Source of the DNA: Alistipes sp.
GTDB taxonomy: Bacteria > Bacteroidota > Bacteroidia > Bacteroidales > Rikenellaceae
Length of the DNA: 36,139 nt
Assembly: GCA_017624955.1 (NCBI GenBank)
Contig: JAGAMA010000008.1
Location: forward strand, 1-36,139
Direction: 5' to 3'
Shown: positions 1-36,139 of the stretch, piece by piece
Numbering within the stretch: position 1 is the first letter of the stretch
Layout of the letters: each line of letters begins with the position of its first letter
Position numbers and translations under genes: made by a program
Notes under the pieces: model-generated
Databases searched by the model: none
The model's input: the letters and a program-made list of their open reading frames with translations, nothing else
Told to the model about the DNA's origin: nothing

Positions 1-64
1 CCCCGTTGTAGCCATCTCTGACGAGGGTTCGTTGCCCACATTTTGGACAAACTTTTTATCCATT
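1..64 (-). pseudogene. 5' end of IS transposase (zinc-ribbon N-terminus), leaves window on the left, apparent frameshift
   Basis: Read on the minus strand, an ATG at 64 opens MDKK and the sequence then continues in the -1 frame as VCPKCGQRTLVRDGYNG. This is the CxxC half of a zinc ribbon typical of transposases that carry an N-terminal metal-binding module. In the ATG frame the ribbon is lost; one extra A in the A5 run (positions 54-58) would restore MDKKVCPKCGQ. The break is therefore a small indel, a -1 slip on the A5-G run, or an error at a sequence end. A TATATTTG box at 81-88 (minus) fits a promoter for it. The strand matches the transposase at the right end of the window, so both may be the same IS type, though the two visible pieces do not overlap and this cannot be proven. 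Confidence 0.55.
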
Positions 65-80
65 TCTAACGCAAATAGTG

Positions 81-88
81 CAAATATA
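81..88 (-). promoter_or_regulatory. Bacteroidota -7 box (TATATTTG) upstream of the left transposase
   Basis: The minus strand reads TATATTTG, a full match to TAnnTTTG, about 17 bases before the ATG at 64. No clear TTTG -33 element is seen at the usual spacing. Confidence 0.4.
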
Positions 89-255
89 TAAAAATCAATC
101 AATTGCCCCGATTTTATCTACTAATTTTGACCAATAAGCCACTTCTTGCCGAAAAATTGGCTTGTAAGGGCCCCCGCGGCAAGCGGAAGGGAAAGGCGTC
201 GCGGAGTGAGCGCAGCTCACGCAGCAGCCAATCCCTCAGCTCCCACGAAACAAAT
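89..255. other. Non-coding gap between IS end and tamL terminator, with a GC-rich structured stretch
   Basis: Positions 89-150 are AT-rich and probably contain the outer end of the insertion sequence. From 157 the base composition jumps to GC-rich. TTGGCT (157-162) can pair with AGCCAA (226-231), and inside lies the hairpin GTGAGC-gca-GCTCAC (206-220). No convincing reading frame, tRNA or tmRNA end was found here. It could be a small structured RNA, a remnant of a disrupted gene, or part of the tamL 3' region. Confidence 0.35.
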
Positions 256-281
256 AAAAGCAGTCCGAGCGGACTGCTTTT
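256..281. terminator. Bidirectional intrinsic terminator after tamL
   Basis: A perfect 11-bp stem (AAAAGCAGTCC 256-266 pairing with 271-281) has a GAGC loop. It is T-rich on both sides, so it can end the minus-strand dapF-nitroreductase-tamL transcript and also block plus-strand reading from the IS side. Confidence 0.85.
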
Positions 282-304
282 TTGTTTGTGTTCTGTGTCG
301 TAGA

Positions 305-2692
305 TTAGAACGGGTAGCCGACACCGAAGTTCAGGGCGGTGTTTTTCCAGCGGAGGTTATGGATCCAGCGCTCGCCCGAGGGGCGGTTGGGGTTATGGAG
401 CTGGATACCCCAGTCGAGGCGCAACACGGCAAATTTGATGTCGAGACGAATGCCAAGGCCCGTATTAAACCCGAGCTGCTTGTAGAAATCGTCGATGTGG
501 AATACCGCCTCCTCGGCATACTCCGTGGGGTTGGACTCCAGATACCAGATGTTACCCAGGTCAAAGAAGGTCGCGCCATGCACAATGCCCCAAATCGGGA
601 AGCGGAATTCCAGGTTGGCCTCTAACTTCATGTCGCCGAGCTGGGTCGGGAAGGCCGAGTCGGGGTCGGGTACCGAACCCGGACCGAGGGTACGGGCTGC
701 CCAACCGCGCATGCTGTTCGAACCACCGGCATAGAAGAGGCGGTCGAAAGGCACGGCATCCGAGTTGCCATAGGCGCGTGCCACACCACCATAAATACGG
801 CCCGCCACGGCGGTCTTCTCGCCCAAAACCAGCTTACGGCTCAGGCTGAAGTCGGCGCGCACATACTGCGAGTAGCGAATGCCGAAGAGGGTGTAGTAGT
901 CGCGCCCCTCGCGCTTATGCGAGAAGGTGCGCTCGAAGAGATCGACCAGGTTGCCCGAGCTCTCGAAATTGAAGCGGAAGACCGTGGCGTTACCACCGAG
1001 ATTTCGGCGCTGGTTGTTGTAGGCGTAGCTGAACGAAAGACCTGCGATGAGCTGTGTTTTATAGCTGTTTATGAGGTACTTATTCTGCGTTGAAGCGAGG
1101 AAGGTCGAGTCCAGACGCGCCACATCGATCACATTGATATCGATCGGGCGCAGCGTGAAACTCGAGTAGCCGCGGTTGCTCCATTGGTAGCCCAGGCCGA
1201 TCGAGGTCAGCGTACGACGGTAGTAGGGGCGATCCTGGAAATTAACCGAGGCCTCCAGCTTGGTTCTGGGCTGCACCAGGGAGCGGAAGTGGGGCTCGCC
1301 CGGGAGCAGGAAGCGCGGGAAGGTCAGACCGGCTGTCACACCCACCTCCGTAGCGCGGCGCATGGCGGCATCCATTGCCTTCATAAATTCGTAACCACCC
1401 GTGAAGGAGATGTCGAGCGCCTCGGCACCGCGGAAGATGTTGCGATTCTGGTAGCCCACGGTGGCCTTCAGGCCGTAGAAGCTCGACGTAGTCGATCCCT
1501 CGACTTCGACCTTGGCACTCTGCTTGAGGGTCGGCGAGCCGAGAATATCGCAAGTCAGCACACCCTCGGTGCTGCGCTGCACGATGGCCTGCTCCCCCTC
1601 GAAATCATCCACGCGAATCGTGTCGATCCGCTCGACGAGTTCGGGCTCCTCGCGGAAGGCGATCTTGGCGCTGCGGAAGTAACCGAGTGAGGTGAGTTCG
1701 CCATAGGTGCGCTCCACCTCCGAGGTGGCGTAGCGTTGCCCCGTCTCGAGCGACACGGCGCGGCGCAGCACCTTGCGGCGCAACGGAAGGCGCTTGTTGT
1801 AGATGATCTCCAGCCCGCGGTAGTGCATCGTGTCGAGCTTCTCATCATCCAGCTCCTCGCGCGATGTGGTGGTATTGGGCAGGATGGCCGGGTCGTAGTC
1901 GGGCAGGATATGTACACGACCGATTTGATAGACCAGGTTGTCCTCCATCAGCGCCTCGCCACGCTCGTTATAGCCGGCCAGGTGCTGCTTGACGACCATC
2001 TTCAGGTCCACCGTGCGGTCCGAACGTAGGGTGTCGGCCTCGTACTCCACGTTGCTGACCGTGAAGTTGTAGTAGCCCAGCTCCTTGAGGTAGATCGTCA
2101 GGCGCTCACGCTCGGCATCGAGTACCGTGATGTCGAAGCGATCGCCGGCATGCAGCAGGGTATTGACCGTATCGGAGAGGATGATCGGCTCGAGGTTGCG
2201 GTCGCGGAATTCGTAGTCGATCGAGCGGATGCGGTAGGGTTCATGCTGCTTGACGCGATAGGTTACCGTGGCGCGTTTGGGCTTCGAGAGGGTATCGACC
2301 TCGAACGAGGAGGTCGAGCGGAAGAAACCTTTCGAATCCATGAAGATCTTCAGGTTCTGGGCGCTGCGTTGCGTGTAGTTCTCCTCCAGCAGTACCGGCT
2401 CCTCGCCCACGCGGCGTTTCCAGTTGTTCCAGCCGTTGTGCTTGGCCGAATCGGCCTGCTCGTAGAGCCACACGCGGAGGTTGGTGCCCAGGATGCGCTT
2501 GTTGGGGCTTTGGCGGATAAACTTCGCAAACTCCTCCTTCGGGATGCGCTCCCGACGCGGGGTCTCCTTGTCGGTCTCGATCTTGACCTTATGCAGCAGA
2601 TACTCCCCATCGGGGATGTAGCGCGTAACGGAGCAGGCCGTGCCGAAGAGCATCGACACTGCCACCATGCAAAACCAGATTACGCGCCTCAT
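305..2692 (-). CDS. tamL: TamL, BamA/TamA-family outer-membrane lipoprotein
   Basis: A 795-residue Omp85-superfamily protein of the Bacteroidota lipoprotein type. It starts with a signal peptide and a lipobox (FGTACS, lipidated Cys20), continues with a periplasmic region of POTRA-like repeats (about 25-420), and ends in a beta-barrel (about 420-795). The barrel contains GGSNSMRGW (about 700), the counterpart of the conserved VRGF/Y motif of Omp85 barrels, and closes on an aromatic C-terminus (GVGYPF). In this phylum TamL replaces TamA and works with the inner-membrane-anchored TamB in envelope biogenesis. It lies 11 bp after the nitroreductase as the last gene of a dapF-led unit. A tamB gene, often its neighbour, is not visible; the IS end lies downstream. 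The family call is firm; the exact substrate is unknown. Confidence 0.9.
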   Translation of the reverse strand: MRRVIWFCMVAVSMLFGTACSVTRYIPDGEYLLHKVKIETDKETPRRERIPKEEFAKFIRQSPNKRILGTNLRVWLYEQADSAKHNGWNNWKRRVGEEPVLLEENYTQRSAQNLKIFMDSKGFFRSTSSFEVDTLSKPKRATVTYRVKQHEPYRIRSIDYEFRDRNLEPIILSDTVNTLLHAGDRFDITVLDAERERLTIYLKELGYYNFTVSNVEYEADTLRSDRTVDLKMVVKQHLAGYNERGEALMEDNLVYQIGRVHILPDYDPAILPNTTTSREELDDEKLDTMHYRGLEIIYNKRLPLRRKVLRRAVSLETGQRYATSEVERTYGELTSLGYFRSAKIAFREEPELVERIDTIRVDDFEGEQAIVQRSTEGVLTCDILGSPTLKQSAKVEVEGSTTSSFYGLKATVGYQNRNIFRGAEALDISFTGGYEFMKAMDAAMRRATEVGVTAGLTFPRFLLPGEPHFRSLVQPRTKLEASVNFQDRPYYRRTLTSIGLGYQWSNRGYSSFTLRPIDINVIDVARLDSTFLASTQNKYLINSYKTQLIAGLSFSYAYNNQRRNLGGNATVFRFNFESSGNLVDLFERTFSHKREGRDYYTLFGIRYSQYVRADFSLSRKLVLGEKTAVAGRIYGGVARAYGNSDAVPFDRLFYAGGSNSMRGWAARTLGPGSVPDPDSAFPTQLGDMKLEANLEFRFPIWGIVHGATFFDLGNIWYLESNPTEYAEEAVFHIDDFYKQLGFNTGLGIRLDIKFAVLRLDWGIQLHNPNRPSGERWIHNLRWKNTALNFGVGYPF

Positions 2693-2703
2693 TTCGATCG
2701 TCT

Positions 2704-3450
2704 TTATTGATTCATGAAACCGTGCTCCTTCATCAGGGCGAGGTAGGCACGCGAAATGGCGAGGTTATCCTCCTTGACGTAGCGGCGCTCGGTGAAGATG
2801 CGCGCCAGGTTCGGGAGCTTATTCTCTCTGAGGAGCTGTTTCGTCAGCTCGGACTCCTCGCGCTCGGCCCACAGCTCGTCGATCTCGGCAGCCGTGTAGT
2901 CGTTGTAGTGCTCGAAGTGCACTACGGCATCGAGCGGCAGACGATCCGTCAGCTCGGGCTTCTCGTCGGGATAACCCAGCACGATGGTCGTGATGGGCAG
3001 CACCCCCTTCGGGAGGTTGAGCACCTTCACGATGTCGCCGGCCGTGTAGAGGGTCGTGCCGAGGTAGCAGATACCCAGCCCTTGCGCCTCGGCGGCAATC
3101 GTCAGGTTTTGCGCCGCCAGCAGGGCATCAATCGCCGCCGTGAGGAACCAGGCGTAGTTGTCGTAGGCGGGTTCTGCCTCGCGCTGACGACACCACATCG
3201 AGAAGCGGTGAATGTCGGCACATACGGTCACCACGCAGGGCGCTTCGACGACCATCTGCTGGCCGAAGTGGCAGGGCAGCAGCTTCTCGCGCATCGCCTT
3301 GTCGCGCGTCACGATAAGCGAGTAGAGCTGCATATTTCCGCAGGTCGAGGCGCGCGATGCAGCCTCCAACAACTCACGCAACTCCTCCTCGGGGATCGGC
3401 GTGGATTTGAATTTGCGGATCGAACGATGTTTCAGTAACGTATTGATCAT
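2704..3450 (-). CDS. Nitroreductase-family FMN oxidoreductase
   Basis: A 248-residue protein of the flavin-dependent nitroreductase superfamily, closest in layout to the NfsA/FRP type. The N-terminus has HRSIRKF, the usual Arg-Ser-Arg contact to the FMN phosphate, then the SRASTCGNMQ segment. GLGICYLGTT (about 126-135) is the flavin-binding glycine segment. Such enzymes pass electrons from NAD(P)H to quinones, nitro compounds or flavins in the cytoplasm; the natural substrate cannot be read from sequence. The ATG overlaps the dapF stop by 4 bp (ATGA type), so the two are translationally coupled; tamL follows after 11 bp. No linkage of function to its neighbours is evident. Confidence 0.88.
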   Translation of the reverse strand: MINTLLKHRSIRKFKSTPIPEEELRELLEAASRASTCGNMQLYSLIVTRDKAMREKLLPCHFGQQMVVEAPCVVTVCADIHRFSMWCRQREAEPAYDNYAWFLTAAIDALLAAQNLTIAAEAQGLGICYLGTTLYTAGDIVKVLNLPKGVLPITTIVLGYPDEKPELTDRLPLDAVVHFEHYNDYTAAEIDELWAEREESELTKQLLRENKLPNLARIFTERRYVKEDNLAISRAYLALMKEHGFMNQ

Positions 3451-4412
3451 AGCTTTTCTGCTTGTATAGTTTTCAAAAAGAGGTCATATTCGGCTCTCTC
3501 GTCATCGTAGGGACGAAGATCGCCGATGAGTTCGTAGCTTCCCTGCTCCAGGTCGAGCACCATTTCGCCCTCGCCCTCGTAGGTGGCATTGCCCGAGAGG
3601 GTCGTGATCAGCCCCTCGTCGCTCCGCATCGAGAGACAGCGCACGCGCCCACCGCTGTTGAGCACCGTGATCGGCTCGTCGTGGCGGCAGTAGCCGATGA
3701 GTGATGCGGCGGTCGAACAGGCGGTCATGGCCGTTCCGCACGAGGCCGTGAGCCCCACGCCACGCTCGTAGGTGGCCGTGTAGATGCGCTGATTGCCGAG
3801 CGGTCGGTAGAAGCTGACGTTGGTGCCATGTGGCAACAACTCCTGCAAAGACTTTACCTTTTCGCCCAGTGCGCTCAACCGCTCCAGGTCGATCCGATCC
3901 ACGGCGGCCACGAGGTGGGGATTGCCCAAATTCAGGTAGGTGAACTTCAACGTCGGATCGAGCGCCTCGATTACCTCCCCCACAAAACCCTCCTTGCGCC
4001 CCATCGAGGGGACAAAGTCGGGGGTCGAGAGCGAGATGCCGATCGCCACGCAGTAGGTCGGAATCGAGCCGAAGATCGGCTCCTCGCGACGAATCGCATG
4101 GCGCTTTCCGCCCGAAAAGAGGTCGAATCGGTCGCTTTGACCCACATACTCCTGCGCCTGACGCGCCACGCAACGGATGCCGTTGCCGCACATCTCGGCC
4201 TCCGAGCCGTCGGTATTCATCATCCGCATACCGTACTCCTCGCCCACGCGCACCGTCAGCAGCAGACCATCCGTCCGGCCAACCTCACGACAAAGGCGGG
4301 CCACCAACTCCGGTTGCTCGGTGAGGCGCTCCAATGCGGGCTCCCGTACGGCATCCAGCATCAGAAAGCGGTTTCCCGATCCGTGGCAAAGTATGTATTT
4401 TGTAGTCAGCAT
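3447..4412 (-). CDS. dapF: Diaminopimelate epimerase
   Basis: This enzyme converts LL- to meso-diaminopimelate for lysine and peptidoglycan synthesis. Both catalytic cysteines are present: Cys75 in EMCGNGIRC and Cys225 in TASCGTAMTA. GNPH (163-166) and ERGVG (216-220) are the substrate-binding motifs. The N-terminal GxGNDF motif reads GSGNRF (11-16), with Arg in place of Asp. At 321 residues it is longer than the usual 270-280; the extra length lies mainly in the middle and at the C-terminus. It is the first gene of the minus-strand unit and has its own promoter at 4453-4460. Its presence indicates meso-DAP-type peptidoglycan, matching the murF-alr gene further along. Confidence 0.93.
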   Translation of the reverse strand: MLTTKYILCHGSGNRFLMLDAVREPALERLTEQPELVARLCREVGRTDGLLLTVRVGEEYGMRMMNTDGSEAEMCGNGIRCVARQAQEYVGQSDRFDLFSGGKRHAIRREEPIFGSIPTYCVAIGISLSTPDFVPSMGRKEGFVGEVIEALDPTLKFTYLNLGNPHLVAAVDRIDLERLSALGEKVKSLQELLPHGTNVSFYRPLGNQRIYTATYERGVGLTASCGTAMTACSTAASLIGYCRHDEPITVLNSGGRVRCLSMRSDEGLITTLSGNATYEGEGEMVLDLEQGSYELIGDLRPYDDERAEYDLFLKTIQAEKL

Positions 4413-4452
4413 CTTCTCTCTGTTCCGCTCCCCATAGGGAGGCTTTAAGATT

Positions 4453-4460
4453 CAAAAATA
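4453..4460 (-). promoter_or_regulatory. -7 box of the dapF promoter (TATTTTTG)
   Basis: The minus strand reads TATTTTTG, an exact TAnnTTTG match, about 40 bases before the dapF ATG. The gap is shared with the divergent hydrolase gene and also holds CCCG-tttt-CGGG (about 4482-4493). Confidence 0.6.
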
Positions 4461-4503
4461 CGAAAAACTGGGGAAAAATCGCCCGTTTTCGGGAAAAATT
4501 GCG

Positions 4504-4511
4504 TAAAATTG
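4504..4511 (+). promoter_or_regulatory. Near-consensus -7 box of the hydrolase gene (TAAAATTG)
   Basis: TAAAATTG matches TAnnTTTG at all but one position and lies about 18 bases before the ATG at 4530. It supports that ATG over the in-frame TTG at 4509, which would fall inside the promoter. Confidence 0.35.
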
Positions 4512-4529
4512 CAGAAAATAATCCGATTT

Positions 4530-5354
4530 ATGACCGAAAAATTCATTATGGCCGGCACCACGCCCCTCCACCTGTGCGATTCGGGGGAGGGTGAAAAGTG
4601 CCTCGTTCTGTTGCACGGCTACCTGGAGTCGATGCTCGTTTGGGAGGATTTCATCCCCCTGCTCTATAAAAAGGTGCGCGTTGTGACGCTCGATCTGCCC
4701 GGACACGGTATTTCGATGGTCACGGGGGAGTGCCACACGATGGAGTTTTTGGCCGATGTGGTGGCCGAAGCGATGCGTGTGCTCGGTGTGGAGCGTTTTA
4801 CGGTGGTCGGTCACTCGATGGGTGGGTATGTGGCCCTGGCCCTTGCCGAGCGCCATGCGGAGCGCCTGGAGGGGTTGGTGCTGCTCAGCTCGACACCCAA
4901 TCCCGATACGGAGTTTAAGCGCGAGAATCGTCGTCGGGAGATTGCGCTTGTCAAGAGTGGCAAGAAGGAGCTGCTGGCCCGCGTAGCCCCTGCGGCAGGC
5001 TTTGCCGCCTCGAACCGTGCGCGCATGAAGGATTACATCGAGGACCTCACGGAGCAGGTGCATGTGACGGAGGATGAGGGCATCGTGGCGTTGCTCAACG
5101 GCATGATCGAGCGCAAGGATCAGAACGAGATGTTGCGCCAATCGTCTCTTCGTCAGCTATTTATCCTGGGTCGTAAGGATGAGTACATTACCGAGGAGGT
5201 GGCCAATGCTATGGTCGGGAATCATCCGCAGGCCGAGGTCGTATGGCTCGATGAGTCGGGACACATGGGCTTTTTGGAGGAGCCGGAGCGTACGGCCGCG
5301 GCGCTACTCGATTTTGTGGGAATCACGGCCGAAAAAGTTGATGAAACGGAATAA
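4530..5354 (+). CDS. Alpha/beta-hydrolase fold protein
   Basis: A 274-residue cytoplasmic alpha/beta hydrolase. The nucleophile elbow is GHSMGG (Ser about 96), the oxyanion segment is LLHGYLES (about 27-34), the acid is probably Asp in GRKDEY (about 217), and the histidine lies in DESGHMGF (about 245). All triad residues are in family order. The fold covers esterases, lipases, acyl-transfer enzymes and C-C hydrolases, so the substrate is undetermined. An upstream TTG (4509) keeps the frame open but overlaps the likely promoter, so ATG 4530 is preferred. It is transcribed divergently from dapF and is followed by the separately promoted DUF3127 gene. Confidence 0.85.
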
Positions 5355-5367
5355 AGCGCTATCTTTG
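5338..5367 (+). promoter_or_regulatory. Promoter of the DUF3127 gene
   Basis: TTG at 5338-5340 and TATCTTTG at 5360-5367 are separated by 19 bases, the Bacteroidota -33/-7 arrangement. It overlaps the 3' end of the hydrolase gene. The leader to the ATG at 5407 is about 33 bases. Confidence 0.7.
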
Positions 5368-5406
5368 CAAGCAAATAATTACAAACAATAAAAAGCACTG
5401 AACGAT

Positions 5407-5784
5407 ATGGAATTTGAAGGAACCGTATATCGCATTATGCCCGTCACGAAGGGCACTTCGGCCCGTGGCGATTGGCAGCGCCAGGATGTGATTTTCGACT
5501 ACTCGGATGGGGGTAACTTCACGCGCAAGATGTGTGTGACCTTCTTCAACCGCCCCGACGATGTGGCCAAGCTCCGCGAGGGTGCCCGTTACCAGGTCTC
5601 GGTCAATATCGATGCCCGTGAGTACAACGGTCGTTGGTTTACCGACATCCGCGCATGGCGCCTGCAGCCCGTGGAGGCTGCCGCAGCCCCCGAGGCACCG
5701 GCTATGCCCGACCTGCCGCCCCTGACGGCCGAGCCGACCTATGCCGCAGCACCGGCTCAGGAGGTGGACGATCTGCCCTTCTAA
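5407..5784 (+). CDS. DUF3127 protein with SSB-like C-terminal tip
   Basis: A 125-residue protein of the Bacteroidota DUF3127 family, which is thought to have an OB-type fold. The core (about 1-85) contains GTSARGDWQRQDV and CVTFFN and ends in DIRAWRLQ. A Pro/Ala-rich linker follows (about 88-118) and the last residues are EVDDLPF. This layout (compact core, flexible linker, acidic tail ending in Pro-Phe) is that of single-stranded DNA-binding protein, whose DDDIPF tail recruits replication and repair enzymes. A role in nucleic-acid binding with partner recruitment is inferred; no experiment known to me supports it for this protein. It is a single-gene unit with its own promoter and a strong terminator. 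Confidence 0.85.
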   Translation: MEFEGTVYRIMPVTKGTSARGDWQRQDVIFDYSDGGNFTRKMCVTFFNRPDDVAKLREGARYQVSVNIDAREYNGRWFTDIRAWRLQPVEAAAAPEAPAMPDLPPLTAEPTYAAAPAQEVDDLPF

Positions 5785-5810
5785 CGAGGTGGCAGTTAGC
5801 CGAAAAACAA

Positions 5811-5845
5811 AGAGGAGAAGTTGCCCGGCAACTTCTCCTCTTTTT
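5811..5845 (+). terminator. Intrinsic terminator after the DUF3127 gene
   Basis: A 13-bp perfect stem (AGAGGAGAAGTTG 5811-5823 with 5829-5841), a CCCGG loop that can close further, and a TTTTTG tail. One of the strongest terminators in the window. Confidence 0.9.
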
Positions 5846-5854
5846 GTTTGAAAA

Positions 5855-5960
5855 GAGATTAAGGATCTTAAAGATTTTAAGGAGACTAATTTTGAATTCT
5901 ACATTCTAAATTTTGAATTTTTCTCTCCTCTTTGCTCTCTCCTCTCTTCTCTTTCCTCTT
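5855..5960. repeat. AT-rich plus CT-rich dispersed intergenic module
   Basis: This stretch strings together words seen in other gaps: a 16-base block AAAGATTTTAAGGAGA (5870-5885) that occurs inverted at 35252-35267; variants of TTTTGAATTCTA and TCTAAATTTTG (5890-5920) like those near 14130 and 26970; and CT-rich words such as CTCTCCTCTTTGCTCTC (5932 on) like those near 33110 and 35271. It lies between two 3' ends, so it has no evident promoter role here. Confidence 0.6.
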
Positions 5961-5964
5961 GTTT

Positions 5965-6300
5965 TTACTCCTGCGTCTCGTCTACTACCTCGGCCTCGGG
6001 AGCGTTCTTCTTCACCGACTCGATGCCGTTGTCGCGTGCAGCTACCGACGAGTACATCTCGCTCGAACCGATCACCTGACCGTTAGCGGCCTTGAGGTTG
6101 AAATAGGGAGCACCGTTCTTGGCCTCCTTGCGCTCGTAGCGAGCATCCTCCACAGCGTTCTTCTTTACCGACTCGATGCCGTTCTTGCAGGCAGCCATCG
6201 TCGTGTAACCCTCGCTGGCGAGGATCACCTGACCGTTACCGGCCTTGAGGTTGAACTGGAACTCACCGTTCTTACGCTTCGTAATGACAAACTTTCCCAT
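5965..6300 (-). CDS. YegP-family protein (two DUF1508 repeats)
   Basis: A 111-residue protein made of two tandem copies of the DUF1508/YegP module. Copy one (about 1-48) has GEFQFNLKAGNGQVI and NGIESVKKNA; copy two (about 54-100) has APYFNLKAANGQVI and again NGIESVKKNA. The family folds as a small beta-sandwich and its cellular role is not established; some members are stress-induced. An acidic tail (EAEVVDETQE) follows. It is convergent with the DUF3127 gene and has its own promoter at 6343-6350. The two copies are close in sequence, so an internal duplication is clear. Confidence 0.9.
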   Translation of the reverse strand: MGKFVITKRKNGEFQFNLKAGNGQVILASEGYTTMAACKNGIESVKKNAVEDARYERKEAKNGAPYFNLKAANGQVIGSSEMYSSVAARDNGIESVKKNAPEAEVVDETQE

Positions 6301-6342
6301 GATTTTTCGTATTTTAAGGTTAAAAAATGTGCGTTGTTTCTA

Positions 6343-6350
6343 CAAATATA
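6343..6350 (-). promoter_or_regulatory. -7 box of the YegP-family gene (TATATTTG)
   Basis: The minus strand reads TATATTTG about 42 bases before the ATG at 6300, with a TTG 17 bases further upstream. An exact TAnnTTTG match in an otherwise AT-rich gap. Confidence 0.6.
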
Positions 6351-6489
6351 CGAAAAATTCTTCAATTCAATCTTTTTTGACGATTTTTCTCGTCCCGTGC
6401 CTTGCTCCGTTCATCCTTTGATTGGCTCCGTTGGTCTATGAATATAGGCTGCTCGGGGCGCAGGGCGTGCTTTATTCTCCTTTTTTTAC

Positions 6490-6497
6490 TAACTTTG
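6490..6497 (+). promoter_or_regulatory. -7 box of the pullulanase gene (TAACTTTG)
   Basis: TAACTTTG fits TAnnTTTG and lies 35 to 47 bases before the two candidate ATGs at 6533 and 6545. It shows that the open frame extending back to 6422 is not translated at its 5' end. Confidence 0.6.
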
Positions 6498-6544
6498 TGA
6501 AGCTAAAAACCAGGCTGAGAGTAACTAATAAAATGATAACGAAG

Positions 6545-8506
6545 ATGAACAAACTTTTCAAAACGGCTGCCCTTGCGCTCCTCGCTTTGAGCGTGGCGGC
6601 CTGCTCATCGGGTAGCACGGATGGCGATTGGCCCGTACCCGAAACCCCCATCTCGGAGATGGATTATACGCCCGAAATGACCCGCTTTGCCCTTTGGGCA
6701 CCGACGGCCGAGGAGGTCGAGGTGCGACTTTACACGGCCGGCGAATTGGAGGAGGTGCTTCCGATGCAGCCTGCCGAGGCCTGCCTTTGGATGCTGTGTA
6801 AGGAGGGCGATCTGCGGGGGAAGGAGTACACCTTCCGCGTGAAGGTTGGCGGCGAGTGGCTTGGCGAAACGCCGGGTATCTTTGCCCGTGCCGTTACGCC
6901 GAACGGTGAGCGCGGTGTGGTGCTCGATCTGAAGAGGACCGACCCCGAGGGGTGGAGTGAGGATCAGCGTCCGGCGCTTCATTCGGCTGCCGAGATTGCG
7001 GTTTATGAGATGCACTACCGCGACATGACGGCTCACGCTTCGGCCGGTGTGAGCCACCCGGGTAAGTACCTCGGTATGGCCGAGCACGGTACGAAGAGCC
7101 CCGACGGTCTGGCGACGGCTTTGGATCACCTAGTGGAGCTGGGTGTAAGCCATGTTCATCTCTTGCCGACGGCCGACTTCGGTTCGATTGACGAGACGGT
7201 GGAGAACAACACGCAGTACAACTGGGGCTACGAGCCGCAGCACTTCAATACCCCCGAGGGTACCTACTCGACCAATCCGGCCGACCCCGCAGCCCGCATC
7301 CGTGAGCTGAAGACTCTGGTGCAGGCGATGCACAAGGCGGGGCTTCGCGTGGTGCTCGACGTGGTCTATAACCACACGACGAGTGTCGAGCGTTGCGGCT
7401 TCGAGCTGACCGTGCCGGGCTACTACTACCGCTTCAACCCCGACGGCTCGTTTGCCAACGGCTCGGGCTGCGGTAACGAGACCGCCTCGGAGAAGGCGAT
7501 GATGCGCAAGTTCCTCGTCGAGTCGCTCGAATATTGGGTTAAGGAGTACCATGTGGACGGCTTCCGCTTCGACCTGATGGCGATCCACGACATCGAGACG
7601 ATGAACCTGATCCGCGAGCGCCTTTCGGCAATCGATCCTACGATTCTGCTCTATGGCGAGGGTTGGGCTGCCATGATACCCGCCTACGACAACGAGCAGC
7701 TCGCCTTTAAGCGTTACACGCACCGCATGCCGGGCGTGGCGGCCTTCAGTGACGATATCCGTAATGCGCTGCGCGGTACGCTCGACTGCTCGCAGGGTGG
7801 TTTTATCCACGGCGTAGCGGGCAACAAGGAGGGGCTGAAGTTCGGTATTGCAGGTGGTGTAGAGCACTCCGCCGTAGCCCACTCGGAGGCGGCCTGGTGT
7901 GCCGAGCCGACGCAGCACATGAGCTATGTGACCTGCCACGATGACCACAACCTGCGCGATCGTCTGGAGCTGCTCTCGCCCGAGGCGAACGAGGAGGAGC
8001 TGCTCAAGATGGCCAAGTTGGCCCATGTCGGCGTATTTACTTCGCAGGGTCTGCCGTTTATCTTCTGCGGTGAGGAGATGTACCGCTCGAAGCTGGGCGA
8101 GAAGAACACCTACAACATGCCTGACAAGTACAACGCCATCGATTGGGGGCTGAAGAAGCAGTACGGCAACCTCGTGGAGTATGTCAAGGGGCTGATTACA
8201 CTGCGCAAGGCCTATCCGCAGTTCTGCCTCGGCAAGGCCGAGCTGGTGCGCGAACACCTCACGTTCCTTGAAAACGAGGAGCCCTCGGCCCTCGGCTTCC
8301 GCCTTACCTCGCCCGCCAACTCGGAGGTGATCTATGTGCTGATGAATGGCGAGCGTGAGGCGACGACCTTCGCAGTGCCCGCGGGCGACTACACCGTCTT
8401 GGCCAATGGCCACGAGGTGTCGGCCGAGGGGCTCTCGATGCTGAAAATTGGCGGCGAGGGGATCTCGCTGCAGCCGATCGAGGCATTGATCCTCCGCTCG
8501 AAATAG
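6545..8506 (+). CDS. pulA: Type I pullulanase (GH13), lipoprotein
   Basis: This enzyme cleaves alpha-1,6 branch bonds in pullulan, glycogen or amylopectin fragments. About 653 residues. The signal peptide ends in a lipobox (SVAACSS, Cys about 20). An N-terminal CBM48-like domain (MTRFALWAPTAEEVEVRLY) leads into the GH13 barrel. Catalytic residues: Asp in DGFRFDLM (about 342), Glu in LLYGEGW (about 372), and the transition-state Asp in TCHDDHNL (about 465). ATG 6545 (MNKLFK) starts a normal signal peptide; ATG 6533 (MITK) is a close alternative. Lipidation puts it in the periplasm or on the surface. Single gene between its own promoter and terminator, next to but not clearly co-transcribed with the pectin genes. 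Confidence 0.9.
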   Translation: MNKLFKTAALALLALSVAACSSGSTDGDWPVPETPISEMDYTPEMTRFALWAPTAEEVEVRLYTAGELEEVLPMQPAEACLWMLCKEGDLRGKEYTFRVKVGGEWLGETPGIFARAVTPNGERGVVLDLKRTDPEGWSEDQRPALHSAAEIAVYEMHYRDMTAHASAGVSHPGKYLGMAEHGTKSPDGLATALDHLVELGVSHVHLLPTADFGSIDETVENNTQYNWGYEPQHFNTPEGTYSTNPADPAARIRELKTLVQAMHKAGLRVVLDVVYNHTTSVERCGFELTVPGYYYRFNPDGSFANGSGCGNETASEKAMMRKFLVESLEYWVKEYHVDGFRFDLMAIHDIETMNLIRERLSAIDPTILLYGEGWAAMIPAYDNEQLAFKRYTHRMPGVAAFSDDIRNALRGTLDCSQGGFIHGVAGNKEGLKFGIAGGVEHSAVAHSEAAWCAEPTQHMSYVTCHDDHNLRDRLELLSPEANEEELLKMAKLAHVGVFTSQGLPFIFCGEEMYRSKLGEKNTYNMPDKYNAIDWGLKKQYGNLVEYVKGLITLRKAYPQFCLGKAELVREHLTFLENEEPSALGFRLTSPANSEVIYVLMNGEREATTFAVPAGDYTVLANGHEVSAEGLSMLKIGGEGISLQPIEALILRSK

Positions 8507-8536
8507 CAAATACGGGTTGTTAAGATAAAATTTTAA

Positions 8537-8569
8537 GGTGCATACCCTTTTGGGTGTGCGCCTTTTTTT
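8537..8569 (+). terminator. Intrinsic terminator after pulA
   Basis: GGTGCATACCC (8537-8547) pairs with GGGTGTGCGCC (8552-8562), using two G-U pairs, followed by TTTTTTT. The loop also supplies the TTTG that fits the -33 element of the next promoter. Confidence 0.85.
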
Positions 8570-8578
8570 ATATCTTTG
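8549..8578 (+). promoter_or_regulatory. Promoter of the GH106-GH105 unit, overlapping the pulA terminator
   Basis: TTTG at 8549-8552 and TATCTTTG at 8571-8578 are 18 bases apart. The ATG follows 19 bases later. The -33 element sits in the terminator loop and the -7 box directly follows its T-tract. Confidence 0.65.
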
Positions 8579-8596
8579 TAAAAATACTATACCAAG

Positions 8597-11395
8597 ATGA
8601 AACGACCCATCCTATCCCTTTTGTGGCTCTTTGGAGCACTCGTTACGTTTTCGTTTACGGCTTGCACGGCCGATCGTCCCGATAGCTGGTATCCGATTCA
8701 GAAGGAGCACCGCCCCTATCTGCGTTGGTGGTGGCTGGGCAGCGCCGTGGATGAGGAGGGGCTGACCTACAACCTGGAGCAGTTTGCTGACAAGGGCTTC
8801 GGTGGTGTGGAGATCACCCCGATTTACGGCGTGCAGGGTAACGAGGCGAACGATGTGGAGTACCTCTCGGAGCGTTGGATGGAGCTGCTGAAGCATACGC
8901 TCAAGGAGGGCGAACGATTGGGGCTTGGTATCGACATGAACAACGGTACGGGCTGGCCCTTTGGCGGTCCGACGATCTCGACCGAACACTCGGCGCGTAA
9001 ATTTATTTTGGAGAAGATTCCCGTAGCAGCCGATACGCTCTTTGTCGGGGCGATTCGTCCGAGCGACGAGCGTCAGCAGGAGGTGGCCGAGCTGGTCCGC
9101 CTGCAGGCCGTACGCGGTGCAGAGCGCATTGACCTTACGCCCCTTGTCGAGCAGGATACCCTCCGTTGGCAACCCCCCACGGGCGAGGGGTGGCAACTCT
9201 ATGCCCTCTTTATGGGGCGCACGTTCCAGAAGGTGAAGCGTGCCGCTCCGGGTGGCGAGGGTCTGGTGATGAACCACTACGACCGTCGCACGTTGAACTA
9301 CTACCTCGACCGCTTCGAGGAGGCTTTCGATGAGAGTGATACGCCCTATCCCGATACCTTCTTCAACGACTCGTTTGAGGTCTATGGCTCGAGTTGGGAC
9401 GAGAAGATTCCCGATCAGCTCCGCGACGAGTGGGGCTATGACCTCCTGGATTACCTCCCCGAATTGGCAGGCGAGGGCGATCCGGATCGCTCGGCCCGCA
9501 TTGTGAGTGATTACCGAGAGGCCATTGCAAAGCTCGTGCTGAACCACTTTACCCGTCCCTGGAGTGCCTGGGCACATCGCCACGGCGCGAAGACCCGCAA
9601 CCAGGCACACGGTTCGCCGGCCAACCTCATTGACCTCTACGGTGCGGTCGATATCCCCGAGTGCGAGTCGTTTGGTCGCACGATTTTCGACCTGCCGCAA
9701 CTGCGCAAGGATACGATCTACAAGCCCAATGACGGTACGCCTGCCGTGCTGAAGTTTGCCTCCTCGGCGGCACATCTCACGGGCAAGAAGCTCACCTCGG
9801 CCGAGGCACTGACCTGGCTCACGGAGCACTTCCGCACCTCGTTTGCGCAGTGTAAGCCCGAGATCGACCTGATGCTGGCGGCCGGTGTGAACCACATCGT
9901 CTTCCACGGTGCGCCCTACTCGCCCAAGGGGGTGGAGTTCCCCGGCTGGCGCTTCTACGCCTCGATCAACATGAGCCCCACGGCGGCTCTGTGGGAGGAT
10001 GTGCATCCGCTGACGCGCTACATCACCCGTTGTCAGTCGTTCCTCGCTGCGGGCGAGCCGGACAACGATCTGCTGCTCTACCTCCCGCAGTACGACATTT
10101 GGCACGAGCAGCAGGGAAATCCCTTCCTGATCTTCGACATCCATAAGATGGACCGCACGATCCCCCACATCAAGGCGATGATGGATCAGCTCGTGGCGGC
10201 CGGATACGATGCCGACTACCTCTCGGATCGCTACCTGCGTTCGCTCTCGACGCGTCGCGGTAAACTTATCTCGGAGGGGGATGCCCGTTATAGTGCGCTG
10301 CTGATCCCCGCTTGCCACAAGCTCCCGACCGAGACCTTGGAGCACCTGCTCTACCTGGCCAAGAAGGGCGCTACGCTCCTCTTCCTCGATTGTTATCCCG
10401 ACGATGTGCCGGGCTTTGGTCGTCTGGAGGAGCGCGACGAGTTCCGTGAGCTGCTGGCACAACTCCCCGCCGATGAGGAGTTTGCGGAGGCTGAGAGCTT
10501 CCAGTTGGGGCGTGGCCGCATCATCACGGGTAGCGACTTCGACGAGATGGTGCGCCTGGCGGGTATTCGTCCCGAGCCCTTCAAGCGTGAAATGGGTGGC
10601 ACGATGCTCCGCCGCAAGAATGAGGTGGGGGGCTACAACTACTTCCTCTCGATGCTGCGCAACGAGGCGGTGGATGGTTGGGTAGAGCTCGCGACCGATG
10701 CCAAGGCGGTAATGATCTTCGACCCGATGACGGGTCGCACGGGTCAGGCTGCTATTCGCCCCAACGACCACGGGACGATTGATGTGCGCCTGCAGTTTGC
10801 CCCTGGGCAGTCGGTGCTGCTGAAGAGCTTCTCGAAGCCTATCGAGCAGAAGATGTGGCGCTATGCGGAGCGCAAGGCCGAGCCCATTGTGCTCAATAGC
10901 GGTTGGGAGATCTCCTTCACGGAGAGTGTGCCCGCCGTGGAGGAGCGTTTTGTGACCGACACCCTGACGGCCTGGACCGCCATCGACGATCCGCGCTTGA
11001 AGATTAACAGCGCCACGGGATGCTACACCACGCGCTTTACGATCGAGGATCCGCGTGAGCCGGATGAGTGGGTGCTTGACCTGGGCGATGTGCGCGAGAG
11101 TGCCGTCGTGAAGCTCAACGGCGAACGCATCGCTACGCTGGTGACGATCCCCTACCGCACGGAGATCGGTCGCTGGATCAAGGAGGGGGAGAACCTGCTG
11201 GAGGTGGAGGTGAAGAACCTGCACTCGAACCGCATTGCCGAGATGGAGCGCCAGGGTGTGCGTTGGCGCATCTTCAAGGATGCCAATATCGCCTCGGTGG
11301 TGGGTGCTCGTGAGTTCTCGTTTGGCGACTGGGCGGTCGATCCGGCAGGTCTGAACTCGGAGGTAACCCTCACCCCGATCTACTATGAAAAGTAA
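8597..11395 (+). CDS. GH106-family glycosidase (alpha-L-rhamnosidase-like), lipoprotein
   Basis: A 932-residue protein with a signal peptide and lipobox (SFTACTAD, Cys23), so anchored in an outer or periplasmic face. The start of the mature protein has RWWWLGSAVDEEGLTYNLEQ, then GFGGVEITPIYG and MNNGTGWPFGGP, the pattern of glycoside hydrolase family 106. Candidate catalytic carboxylates are Glu in NDSFEVYG (about 260) and in IPECESFG (about 356). A C-terminal beta-sandwich (about 790-930) contains WVLDLGDVRESAVVKLNG, a galactose-binding-like fold. GH106 removes terminal alpha-L-rhamnose from pectin side chains and rhamnogalacturonan. GH105 follows after 19 bases, consistent with an operon on the same substrate. 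The family is fairly sure; the precise linkage is not. Confidence 0.82.
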   Translation: MKRPILSLLWLFGALVTFSFTACTADRPDSWYPIQKEHRPYLRWWWLGSAVDEEGLTYNLEQFADKGFGGVEITPIYGVQGNEANDVEYLSERWMELLKHTLKEGERLGLGIDMNNGTGWPFGGPTISTEHSARKFILEKIPVAADTLFVGAIRPSDERQQEVAELVRLQAVRGAERIDLTPLVEQDTLRWQPPTGEGWQLYALFMGRTFQKVKRAAPGGEGLVMNHYDRRTLNYYLDRFEEAFDESDTPYPDTFFNDSFEVYGSSWDEKIPDQLRDEWGYDLLDYLPELAGEGDPDRSARIVSDYREAIAKLVLNHFTRPWSAWAHRHGAKTRNQAHGSPANLIDLYGAVDIPECESFGRTIFDLPQLRKDTIYKPNDGTPAVLKFASSAAHLTGKKLTSAEALTWLTEHFRTSFAQCKPEIDLMLAAGVNHIVFHGAPYSPKGVEFPGWRFYASINMSPTAALWEDVHPLTRYITRCQSFLAAGEPDNDLLLYLPQYDIWHEQQGNPFLIFDIHKMDRTIPHIKAMMDQLVAAGYDADYLSDRYLRSLSTRRGKLISEGDARYSALLIPACHKLPTETLEHLLYLAKKGATLLFLDCYPDDVPGFGRLEERDEFRELLAQLPADEEFAEAESFQLGRGRIITGSDFDEMVRLAGIRPEPFKREMGGTMLRRKNEVGGYNYFLSMLRNEAVDGWVELATDAKAVMIFDPMTGRTGQAAIRPNDHGTIDVRLQFAPGQSVLLKSFSKPIEQKMWRYAERKAEPIVLNSGWEISFTESVPAVEERFVTDTLTAWTAIDDPRLKINSATGCYTTRFTIEDPREPDEWVLDLGDVRESAVVKLNGERIATLVTIPYRTEIGRWIKEGENLLEVEVKNLHSNRIAEMERQGVRWRIFKDANIASVVGAREFSFGDWAVDPAGLNSEVTLTPIYYEK

Positions 11396-11414
11396 TTAAT
11401 CCCAAAAAATACCC

Positions 11415-12548
11415 ATGAAAAAGATTCTGTTGCTGGCCGTGCTCCTGGGTTGGAACTTTACGAACCTCATGGCCGAGGAGCTTCCTTCGCGCGAGGAGCG
11501 CCTGGAGCTGACGAAGCGTGTCAATGAGTACCTGATGACCAAGAAGCACGCCGACCCGACGGCCGTGATGCCCTACTACTCGCGTAAGAAGGTCTACGAG
11601 TCGAACATCTGGACCCGTGCCGTCTATTACGAGGGACTCATGGCGCTCTACGCCATCCACCCCGATAACCGCTACTACGACTATGCGGTGCGTTGGGCCG
11701 ATTTCCACAAGTGGGGTATGCGCCGTGACGACACGACGACCCGCAATGCAGACAACTACTGCTGCTCGCAGACCTACATCGACCTCTATCGCCTCGAGCC
11801 GCACCCCGAGCGCATCCGCAAGACGATTGCCCTGTGCGATATGTTAGTCAATACGCCCCAGGTGGAGGATTGGACCTGGATCGATGCGATCCAGATGGGT
11901 ATGCCCGTGCTGGTGAAGCTCGGCAGGCTGAAGGGCGACGATCGCTACTACGAGAAGGCCTACGAGATGTACGCCTGGAGCCGCAATACGCTGGCCGGTG
12001 GCTTGTACAACGAGAAGGAGGGCCTTTGGTGGCGCGACAAGGATTTCGTGCCTCCCTACAAGGAGCCCAATGGCGAGGATTGCTATTGGTCGCGCGGTAA
12101 CGGCTGGGTGGTGGCTGCGCTGGTGCGTGTGCTGCAGGAGCTGCCTAAGGATGCTGCGCACCGCGACCTCTACATCCGGGATTTGAAGGCGATGCTCAAG
12201 GCTGCCAAGGCGTGCCAGCGTAAGGATGGCTATTGGAATGTGAGCATGCACGACGAGTCGAACTACGGCGGCAAGGAGGTAACCGGTACGTCGCTCTTTA
12301 TTTATGGTATGGCTTGGGCGATTAACCAGGGCCTGGTTGATCGTGCGGAGTATCTGCCCGCCGTTACGAAGGCGTGGAACGCCATGGCCACCGAGGCGGT
12401 GCATGAAAACGGCTTCCTTGGCTATGTACAGGGCACGGGCAAGGAGCCGAAGGATGGTCAGCCCGTAACCTACGACTCGAAGCCCGACTTCGAGGATTAT
12501 GGCGTGGGTTGTTTCCTGCTGGCAGGCTCGGAGGTCTATAAATTGTAA
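11415..12548 (+). CDS. GH105 unsaturated rhamnogalacturonyl/uronyl hydrolase
   Basis: A 377-residue member of the GH88/GH105 alpha/alpha-barrel group that removes the 4,5-unsaturated uronic acid left by polysaccharide lyases. It has a classical signal peptide (MKKILLLAVLLGWNF, cut near residue 20) and no lipobox, so probably periplasmic. Two acidic residues match the family's catalytic pair: Asp113 in NADNYCCSQ and Asp157 in WTWIDAIQMG. WWRDKDFVPPY and YWSRGNGWV are conserved active-site loops. It follows the GH106 gene closely and probably uses its promoter. Together they suggest stepwise breakdown of rhamnogalacturonan oligosaccharides. A long hairpin element and a terminator follow its stop codon. 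Confidence 0.9.
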   Translation: MKKILLLAVLLGWNFTNLMAEELPSREERLELTKRVNEYLMTKKHADPTAVMPYYSRKKVYESNIWTRAVYYEGLMALYAIHPDNRYYDYAVRWADFHKWGMRRDDTTTRNADNYCCSQTYIDLYRLEPHPERIRKTIALCDMLVNTPQVEDWTWIDAIQMGMPVLVKLGRLKGDDRYYEKAYEMYAWSRNTLAGGLYNEKEGLWWRDKDFVPPYKEPNGEDCYWSRGNGWVVAALVRVLQELPKDAAHRDLYIRDLKAMLKAAKACQRKDGYWNVSMHDESNYGGKEVTGTSLFIYGMAWAINQGLVDRAEYLPAVTKAWNAMATEAVHENGFLGYVQGTGKEPKDGQPVTYDSKPDFEDYGVGCFLLAGSEVYKL

Positions 12549-12557
12549 AGCGGGAAT

Positions 12558-12668
12558 CCGTCTAACAAGGCTCTTTCGGCATCTGCCTTGCCCGAAAAAT
12601 GCTCATTTACGCTCGGTAAACTGCGCTTTTTCGGGCCGCGAGCAGCTTCAAAATAGCTCTTGTTATAC
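12558..12668 (+). repeat. Long hairpin element A (related to element B at 32911-33020)
   Basis: An imperfect palindrome of about 110 bases starts 9 bases after the GH105 stop. Stems, from outside in: AACAAG (12564-12569) with CTTGTT (12659-12664); GCCCGAAAAA (12590-12599) with TTTTTCGGGC (12627-12636); TTTAC (12606-12610) with GTAAA (12616-12620). It shares the opening word CCGTCT, the closing ATACGA, the CTCA-N2-TAC apex pattern and the following GAAAGAAAG with element B. It could be a dispersed REP/MITE-like element or a conserved 3'-UTR RNA structure. Confidence 0.75.
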
Positions 12669-12687
12669 GAATTCCAGAAAGAAAGCA

Positions 12688-12718
12688 AAGAGGGTGTCCC
12701 GCAGTGGAACACCCTCTT
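12688..12718. terminator. Bidirectional terminator between GH105 and GH28
   Basis: AAGAGGGTGT (12688-12697) pairs perfectly with ACACCCTCTT (12709-12718); CC and GG can extend the stem. It serves the convergent GH105 (plus) and GH28 (minus) genes. T-runs are short, so efficiency is uncertain. Confidence 0.75.
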
Positions 12719-12739
12719 CCTTTGTTATTGGAGAGCGGA

Positions 12740-14038
12740 TTAGTTGAGCTTCACGCGCTTCCACTTAAAGTCCTCGATCTGCGTGCGGTCGCACTCGATG
12801 TTCTCGGCCTTGATCTTCAGGTTCTCGAACAGGAAGTCCGACAAGAGGTACTGATCATCGGCGCGGCTTACGTTGAAGAAGGTCTTGCACTCGGCCTCGA
12901 TGTTGCGCATGATGATATGGCGACCATACGACATCGGCATATCCTTGCGACCCTTCAGGTCGAAGAACTGTGTCCAGGGACGAATGTAGAGGAACGAAAC
13001 GACGTTGCCCGTGATATCCTCCACCGTAATATACTCGTAGTTCTGCGGCGTGTCGGGGCGCATCTTGAGCCACAGAAGGCGCGTAGCCTTATCGACCTGG
13101 ATACGGCGCATGATGATATTGCGGCTGTGGATCGACTCCGAACCGCAGGTCAGGCAGCTGTGGCAGAAGCCGAAGACGCAATCCTCGATAATGACGCGGT
13201 CGTTCATGCCGTTGTTGGGGTCTTGGTCGGCCCAGGGACCCTTACCGCCCTTCATGGCGATTGCATCGTCGTTTACCGAGAGGTAGCAGTTCTTGACCAG
13301 CACATCGCGGCATACGTCGAGGTCGATGGCATCCGAGCTGGGTGCCTTGACCGGCTCGGCGGGGGCAAAGAAGCGTACGCCGAGAATCTTCAGGCGCTCC
13401 ACGCGGTAGTAGTGGCTCGTCCAGAAGGGGGAGTTCTGGAGCGTTACACCCTCGATCTGCACATGCTTCGCGTTCGAGATATAGAGCAGGCGGGGGCGTA
13501 GCTCATCCATGTTCGTGCACTTGGGGATCACCTTGCGGCGCAGCCAGAAGGATTTCCAGTAGCGCAGGCCGTTACCGTCGATCGTGCCCTTACCCGTGAT
13601 CGTGAAGCCATCCACGTTATCCGCATTCACGAGCGCGGCGAAGTAGTTGAGCGTCTGGCCCTCGATGCGGGTCTCCAGGATCGGGAAGTTGGAGATATCG
13701 TCGCTGCCCTTGAGCTTCGCGCCCTCCTCCAGGTGCAGGTGCGTACCCTGCTTGAAGAAGAGCGAACCGCTCAAAAAGACACCCTTCGGAATCACAACCA
13801 CGCCGCCCTGCTCGGCTGCGCGGTCGATGACGGCCTGCAGGGCCTCGGTCTGAATCAGTGTGCTGTCCTGCTTAACGCCGTAGTCGGTTACGACAAAGCG
13901 CTCGCCCAGCGCCTCGATATCGACACCATCTACCTCATAAAACCACTTGTCGATGGGCGTACCATCGGGAAATTGCTCATGAGCCGCCACGCCCCATGCG
14001 GCGAGGAGCAGCCCGATCAGTAAAAGCGTTCTTTTCAT
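12740..14038 (-). CDS. GH28 polygalacturonase-family hydrolase
   Basis: A 432-residue secreted right-handed beta-helix enzyme of family GH28, which cleaves galacturonic acid linkages in pectin. The signal peptide is MKRTLLLIGLLLAAWGVAAH. The catalytic aspartates are Asp236 in SSDAID and Asp257/Asp258 in VNDDAIAMKGG; Arg320 and Lys325 in RLLWLK match the RxK site. The usual GHG motif is replaced by LTCGSES (296-302), a variant seen in exo-acting and rhamnogalacturonan-type members. ATG 14038 is preferred over an in-frame TTG at 14062. It lies on the strand opposite GH106-GH105 and downstream of lptD, but its likely substrate joins it to those two genes. Confidence 0.88.
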   Translation of the reverse strand: MKRTLLLIGLLLAAWGVAAHEQFPDGTPIDKWFYEVDGVDIEALGERFVVTDYGVKQDSTLIQTEALQAVIDRAAEQGGVVVIPKGVFLSGSLFFKQGTHLHLEEGAKLKGSDDISNFPILETRIEGQTLNYFAALVNADNVDGFTITGKGTIDGNGLRYWKSFWLRRKVIPKCTNMDELRPRLLYISNAKHVQIEGVTLQNSPFWTSHYYRVERLKILGVRFFAPAEPVKAPSSDAIDLDVCRDVLVKNCYLSVNDDAIAMKGGKGPWADQDPNNGMNDRVIIEDCVFGFCHSCLTCGSESIHSRNIIMRRIQVDKATRLLWLKMRPDTPQNYEYITVEDITGNVVSFLYIRPWTQFFDLKGRKDMPMSYGRHIIMRNIEAECKTFFNVSRADDQYLLSDFLFENLKIKAENIECDRTQIEDFKWKRVKLN

Positions 14039-14119
14039 ATCGTTTAGGTTAGTTTTAGGCAAAATTCACAACCGCTTGATCCCTTCTCAATTCGGAATCC
14101 TCCATTTTGCATGCTCAAT

Positions 14120-14165
14120 CCGCCCCCCTCCTCCAATTTTGAATTCTAAATTCTAAATTCTGAAT
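14120..14165. repeat. AT-rich dispersed intergenic module
   Basis: TTTTGAATTCTAAATTC and repeats of the AATTCTAAATTC word fill the gap between lptD and the GH28 gene, like the modules near 5890 and 26965. A CCCCCCTCC tract precedes it. No clear promoter for GH28 is visible here. Confidence 0.5.
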
Positions 14166-16985
14166 TTAATAAAGGTTGTCGTACATCGACTGCGACTTGT
14201 CGTACTTCAGGTCCTGCAACGAGGAGGCCTTCACGCCGATATTGAACGACCAGCTGCGGTGAAAGCCGAAGGGGATCCACGAGAAGGACATCTGCCAGCA
14301 GTGTAGGTCGCGCGTAATCGAAATGGCCGAGGTGGTCAGCTTGTTGGCCTTGATATCGTAACCGCCCTGGAACGTAAGACCCATCTTGGGGGTGATATTG
14401 ACCGACCCGTTGAAGCCCACCGTCTGTGTGATGTTCTTGCGGTAACCAGTCGTGCCGTTATTGACATACGAAATCGAGTAGTTGATTGCGTAGTTGAAAC
14501 CGAAATTCCACGGTAGCGAGAAGTCGTAATAACTCTGCGCCATGTATTGCCTTCGTAGGACGGGATCCATGTGCCCATAGGGGTCGTGGAAGGGGTTCTG
14601 GTACTCGGGCGGCAGGGTCGTGATGTCGTTCATGGCCTGTTGCGAACGATCCTGGCTCGACTTAAAGGTGTAGCCGAACGACCAGCCGAGTGACGTAAGA
14701 CGACCCGGGAAGAAGAGCTTGTCGATACGACGACCCTCGGGTGTTACGCGGTAGGGGTCGAGCGTGGTCGAGAAGTTGATACCGAAGTTCTTAAAGAGGG
14801 TCGTACGGAACGTGACGGGGATCGTCGAGAGGCGCATCGAGTCGGCCAGGAAGTTATACGAGGCGCTGAGGCGGAACTCGTCGATGAGCTTGATCTTCTT
14901 CACACCCGACGTGTCGCGCTTCGAGAGCACCTTCATCTCCAGGTTCTGCGATAAGGAGAAGTTCATCGACATCGAACGACCCGAAGAGGGGACACCATAG
15001 GCGTTGATCGCGTAGGGCGAGTAGGTCGTGAAGCGACCCGTCGAGTCGGTCTGGCGCTGGCGGTAGTAGCCATACTTCGGATCCGAGAAGTCGGGGGCAT
15101 ACGAGAAGCCGAACGAGGGCGAAATGGTGTGGCGGATGGCCTGAATCTTGCGGTCGCGCTTCTTCTTCGTGAAGTCGTACATACCGTAGATGGTCGTTGA
15201 GGTCGAGGCCGAGAGCGAGTAGTTGTAGAGGCGGTAGAAACCGTACTCGGGAGCCAGCGTGTCGGTCTGGTTCGTCACGGGATTCCACTCATACTCCTGG
15301 CGCTTGAAGTACCACTTCTCGTTGTAGTTGAACGAGGGGGTGAAGTTGATGTAGTTCAGGATGTTGAACGAGGCAGATACGGGGATCGAGTGCTCCACGC
15401 CGTTCTTCATGTTGTCGAACGTCTCGCGCGAGAGAATCTTATCCTCGGTCGTGGTGACCGAGTTGGTCAGCTTACCCGTGTACTGCATCGAGATCTTCTC
15501 GTACCAGCGATCCTTGCCCACCTTCTCCTTGCGCTTGAAGGGGTAGATACGCGACATGTTGAAGACCACGGTCGGCAGCGTTACCGAGATGGTCTCGTTC
15601 TGCGAGTTCTGCGAGATGGCCATGTTGGCCGAGAGCGAGAAGGGGGTGCCGGCCCAATTCTTCGAGTAGGAGATCGACGAGTTGGTCTGCGTCGAGAGAA
15701 TGTCGTTCAGGTTCGTGGCCGAGTAGCGGTTGTAACCACTCGTGGCGAAGTTCACCGAGGCCGAGAAGGTCGATCCGGGGTTGGCCTTCGGGTCTTGCTG
15801 GTGGGCCCACTGGATGCGGAAGTTCTTCTGCTTGATGAAGTCGGGCTCGCCCTTTTCACCGGTCTTGATGCTCGAGTACTGCATGTTGAAGCTGCCGCTG
15901 TACTTGTAGCGCTTGATGTAGCGCGAAGCGGCCGAGGCCTCCCACGAGCCGAGCGTGTAGAAGCCGCCTCGGATGGCCAGGTCGGCGTGGTCGCCGAGCG
16001 TGAAGTAGTAACCCAGGTCACGCAGGAAGAAGCCCTTCGAGTACTCCTCACCGAAGGTGGGCATCAGAAGACCCGACTTGGGGCCCGAGCTGATCGGGAA
16101 GAAACCCTCGGGAATACCGAGGAAGTAGATAGGCACATCCTCCATCACCAGGTAGGCGGGGCCCGTGATTACCTTCTTGCCGGGGATCACCTTCGCCTTG
16201 GTCATCGCCAGGTAGAAGTGGGGATGATCCGTATTCTCGCAGGTGGTGTATTTACCGTTCTCGATGTTGATCGTGTTGTCGGTCATCTTCTTCACCGAGC
16301 CGCCCACCAGCCAGCCGTCGCCCTGCTGGGTAGCTACGCCCTTGATCTTGGCCTTGCCCGTGTCGAAGTTGTAAGTGATCGTGTCCATCTTGTAGCTCGC
16401 CTCGCCCTCCGAATATTCGGGCTTGGTGGAGGTCCACTTGCCGTCCACCGAGTCGGGCTTGCCGTAGGCATAGACGAGCTTCGTATTCATGTCGATCTGC
16501 ATGTAGTCGGCCTTCAGGTTGCTCGTCTGGTAGGTCACATCGCCCTGATTATAGACATAGACAAACTTCTTGCGCACGTCATAGACCAGCGAGTCGGAGT
16601 TCTGACCGATGATCGGGTCATCGAGGAATTTACCCGCCGGGCGGGGCATCTTCGATGAATCGACCTTCGCGGTGTCTGCTTGGAGGCTGTCCGTAGTGAG
16701 GGTGTCGGCCGAGAGCGAGTCGGCCTGCTCGTTACGGCTCGTCTGGTCGGATAGGGCGCGCTCGGCTGCGCGACGACGGCGCGCCTCACGCCGTGCCTGG
16801 CGCTCGTTGAGCGGGGCGGGTTCGACGATGCTGTCGGCGATCTTTAGGGTGTTAGCCACCTGTCGCAGACTATCCTCCTGGCGCACCTCCTCCAACAGAC
16901 GGGGTGTGCTAAAGCCGAAGACGAGCTCTGCCACAATCAGCAACAAGGCCGATGAAAAGAGATATTTTATGGTTCTTTTCTCCAA
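14166..16985 (-). CDS. lptD: LPS-assembly protein LptD (OstA-like)
   Basis: A 939-residue outer-membrane protein that inserts lipopolysaccharide into the outer leaflet. It has an N-terminal signal segment, then an Arg-rich stretch (about 60-75), a Ser/Thr/Asp-rich linker (about 85-115), an OstA-type beta-jellyroll (about 120-280, with YMQIDMNTKLVYAYGKPDS and KMDTITYNFDTGKAKIKG), and a large barrel (about 290-939) rich in alternating aromatic strands. LptD is the partner of LptE and receives LPS across the LptA bridge. The extended linker is more typical of Bacteroidota than of Proteobacteria. It has its own promoter (17089-17096) and is divergent from the amidase gene. Read-through could reach GH28. 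Confidence 0.88.
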   Translation of the reverse strand: MEKRTIKYLFSSALLLIVAELVFGFSTPRLLEEVRQEDSLRQVANTLKIADSIVEPAPLNERQARREARRRRAAERALSDQTSRNEQADSLSADTLTTDSLQADTAKVDSSKMPRPAGKFLDDPIIGQNSDSLVYDVRKKFVYVYNQGDVTYQTSNLKADYMQIDMNTKLVYAYGKPDSVDGKWTSTKPEYSEGEASYKMDTITYNFDTGKAKIKGVATQQGDGWLVGGSVKKMTDNTINIENGKYTTCENTDHPHFYLAMTKAKVIPGKKVITGPAYLVMEDVPIYFLGIPEGFFPISSGPKSGLLMPTFGEEYSKGFFLRDLGYYFTLGDHADLAIRGGFYTLGSWEASAASRYIKRYKYSGSFNMQYSSIKTGEKGEPDFIKQKNFRIQWAHQQDPKANPGSTFSASVNFATSGYNRYSATNLNDILSTQTNSSISYSKNWAGTPFSLSANMAISQNSQNETISVTLPTVVFNMSRIYPFKRKEKVGKDRWYEKISMQYTGKLTNSVTTTEDKILSRETFDNMKNGVEHSIPVSASFNILNYINFTPSFNYNEKWYFKRQEYEWNPVTNQTDTLAPEYGFYRLYNYSLSASTSTTIYGMYDFTKKKRDRKIQAIRHTISPSFGFSYAPDFSDPKYGYYRQRQTDSTGRFTTYSPYAINAYGVPSSGRSMSMNFSLSQNLEMKVLSKRDTSGVKKIKLIDEFRLSASYNFLADSMRLSTIPVTFRTTLFKNFGINFSTTLDPYRVTPEGRRIDKLFFPGRLTSLGWSFGYTFKSSQDRSQQAMNDITTLPPEYQNPFHDPYGHMDPVLRRQYMAQSYYDFSLPWNFGFNYAINYSISYVNNGTTGYRKNITQTVGFNGSVNITPKMGLTFQGGYDIKANKLTTSAISITRDLHCWQMSFSWIPFGFHRSWSFNIGVKASSLQDLKYDKSQSMYDNLY

Positions 16986-17013
16986 AATCTTCTCAAATGT
17001 CCGAAATTTTCGT

Positions 17014-17021
17014 TACTTTTG
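17014..17021 (+). promoter_or_regulatory. -7 box of the amidase operon (TACTTTTG)
   Basis: TACTTTTG fits TAnnTTTG and lies about 115 bases before the amidase ATG. The hairpin GCCGAC-aaa-GTCGGC (17021-17035) begins at the expected transcript start, so the leader would carry a 5' stem-loop. Confidence 0.5.
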
Positions 17022-17088
17022 CCGACAAAGTCGGCAAACCTCCCTCCGAGGGGCCTTTGGGGCGCTTTCGGTGGGGCGATTCAACCGA

Positions 17089-17096
17089 CAAAGATA
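17089..17096 (-). promoter_or_regulatory. -7 box of the lptD promoter (TATCTTTG)
   Basis: The minus strand reads TATCTTTG about 100 bases before the lptD ATG. The lptD and amidase transcripts would overlap each other in opposite directions between about 17028 and 17082. Confidence 0.6.
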
Positions 17097-17137
17097 GGTA
17101 AAAAATACGAGATAGCCACATAAACGACCCCTTAAAA

Positions 17138-18448
17138 ATGCGCGCGCGAAACATTCTGACCTTTTTGGTCGCCCTTTTGACCCTTTCACTCGCTGCCTCG
17201 GCCGAGCCGCAGGCGGAGCACGGCATCCGTGTCGTGGTGCTCGATGCAGGCCACGGCGGTAACGATCCGGGAGCGGTCTATGGCGGTGTGAAGGAGAAGG
17301 ATTTGACCCTGAAGGTGGTCCTGCGCCTGGGTAAGAAGATCGAGCAGGGGATGCCCGGTGTGAAGGTGGTCTATACGCGTACGACGGATAAGGCGTTGGC
17401 TTCGACCAAGATCGAGGATCTGCAGAAGCGCGCCGATATTGCCAACAAGGCCGAGGGCGACCTCTTCCTTTCGGTGCACGTCAATGCTGCCAAATCGACC
17501 TCGGCCAAGGGTGTCGAGACGCTGATCATGGGTGAAACGCCCAAGGAGCAGCAGTACAATACGAATGCCCTCTTCGAGTCGAATCGTGACGACCTGCTCG
17601 ATATGTCGAACGAGAAGGAGGCGGCCATCATTCGTGCCTATATCCAGAATCTGCAATTTACCTATGGCGAGTATAGTACGACCATGGCGCGCTGCATCCA
17701 GCAAAACTACATGCAGACGGGTCGCCACTCGCGCGGTGTGAAACGCCAGCCGTTGCGCGTGCTCTATGCTACCAATATGCCCGGTGTGCTGACCGAGATC
17801 GGCTTCCTCTCGAACAAGGAGGAGGCGGCGTTCCTCAAGTCGGAGAAGGGGCAGACGGCGATTGTCAATACCCTCTATCGGGCCGTGCAGGACTACTCGG
17901 CCTATGTGCTCAAGATGCGTGGCGCGGAGGAGCCGACCGTAAAGGAAGAGCCGAAACCTGCCGTAAAGGAGGAGCCGAAACCTGTTGCGAAGGAGGAGAA
18001 GCCCAAAGTAGAGACCCCGCAGCTCTATGCGCCGCACCTCTACGAGAAGCACGAGGAGAAGGCTTCGACGACGAAGCCTGCCGCGAAACCTGCCGTAAAA
18101 CCTGCCGCCGAGGCAAAGCCTGCGCCGCAGACCCAAAACAAACCTGCACAGAGCAAGGCCGAGCCGAAAAAGCAGCCGCAGTCCGCAGCCTCGACCCCCA
18201 AGCGCTATTATACGGTGCAGGTGATGGCCTCGAAGCGCACCCTTGCGCTCTCCTCGCAGGAGTTTAAGAGCTATCGCAACCGCGTTCATCAGTTCGAGAG
18301 CGAGGGCGTTTATCGCTATAAGTATGGCGTGGGCGAGTACGCTACACGCAGCGAGGCGCTCAAGGCGCTTGGTGCGGTGCGTAAGAGCTTCCCGCAGGCC
18401 TTTGTGGTGGCAGTGGAGAATGGGCGGACGGTAACCCAGAAAAAGTAA
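17138..18448 (+). CDS. N-acetylmuramoyl-L-alanine amidase with C-terminal SPOR domain
   Basis: This enzyme cuts the bond between MurNAc and the peptide stem, as in cell separation. 436 residues: signal peptide (cut near 22), Amidase_3 domain (about 30-255), a Lys/Glu/Pro/Ala-rich linker (about 260-355) and a SPOR domain (about 357-430, starting YYTVQVMASK). The zinc ligands are present: His39 in DAGHGG, Glu53 in KEKDL, His114 in SVHVNA, and catalytic Glu220 in LTEIGFLSN. SPOR domains bind stem-denuded glycan at the division site, so septal targeting is likely. The linker contains 8-residue repeats (VKEEPKPA, VKEEPKPV). First gene of a five-gene unit; the MCE gene follows after 25 bases. Confidence 0.92.
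   Translation: MRARNILTFLVALLTLSLAASAEPQAEHGIRVVVLDAGHGGNDPGAVYGGVKEKDLTLKVVLRLGKKIEQGMPGVKVVYTRTTDKALASTKIEDLQKRADIANKAEGDLFLSVHVNAAKSTSAKGVETLIMGETPKEQQYNTNALFESNRDDLLDMSNEKEAAIIRAYIQNLQFTYGEYSTTMARCIQQNYMQTGRHSRGVKRQPLRVLYATNMPGVLTEIGFLSNKEEAAFLKSEKGQTAIVNTLYRAVQDYSAYVLKMRGAEEPTVKEEPKPAVKEEPKPVAKEEKPKVETPQLYAPHLYEKHEEKASTTKPAAKPAVKPAAEAKPAPQTQNKPAQSKAEPKKQPQSAASTPKRYYTVQVMASKRTLALSSQEFKSYRNRVHQFESEGVYRYKYGVGEYATRSEALKALGAVRKSFPQAFVVAVENGRTVTQKK
17938..18000 (+). repeat. 24-bp tandem repeats in the amidase linker
   Basis: Units of 24 bases (beginning GTAAAGGA and ending AAACCTG plus two bases) encode VKEEPKP-type octapeptides. The number of units is likely to vary between strains by slippage, changing linker length without breaking the frame. 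Confidence 0.7.
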
Positions 18449-18473
18449 AAAGAAACGATACAACGATACAACG

Positions 18474-19478
18474 ATGAAAAGAGAAGCTAAAATCGGTATT
18501 TTTGGCGTGGCCATGATCCTGCTGGCCTGGGGCGGTATCCGCTTCCTGAGCGGGTTGGATGTATTTGCCCGCAATGTGGAGTATGTGGCTGTGTACGACC
18601 AGGTAAACGGTGTGCAGGAGGCCTCGGCCGTGATGATGAAGGGCGTGAAGGTCGGCACCGTGTCGGCCATCGAACTCAACCCTTCGGTCAGCGATCAGGT
18701 GGCGATCCACCTGCTGATCAAGCGCGCTTACCGCATCCCGATCGACTCCGAGGCGCGCATCTTCAGCGACGGCCTGATGGGCGGCAAGGCGGTGGAGATC
18801 GTCTTGGGCAACTCGCAGAGCTACCTCGAGCAGGGGGATACGATTCACTCGAGCCGTTCGCGCGATTTGATGGATGTGGCCGGATCGGAGCTCGACTTCT
18901 TCAAGCAGAAGTTTGCCACCATTGCCGACGATTTGAGCCGCACGCTGAGTAACCTGAATACGATTCTGGAGGCCAATGCTGCTCATCTGAACCGGACGAT
19001 GAGCAACCTGGATCAGCTTTCGGGCGATGTGGCCGATTTGATGCAAAGCGAGAAGGCCGACCTGGAGCGGGCCGTTGCCGGACTTTCGCAGTTCGCCACG
19101 ATGCTCGGCGAGAGCGCCCCGAAGGTGGACAGCCTCCTGGGCGGTGTGAACGACCTGGTGGCAACGCTCGATCGTGAGCAGGTGGCCGAGAAACTCGCCT
19201 CGACGATCGCATCGCTCGATGAGGTACTTGCCGAGATCGAGGGTGGCGAGGGTACGATCGGTCGCCTGATGAGTGACGAGCAGCTCTACAAGAACCTCAC
19301 GGCGGCCAGCGAGAACCTCTCGTTGCTGCTGGAGGATCTGAAGGCCAACCCCGCCCGCTATGTGCATCTTTCGGTCTTTGGTAAGGATGCCGAGAAGGCG
19401 AAGGAGAAGGCCGACAGGCGTGCTGCGAAGGCGGCGAAAAAGGCTGCCAAAAAGGAGGCTAAAGCAGACAAGGAGTAA
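18474..19478 (+). CDS. MlaD/MCE-family lipid-transport protein
   Basis: A 334-residue protein with one N-terminal membrane segment (about 7-25), an MCE domain (about 38-115: YDQVNGVQEASAVMMKGVKVG and GLMGGKAVEIVLG), and a long alpha-helical or coiled region (about 130-290). It ends in a Lys/Ala-rich tail. MCE proteins are the substrate-binding part of ABC systems that move phospholipids between membranes; they form hexamers facing the periplasm. In Bacteroidota the mlaE/mlaF partners are often encoded elsewhere, and none is visible here. It sits between the amidase (25 bases upstream) and mutS2 (12 bases downstream) and is probably co-transcribed. Confidence 0.9.
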   Translation: MKREAKIGIFGVAMILLAWGGIRFLSGLDVFARNVEYVAVYDQVNGVQEASAVMMKGVKVGTVSAIELNPSVSDQVAIHLLIKRAYRIPIDSEARIFSDGLMGGKAVEIVLGNSQSYLEQGDTIHSSRSRDLMDVAGSELDFFKQKFATIADDLSRTLSNLNTILEANAAHLNRTMSNLDQLSGDVADLMQSEKADLERAVAGLSQFATMLGESAPKVDSLLGGVNDLVATLDREQVAEKLASTIASLDEVLAEIEGGEGTIGRLMSDEQLYKNLTAASENLSLLLEDLKANPARYVHLSVFGKDAEKAKEKADRRAAKAAKKAAKKEAKADKE

Positions 19479-19490
19479 CGCCAAGAAAAG

Positions 19491-21977
19491 ATGATATACC
19501 CCTCGTCGTTTGAACAGAAGATCGGTTTCGACCGTCTGCGTGAGCAGGTGGCCGCCTTGACGACCATGCCCTCGGCGCGTCGCCGCGTGGAGGGCGAGCG
19601 CTTCTCAACCTCGCCCCGCGAGATCGAGCGCCGTCTGCTGTTGGCCGACGAGATGCGCCGGCTCCTGATGATGGAGTACGACTTCCCGGGTGGGGAGTAT
19701 GCCGATCCGGAGGGGGTGGTGCAGAAGTTAGCCGTGGAGGGTACGTTCCTCGATGTCGAGGAGGTAATGCTGCTACATGCAGCCCTTCGTACGGTGGGGG
19801 AGGTGGTGCGCTTTATCGAGCAGCGGCAAACCAATTATAAAAACCTCTACGAGCTGACCCGTGGCGTGAGTTGCTTCCCGCACCTGGTCGAGCGGTTGGA
19901 TCGCGTGGTGGATAGCGATGGCACGATCCGCGACACGGCCTCGGAGGAGCTGTATGCCATTCGCCGTTCGATTCGTGAACGCGAGGGGCAGGCCGCGAAG
20001 CGCTTGCAGCAGGTTTTGCAGGCGGCCAAACGAGCCGGCATCGTGGAGGCCGATGCGCAACTTTCGGTGCGTGACGGCAAGACCGTGATCCCCGTCTCGG
20101 CGGCCAACAAGCGCAAGCTGGCCGGTTTTATCCACGACGAGTCGGCTACGGGCCGTACCTTCTACGTCGAGCCGGTGGAGGTGGTGGAGCTCAACAACGA
20201 GCTGCGCGAATTGGAGTATGCCGAGCGGCGCGAGATTGTCCGTATCCTTACGGAGCTGACGGAGGAGATTCGCCCCGAAGCCCCCTTGATCGAGGACTCG
20301 GGTCGCTACCTGACCGAGATCGATATGTTGCGCGCCAAGGGTCGTTGGGCTACCGAGAACCGTTGTACGCGCCCGATTCTCTCGTTAGACGATCGTCTGG
20401 TGTTGCGTGAGGCACGCCACCCGATTCTGGAGCAGAGCCTTCGTGCACAGGGGCGCGAGATTGTCCCCCTGTCGCTCGAACTGGATCGCTCGAAACACCT
20501 GCTGGTGATCTCGGGACCCAACGCGGGCGGTAAGTCGGTCTGCCTGAAGACGACCGGCATCGTGCAGTATATGTGCCAGTGCGGTTTCCTGGTGCCTGCC
20601 TCCGAGAATACGGAGTTGCCCGTGTTCCGTTCGCTGATGATCGATATCGGCGATGAGCAGTCGATGGATAACGACCTTTCGACCTACTCGTCGCACCTGC
20701 ACAACATGAAGCAGATGGTGGCCGCCGCCTCGCCCGAGACACTGGTGCTGATCGACGAGTTTGGATCGGGTACCGAGCCGGTGATCGGTGGTGCGATTGC
20801 CGAGGCGATTCTGGAGCGCCTGCTCGAGAAGGGGTGCTACGGCATCATCACGACCCACTACGCCAACATTAAATATTACGCCTCGGAGGCCGAGGGCATC
20901 TCGAATGGTGCCATGGCCTTCGATGTACAACATATTCGCCCCTTGTTCCGCCTCGAGCAGGGTAAGCCGGGCAGCTCGTTTGCCGTGGAGATCGCCCGCA
21001 AGATCGGTCTTCCGGAGGAGCTGATTCGTCGCGCAAGCGACAAGGCGGGCTCGGACCATATCAACCTCGAAAAGCAGCTGCGCGAGATTGCCCGCGACAA
21101 GCACTATTGGTCGCAGAAGCGTGACCGCATCCGCCAGACGGACCGCAAGGTCGAGGAACTGGAGCAGAACTATTCGGAGCAGTTGCAGAAGATTCGCCAG
21201 GAGCGCCAGGAGATTCTGCGCAAGGCGAAGGAGGAGGCCGAAGCGCTGATTGCGGGGGCAAACCGCCAGATCGAGCATACGATCCGCACGATCCGCGAGG
21301 CGCAGGCCGAGAAGGAGCTCACGCGCCTGGCGCGCAAGGAGCTGGATGACTACCGCGCCGAGGTCGAGAAGGCCGAGACGAAGGCGCGCGAGGAGGAGGT
21401 GCAACGCGAGATCGAGCGCATCGAGCGCCGCCGTCAGCGCCGCGAGGAGCGCAAGGCACAGCAGGGCGAGAAGCGCCCCACGGAGGCTGCGCCGCAGGAG
21501 AAGCCCCGCGAGGTGGAGGTGGGCTCGAAGGTCAAGATGGTCGGGCAGGCCGTGGTGGGTGTCGTGCAGGCCGTGCAGGGCAAGCGTGCCCAGGTGGCCT
21601 TCGGGCAGATGCTCACGACCGTGAATAAGGCGCTGCTGACCGTCGTGTCGAACAACGAATACCGCGAGGCTACGCGCCCCACAACGGCCCGCACGGTCTA
21701 TTCGTCCGAGATCTCGGAGCGCAAGCTCAACTTCCGCGACCATATCGATGTGCGCGGTATGCGCGCCGCCGAGGCGCTGGAGGAGGTGCGCGACTTTATC
21801 GACGATGCCGTGATGGTGGGTATCGGCACGGTGACGATCCTCCACGGCAAGGGTACGGGTGCCCTGAAGGAGGAGATTCGCCGCTACCTGCGCTCGGTGC
21901 GTGAGGTGGCTTCGGCGACCGACGAACATGCCGATCGCGGTGGGGCAGGAATTACGATTGTGACGTTCCATCCATAG
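19491..21977 (+). CDS. mutS2: MutS2 (endonuclease/ATPase, Smr domain)
   Basis: An 828-residue MutS-family protein lacking the mismatch-recognition domain. Core and lever domains (about 1-310) precede the ATPase domain: Walker A GPNAGGKS (about 342-349) and Walker B VLIDEFGSGTEP (about 420-431). A long basic coiled-coil region (about 520-660) follows, then a linker and a C-terminal Smr domain (about 750-828) with HIDVRGMRAAEAL and ILHGKGTGAL. MutS2 proteins suppress recombination and, in some bacteria, act on collided ribosomes. Length and domain order are normal. It lies in the amidase-MCE-mutS2-murF/alr-methyltransferase unit; the next gene starts 19 bases later. Confidence 0.95.
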   Translation: MIYPSSFEQKIGFDRLREQVAALTTMPSARRRVEGERFSTSPREIERRLLLADEMRRLLMMEYDFPGGEYADPEGVVQKLAVEGTFLDVEEVMLLHAALRTVGEVVRFIEQRQTNYKNLYELTRGVSCFPHLVERLDRVVDSDGTIRDTASEELYAIRRSIREREGQAAKRLQQVLQAAKRAGIVEADAQLSVRDGKTVIPVSAANKRKLAGFIHDESATGRTFYVEPVEVVELNNELRELEYAERREIVRILTELTEEIRPEAPLIEDSGRYLTEIDMLRAKGRWATENRCTRPILSLDDRLVLREARHPILEQSLRAQGREIVPLSLELDRSKHLLVISGPNAGGKSVCLKTTGIVQYMCQCGFLVPASENTELPVFRSLMIDIGDEQSMDNDLSTYSSHLHNMKQMVAAASPETLVLIDEFGSGTEPVIGGAIAEAILERLLEKGCYGIITTHYANIKYYASEAEGISNGAMAFDVQHIRPLFRLEQGKPGSSFAVEIARKIGLPEELIRRASDKAGSDHINLEKQLREIARDKHYWSQKRDRIRQTDRKVEELEQNYSEQLQKIRQERQEILRKAKEEAEALIAGANRQIEHTIRTIREAQAEKELTRLARKELDDYRAEVEKAETKAREEEVQREIERIERRRQRREERKAQQGEKRPTEAAPQEKPREVEVGSKVKMVGQAVVGVVQAVQGKRAQVAFGQMLTTVNKALLTVVSNNEYREATRPTTARTVYSSEISERKLNFRDHIDVRGMRAAEALEEVRDFIDDAVMVGIGTVTILHGKGTGALKEEIRRYLRSVREVASATDEHADRGGAGITIVTFHP

Positions 21978-21996
21978 TTTGGAAAGGGTTTGGAAG

Positions 21997-24366
21997 ATGA
22001 GATACCGTTTATCGCAAATTGCGGCCATCACGGGTGGCCGATTGCTGGGTGAGAATCATGAGGTTCGCTCGGTAGCTACCGACAGCCGCTCGCTTTCGTG
22101 CGAGTTGGGTGCCGAACCGATGTTTGTGGCCATGCATGGCCAACACCACGATTCGCACGACTACCTCGAAGATGTGGCACACCGAGGCGTGAAGGCCTTT
22201 ATGGTCGAGCACGAGGTGGCGCTTGCGGAGGGACAGGGTGCCGTGGTGGTGCGCAACGCCATCGAGGCTCTGCAGCAGTTGGCGGCCTATCACCGCGCCC
22301 TGTTCCGTGGTACGGTGGTCGGCATCACGGGCTTGAACGGCAAGACGGTCATCAAGGAGTGGATTGCCGAGGAGCTGCCCATGCAGGTTAAGTTCTACCG
22401 CTCGCCCAAGAGCTACAATTCGCAGCTCGGCGTGCCCCTCTCGGTGTTGATGTTGGAGGGGGACGAGGAGTTGGCCATCTTCGAGGCGGGCATCTCGGAG
22501 ATGGGCGAGATGGAGCGCCTGGAGCGGATTATCCGCCCCGATGTGGTGCTCTTTACCTCGCTGGGCGATGCGCATCAGGAGCACTTCACGACCCTGGAGC
22601 AGAAGGCGCGCGAGAAGCTCGTGCTGGCTCGTTCGGCGCGTAAGATTCTCTACCACGGTCACTACCGCACGCTGGCTGCCGAGATCGAGAGCCGCTATGC
22701 GGATCGTGAGCTCACGGATGCCGCCACCTTTGTCGCTCCGGCCGTGGAGCTGGTCGGTGGCGAGGCCTCGCAGCGCAATGCCCAACTTGTGGAGGCCTTC
22801 CTGGCGGCGATGGGGTATCCCCACGCCTCCTTTGCGACGATCCCGTCGGTGGCCATGCGCCTGGAGCTGAAGGAGGGCATCCACCGCTCGATTTTGGTAA
22901 ACGATGCCTATAACCTCGATCTGAACTCGTTGGCGCTGGCACTCGACTACCTGCATACGGTAGCCGATGATCGTCGTCGGGTCTTGATCCTTTCGGATAT
23001 TGCGCAGAGCAACCTCTCGGATGAGGCGCTTTATACGCGCGTGGCAACGATGGTGGCCCGTGCCGGTGTGGATCGCCTGATCGGTATCGGCAGTCGCATT
23101 GCGGCGGCTGCGGATCGCTTCGCCTGCGAGAAGGAGTTTTATCCCACGACCGATGCCTGCCTGGCCGGATTAAGCCCCTTGTCGCTCGCCGATTCGGTGG
23201 TGCTGTTGAAGGGGGCGCGCTCGTTCCGCTTCGAAAAGTTGGCACACGCCCTCTCCGAGAAGAGCCATACGACCGTCCTGGAGGTCAATCTCGATGCCAT
23301 GACACGCAACCTGAACCGTTTCCGTGCCCGTGTGGGGGAGGGGGTGAAGATGATCGCCATGGTCAAGGCTTCGAGCTACGGGGCGGGCGACTTCGAGGTG
23401 GCGCAGATGCTGCAACACCAGGGGGTGGCGATGCTGGCGGTCGCCTTTACCGATGAGGGCGTGTTGCTGCGTGAGCGGGGTATCCGCCTGCCGATTGTGG
23501 TGCTCAATGCCGATTCGGACAGCTTTGAGCAGATGATCGCCTACCGCCTCGAGCCGGAGATTTACAGCTTGCACTCGTTAGAGAGTTTTGCCTCGGCAGT
23601 GGCCCATGCCGGTGAGGAGCACTATCCGATCCACCTGAAATTGGATACGGGCATGCACCGCCTGGGCTTCGAGAAAGAGGAGATTGATGCGCTCATCGAG
23701 CGCCTCGATGCGATGCCCCAGGTGCGCGTAAGCTCGCTCTTTACCCACCTTTCGTGTGCCGATGATGCCTCGGAGGATGACTTTACGCGCGAGCAGATTG
23801 CCCTCTTTGATCGCCTCACGCAGCGCGTGCAGGGGGCGTTGGGTTATCCCGTGATGCGCCACGCCTCGGCTTCGGCCGCCATGTGGCGATTCGCCGAGGG
23901 GCGTTTCGATGCCTGCCGCCTCGGTATCGGCCTTTATGGTTATGGCGAGGCAGGCGAGGAGCCGTTGGAACCCGTCTCGACCCTCAAGACCCGCATCGTG
24001 CAGCTTAAACGCCATACGGCCGGAACGTGCATCGGCTATGGTCGCCAGGGCCTTTTGGAGCGCGATTCGGTGGTGGCAACGATTCCGATCGGCTATGCCG
24101 ACGGCCTGGATCGAAAACTCGGCTGTGGCCGCTGGTCGATGCTCATCGGTGGTGTGGCGTGCCCGATCGTGGGGCGTGTCTGCATGGATAGCTGCATGAT
24201 CGATGTAACGGATGTGGAGGGGGTCAAGGAGGGCAACGAGGTGGTTGTCTTCTCCCCTGCGAAGTGCAACGATGCCGCCGCCATGGCACAGGTGTTGGGC
24301 ACGATCCCCTATGAGATTTTAACAAGCATATCGACGCGCGTGAAGCGCATCTATATTAAAGAGTAA
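21997..24366 (+). CDS. Bifunctional MurF / alanine racemase
   Basis: A fusion of about 789 residues. The first half (about 1-425) is UDP-MurNAc-tripeptide:D-Ala-D-Ala ligase, with the ATP loop GITGLNGKT (about 108-116). The second half (about 430-789) is a PLP-dependent alanine racemase: the cofactor Lys lies in AMVKASSYGAG (about 455) and the second catalytic residue, Tyr, in CIGYGRQG (about 680). Racemisation of L-Ala supplies the D-Ala-D-Ala that the MurF half adds, so the fusion couples steps of one pathway. It is a known Bacteroidota arrangement. ATG 21997 (MRYRLSQ) is chosen over an in-frame TTG at 21979. The next gene begins directly after the stop codon. Confidence 0.95.
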   Translation: MRYRLSQIAAITGGRLLGENHEVRSVATDSRSLSCELGAEPMFVAMHGQHHDSHDYLEDVAHRGVKAFMVEHEVALAEGQGAVVVRNAIEALQQLAAYHRALFRGTVVGITGLNGKTVIKEWIAEELPMQVKFYRSPKSYNSQLGVPLSVLMLEGDEELAIFEAGISEMGEMERLERIIRPDVVLFTSLGDAHQEHFTTLEQKAREKLVLARSARKILYHGHYRTLAAEIESRYADRELTDAATFVAPAVELVGGEASQRNAQLVEAFLAAMGYPHASFATIPSVAMRLELKEGIHRSILVNDAYNLDLNSLALALDYLHTVADDRRRVLILSDIAQSNLSDEALYTRVATMVARAGVDRLIGIGSRIAAAADRFACEKEFYPTTDACLAGLSPLSLADSVVLLKGARSFRFEKLAHALSEKSHTTVLEVNLDAMTRNLNRFRARVGEGVKMIAMVKASSYGAGDFEVAQMLQHQGVAMLAVAFTDEGVLLRERGIRLPIVVLNADSDSFEQMIAYRLEPEIYSLHSLESFASAVAHAGEEHYPIHLKLDTGMHRLGFEKEEIDALIERLDAMPQVRVSSLFTHLSCADDASEDDFTREQIALFDRLTQRVQGALGYPVMRHASASAAMWRFAEGRFDACRLGIGLYGYGEAGEEPLEPVSTLKTRIVQLKRHTAGTCIGYGRQGLLERDSVVATIPIGYADGLDRKLGCGRWSMLIGGVACPIVGRVCMDSCMIDVTDVEGVKEGNEVVVFSPAKCNDAAAMAQVLGTIPYEILTSISTRVKRIYIKE

Positions 24367-25080
24367 ATGGAGAGAGGCGTACTCTATATGATCCCCTGTC
24401 CGATTTCGGACGAAACGACCCCCTGGGAGGTGCTCCCCGAGGCGAATCGACGCATCATGCAGTCGCTCGACTACTTTATTGTCGAGAATACGCGCACGGC
24501 ACGTCGCTTCCTCTCGAAGGCGGCTCTGGGGCTGAAGATCGACGAGTTGGAGTTTGTCGAGCTGAACGAACATACGGTGGCGGGCGAGGCGATCGAACGG
24601 ATGATTGCCCCCGTGCTGGAGGGGCGCTCGGCGGGTGTGATCTCCGAGGCGGGTGTACCGGGTGTTGCCGACCCGGGGGCGTTGGTCGTCGAGGCGGCCC
24701 ATCGCAAGGGTATCCGCGTGGTGCCGCTCATCGGCCCTTCGTCGATTCTGCTGGCGGTGATGGCCTCGGGACTCAACGGCCAATCCTTCGCCTTCAACGG
24801 CTACCTGCCCGTCAAAGGGCCTGAGCGCCAAAAGGCGATCCGCTTCTTTGAGCGCCGAGCTCATCAGGAGCATCAGTCGCAACTCTTCATCGAGGCTCCT
24901 TACCGCAACCAAAAGCTTGCGGAGGAGCTGCTGCAGACCCTGCAGGCCGAGACGCGCCTGACGATTGCGATGGATCTGACGGCCCCCACGGAGTGGATTC
25001 GTACGCTTCGCGTGGCCGAATGGCGAAAAACCAAGCTGCCCGAACTGAACAAGCGCCCCGCCATCTGGATCATCGGGTAG
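24367..25080 (+). CDS. RsmI-like tetrapyrrole-methylase-family SAM methyltransferase
   Basis: A 237-residue SAM-dependent methyltransferase. FIVENTRTARRFL corresponds to the AEDTR motif of RsmI, SEAGVPGVADPGALVV to its SDAGTPxxSDPG motif, and VPLIGPSSI to the PGPSA loop. RsmI methylates the ribose of 16S rRNA C1402. The protein is shorter than RsmI (about 280) and lacks the C-terminal extension, and the first motif reads MIPCPIS where RsmI has VATPIGN, so the target may differ. It abuts the murF-alr stop with no gap and is the last gene of the unit. A role in rRNA methylation is inferred from the family. Confidence 0.82.
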   Translation: MERGVLYMIPCPISDETTPWEVLPEANRRIMQSLDYFIVENTRTARRFLSKAALGLKIDELEFVELNEHTVAGEAIERMIAPVLEGRSAGVISEAGVPGVADPGALVVEAAHRKGIRVVPLIGPSSILLAVMASGLNGQSFAFNGYLPVKGPERQKAIRFFERRAHQEHQSQLFIEAPYRNQKLAEELLQTLQAETRLTIAMDLTAPTEWIRTLRVAEWRKTKLPELNKRPAIWIIG

Positions 25081-25086
25081 TTGGTA

Positions 25087-25094
25087 TATAATTT
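25087..25094 (+). promoter_or_regulatory. Near-consensus -7 box before grpE (ATAATTTG)
   Basis: TATATAATTTG lies just upstream; its last eight bases match TAnnTTTG imperfectly. It would start transcription near 25100-25104, which makes the ATG at 25134 the likely grpE start. No heat-shock inverted repeat (CIRCE) is seen. Confidence 0.35.
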
Positions 25095-25133
25095 GCGCTT
25101 ACTATGTTGTGGAAACGAAGAAAAAACAAAAAT

Positions 25134-25736
25134 ATGACTCAGGAAAAGATTTATAATGAGGAGGTTGCCGGCGATGCCGGTTTTGCGGAGGGCCCTGTTG
25201 CTCCCGCGTGTGAGGGTGCGCCCTGTGCCAATGTGGCAGACGAGGATGCCCCTGCAACTGACACAATGGCAGATGCCCCTGCGGCCGAAGATGAATTGGT
25301 CAAACTGGCTGCGGAGGTAGCCGAGTGGAAAGATAAGTTCCTGCGCCTGCAGGCCGAGTTCGACAACTATCGCAAGCGCACGCTGCGCGAGAAGATGGAG
25401 CTCGTGGAGACGGGCGGTAAGGATGTCCTGCTGGCGATGCTCCCCGTCAAGGATGATATGGAGCGTGCCGTAGCGGCTATGATGAAAACCGAGGATGTGG
25501 AGTCGGTGCGCCAGGGTGTGCAGCTCATTTCGCAGAAGTTTACCGATGCCCTCAAGCAGCGCGGTGTCACGCAGATCGAGGTCGTAGGTCAGCCCTTCGA
25601 CGAGGAGGTGGCCGAGGCCGTTGCCCGTTTTGCTGCCGGCGAGGAGCAGAAGGGGTTGGTGATTGACTGCGTGCAGACGGGTTATCGTCTGGGCGAGCGT
25701 GTGTTGCGTTTTGCAAAAGTAGTTGTAGGAGAGTAA
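25134..25736 (+). CDS. grpE: GrpE, nucleotide-exchange factor of DnaK
   Basis: GrpE releases ADP from DnaK during protein refolding. About 200 residues: an acidic Ala-rich N-terminus (about 1-60), a long helix (about 60-100, with [14 protein letters not shown], the GrpE signature), and a C-terminal beta domain with [20 protein letters not shown] and [11 protein letters not shown]. An in-frame ATG at 25104 would add ten basic residues and coincides with the expected transcript start, so ATG 25134 (MTQEKIYN) is preferred. dnaJ begins 4 bases after the stop, forming a grpE-dnaJ operon; dnaK is not in the window. Confidence 0.93.
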
Positions 25737-25740
25737 GAAG

Positions 25741-26898
25741 ATGGCAGAAAAGAGAGACTACTACGAGGTGTTGGGCGTGGCGAAAAACGCCAATGCCGAC
25801 GAAATAAAGAAGGCCTACCGCAAGGCGGCTATCAAGTATCACCCCGACAAGAATCCGGGCGATAAGGAGGCCGAGGAGAAGTTTAAGGAGGCTGCCGAGG
25901 CCTATGATGTGCTGTCGAATCCCGACAAGCGCGCCCGCTACGACCAGTTCGGCCACGCCGGCATGAGTGGCGCGGCAGGTGGCGCAGGTGGCTTCGGAGG
26001 CGGTTTTGGCGGCTTCTCGATGGAGGATATCTTCTCGCAGTTTGGCGATATCTTCGGTGGTCACTTCGGCGGCGGCTTCCGCTCGTCGGGGGGTGGCCGT
26101 TCGGTCAATCGCGGCTCGGATTTGCGTATCAAGGTGCGCCTGACGTTGCAGGAGATCGCCGAGGGTGTGACCAAGAAGCTCAAGATTAACAAGACCCTCG
26201 CCTGTGAGCAGTGCGGAGGTACGGGTGCCAAGGATAGCTCCTCGTATTCGACCTGCTCGACCTGTAACGGTACGGGCTATGTCGTGACGATGCAGAACTC
26301 CTTCTTTGGCCGTATGCAGATGCAGTCGGTCTGCCCCACCTGCGGTGGCGAGGGTAAGATCATCACCGCCAAGTGCGAAAAGTGTGGCGGCGAGGGTACG
26401 ACACGCGGCCAGGAGGTGGTCGAGATCAAGATTCCTGCCGGTGTCGGCGAGGGCATGGTGCTCACCGTCTCGGGTAAGGGTAATGCAGCCCGCCACGGTG
26501 GCGTGAACGGTGACCTGCAGGTGCTCATCGAGGAGGAGCCGCATCCCGAGCTGCTGCGCGATGGCAACGATCTGATCCACAACCTCAATATCACCGTTAC
26601 GACTGCCCTCTTGGGTGGTACGGTGGAGGTGCCGACCGTCGATGGCCGTGCCAAGATCAAGATTGCCCCGGGTACCCATGCCGGCAAGGTGCTCCGCCTC
26701 GGTGGTAAGGGTCTGCCCGATGTGAATGGCTATGGCCGTGGTGATGAGCTGGTGGTGGTCGATATCACCATCCCCGATCGCCTCTCCAAGGAGGAGCGCA
26801 AACTCGTCGAGCAACTCGCCGAGCAGCCCTCTTTCCAGAAGGCAGAGTCGGTCAAGAACCAGAATATATTTGAGCGCATGAAGAACTTCTTCCGTTGA
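25741..26898 (+). CDS. dnaJ: DnaJ co-chaperone
   Basis: A 385-residue type I Hsp40 that delivers substrates to DnaK and stimulates its ATPase. J domain (about 1-70) with the HPD motif (YHPDKNPGD), a Gly/Phe-rich segment (about 75-125), then four zinc-binding repeats: [24 protein letters not shown] and CEKCGGEG (about 155-225). The third and fourth have Glu in place of Thr or Arg before the last Gly, within family variation. The C-terminal substrate-binding domains follow. Second gene of the grpE-dnaJ operon. The stop codon lies inside a perfect 15-bp inverted repeat. Confidence 0.96.
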
Positions 26899-26921
26899 TT
26901 TTAGGCTAAAATCAACGGAAG
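26889..26921. repeat. Perfect inverted repeat spanning the dnaJ stop codon
   Basis: CTTCCGTTGATTTTA (26889-26903) and its exact complement (26907-26921) are separated by GGC. The TGA stop is in the left arm. No T-tract follows, so it is not a standard terminator; it may stabilise the mRNA 3' end or be a protein-binding site. Confidence 0.8.
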
Positions 26922-26923
26922 GG

Positions 26924-26959
<36 letters not shown>

Positions 26960-26962
26960 CCG

Positions 26963-26996
26963 AAAATAATTTTTAATTTTTAATTCTAAATTTTGT
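26963..26996. repeat. AT-rich dispersed module before the small membrane protein gene
   Basis: Runs of TTTTTAA and TCTAAATTTTG match the AT-rich modules at about 5890 and 14130. It ends at the ATG; TAAATTTTG resembles a -7 box with one extra base, so it may act as promoter with almost no leader. Confidence 0.45.
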
Positions 26997-27437
26997 ATGG
27001 GTCTGTTTTCGCCCTATAAGCGACACGCGAATAAGTTTAACTACATCCCGCGCTACTTCGATCCCGCAAAGGAGCAGCGCGAGCAGCGTCGTGCCGAGTT
27101 GCGTGGTGAGCGTTCGGACGATACGAGCGAGTACATGCCGGGTAAGTATATCCGTACCCAGCGTGAGGCGCGTGCCGCCAAGCGCGAGGGCGACAAAACC
27201 CGTCAGGGAGGTTCGATTTGGAAGCCGATATTGGGCGCGGCCCTCATTCTGCTCTTTGTGGCCATGCTCTTCCCGCGTCTGGTGGGAGCCTTCAGCAAGG
27301 CCAAGCAGGCGCACGCAACCCAGCAGATGGAGTACAAACCGCGTGAGGCGACCTCGGCACTCGACCAGTCGGGTATCAGCGACGTGGAGTGGCAGGCGCA
27401 ACCCATTACGATCGTACCGAACGACTATACCGAATAA
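26997..27437 (+). CDS. Small single-pass membrane protein upstream of mutL
   Basis: A 146-residue protein of no known function. The N-terminal half is strongly basic and probably cytoplasmic: FSPYKRHANKFNYIPRYFD, then a charged stretch (about 24-70). One membrane segment spans about 76-98 (ILGAALILLFVAMLFP), followed by a polar periplasmic tail of about 45 residues. I recognise the opening motif (KRHANKFNYIPRYFDP) as resembling hypothetical proteins in other Bacteroidales but cannot assign a family. mutL begins 14 bases after the stop, so they are probably co-transcribed. No catalytic motif is seen. Confidence 0.75.
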   Translation: MGLFSPYKRHANKFNYIPRYFDPAKEQREQRRAELRGERSDDTSEYMPGKYIRTQREARAAKREGDKTRQGGSIWKPILGAALILLFVAMLFPRLVGAFSKAKQAHATQQMEYKPREATSALDQSGISDVEWQAQPITIVPNDYTE

Positions 27438-27451
27438 CCCCAACGAAAGCA

Positions 27452-29452
27452 ATGGCCGACAGAATCCAACTACTGCCCGAGGTTGTAGCCAACCAGATCG
27501 CCGCCGGTGAGGTGGTGAACCGTCCTGCATCGGTCGTCAAGGAGATGATGGAGAACGCGATCGATGCCGGTGCATCGTGCGTGAAGGTCAATTTCCGTGA
27601 CGGCGGCAAGGAGCTCATCCAGATTGTGGATGACGGGTGCGGTATGTCGGCCCTCGATGCCCGCATGGCCTTCGATCGGCACGCCACCTCGAAGATCCGC
27701 TCCGTGGAGGATATCTATCGCCTTCACACCTTCGGATTCCGTGGCGAGGCCCTGGCCTCGATTGCGGCCGTCTCGCAGGTCGAACTGCGCACGCGCCAGG
27801 CGGAGGATGAGTTGGGTACGGTGACCGAGATTCACGGCGGAGCCTTCCTTTCGCAGCAACCCGTGGTCTGCCCCGTAGGTTCGCAATTCTTTGTGCGCAA
27901 CCTCTTCTACAATGTGCCGGCGCGTCGTCGTTTCCTCGAGAAGAGCACCACCTCGGCCAAGCAGATCAAGAGCGAATTTCAGCGCGTAGCCCTCTGCCAT
28001 CCCGACGTGAGCTTCGAACTCTACGCCAATGATGCCCCGATCTATCAGCTGCCCGTCGGCTCACTCGCCACGCGCATTGTCGATCTGATGGGGCGCTCCA
28101 TTAAGCAAAACCTGTTGGAGGTCGATGCCTCGACCTCGATCGCCTCGCTCAAGGGCTACATCGGTCGTCCTGCAGCCGCCAAGCAACGCAACCAGGAGCA
28201 ATTCCTCTTTGTCAATGGCCGCTACTTCAAGTCACCCTACCTCGTAAGTGCCTTGTTGCGCGGTTACGACAAGCTGATTCCGCCGACGGCGCAGCCCTCC
28301 TACTTCCTGTTCCTCGAGATTGATCCCTCGCGCATCGATGTCAATATCCACCCCCAAAAGACGGAGGTGAAATTTGCCGATGAGGAGGCCGTATGGCAGA
28401 TTGTCAATGCTGCCGTGCGCGAAACGCTCGCCAAGTCGGGTGCCGTGCCGATGATGGATTTCGACCAGGAGCAGAGTGTCGAGATTCCCGTGATGGGGCG
28501 CGGGGTGATCTACGGTGAACCCAGCGCGGTGCAGAATAGCGACTATAACCCCTTTAGCGACAGCTATATCGACCCCTCGGCTCCCGATCCGAATCAGAAC
28601 TATCGCGGCTTCGATGTTCCCTATACGGGGTCGGTGGAGCGCTCGAGCCTCTCGGATACGGGCTTTGCCGCTCCCGCGATGCCGCGATCGCATATCCCCG
28701 CCTCGATTCCCTTTGGAGGGGGCGAGGAGGAGTTTGACGACTTCCGTGCCGGTGTGAGCGAACCCGACGAAGAGGAGGATCGCAGCTATATGCTTTCGGT
28801 CGGGGAGCCGACCCTCCCGACCGAGAACGAGTATTGGGAGGTGGCCTCCGAGGGGGCTGTGCAGCAGCAGATTGCGCTGGAGGAGAAGCCTTCGTTGAGC
28901 CATCCGATTTCGATCGGTGGTGCGATGGCCATCGCCCTGAAGGAGGGTCAGCCGATGCTCATCGACCTGCGCCGAGCCGAGGAGCGCATCCTCTTCGAGG
29001 GGTATATGCAGATGATTCACAAGGCGCAGGGGGTGAGTCAGCAGCTGCTCTTTCCCGAGGAGGTGATCCTCTCGAAGGGGGAGTATGACCTGTTGGTGGA
29101 GCATGAGGTGGAGCTCGCCTCGCTCGGCTTTGACCTCCGTTTTGGTGCCGAGGAGCGTATCGAGGTGCGCGGTCTGCCGGCCGATGTGGCGGTGGAGGAG
29201 CTGGAGGGGGTGCTCTACGAATTGGTGGGGCTCTTTGCCGAGCCGTGCTGTGATGCCGACCGTTGTCGGGAGCGCACGGCGGCCCTGTTGGCTGCGCGTG
29301 GTGCGCGTCGCGTGAAGACGGTCCTGGAGCCCGAAGCGTTAGAGGCGCTGCTCGACCGCCTGTGCGCGGTGGAGAATTTCAGCTTCTCGCCATCGGGTAA
29401 GCCGATCCTGGTGGCACTCAGCGCTGAAGAGTTGCGCGCCAAACTCGGATAA
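27452..29452 (+). CDS. mutL: DNA mismatch repair protein MutL
   Basis: A 666-residue MutL. The N-terminal GHKL ATPase is intact: ENAIDAGA, DDGCGM, RHATSKI and GFRGEALASI (about 30-105). A long acidic, poorly conserved linker (about 340-470) leads to the dimerisation domain. In endonuclease-type MutL the motif DQHAxxExxxxE is expected near LIDLRRAEERILFE (about 510-523); here the QHA part reads LRR, and the C-terminal CPHGRP is SPSGKP. This suggests loss of nicking activity, though the fold can be kept. The frame is open to 27389 but ATG 27452 (MADRIQLLP) is the usual MutL start and avoids overlapping the upstream gene. Confidence 0.94.
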   Translation: MADRIQLLPEVVANQIAAGEVVNRPASVVKEMMENAIDAGASCVKVNFRDGGKELIQIVDDGCGMSALDARMAFDRHATSKIRSVEDIYRLHTFGFRGEALASIAAVSQVELRTRQAEDELGTVTEIHGGAFLSQQPVVCPVGSQFFVRNLFYNVPARRRFLEKSTTSAKQIKSEFQRVALCHPDVSFELYANDAPIYQLPVGSLATRIVDLMGRSIKQNLLEVDASTSIASLKGYIGRPAAAKQRNQEQFLFVNGRYFKSPYLVSALLRGYDKLIPPTAQPSYFLFLEIDPSRIDVNIHPQKTEVKFADEEAVWQIVNAAVRETLAKSGAVPMMDFDQEQSVEIPVMGRGVIYGEPSAVQNSDYNPFSDSYIDPSAPDPNQNYRGFDVPYTGSVERSSLSDTGFAAPAMPRSHIPASIPFGGGEEEFDDFRAGVSEPDEEEDRSYMLSVGEPTLPTENEYWEVASEGAVQQQIALEEKPSLSHPISIGGAMAIALKEGQPMLIDLRRAEERILFEGYMQMIHKAQGVSQQLLFPEEVILSKGEYDLLVEHEVELASLGFDLRFGAEERIEVRGLPADVAVEELEGVLYELVGLFAEPCCDADRCRERTAALLAARGARRVKTVLEPEALEALLDRLCAVENFSFSPSGKPILVALSAEELRAKLG

Positions 29453-29467
29453 TTTAGGAAAATTAGG

Positions 29468-29475
29468 TACCTTTG
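29468..29475 (+). promoter_or_regulatory. -7 box of the rhomboid gene (TACCTTTG)
   Basis: TACCTTTG fits TAnnTTTG and lies 14 bases before the ATG at 29490, giving a leader of only a few bases. It overlaps the region directly after the mutL stop. Confidence 0.55.
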
Positions 29476-29489
29476 TAAAAAGTACAAGC

Positions 29490-30092
29490 ATGAATCGCTA
29501 TTCAACGATGCCGCCGGTTATCAAAAACCTGCTTATCATCAATATCCTGGCCTTTATGGCCGTGAAGATGCTCCCCATCGGGTGGCAGTTGGGCCAATGG
29601 TTTGCCCTCTCGCTCGGCACGTCGGAGTTTCACACCTACCAATATATTACCTACATGTTCCTGCATGCCGACCTGGAGCACCTCTTCTTCAATATGTTTG
29701 CGCTCTGGATGTTTGGTCGCACGCTCGAATATGAACTCGGCTCACAACGCTTCCTGATCTACTACCTCGCCTGCGGTATCGGTGCGGCGTTGGTGCAGTA
29801 TGGCGTGGCGTGGCTGATGGGCGAGTTGCCGCTTGTGCTGGTGGGTGCTTCGGGTGCCGTGATGGGCCTTTTGCTGGCCTTCGGTGTGATGCACCCCAAC
29901 GCGACGATTATGCTCTTGATCCCCCCGATTCCGATGAAGGCCAAGTGGTTTGTGATCATCTATGCCGTCATCGAGCTCTTCCTCGGTTGGCGAGGCGTGG
30001 GGCAGGTGGCACACTTCGCCCATGTGGGCGGTATGTTGTGGGGCTGGGCATTGCTCTACTACTGGAAAAAACGGGGTGAAATCTACTACTAA
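29490..30092 (+). CDS. Rhomboid-family intramembrane serine protease
   Basis: A 200-residue six-helix membrane protease. The catalytic serine is Ser121 in VGASGAVMG; the histidine is His178 in FAHVGG on the last helix. HLFFN (64-68) on helix two is the conserved HxxxN that shapes the oxyanion hole. It cleaves transmembrane segments of client proteins in the inner membrane; clients are unknown. The EEP-family gene follows 17 bases after the stop, so they form a two-gene unit. Bacteroidales often have two rhomboid genes in tandem at such a locus; only one is present here. Confidence 0.93.
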   Translation: MNRYSTMPPVIKNLLIINILAFMAVKMLPIGWQLGQWFALSLGTSEFHTYQYITYMFLHADLEHLFFNMFALWMFGRTLEYELGSQRFLIYYLACGIGAALVQYGVAWLMGELPLVLVGASGAVMGLLLAFGVMHPNATIMLLIPPIPMKAKWFVIIYAVIELFLGWRGVGQVAHFAHVGGMLWGWALLYYWKKRGEIYY

Positions 30093-30109
30093 CCGACGCG
30101 CAGCACACA

Positions 30110-31267
30110 ATGGCCAAATATGATACATACTATACCGACTACGGCGGTGGCAGCAAGGCCGCGCGCCCGAGTTTGGTGATGATCCTCGTGGATCTGGCGC
30201 TCACGCTCCTCTCCGTGGTGGTCTTTGTGATGCTCCTCACGGCGCTCATCGTCTCACGCATCGACCCCGAATATACCTGGGCGCTGCCGATGCTGGGGTT
30301 GATTGCTCCGTGGCTCTACCTGCTGACGATTATCCTGGCGCTTTATTGGGTGGTGCGCTGGCGCTTGAAACGGGCTGCATTGATGGCCTTTGCCTGCCTC
30401 ATCGGCCTCTTCTCCGTCTCGCTCTTCTGGCGACCCGATGCCCACCGCAAAGAGTTGCAACGCAAATACGACAAGAACTTCTCCTACAGCAAGCGCGCCT
30501 TTAAGCTACTCTCGTACAACGTGCGCTTTTTCTACGACGATGCGGGCGAGAGCTCGGCCGACAGCGTGGCCGCCTTCTTGGAGCGTGTCAATCCCGATGT
30601 GGTCTGCCTGCAGGAGTATTACCCCGACCTGGCGGCCCACTCGGAGCGCCTGATGCGCCTGGTGGAGGAGTACAACACCGTGCAATTCGACCCGGGCGAG
30701 GGGAATTGGCACCGCCAGGCGATTCTTTCGCGCTACAAGGTGTTGCGTTCGGGCGTGATTATGCGCCCCACGAAGTCGATTTGGGCCGACCTGCTGATCC
30801 GCGAGGATACGGTGCGCGTGGTGAACAGCCACCTGCAATCGACCGGCATCACGGCCTTCGACAGCGAGTACCTCACGGGGCATGCCTACCTGCTGGATAC
30901 GGCACGCGAGGAGAAGCTGCGCAGCATTGTGAGCCGCTTCCACGATAATTGTGTGGTGCGCGCCGATGAGGCCGATACGATCCGTGGTCACCTCGATTCG
31001 CTGGCCCCTCGGATGCAGATCCTTTGCGGCGACTTTAACGATACCCCCCTGTCGTACACCTACCGCCGTTTGGCACGCGGTTTGAACGATGCCTTCTCCG
31101 AAGCCGGCGAGGGCTATTCGCACACCTTCCGTGGCTTCTTCGATGTCCTGCGCATCGATTATGTCCTCTCGTCGGACCACTTCGAGGCCCTCTCCTATGA
31201 GGTGCCCAAGGTTCCGCACTCGGACCACCTGCCCGTGTTGGTGCGCCTCGTGCGACGTGAAGAGTAA
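30110..31267 (+). CDS. Membrane-anchored endonuclease/exonuclease/phosphatase-family protein
   Basis: A 385-residue protein with three N-terminal membrane segments (about 22-48, 55-82, 87-107) and an EEP catalytic domain (about 125-383). Metal-site and catalytic motifs are in order: Asn in LLSYNVRFF, Glu in CLQEYYPD, NSHLQS, the Asp/Asn pair in LCGDFNDTP, and Asp-His in HSDHLPVL at the C-terminus. The superfamily includes nucleases, sphingomyelinases and inositol phosphatases; membrane anchoring and lack of DNA-binding additions leave the substrate open. Paired with the rhomboid gene, it may be a membrane-linked hydrolase, but this is inference. Confidence 0.9.
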   Translation: MAKYDTYYTDYGGGSKAARPSLVMILVDLALTLLSVVVFVMLLTALIVSRIDPEYTWALPMLGLIAPWLYLLTIILALYWVVRWRLKRAALMAFACLIGLFSVSLFWRPDAHRKELQRKYDKNFSYSKRAFKLLSYNVRFFYDDAGESSADSVAAFLERVNPDVVCLQEYYPDLAAHSERLMRLVEEYNTVQFDPGEGNWHRQAILSRYKVLRSGVIMRPTKSIWADLLIREDTVRVVNSHLQSTGITAFDSEYLTGHAYLLDTAREEKLRSIVSRFHDNCVVRADEADTIRGHLDSLAPRMQILCGDFNDTPLSYTYRRLARGLNDAFSEAGEGYSHTFRGFFDVLRIDYVLSSDHFEALSYEVPKVPHSDHLPVLVRLVRREE

Positions 31268-31293
31268 CTTACTAACCTTAAAATAAAACGATT

Positions 31294-31743
31294 ATGATTT
31301 TAGATTCGATGAAAAACTGCGCGGCCTACTACGCACTCTCGCCGCGTATCGAGAAGGCCTTTAAGCTCTTCGCCGAGGTAGATTGGACGAAGGCCGAGGC
31401 CGGCAAAATGGAGCTCGACGGCAAGGAGATCTTTGCCAACGTACAGGAGCGCGGTCTGAAGACCAAGGAGGAGGCCAAGCTGGAGGTGCACGACAAGTAC
31501 ATCGACATCCAGATCCTCATTTCGGGTTCGGAGGAGGCTTTCGGCTGGGCCGATCGCTCGACCCTGACGCAGCCCAAGGAGGCTTTCAACGCCGAGAAGG
31601 ATATCCAGTTCTTCGAGGATGAGCCGCAGACCTACTACACGATGCGCCCGGGTCAGTTTACGATCCTGCTTCCGGAGGATGCACACGCTCCGCTCGTTGG
31701 CGAGGGTACGATTCGCAAGGTGATTCTCAAGGTGCTCAAATAG
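31294..31743 (+). CDS. YhcH/YjgK/YiaL-family protein
   Basis: A 149-residue protein of the YhcH/YjgK/YiaL (DUF386) family, cupin-like beta-barrels that are often encoded beside sialic acid or sugar catabolic genes. Conserved blocks: FANVQERGLKTKEEAKLEVH, YIDIQILISGSE, and LLPEDAHAPL near the C-terminus, with His residues likely to bind a metal. YhcH has been linked to sugar-acid or anomer handling, but the reaction is not fixed for this member. It follows the EEP gene by 26 bases without an obvious promoter of its own. Confidence 0.88.
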   Translation: MILDSMKNCAAYYALSPRIEKAFKLFAEVDWTKAEAGKMELDGKEIFANVQERGLKTKEEAKLEVHDKYIDIQILISGSEEAFGWADRSTLTQPKEAFNAEKDIQFFEDEPQTYYTMRPGQFTILLPEDAHAPLVGEGTIRKVILKVLK

Positions 31744-31799
31744 ACCGCAACGATTTGAAACGCAAACGAAACGATTTTTATAAAAAAATTTATTTTTTA

Positions 31800-31831
31800 T
31801 TTGCGTATCCCGCGGAAAGTCTCTATTTTTG
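31800..31831 (+). promoter_or_regulatory. Strong consensus promoter of gapA
   Basis: TTTG (31800-31803) and TATTTTTG (31824-31831) are 20 bases apart, an exact Bacteroidota -33/-7 pair. The AT-rich leader of about 50 bases to the ATG at 31890 fits strong expression. Confidence 0.8.
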
Positions 31832-31868
31832 CGCTGTGAAAAAAATAACATTGGTTATTTAGGTTTAA

Positions 31869-32903
<1,035 letters not shown>

Positions 32904-32910
32904 TCAAAAG

Positions 32911-33020
32911 CCGTCTGACGGGTGATTTCTGCGTTACGCTTGCGCTCGAAATCCTCACATACGTCGAGTATGCTCCGGTTTCGAGCACTGCGCAAGCCTT
33001 GAAATCCCCTCGTCATACAA
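32911..33020 (+). repeat. Long hairpin element B (related to element A at 12558-12668)
   Basis: An imperfect palindrome begins 7 bases after the gapA stop. Nested pairs: GACGGG (32917-32922) with CTCGTC (33009-33014); GATTTC (32924-32929) with GAAATC (33001-33006); GCTTGCGC (32938-32945) with GCGCAAGC (32990-32997); TCGAAA (32946-32951) with TTTCGA (32979-32984); CATAC (32958-32962) with GTATG (32968-32972). AAAAG (32906-32910) and CTTTT (33021-33025) can extend it. Relative to element A, the outer and apical stems show paired substitutions that preserve pairing. Confidence 0.75.
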
Positions 33021-33032
33021 CTTTTGAAAAAG

Positions 33033-33065
33033 AAAGAGTTCTCGGAAACGGGAACTCTTTTTTTG
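33033..33065 (+). terminator. Intrinsic terminator after gapA
   Basis: AAAGAGTTCTCG (33033-33044) pairs with CGGGAACTCTTT (33049-33060) with one G-U pair, closes on a GAAA tetraloop, and is followed by a T-run. Confidence 0.9.
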
Positions 33066-33096
33066 TAAGGTTTCTTAAGGGTGCTTAAGGGATTAC

Positions 33097-33135
33097 TCTC
33101 TCTCCTTTGCTCTCTCCTCTTTGCTCTTTGCTCTT
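33097..33135. repeat. CT-rich dispersed module upstream of the CotH-family gene
   Basis: Repeats of CTCTTTGCTCTTTG and CTCTCTCC match modules at about 5930 and 35271. One TTTG of the repeat (33120-33123) sits where the -33 element is expected for the promoter at 33143-33150. Confidence 0.6.
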
Positions 33136-33150
33136 TTTTGTCTATCTTTG
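33120..33150 (+). promoter_or_regulatory. Promoter of the CotH-family lipoprotein gene
   Basis: TTTG (33120-33123) and TATCTTTG (33143-33150) are 19 bases apart. The ATG at 33156 is 5 bases past the -7 box, so the transcript would be leaderless or nearly so. Confidence 0.55.
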
Positions 33151-33155
33151 CTGAC

Positions 33156-35090
33156 ATGAAACGATTTATCCTTTTTGCCTGGGCGATATTATGCCTTGCA
33201 GGCTGTTCGAGTGATGAGAGTGATACGCCGATTCCCGAGGGGGAGGGCAAGGTGGTCATCAACGAGGTAAACACCTCGGCCAAGTACATCGAGCTCTACA
33301 ATCCGACCGAATTCGACTGCGATTTGTCGGGCCTGCGCATCTACAAAAACAACGAGGGTTACCTGAAAAACAGCGATAAGTCGGCCGACTTTGTCATTGA
33401 GCCTGGTACAACCCTTCCGGCAGGTGGCTTTGCCGTCCTCGGTTGCAAGGGGCAGGAGCCTGTGTCGCTGGGGTTGAAGTTGGGCGTGAGCGCCACGGGT
33501 ATCTCGGGGTCGAAATCCCTGCTCCTGGAGCTGCACGATGCAACGGGTAACCGCCTCGACTACTTCGTAAACTCCGCTTTCGAACGGCCGCGTGCCGTGG
33601 ATGCCTGGGACGATCAGGTGGAGCACTCGTTCGACATCGCCGCCCGCATGGGCGATGGCGAGGCTTGGCAGGTGGTGAGCAACCCCACGCCGGGTCGTAG
33701 CAACGCGATTGCCTCCATCAAAGTTCCCTTCCTCCATACGGAGGTCGATTTCGCGGCTACCGAGCCCAATCGGAAGTCCGAGCCCGAAGTGCCGCAGGTG
33801 GAGGATGGTCGCGCCTACATCTTCGATCTGGAGGCCCTGCCCGAGATTCATGTCAAGGTGTCGCTCTCGGAGTGGAATCGACTGCTTGCGCTCTATGATC
33901 AGAACCACGATACGGACGAGTATATCCATTGCGATGCCACCTTCACGAAGGGGGATCAGATCCACGCCTTTACCGATGCGGGTCTGCGCCTCAGGGGTAA
34001 CACCTCGCGCCGTCGCCCCGAGGGTAACGGGGGCGAGCAGCACAAGGTCGATGCGGCCGATTGGCACCACTGCCACTTTATGCTCAACCTGCGCAAGTTC
34101 GTCAAGGACGATGCGCACGAGCTGGGTGGCGTGCGCAAAATCCACCTCAAGTGGTGCAAGGACGATGCGACCTATGTGCGCGAGATGTATTGCTACAACC
34201 TCTTCCGTCGCTACGGCATCGAGACGGGCATCATGACCTCCTACGGTCGTCTTTGGATCCATGTCGAGGGGGATAAGCAGGAGGCCTACTTCGGTGTTTA
34301 TGAGATGCTGGAGGCGATCGATGAGACCTACCTCAAAAACCGCACGGAGCTCTTCGGCTCGGCCGATCACAACCTTTGGAAATGTGGCTACGGGGCGGGG
34401 TTGAATTCGACCAACGATGGCGACTTTAAGTCGGACGAGGAGGCAGGCACGGCGAACTATCCCTATGTGCTGAAGACCAACACGGATAATTTCGTAGCGG
34501 CCAAGGAGCAGTTGCAGGATTTTATCCTCAAGCTCAACGGCAAGACGGGCGACAGCTTCAAGAGCTGGATTCAGCAGGTGACCGATGTGGAGTTGCTGCT
34601 GAAGACCTACGCCGTGAATGTGGCCGTGGGTATGTGGGACGACTACTGGTGCAACCAGAACAACTACTACATCTACTTCAACTCCTCGGATAAGTACGAC
34701 TATAAGTTCTTCTTCATCCCCTACGACTACGATAATACGCTCGGCACTTCGAGCCTTATCGATGCCGGTCGTCAGGATCCGCTCAATTGGGGCGATAACA
34801 GCCGTAAGCTGATCCGCAAGATCCTCGACTATCCCGAGTGGCGGGCGATCTATGTCAAGGCACTCAACGAACTTTGTGCAAGCGACGAGCTCTTCAAGAT
34901 GGAGGGCAGCGTGGCCCGCGTGAAGGGGTGGCAGAAGTTCATCTCGCCCTATATTTCGAACGATACGGGCGAGGATATGACGATCGAGGACAAACCCGCC
35001 TCGTGGGGCAACCACCACGAATATCGCGTGATGGATATGGGTGCCAATAACTTCTTCAAGGTCAAGGCCTCAAGCATCCCGAAAGAGTAG
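33156..35090 (+). CDS. Lipoprotein with lamin-tail and CotH kinase-like domains
   Basis: A protein of about 644 residues. The signal peptide ends in LAGCSSDESD: lipidated Cys17 followed by acidic residues, which resembles the Bacteroidota surface-export signal, so outer exposure is likely. A lamin-tail domain (about 27-140: VVINEVNTSAKYIELYNPT) precedes a CotH domain (about 200-630) with GLRLRGNTSRRR, VYEMLEAIDETYL and FIPYDYDNTLG (about 520-530). CotH proteins form an atypical kinase fold; spore members phosphorylate coat proteins. The substrate here is unknown. ATG 33156 is chosen because the frame upstream to 33081 runs through the promoter and CT repeat. It stands alone, with no terminator besides the repeats that follow. 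Confidence 0.88.
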   Translation: MKRFILFAWAILCLAGCSSDESDTPIPEGEGKVVINEVNTSAKYIELYNPTEFDCDLSGLRIYKNNEGYLKNSDKSADFVIEPGTTLPAGGFAVLGCKGQEPVSLGLKLGVSATGISGSKSLLLELHDATGNRLDYFVNSAFERPRAVDAWDDQVEHSFDIAARMGDGEAWQVVSNPTPGRSNAIASIKVPFLHTEVDFAATEPNRKSEPEVPQVEDGRAYIFDLEALPEIHVKVSLSEWNRLLALYDQNHDTDEYIHCDATFTKGDQIHAFTDAGLRLRGNTSRRRPEGNGGEQHKVDAADWHHCHFMLNLRKFVKDDAHELGGVRKIHLKWCKDDATYVREMYCYNLFRRYGIETGIMTSYGRLWIHVEGDKQEAYFGVYEMLEAIDETYLKNRTELFGSADHNLWKCGYGAGLNSTNDGDFKSDEEAGTANYPYVLKTNTDNFVAAKEQLQDFILKLNGKTGDSFKSWIQQVTDVELLLKTYAVNVAVGMWDDYWCNQNNYYIYFNSSDKYDYKFFFIPYDYDNTLGTSSLIDAGRQDPLNWGDNSRKLIRKILDYPEWRAIYVKALNELCASDELFKMEGSVARVKGWQKFISPYISNDTGEDMTIEDKPASWGNHHEYRVMDMGANNFFKVKASSIPKE

Positions 35091-35091
35091 T

Positions 35092-35313
35092 GAAGAGGAG
35101 AGAGGAGAGAGCAAAGAGGAAAGAGTTTTTAGATAGAAGATAAAAGAGAAAAAGGGAGCGTCATCCTGAGTGAAACGAAGGATCTCTATTGGGGCAGTCT
35201 GCTACGATAGAGATGCTTCGCCTACGGCTCAGCATGACGCTCTTTCCTTAATCTCCTTAAAATCTTTAATCTCTTTCCTCTTTGCTCTTCGCTCTTCGCT
35301 CTTTCCTCTTAAT
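35092..35313. repeat. Composite intergenic element: GA-rich arm, REP-like palindrome, CT-rich arm
   Basis: AGAGCAAAGAGGAAAGAG (35108-35125) has an exact inverted copy at 35271-35288, flanking the REP-like palindrome at 35156-35242. The CT arm also contains TCTCCTTAAAATCTTT (35252-35267), an inverted copy of 5870-5885. No gene is seen between the CotH-family gene and the transposase. No reading frame here has a family motif. Confidence 0.65.
35156..35242. repeat. REP-like palindrome (GAGCGTCATCCTGAG ... CTCAGCATGACGCTC)
   Basis: The outer 15-base arms GAGCGTCATCCTGAG (35156-35170) and CTCAGCATGACGCTC (35228-35242) differ by one base when paired; CGAAG/CTTCG and TCTCTAT/ATAGAGA continue the stem. 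The words CATCCTGAG and CGAAGGATCT are familiar from dispersed palindromes in many Bacteroidota genomes. Confidence 0.75.
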
Positions 35314-35356
35314 GGTAATGTTGCCAAAAGGGGCTGCTGGTTAGCTTAAAATCAAG
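35314..35356. mobile_element. Probable outer end of the right-hand insertion sequence
   Basis: The IS boundary must lie between the CT-rich repeat and the transposase stop. AGGGGCTGCTGGTTA (about 35329-35343) partly resembles, in inverted sense, TGACCAATAAGCCACT (128-143) beside the left transposase fragment, as terminal inverted repeats would. The match is imperfect and needs a gap, so the boundary is tentative. Confidence 0.25.
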
Positions 35357-35390
35357 CAGGAGGAATGGTTATAATTCCTCCTGTTTTTGT
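35357..35390 (+). terminator. Inverted repeat with T-tract at the transposase 3' end
   Basis: CAGGAGGAAT (35357-35366) pairs perfectly with 35374-35383 over a 7-base loop that holds the transposase stop codon; TTTTTGTTTTA follows on the plus strand. It would stop plus-strand transcription entering the IS and may also lie at the end of the transposase message. Confidence 0.6.
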
Positions 35391-36139
35391 TTTAGTTTAT
35401 CTTTGTTGGATTGGAAGAAAAGATACCATTTGATAAAGTTGATAAAGTGTTCCCTCGAGAGCCCGCGATGGAGTCTTTGCACATCTTTTAGATGGCCGAA
35501 AAACGATTCGATAGAGTTTGATGTTTTGGGAATATTTGGATACCTGGTATAGTTAAACAGATAGGGAATAGCACGCTTGATATGCGTAGTGCTTCGGTGT
35601 AGTAATTTGTGTTTATACCACCATCGGCCGCTCTCTTCGTCAAAGCTCTTTTCGTTAATAAATGCCTCGTATTTATGGTACCAATCAATAAAGGCTCGCA
35701 TCCATAGTTGTGCATCGGGCTGGTTCTGAATTTTAGCCAAGAGCTTGCTTAATTCCAATAGTTCTCTTGCGGCCTCGCTCTTGGGTTTCTTCGTAAGCCA
35801 GAGTCCGACCTGATGTGCAACATGAAAGGTACATCGCTGTAAAATCGCCTCCGGACACACTTCTCGCACGGCTCGAATGATATTCGCAGCACCATCACAA
35901 GTGACACTTTCGATCTGAATTTGGAGATTTAAGATGTTTTGCAGATCTTCCTTAATTTCGCGTAGCGACTCTGTTTTTGTAAAACGGTAAAGCTGCGTTA
36001 CACGGTATCGATAGTCTCGATAAAGAATCAAACATACCTCGTTTGTGAAATATGTGCCATCGATCATCAGATTCACTTTATCCCTACGCTGCATCTGCCA
36101 TTCAGGGCAACGGGGAAGCATGCCATGAAAGTAGCGAAG
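35369..36139 (-). CDS. IS transposase, Mutator/IS256-like (MULE) DDE type, C-terminal part, leaves window on the right
   Basis: About 256 residues of the C-terminal part are present; the frame stays open to the window edge, so the first visible ATG (36121) is internal. DDE residues: Asp in NLMIDGTYF, Asp in VTCDGAANI, Glu in SNSIESFFG. ILQRCTFHVAHQV is the CxxH signature of Mutator-like transposases, and RLHRGLSREHF near the end recalls the IS1249-type branch of IS256, whose members begin with a zinc ribbon like the fragment at 1-64. Base composition is more AT-rich than neighbouring genes, as expected for a mobile gene. The exact IS name cannot be given. Confidence 0.85.
   Translation of the reverse strand, partial: LRYFHGMLPRCPEWQMQRRDKVNLMIDGTYFTNEVCLILYRDYRYRVTQLYRFTKTESLREIKEDLQNILNLQIQIESVTCDGAANIIRAVREVCPEAILQRCTFHVAHQVGLWLTKKPKSEAARELLELSKLLAKIQNQPDAQLWMRAFIDWYHKYEAFINEKSFDEESGRWWYKHKLLHRSTTHIKRAIPYLFNYTRYPNIPKTSNSIESFFGHLKDVQRLHRGLSREHFINFIKWYLFFQSNKDKLKQKQEEL

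Follow-up and report, generated by a model that had tools for sequence, protein, structure and literature searches.

The window analysed here, a stretch of 36,139 nucleotides from an Alistipes genome, contains two long hairpin elements, A and B, each lying directly 3' of the stop codon of a protein-coding gene. Element A follows a glycoside hydrolase gene (11415-12548, plus strand; Pfam PF07470 Glyco_hydro_88) whose TAA stop codon occupies 12546..12548, and element B follows gapA (31890-32903, plus strand; Pfam PF00044/PF02800), which ends with TAG at 32901..32903. As delimited by folding, the full quasi-palindrome of A extends on the plus strand from 12553 to 12675 with the tips GGAAT...ATTCC, and that of B from 32904 to 33027 with the tips TCAAAAG...CTTTTGA, leaving a gap between stop codon and element of 4 nt for A and 0 nt for B. 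A covariance model of the family matched both on the minus strand (A at 12556-12669, E 3e-28; B at 32909-33019, E 2e-31), A and B being among its training sequences. Folding z-scores were -5.7 for the A stretch and -6.7 for the B stretch, with 0 of 200 shuffles as good in either case, both z-scored stretches also taking in the hairpin further downstream. A preliminary description of this DNA had reported two long hairpins directly behind stop codons; both hairpins are real and begin 0-4 nt after the stop codon, but the palindromes exceed the extent that was given for them.

The apex core of A lies at 12602..12622 on the plus strand (CTCATTTAC-GCTCG-GTAAACT) and that of B at 32954..32974 on the same strand (CTCACATAC-GTCGA-GTATGCT). 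The apex pattern CTCA-NNTAC-N5-GTANN-CT thereby occurs twice in the window, against 0.05 occurrences expected. As had been described, A and B have the motifs CCGTCT and ATACRA in common, and the apical stem is TTTAC/GTAAA in A and CATAC/GTATG in B. The paired differences in the outer stem also agree with the earlier account, except that the fifth pair, A-T in A, is a G.T in B. The downstream motif GAAARAAAG, attributed to both elements, is exact in A only, since B has GAAAAAGAAAG in its place.

An intrinsic terminator had been proposed behind each element. For B this appears likely by eye, from a hairpin at 33029..33064 (plus strand) that ends in a T-run, even though a simple terminator scan did not score it. 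The terminator-like hairpin 3' of A, which folding places at 12679..12726, was scored by the same scan on the minus strand only (12719-12687), with nothing scored on the plus strand. No sigma-70-like promoters were found around A or B, with a consensus that is not known to cover Bacteroidota promoters.

A repeat family and its position at gene 3' ends

The existence of further copies could be established with a covariance model built from 19 copies. At a threshold of E<=0.001 this model gave 41 matches in the present genome, a number that should include the 19 training copies, and 0 to 97 copies per genome in 17 genomes of the same genus, with zero matches in G396, G401, G413 and G417. The family that A and B had been suspected to represent therefore exists, and its copies show both pairing conservation and positional bias. 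A simple pattern search with CTCANNTACNNNNNGTANNCT found 20 exact and 4 one-mismatch places in this genome, the reversed-pattern control giving 0 exact and 4 one-mismatch places; one of the one-mismatch places (L027) seemingly lies inside a gene. Other genomes contain the further apex types TGTAC/GTACA, CGTAC/GTACG and TATAC/GTATA, every one of them complementary, and further copies have apex loops of 4 or 6 nt instead of 5. Three copies of this genome (L026, L028, L029) form a sub-type with GTCA for CTCA and different outer motifs. Tandem copies about 120-130 bp apart were seen at L031, L106, L138 and L126, at L275 and L276 in G398, and in more pairs of G398.

The position of the copies relative to genes was examined with a codon-usage gene caller, trained on this genome also when applied to G409. 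In this genome a strong bias to gene 3' ends is evident, 24 of the 29 copies examined being in sense and immediately 3' of a stop codon. For the exact-core copies the fraction is 16/20; here the distance from stop codon to core is 44-78 nt, which places the stop near the foot of the hairpin. Two of the other four have a sense gene further off and two an antisense neighbour. One of the four one-mismatch places (L029) lies in sense behind a stop, the other three do not, and among nine further copies eight start -1 to 19 nt from a sense stop codon. By eye, the palindrome at L007 and L021 takes in the gene's stop codon, and at L021 its last codon as well. The host genes are diverse and include those for a fucosidase, fucose isomerases, RecQ, RNase Y, GapA and GMP synthase. 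In G409, 6 of 11 copies are in sense at a stop codon, 4 have no upstream gene call and 1 is antisense and far. For 128 cores at other loci the nearest upstream gene was sense in 92 cases and antisense in 21, with 15 lacking a call, and the 31 copies in G315, a relative with a recent burst, show no sense bias (6 sense, 13 antisense, 12 without a call).

Long quasi-palindromes centred on the same apex occur in Bacteroidota and, judged by record titles, also in Proteobacteria, Desulfobacterales, Myxococcales, Sulfurimonas, Clostridia and others. A scan of genome_contigs gave at least 112 stretches with the core. Among the matches listed, those outside Rikenellaceae included Gammaproteobacteria (including Legionella and a Coxiellaceae MAG), Nitrosomonas, Rudaea, Mariprofundus, Desulfobacterales, Myxococcales, Sulfurimonas, Thermodesulfobacteriaceae and Clostridia MAGs. 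Among the listed cores with full flanks, 103/115 have at least 30 apex-spanning pairs on one strand (Bacteroidales 53/60, other groups 50/55). An Amycolatopsis match, with 15 pairs, looks like chance. Carriage by phages was set aside: in viral_contigs (14 matches, L142-L155) 2 of 13 full-flank cores reach at least 30 spanning pairs, and these two may be members of the family.

A stricter 14-base core was present in 19 of the 22 genomes reached through the loci, the richest with 48 (a gammaproteobacterial MAG), 33, 26, 21, 13, 12 and 49 (Tidjanibacter) copies, and the reversed pattern matched once in these 22 genomes altogether. A looser core was found in 75 of 395 genomes of a phylum sample, where single matches are at about the level of the reversed control; within genera of this sample the distribution is patchy, with 10-28 copies in some species and none in others. 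A plasmid search with two elements as queries returned only partial matches, in Halomonas, Phyllobacterium and Legionella. Rfam gave no match above the gathering threshold in the window and, at E<=1 for six loci, one match that was below the gathering score and away from the element of that locus. Among the papers listed in a full-text literature search that covered few subscription papers, none was recognisable from its listing as describing the hairpin family.

Kept pairing and the strand that folds

Read on the minus strand, the copies share a conserved head of approximately 5'-CGNAG-NNTAC-N4..6-GTANN-TGAG, which in many copies is flanked further out by AAGGC and TAACGC. When 38 copies from a wide range of groups were aligned in their minus-strand reading and scored over 15 pairs, the covariation score was 0.467 against a shuffled mean of 0.144 (0/500), and slid pairings reached at most 0.190; because the structure was derived from the same 38-copy alignment, one of these controls leans towards it. 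In this alignment 111 cells were changed on both sides, although a count of doubly changed pairs is not by itself unusual (10 versus 8.8; 109/500). With more copies included, the compensatory stem changes first noticed between A and B extend to covariation beyond the controls. Outside the head the arms are copy-specific. For 20 copies of this genome, the left arm's outer 14 nt scored 15.8 against their own right arm and 5.1 against the right arms of other copies, and the corresponding values elsewhere were 13.6 versus 4.7 (54 copies) and 12.6 versus 3.0 (51 copies), with p<=0.0005 in all three sets.

The two strands of the hairpin are not equivalent. The minus strand was the more stable one in 23/23 copies of this genome with RNA as well as with DNA parameters, in 48/58 and 52/59 other copies with RNA parameters and 56/58 and 54/59 with DNA parameters, and in 19 of 20 further copies; for G315 the corresponding fractions were 4/9 (RNA) and 9/9 (DNA). 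Mismatches point in the same direction. Isolated plus-strand mismatches were counted with the apex left out, 79 Bacteroidales copies and 58 copies from other groups being considered. In Bacteroidales there were 103 A.C and 153 C.T against 28 G.U and 27 A.G mismatches (256 versus 55), and in the other groups 83 A.C and 103 C.T against 38 G.U and 25 A.G (186 versus 63). A lean to A.C/C.T was seen per copy in 67/71 Bacteroidales and 43/47 copies from other phyla. Some mismatches are inherited at fixed positions, and the dominant class per position agrees with the overall lean (26 versus 5, and 28 versus 7). On the minus strand A.C and C.T become G.T and G.A. Unexpectedly, it is the template (minus) strand, not the mRNA strand, that is kept foldable, as these statistics show for copies that are in part related and therefore not independent. 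A mutational bias of the minus strand could mimic part of this signal. The similar numbers of C.C and G.G mismatches (26 and 22; 13 and 18), which reveal no strand asymmetry, count against it too, since a stability rule would predict one, and so does G315, where the asymmetry is missing with RNA parameters.

These data bear directly on the reading of the hairpins as 3'-UTR RNA elements, one of the two readings offered in the preliminary description. A plus-strand hairpin in the mRNA would protect its 3' end, block exonucleases or modulate translation, as has been proposed for E. coli REPs near stop codons. The sense position directly behind stop codons fits this idea, as do the good folding of the plus strands of A and B and the REP precedents (PMC12306157, PMC3733652). 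Selection on an mRNA hairpin should, however, tolerate G.U on the plus strand, and the opposite is seen: the plus-strand mismatches lean to A.C/C.T in nearly all copies, and the greater folding stability is on the minus strand. In addition, among 21 readable same-genus relatives the gapA 3' flank carries a hairpin of this family in 4, another long hairpin in 3 and neither in 14, as judged by eye. The strand asymmetry, with the complement of the mRNA kept folding in Bacteroidales as well as in other phyla, favours a single-stranded DNA hairpin and weakens the 3'-UTR reading to the point where we consider it unlikely. The frequencies on the minus strand itself, where G.A is at least as common as G.T, are also a better fit to DNA than to RNA. 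The wider caution is that covariation at gene 3' ends need not imply a functional mRNA structure.

Mobility, turnover and the search for an enzyme

Several observations indicate that copies move or are exchanged. Most elements of G315 have the form of a 142-bp MITE-like unit with the terminal inverted repeats GGGCACCTCTAAAAA. Twenty stretches were taken for a comparison of their flanks, and in the 16 with both ends found the 4-bp flanks were, by eye, identical in 10, agreed at three of four positions in 3 and disagreed in 3. One locus of this genome (L200, G315:C33) holds a 99-bp element with the G315 ends and no apex core, which shows that a copy can do without the core. The G315 end repeat TTTTTAGAGGTGCCC was noticed just behind the element of Nitrosomonas eutropha (L091, near 253-420), and similar ends, GGGCACTTCGAAAAACC, flank the Rudaea element (L139); on this evidence, distant hosts may share a transposon that carries the hairpin.

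In G395, near-identical units that comprise the hairpin and a following hairpin with a T-run occur at different places. In three of eight such copies an open frame of 209-218 codons terminates 9-27 nt ahead of the copy, and five do not lie behind a long open frame, one of these being cut by a contig end. The earlier suggestion of a palindrome that targets 3' ends accordingly agrees with the overall positional bias but not with the missing sense bias of G315 or with only 3/8 recent G395 copies behind a long frame, and active targeting of gene 3' ends is not proven. Three Tidjanibacter copies have the stretch from stop codon to T-run in common, with compensated pair differences in their tips and in the hairpin that follows. 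At L086, L092 and L121 of this organism, the T-run hairpin reads GAGAGCAACATCGAGTTGCTCTC or GAGAGTGGTATCGAACCACTCTC with both sides changed, as if one arm had been copied from the other.

Turnover is visible at orthologous sites. G418 and G414, whose DNA is 95 and 94% identical over the best match, have a different hairpin behind gapA, and remnants of B lie behind the gapA hairpin in G414 and G402. At five orthologous sites the arms were scored over 92 positions with the core left out. They are divergent at three sites (32-60 of 92) between flanks that are 61-97% identical: L021/L249 has 57/92 in the arms, 197/204 in the upstream and 191/198 in the downstream flank; L022/L262 has 32/92, 178/204 and 120/198; and L013/L256 has 60/92, 174/204 and 167/198. 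At the other two sites the arms are conserved (L006/L248, 87/92; L014/L254, 88/92, including a compensated pair), which means that not all copies turn over. A second kind of long hairpin behind gapA, noted in other species of the genus at L221 (1-2632), L224 and, by eye, L212, has the core TGTAC-N5 or N6-GTACTATCC and may be a sister family that occupies the same site.

No recurrent neighbour emerged when the ORFs of 112 loci were clustered by BLAST; the largest single-linkage cluster comprised 8 loci, with some members overlapping the element. Y1 transposases (PF01797) were found in 0/17 same-genus genomes and in 12/15 other genomes, both with and without elements. RVT_1 was absent from 10 of the 17, including the element-rich G000, G395, G398, G399, G414 and G418, and present in the element-rich G408 and G409 as well as in the element-free G396, G401 and G417. 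Retro-mobilisation of an mRNA 3' end, which the T-run at the end of the units had suggested, was set aside because most element-rich genomes are without RVT_1, though G408 and G409 have it. The integron integrase model TIGR02249 scored above its cut-off in 0/17 same-genus genomes and in 4 of the 15 others. Of these 15 genomes, which belong to another family, some that have the element and some that lack it carry Y1, RVT_1 or integrase genes. A search by eye for an autonomous partner bearing the G315 ends, among the matches listed, showed end pairs at element length and none at the distance of an insertion sequence.

Taken together, the family shows a conserved head with copy-specific arms, a patchy multi-copy spread, a position behind stop codons, covariation, and turnover at orthologous sites. 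Our preferred reading, which we put at a probability of about one half, takes A and B as copies of a mobile long-hairpin repeat, non-autonomous and REP- or MITE-like, with a very wide distribution, whose active form would be the minus strand folded into a hairpin as single-stranded DNA; the mismatch asymmetry is what points to single-stranded DNA. Of the two readings in the preliminary description, the mobile palindrome is thus the one that gains. A putative trans-acting DNA-cutting enzyme would recognise the structure of the head, much as integron integrases act on attC bottom strands and RAYT proteins on REPs. Insertions behind stop codons would survive either because they are least harmful there or because hairpins at such places serve as targets, and exchange between copies together with arm-to-arm copying would keep the arms complementary. 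The hairpins may also act on the mRNA 3' end, but such a role would be secondary. If this reading is right, the absence of the family from Rfam is explained by a sequence that changes while the fold is kept.

It is quite unlikely, in our estimation, that the copies are ordinary MITEs of DDE transposons, with a hairpin centre common by descent, a mutational strand asymmetry, arms kept complementary by hairpin-templated replication correction, and no dedicated enzyme. The mostly 142-bp G315 elements with their defined ends, 4-bp duplications and lack of sense bias are what this explanation would produce, and the compensated differences between near-identical Tidjanibacter copies suggest arm-to-arm copying. 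It has difficulty, on the other hand, with terminal repeats that differ within one genome around a centre kept across phyla, the reverse of what a TIR-binding transposase needs, and with G395 units that run through a hairpin into a T-run and have no terminal repeat at that end. Less probable still is a minus-strand antisense small RNA, by which each copy would encode a hairpin RNA running towards the gene 3' end: the greater stability of the minus strand with RNA parameters is in its favour, but G.A is as common as G.U on that strand, the terminator-like site behind A (and, by eye, a similar one at several other copies) faces the minus strand, where it would end an antisense transcript ahead of the hairpin, and the promoter search around A and B, with a consensus not known to cover Bacteroidota, found no sigma-70-like site.

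A more far-reaching version of the mobile-repeat reading is offered tentatively, as something we ourselves rather doubt. The hairpins may belong to an unrecognised, phylum-crossing class of single-stranded DNA hairpin elements, in which a head recognised on the template strand would be swapped into hairpins already present behind genes, with the arms rebuilt by fold-back copying, giving the same head with locus-specific arms. If true, gene 3' ends would continually be re-equipped with new hairpin (and terminator) units. The mobile-repeat reading in general would mean that one structured repeat family reshapes the DNA directly behind genes across many phyla. The strand result predicts a template-strand DNA hairpin together with a matching enzyme, and this could offer a route to a new recombination or transposition machine.

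Comparison with known hairpin elements

An attC site sits directly behind a stop codon in sense orientation and has its conserved part in the outer boxes, the R boxes being RYYYAAC and GTTRRRY, and RAYT transposases recognise REPs by the structure of the head. In the present family the bottom strand likewise folds and the site lies in sense behind a stop codon. The bound form of attC is the folded bottom strand with extrahelical bases (PMC3053210). At the R-box positions element A has GTCTAAC..GTTATAC, but other copies differ and the tips are copy-specific; attC conserves the outer boxes and this family the apex. Moreover, attC sites form cassette arrays whereas the family consists of dispersed singles or short tandems, and the 17 same-genus genomes have no integron integrase above the cut-off.

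Among MITEs, the G315 copies are alike in having terminal inverted repeats and 4-bp duplications, and this genome is unlike them in that its terminal repeats are copy-specific. The Coxiella QMITE2 is a long hairpin of 150-190 bp that lies mainly in 3' untranslated regions and holds a REP; it has direct repeats of 7-11 nt, and relatives are reported only in a few alpha- and gammaproteobacteria (PMC5896051). The Coxiella REP as printed in PMC2817692 (GTAGGTTGGGCTGAGCTTGCGAAGCCCAAC) is without the apex of our family.

REPs of the GTAG and CGTC super-families are palindromic and dispersed, lie mostly near gene 3' ends and carry compensated stem changes (Di Nocera 2013, PMC3733652; Nunvar 2010, PMC2817692). 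An action on translation has been described for REPs near stop codons (PMC12306157). The minus strand of our family mostly has GNAG directly 5' of the apical stem, which recalls the GTAG head of REPs. REPs, however, are palindromes of 20-40 bp with an unpaired GTAG at the end, and the family measures about 110-150 bp, its long arms enclosing a 5-bp apical stem, and has mostly GGAG or GCAG embedded in the stem. Those REP sequences of Table 1 in PMC2817692 that were compared are by eye without the apex of the family, and the 17 same-genus genomes lack a Y1 (HUH) RAYT gene. The hairpin family resembles attC sites and REPs in some respects, departs from both in defining features, and is assigned to neither.
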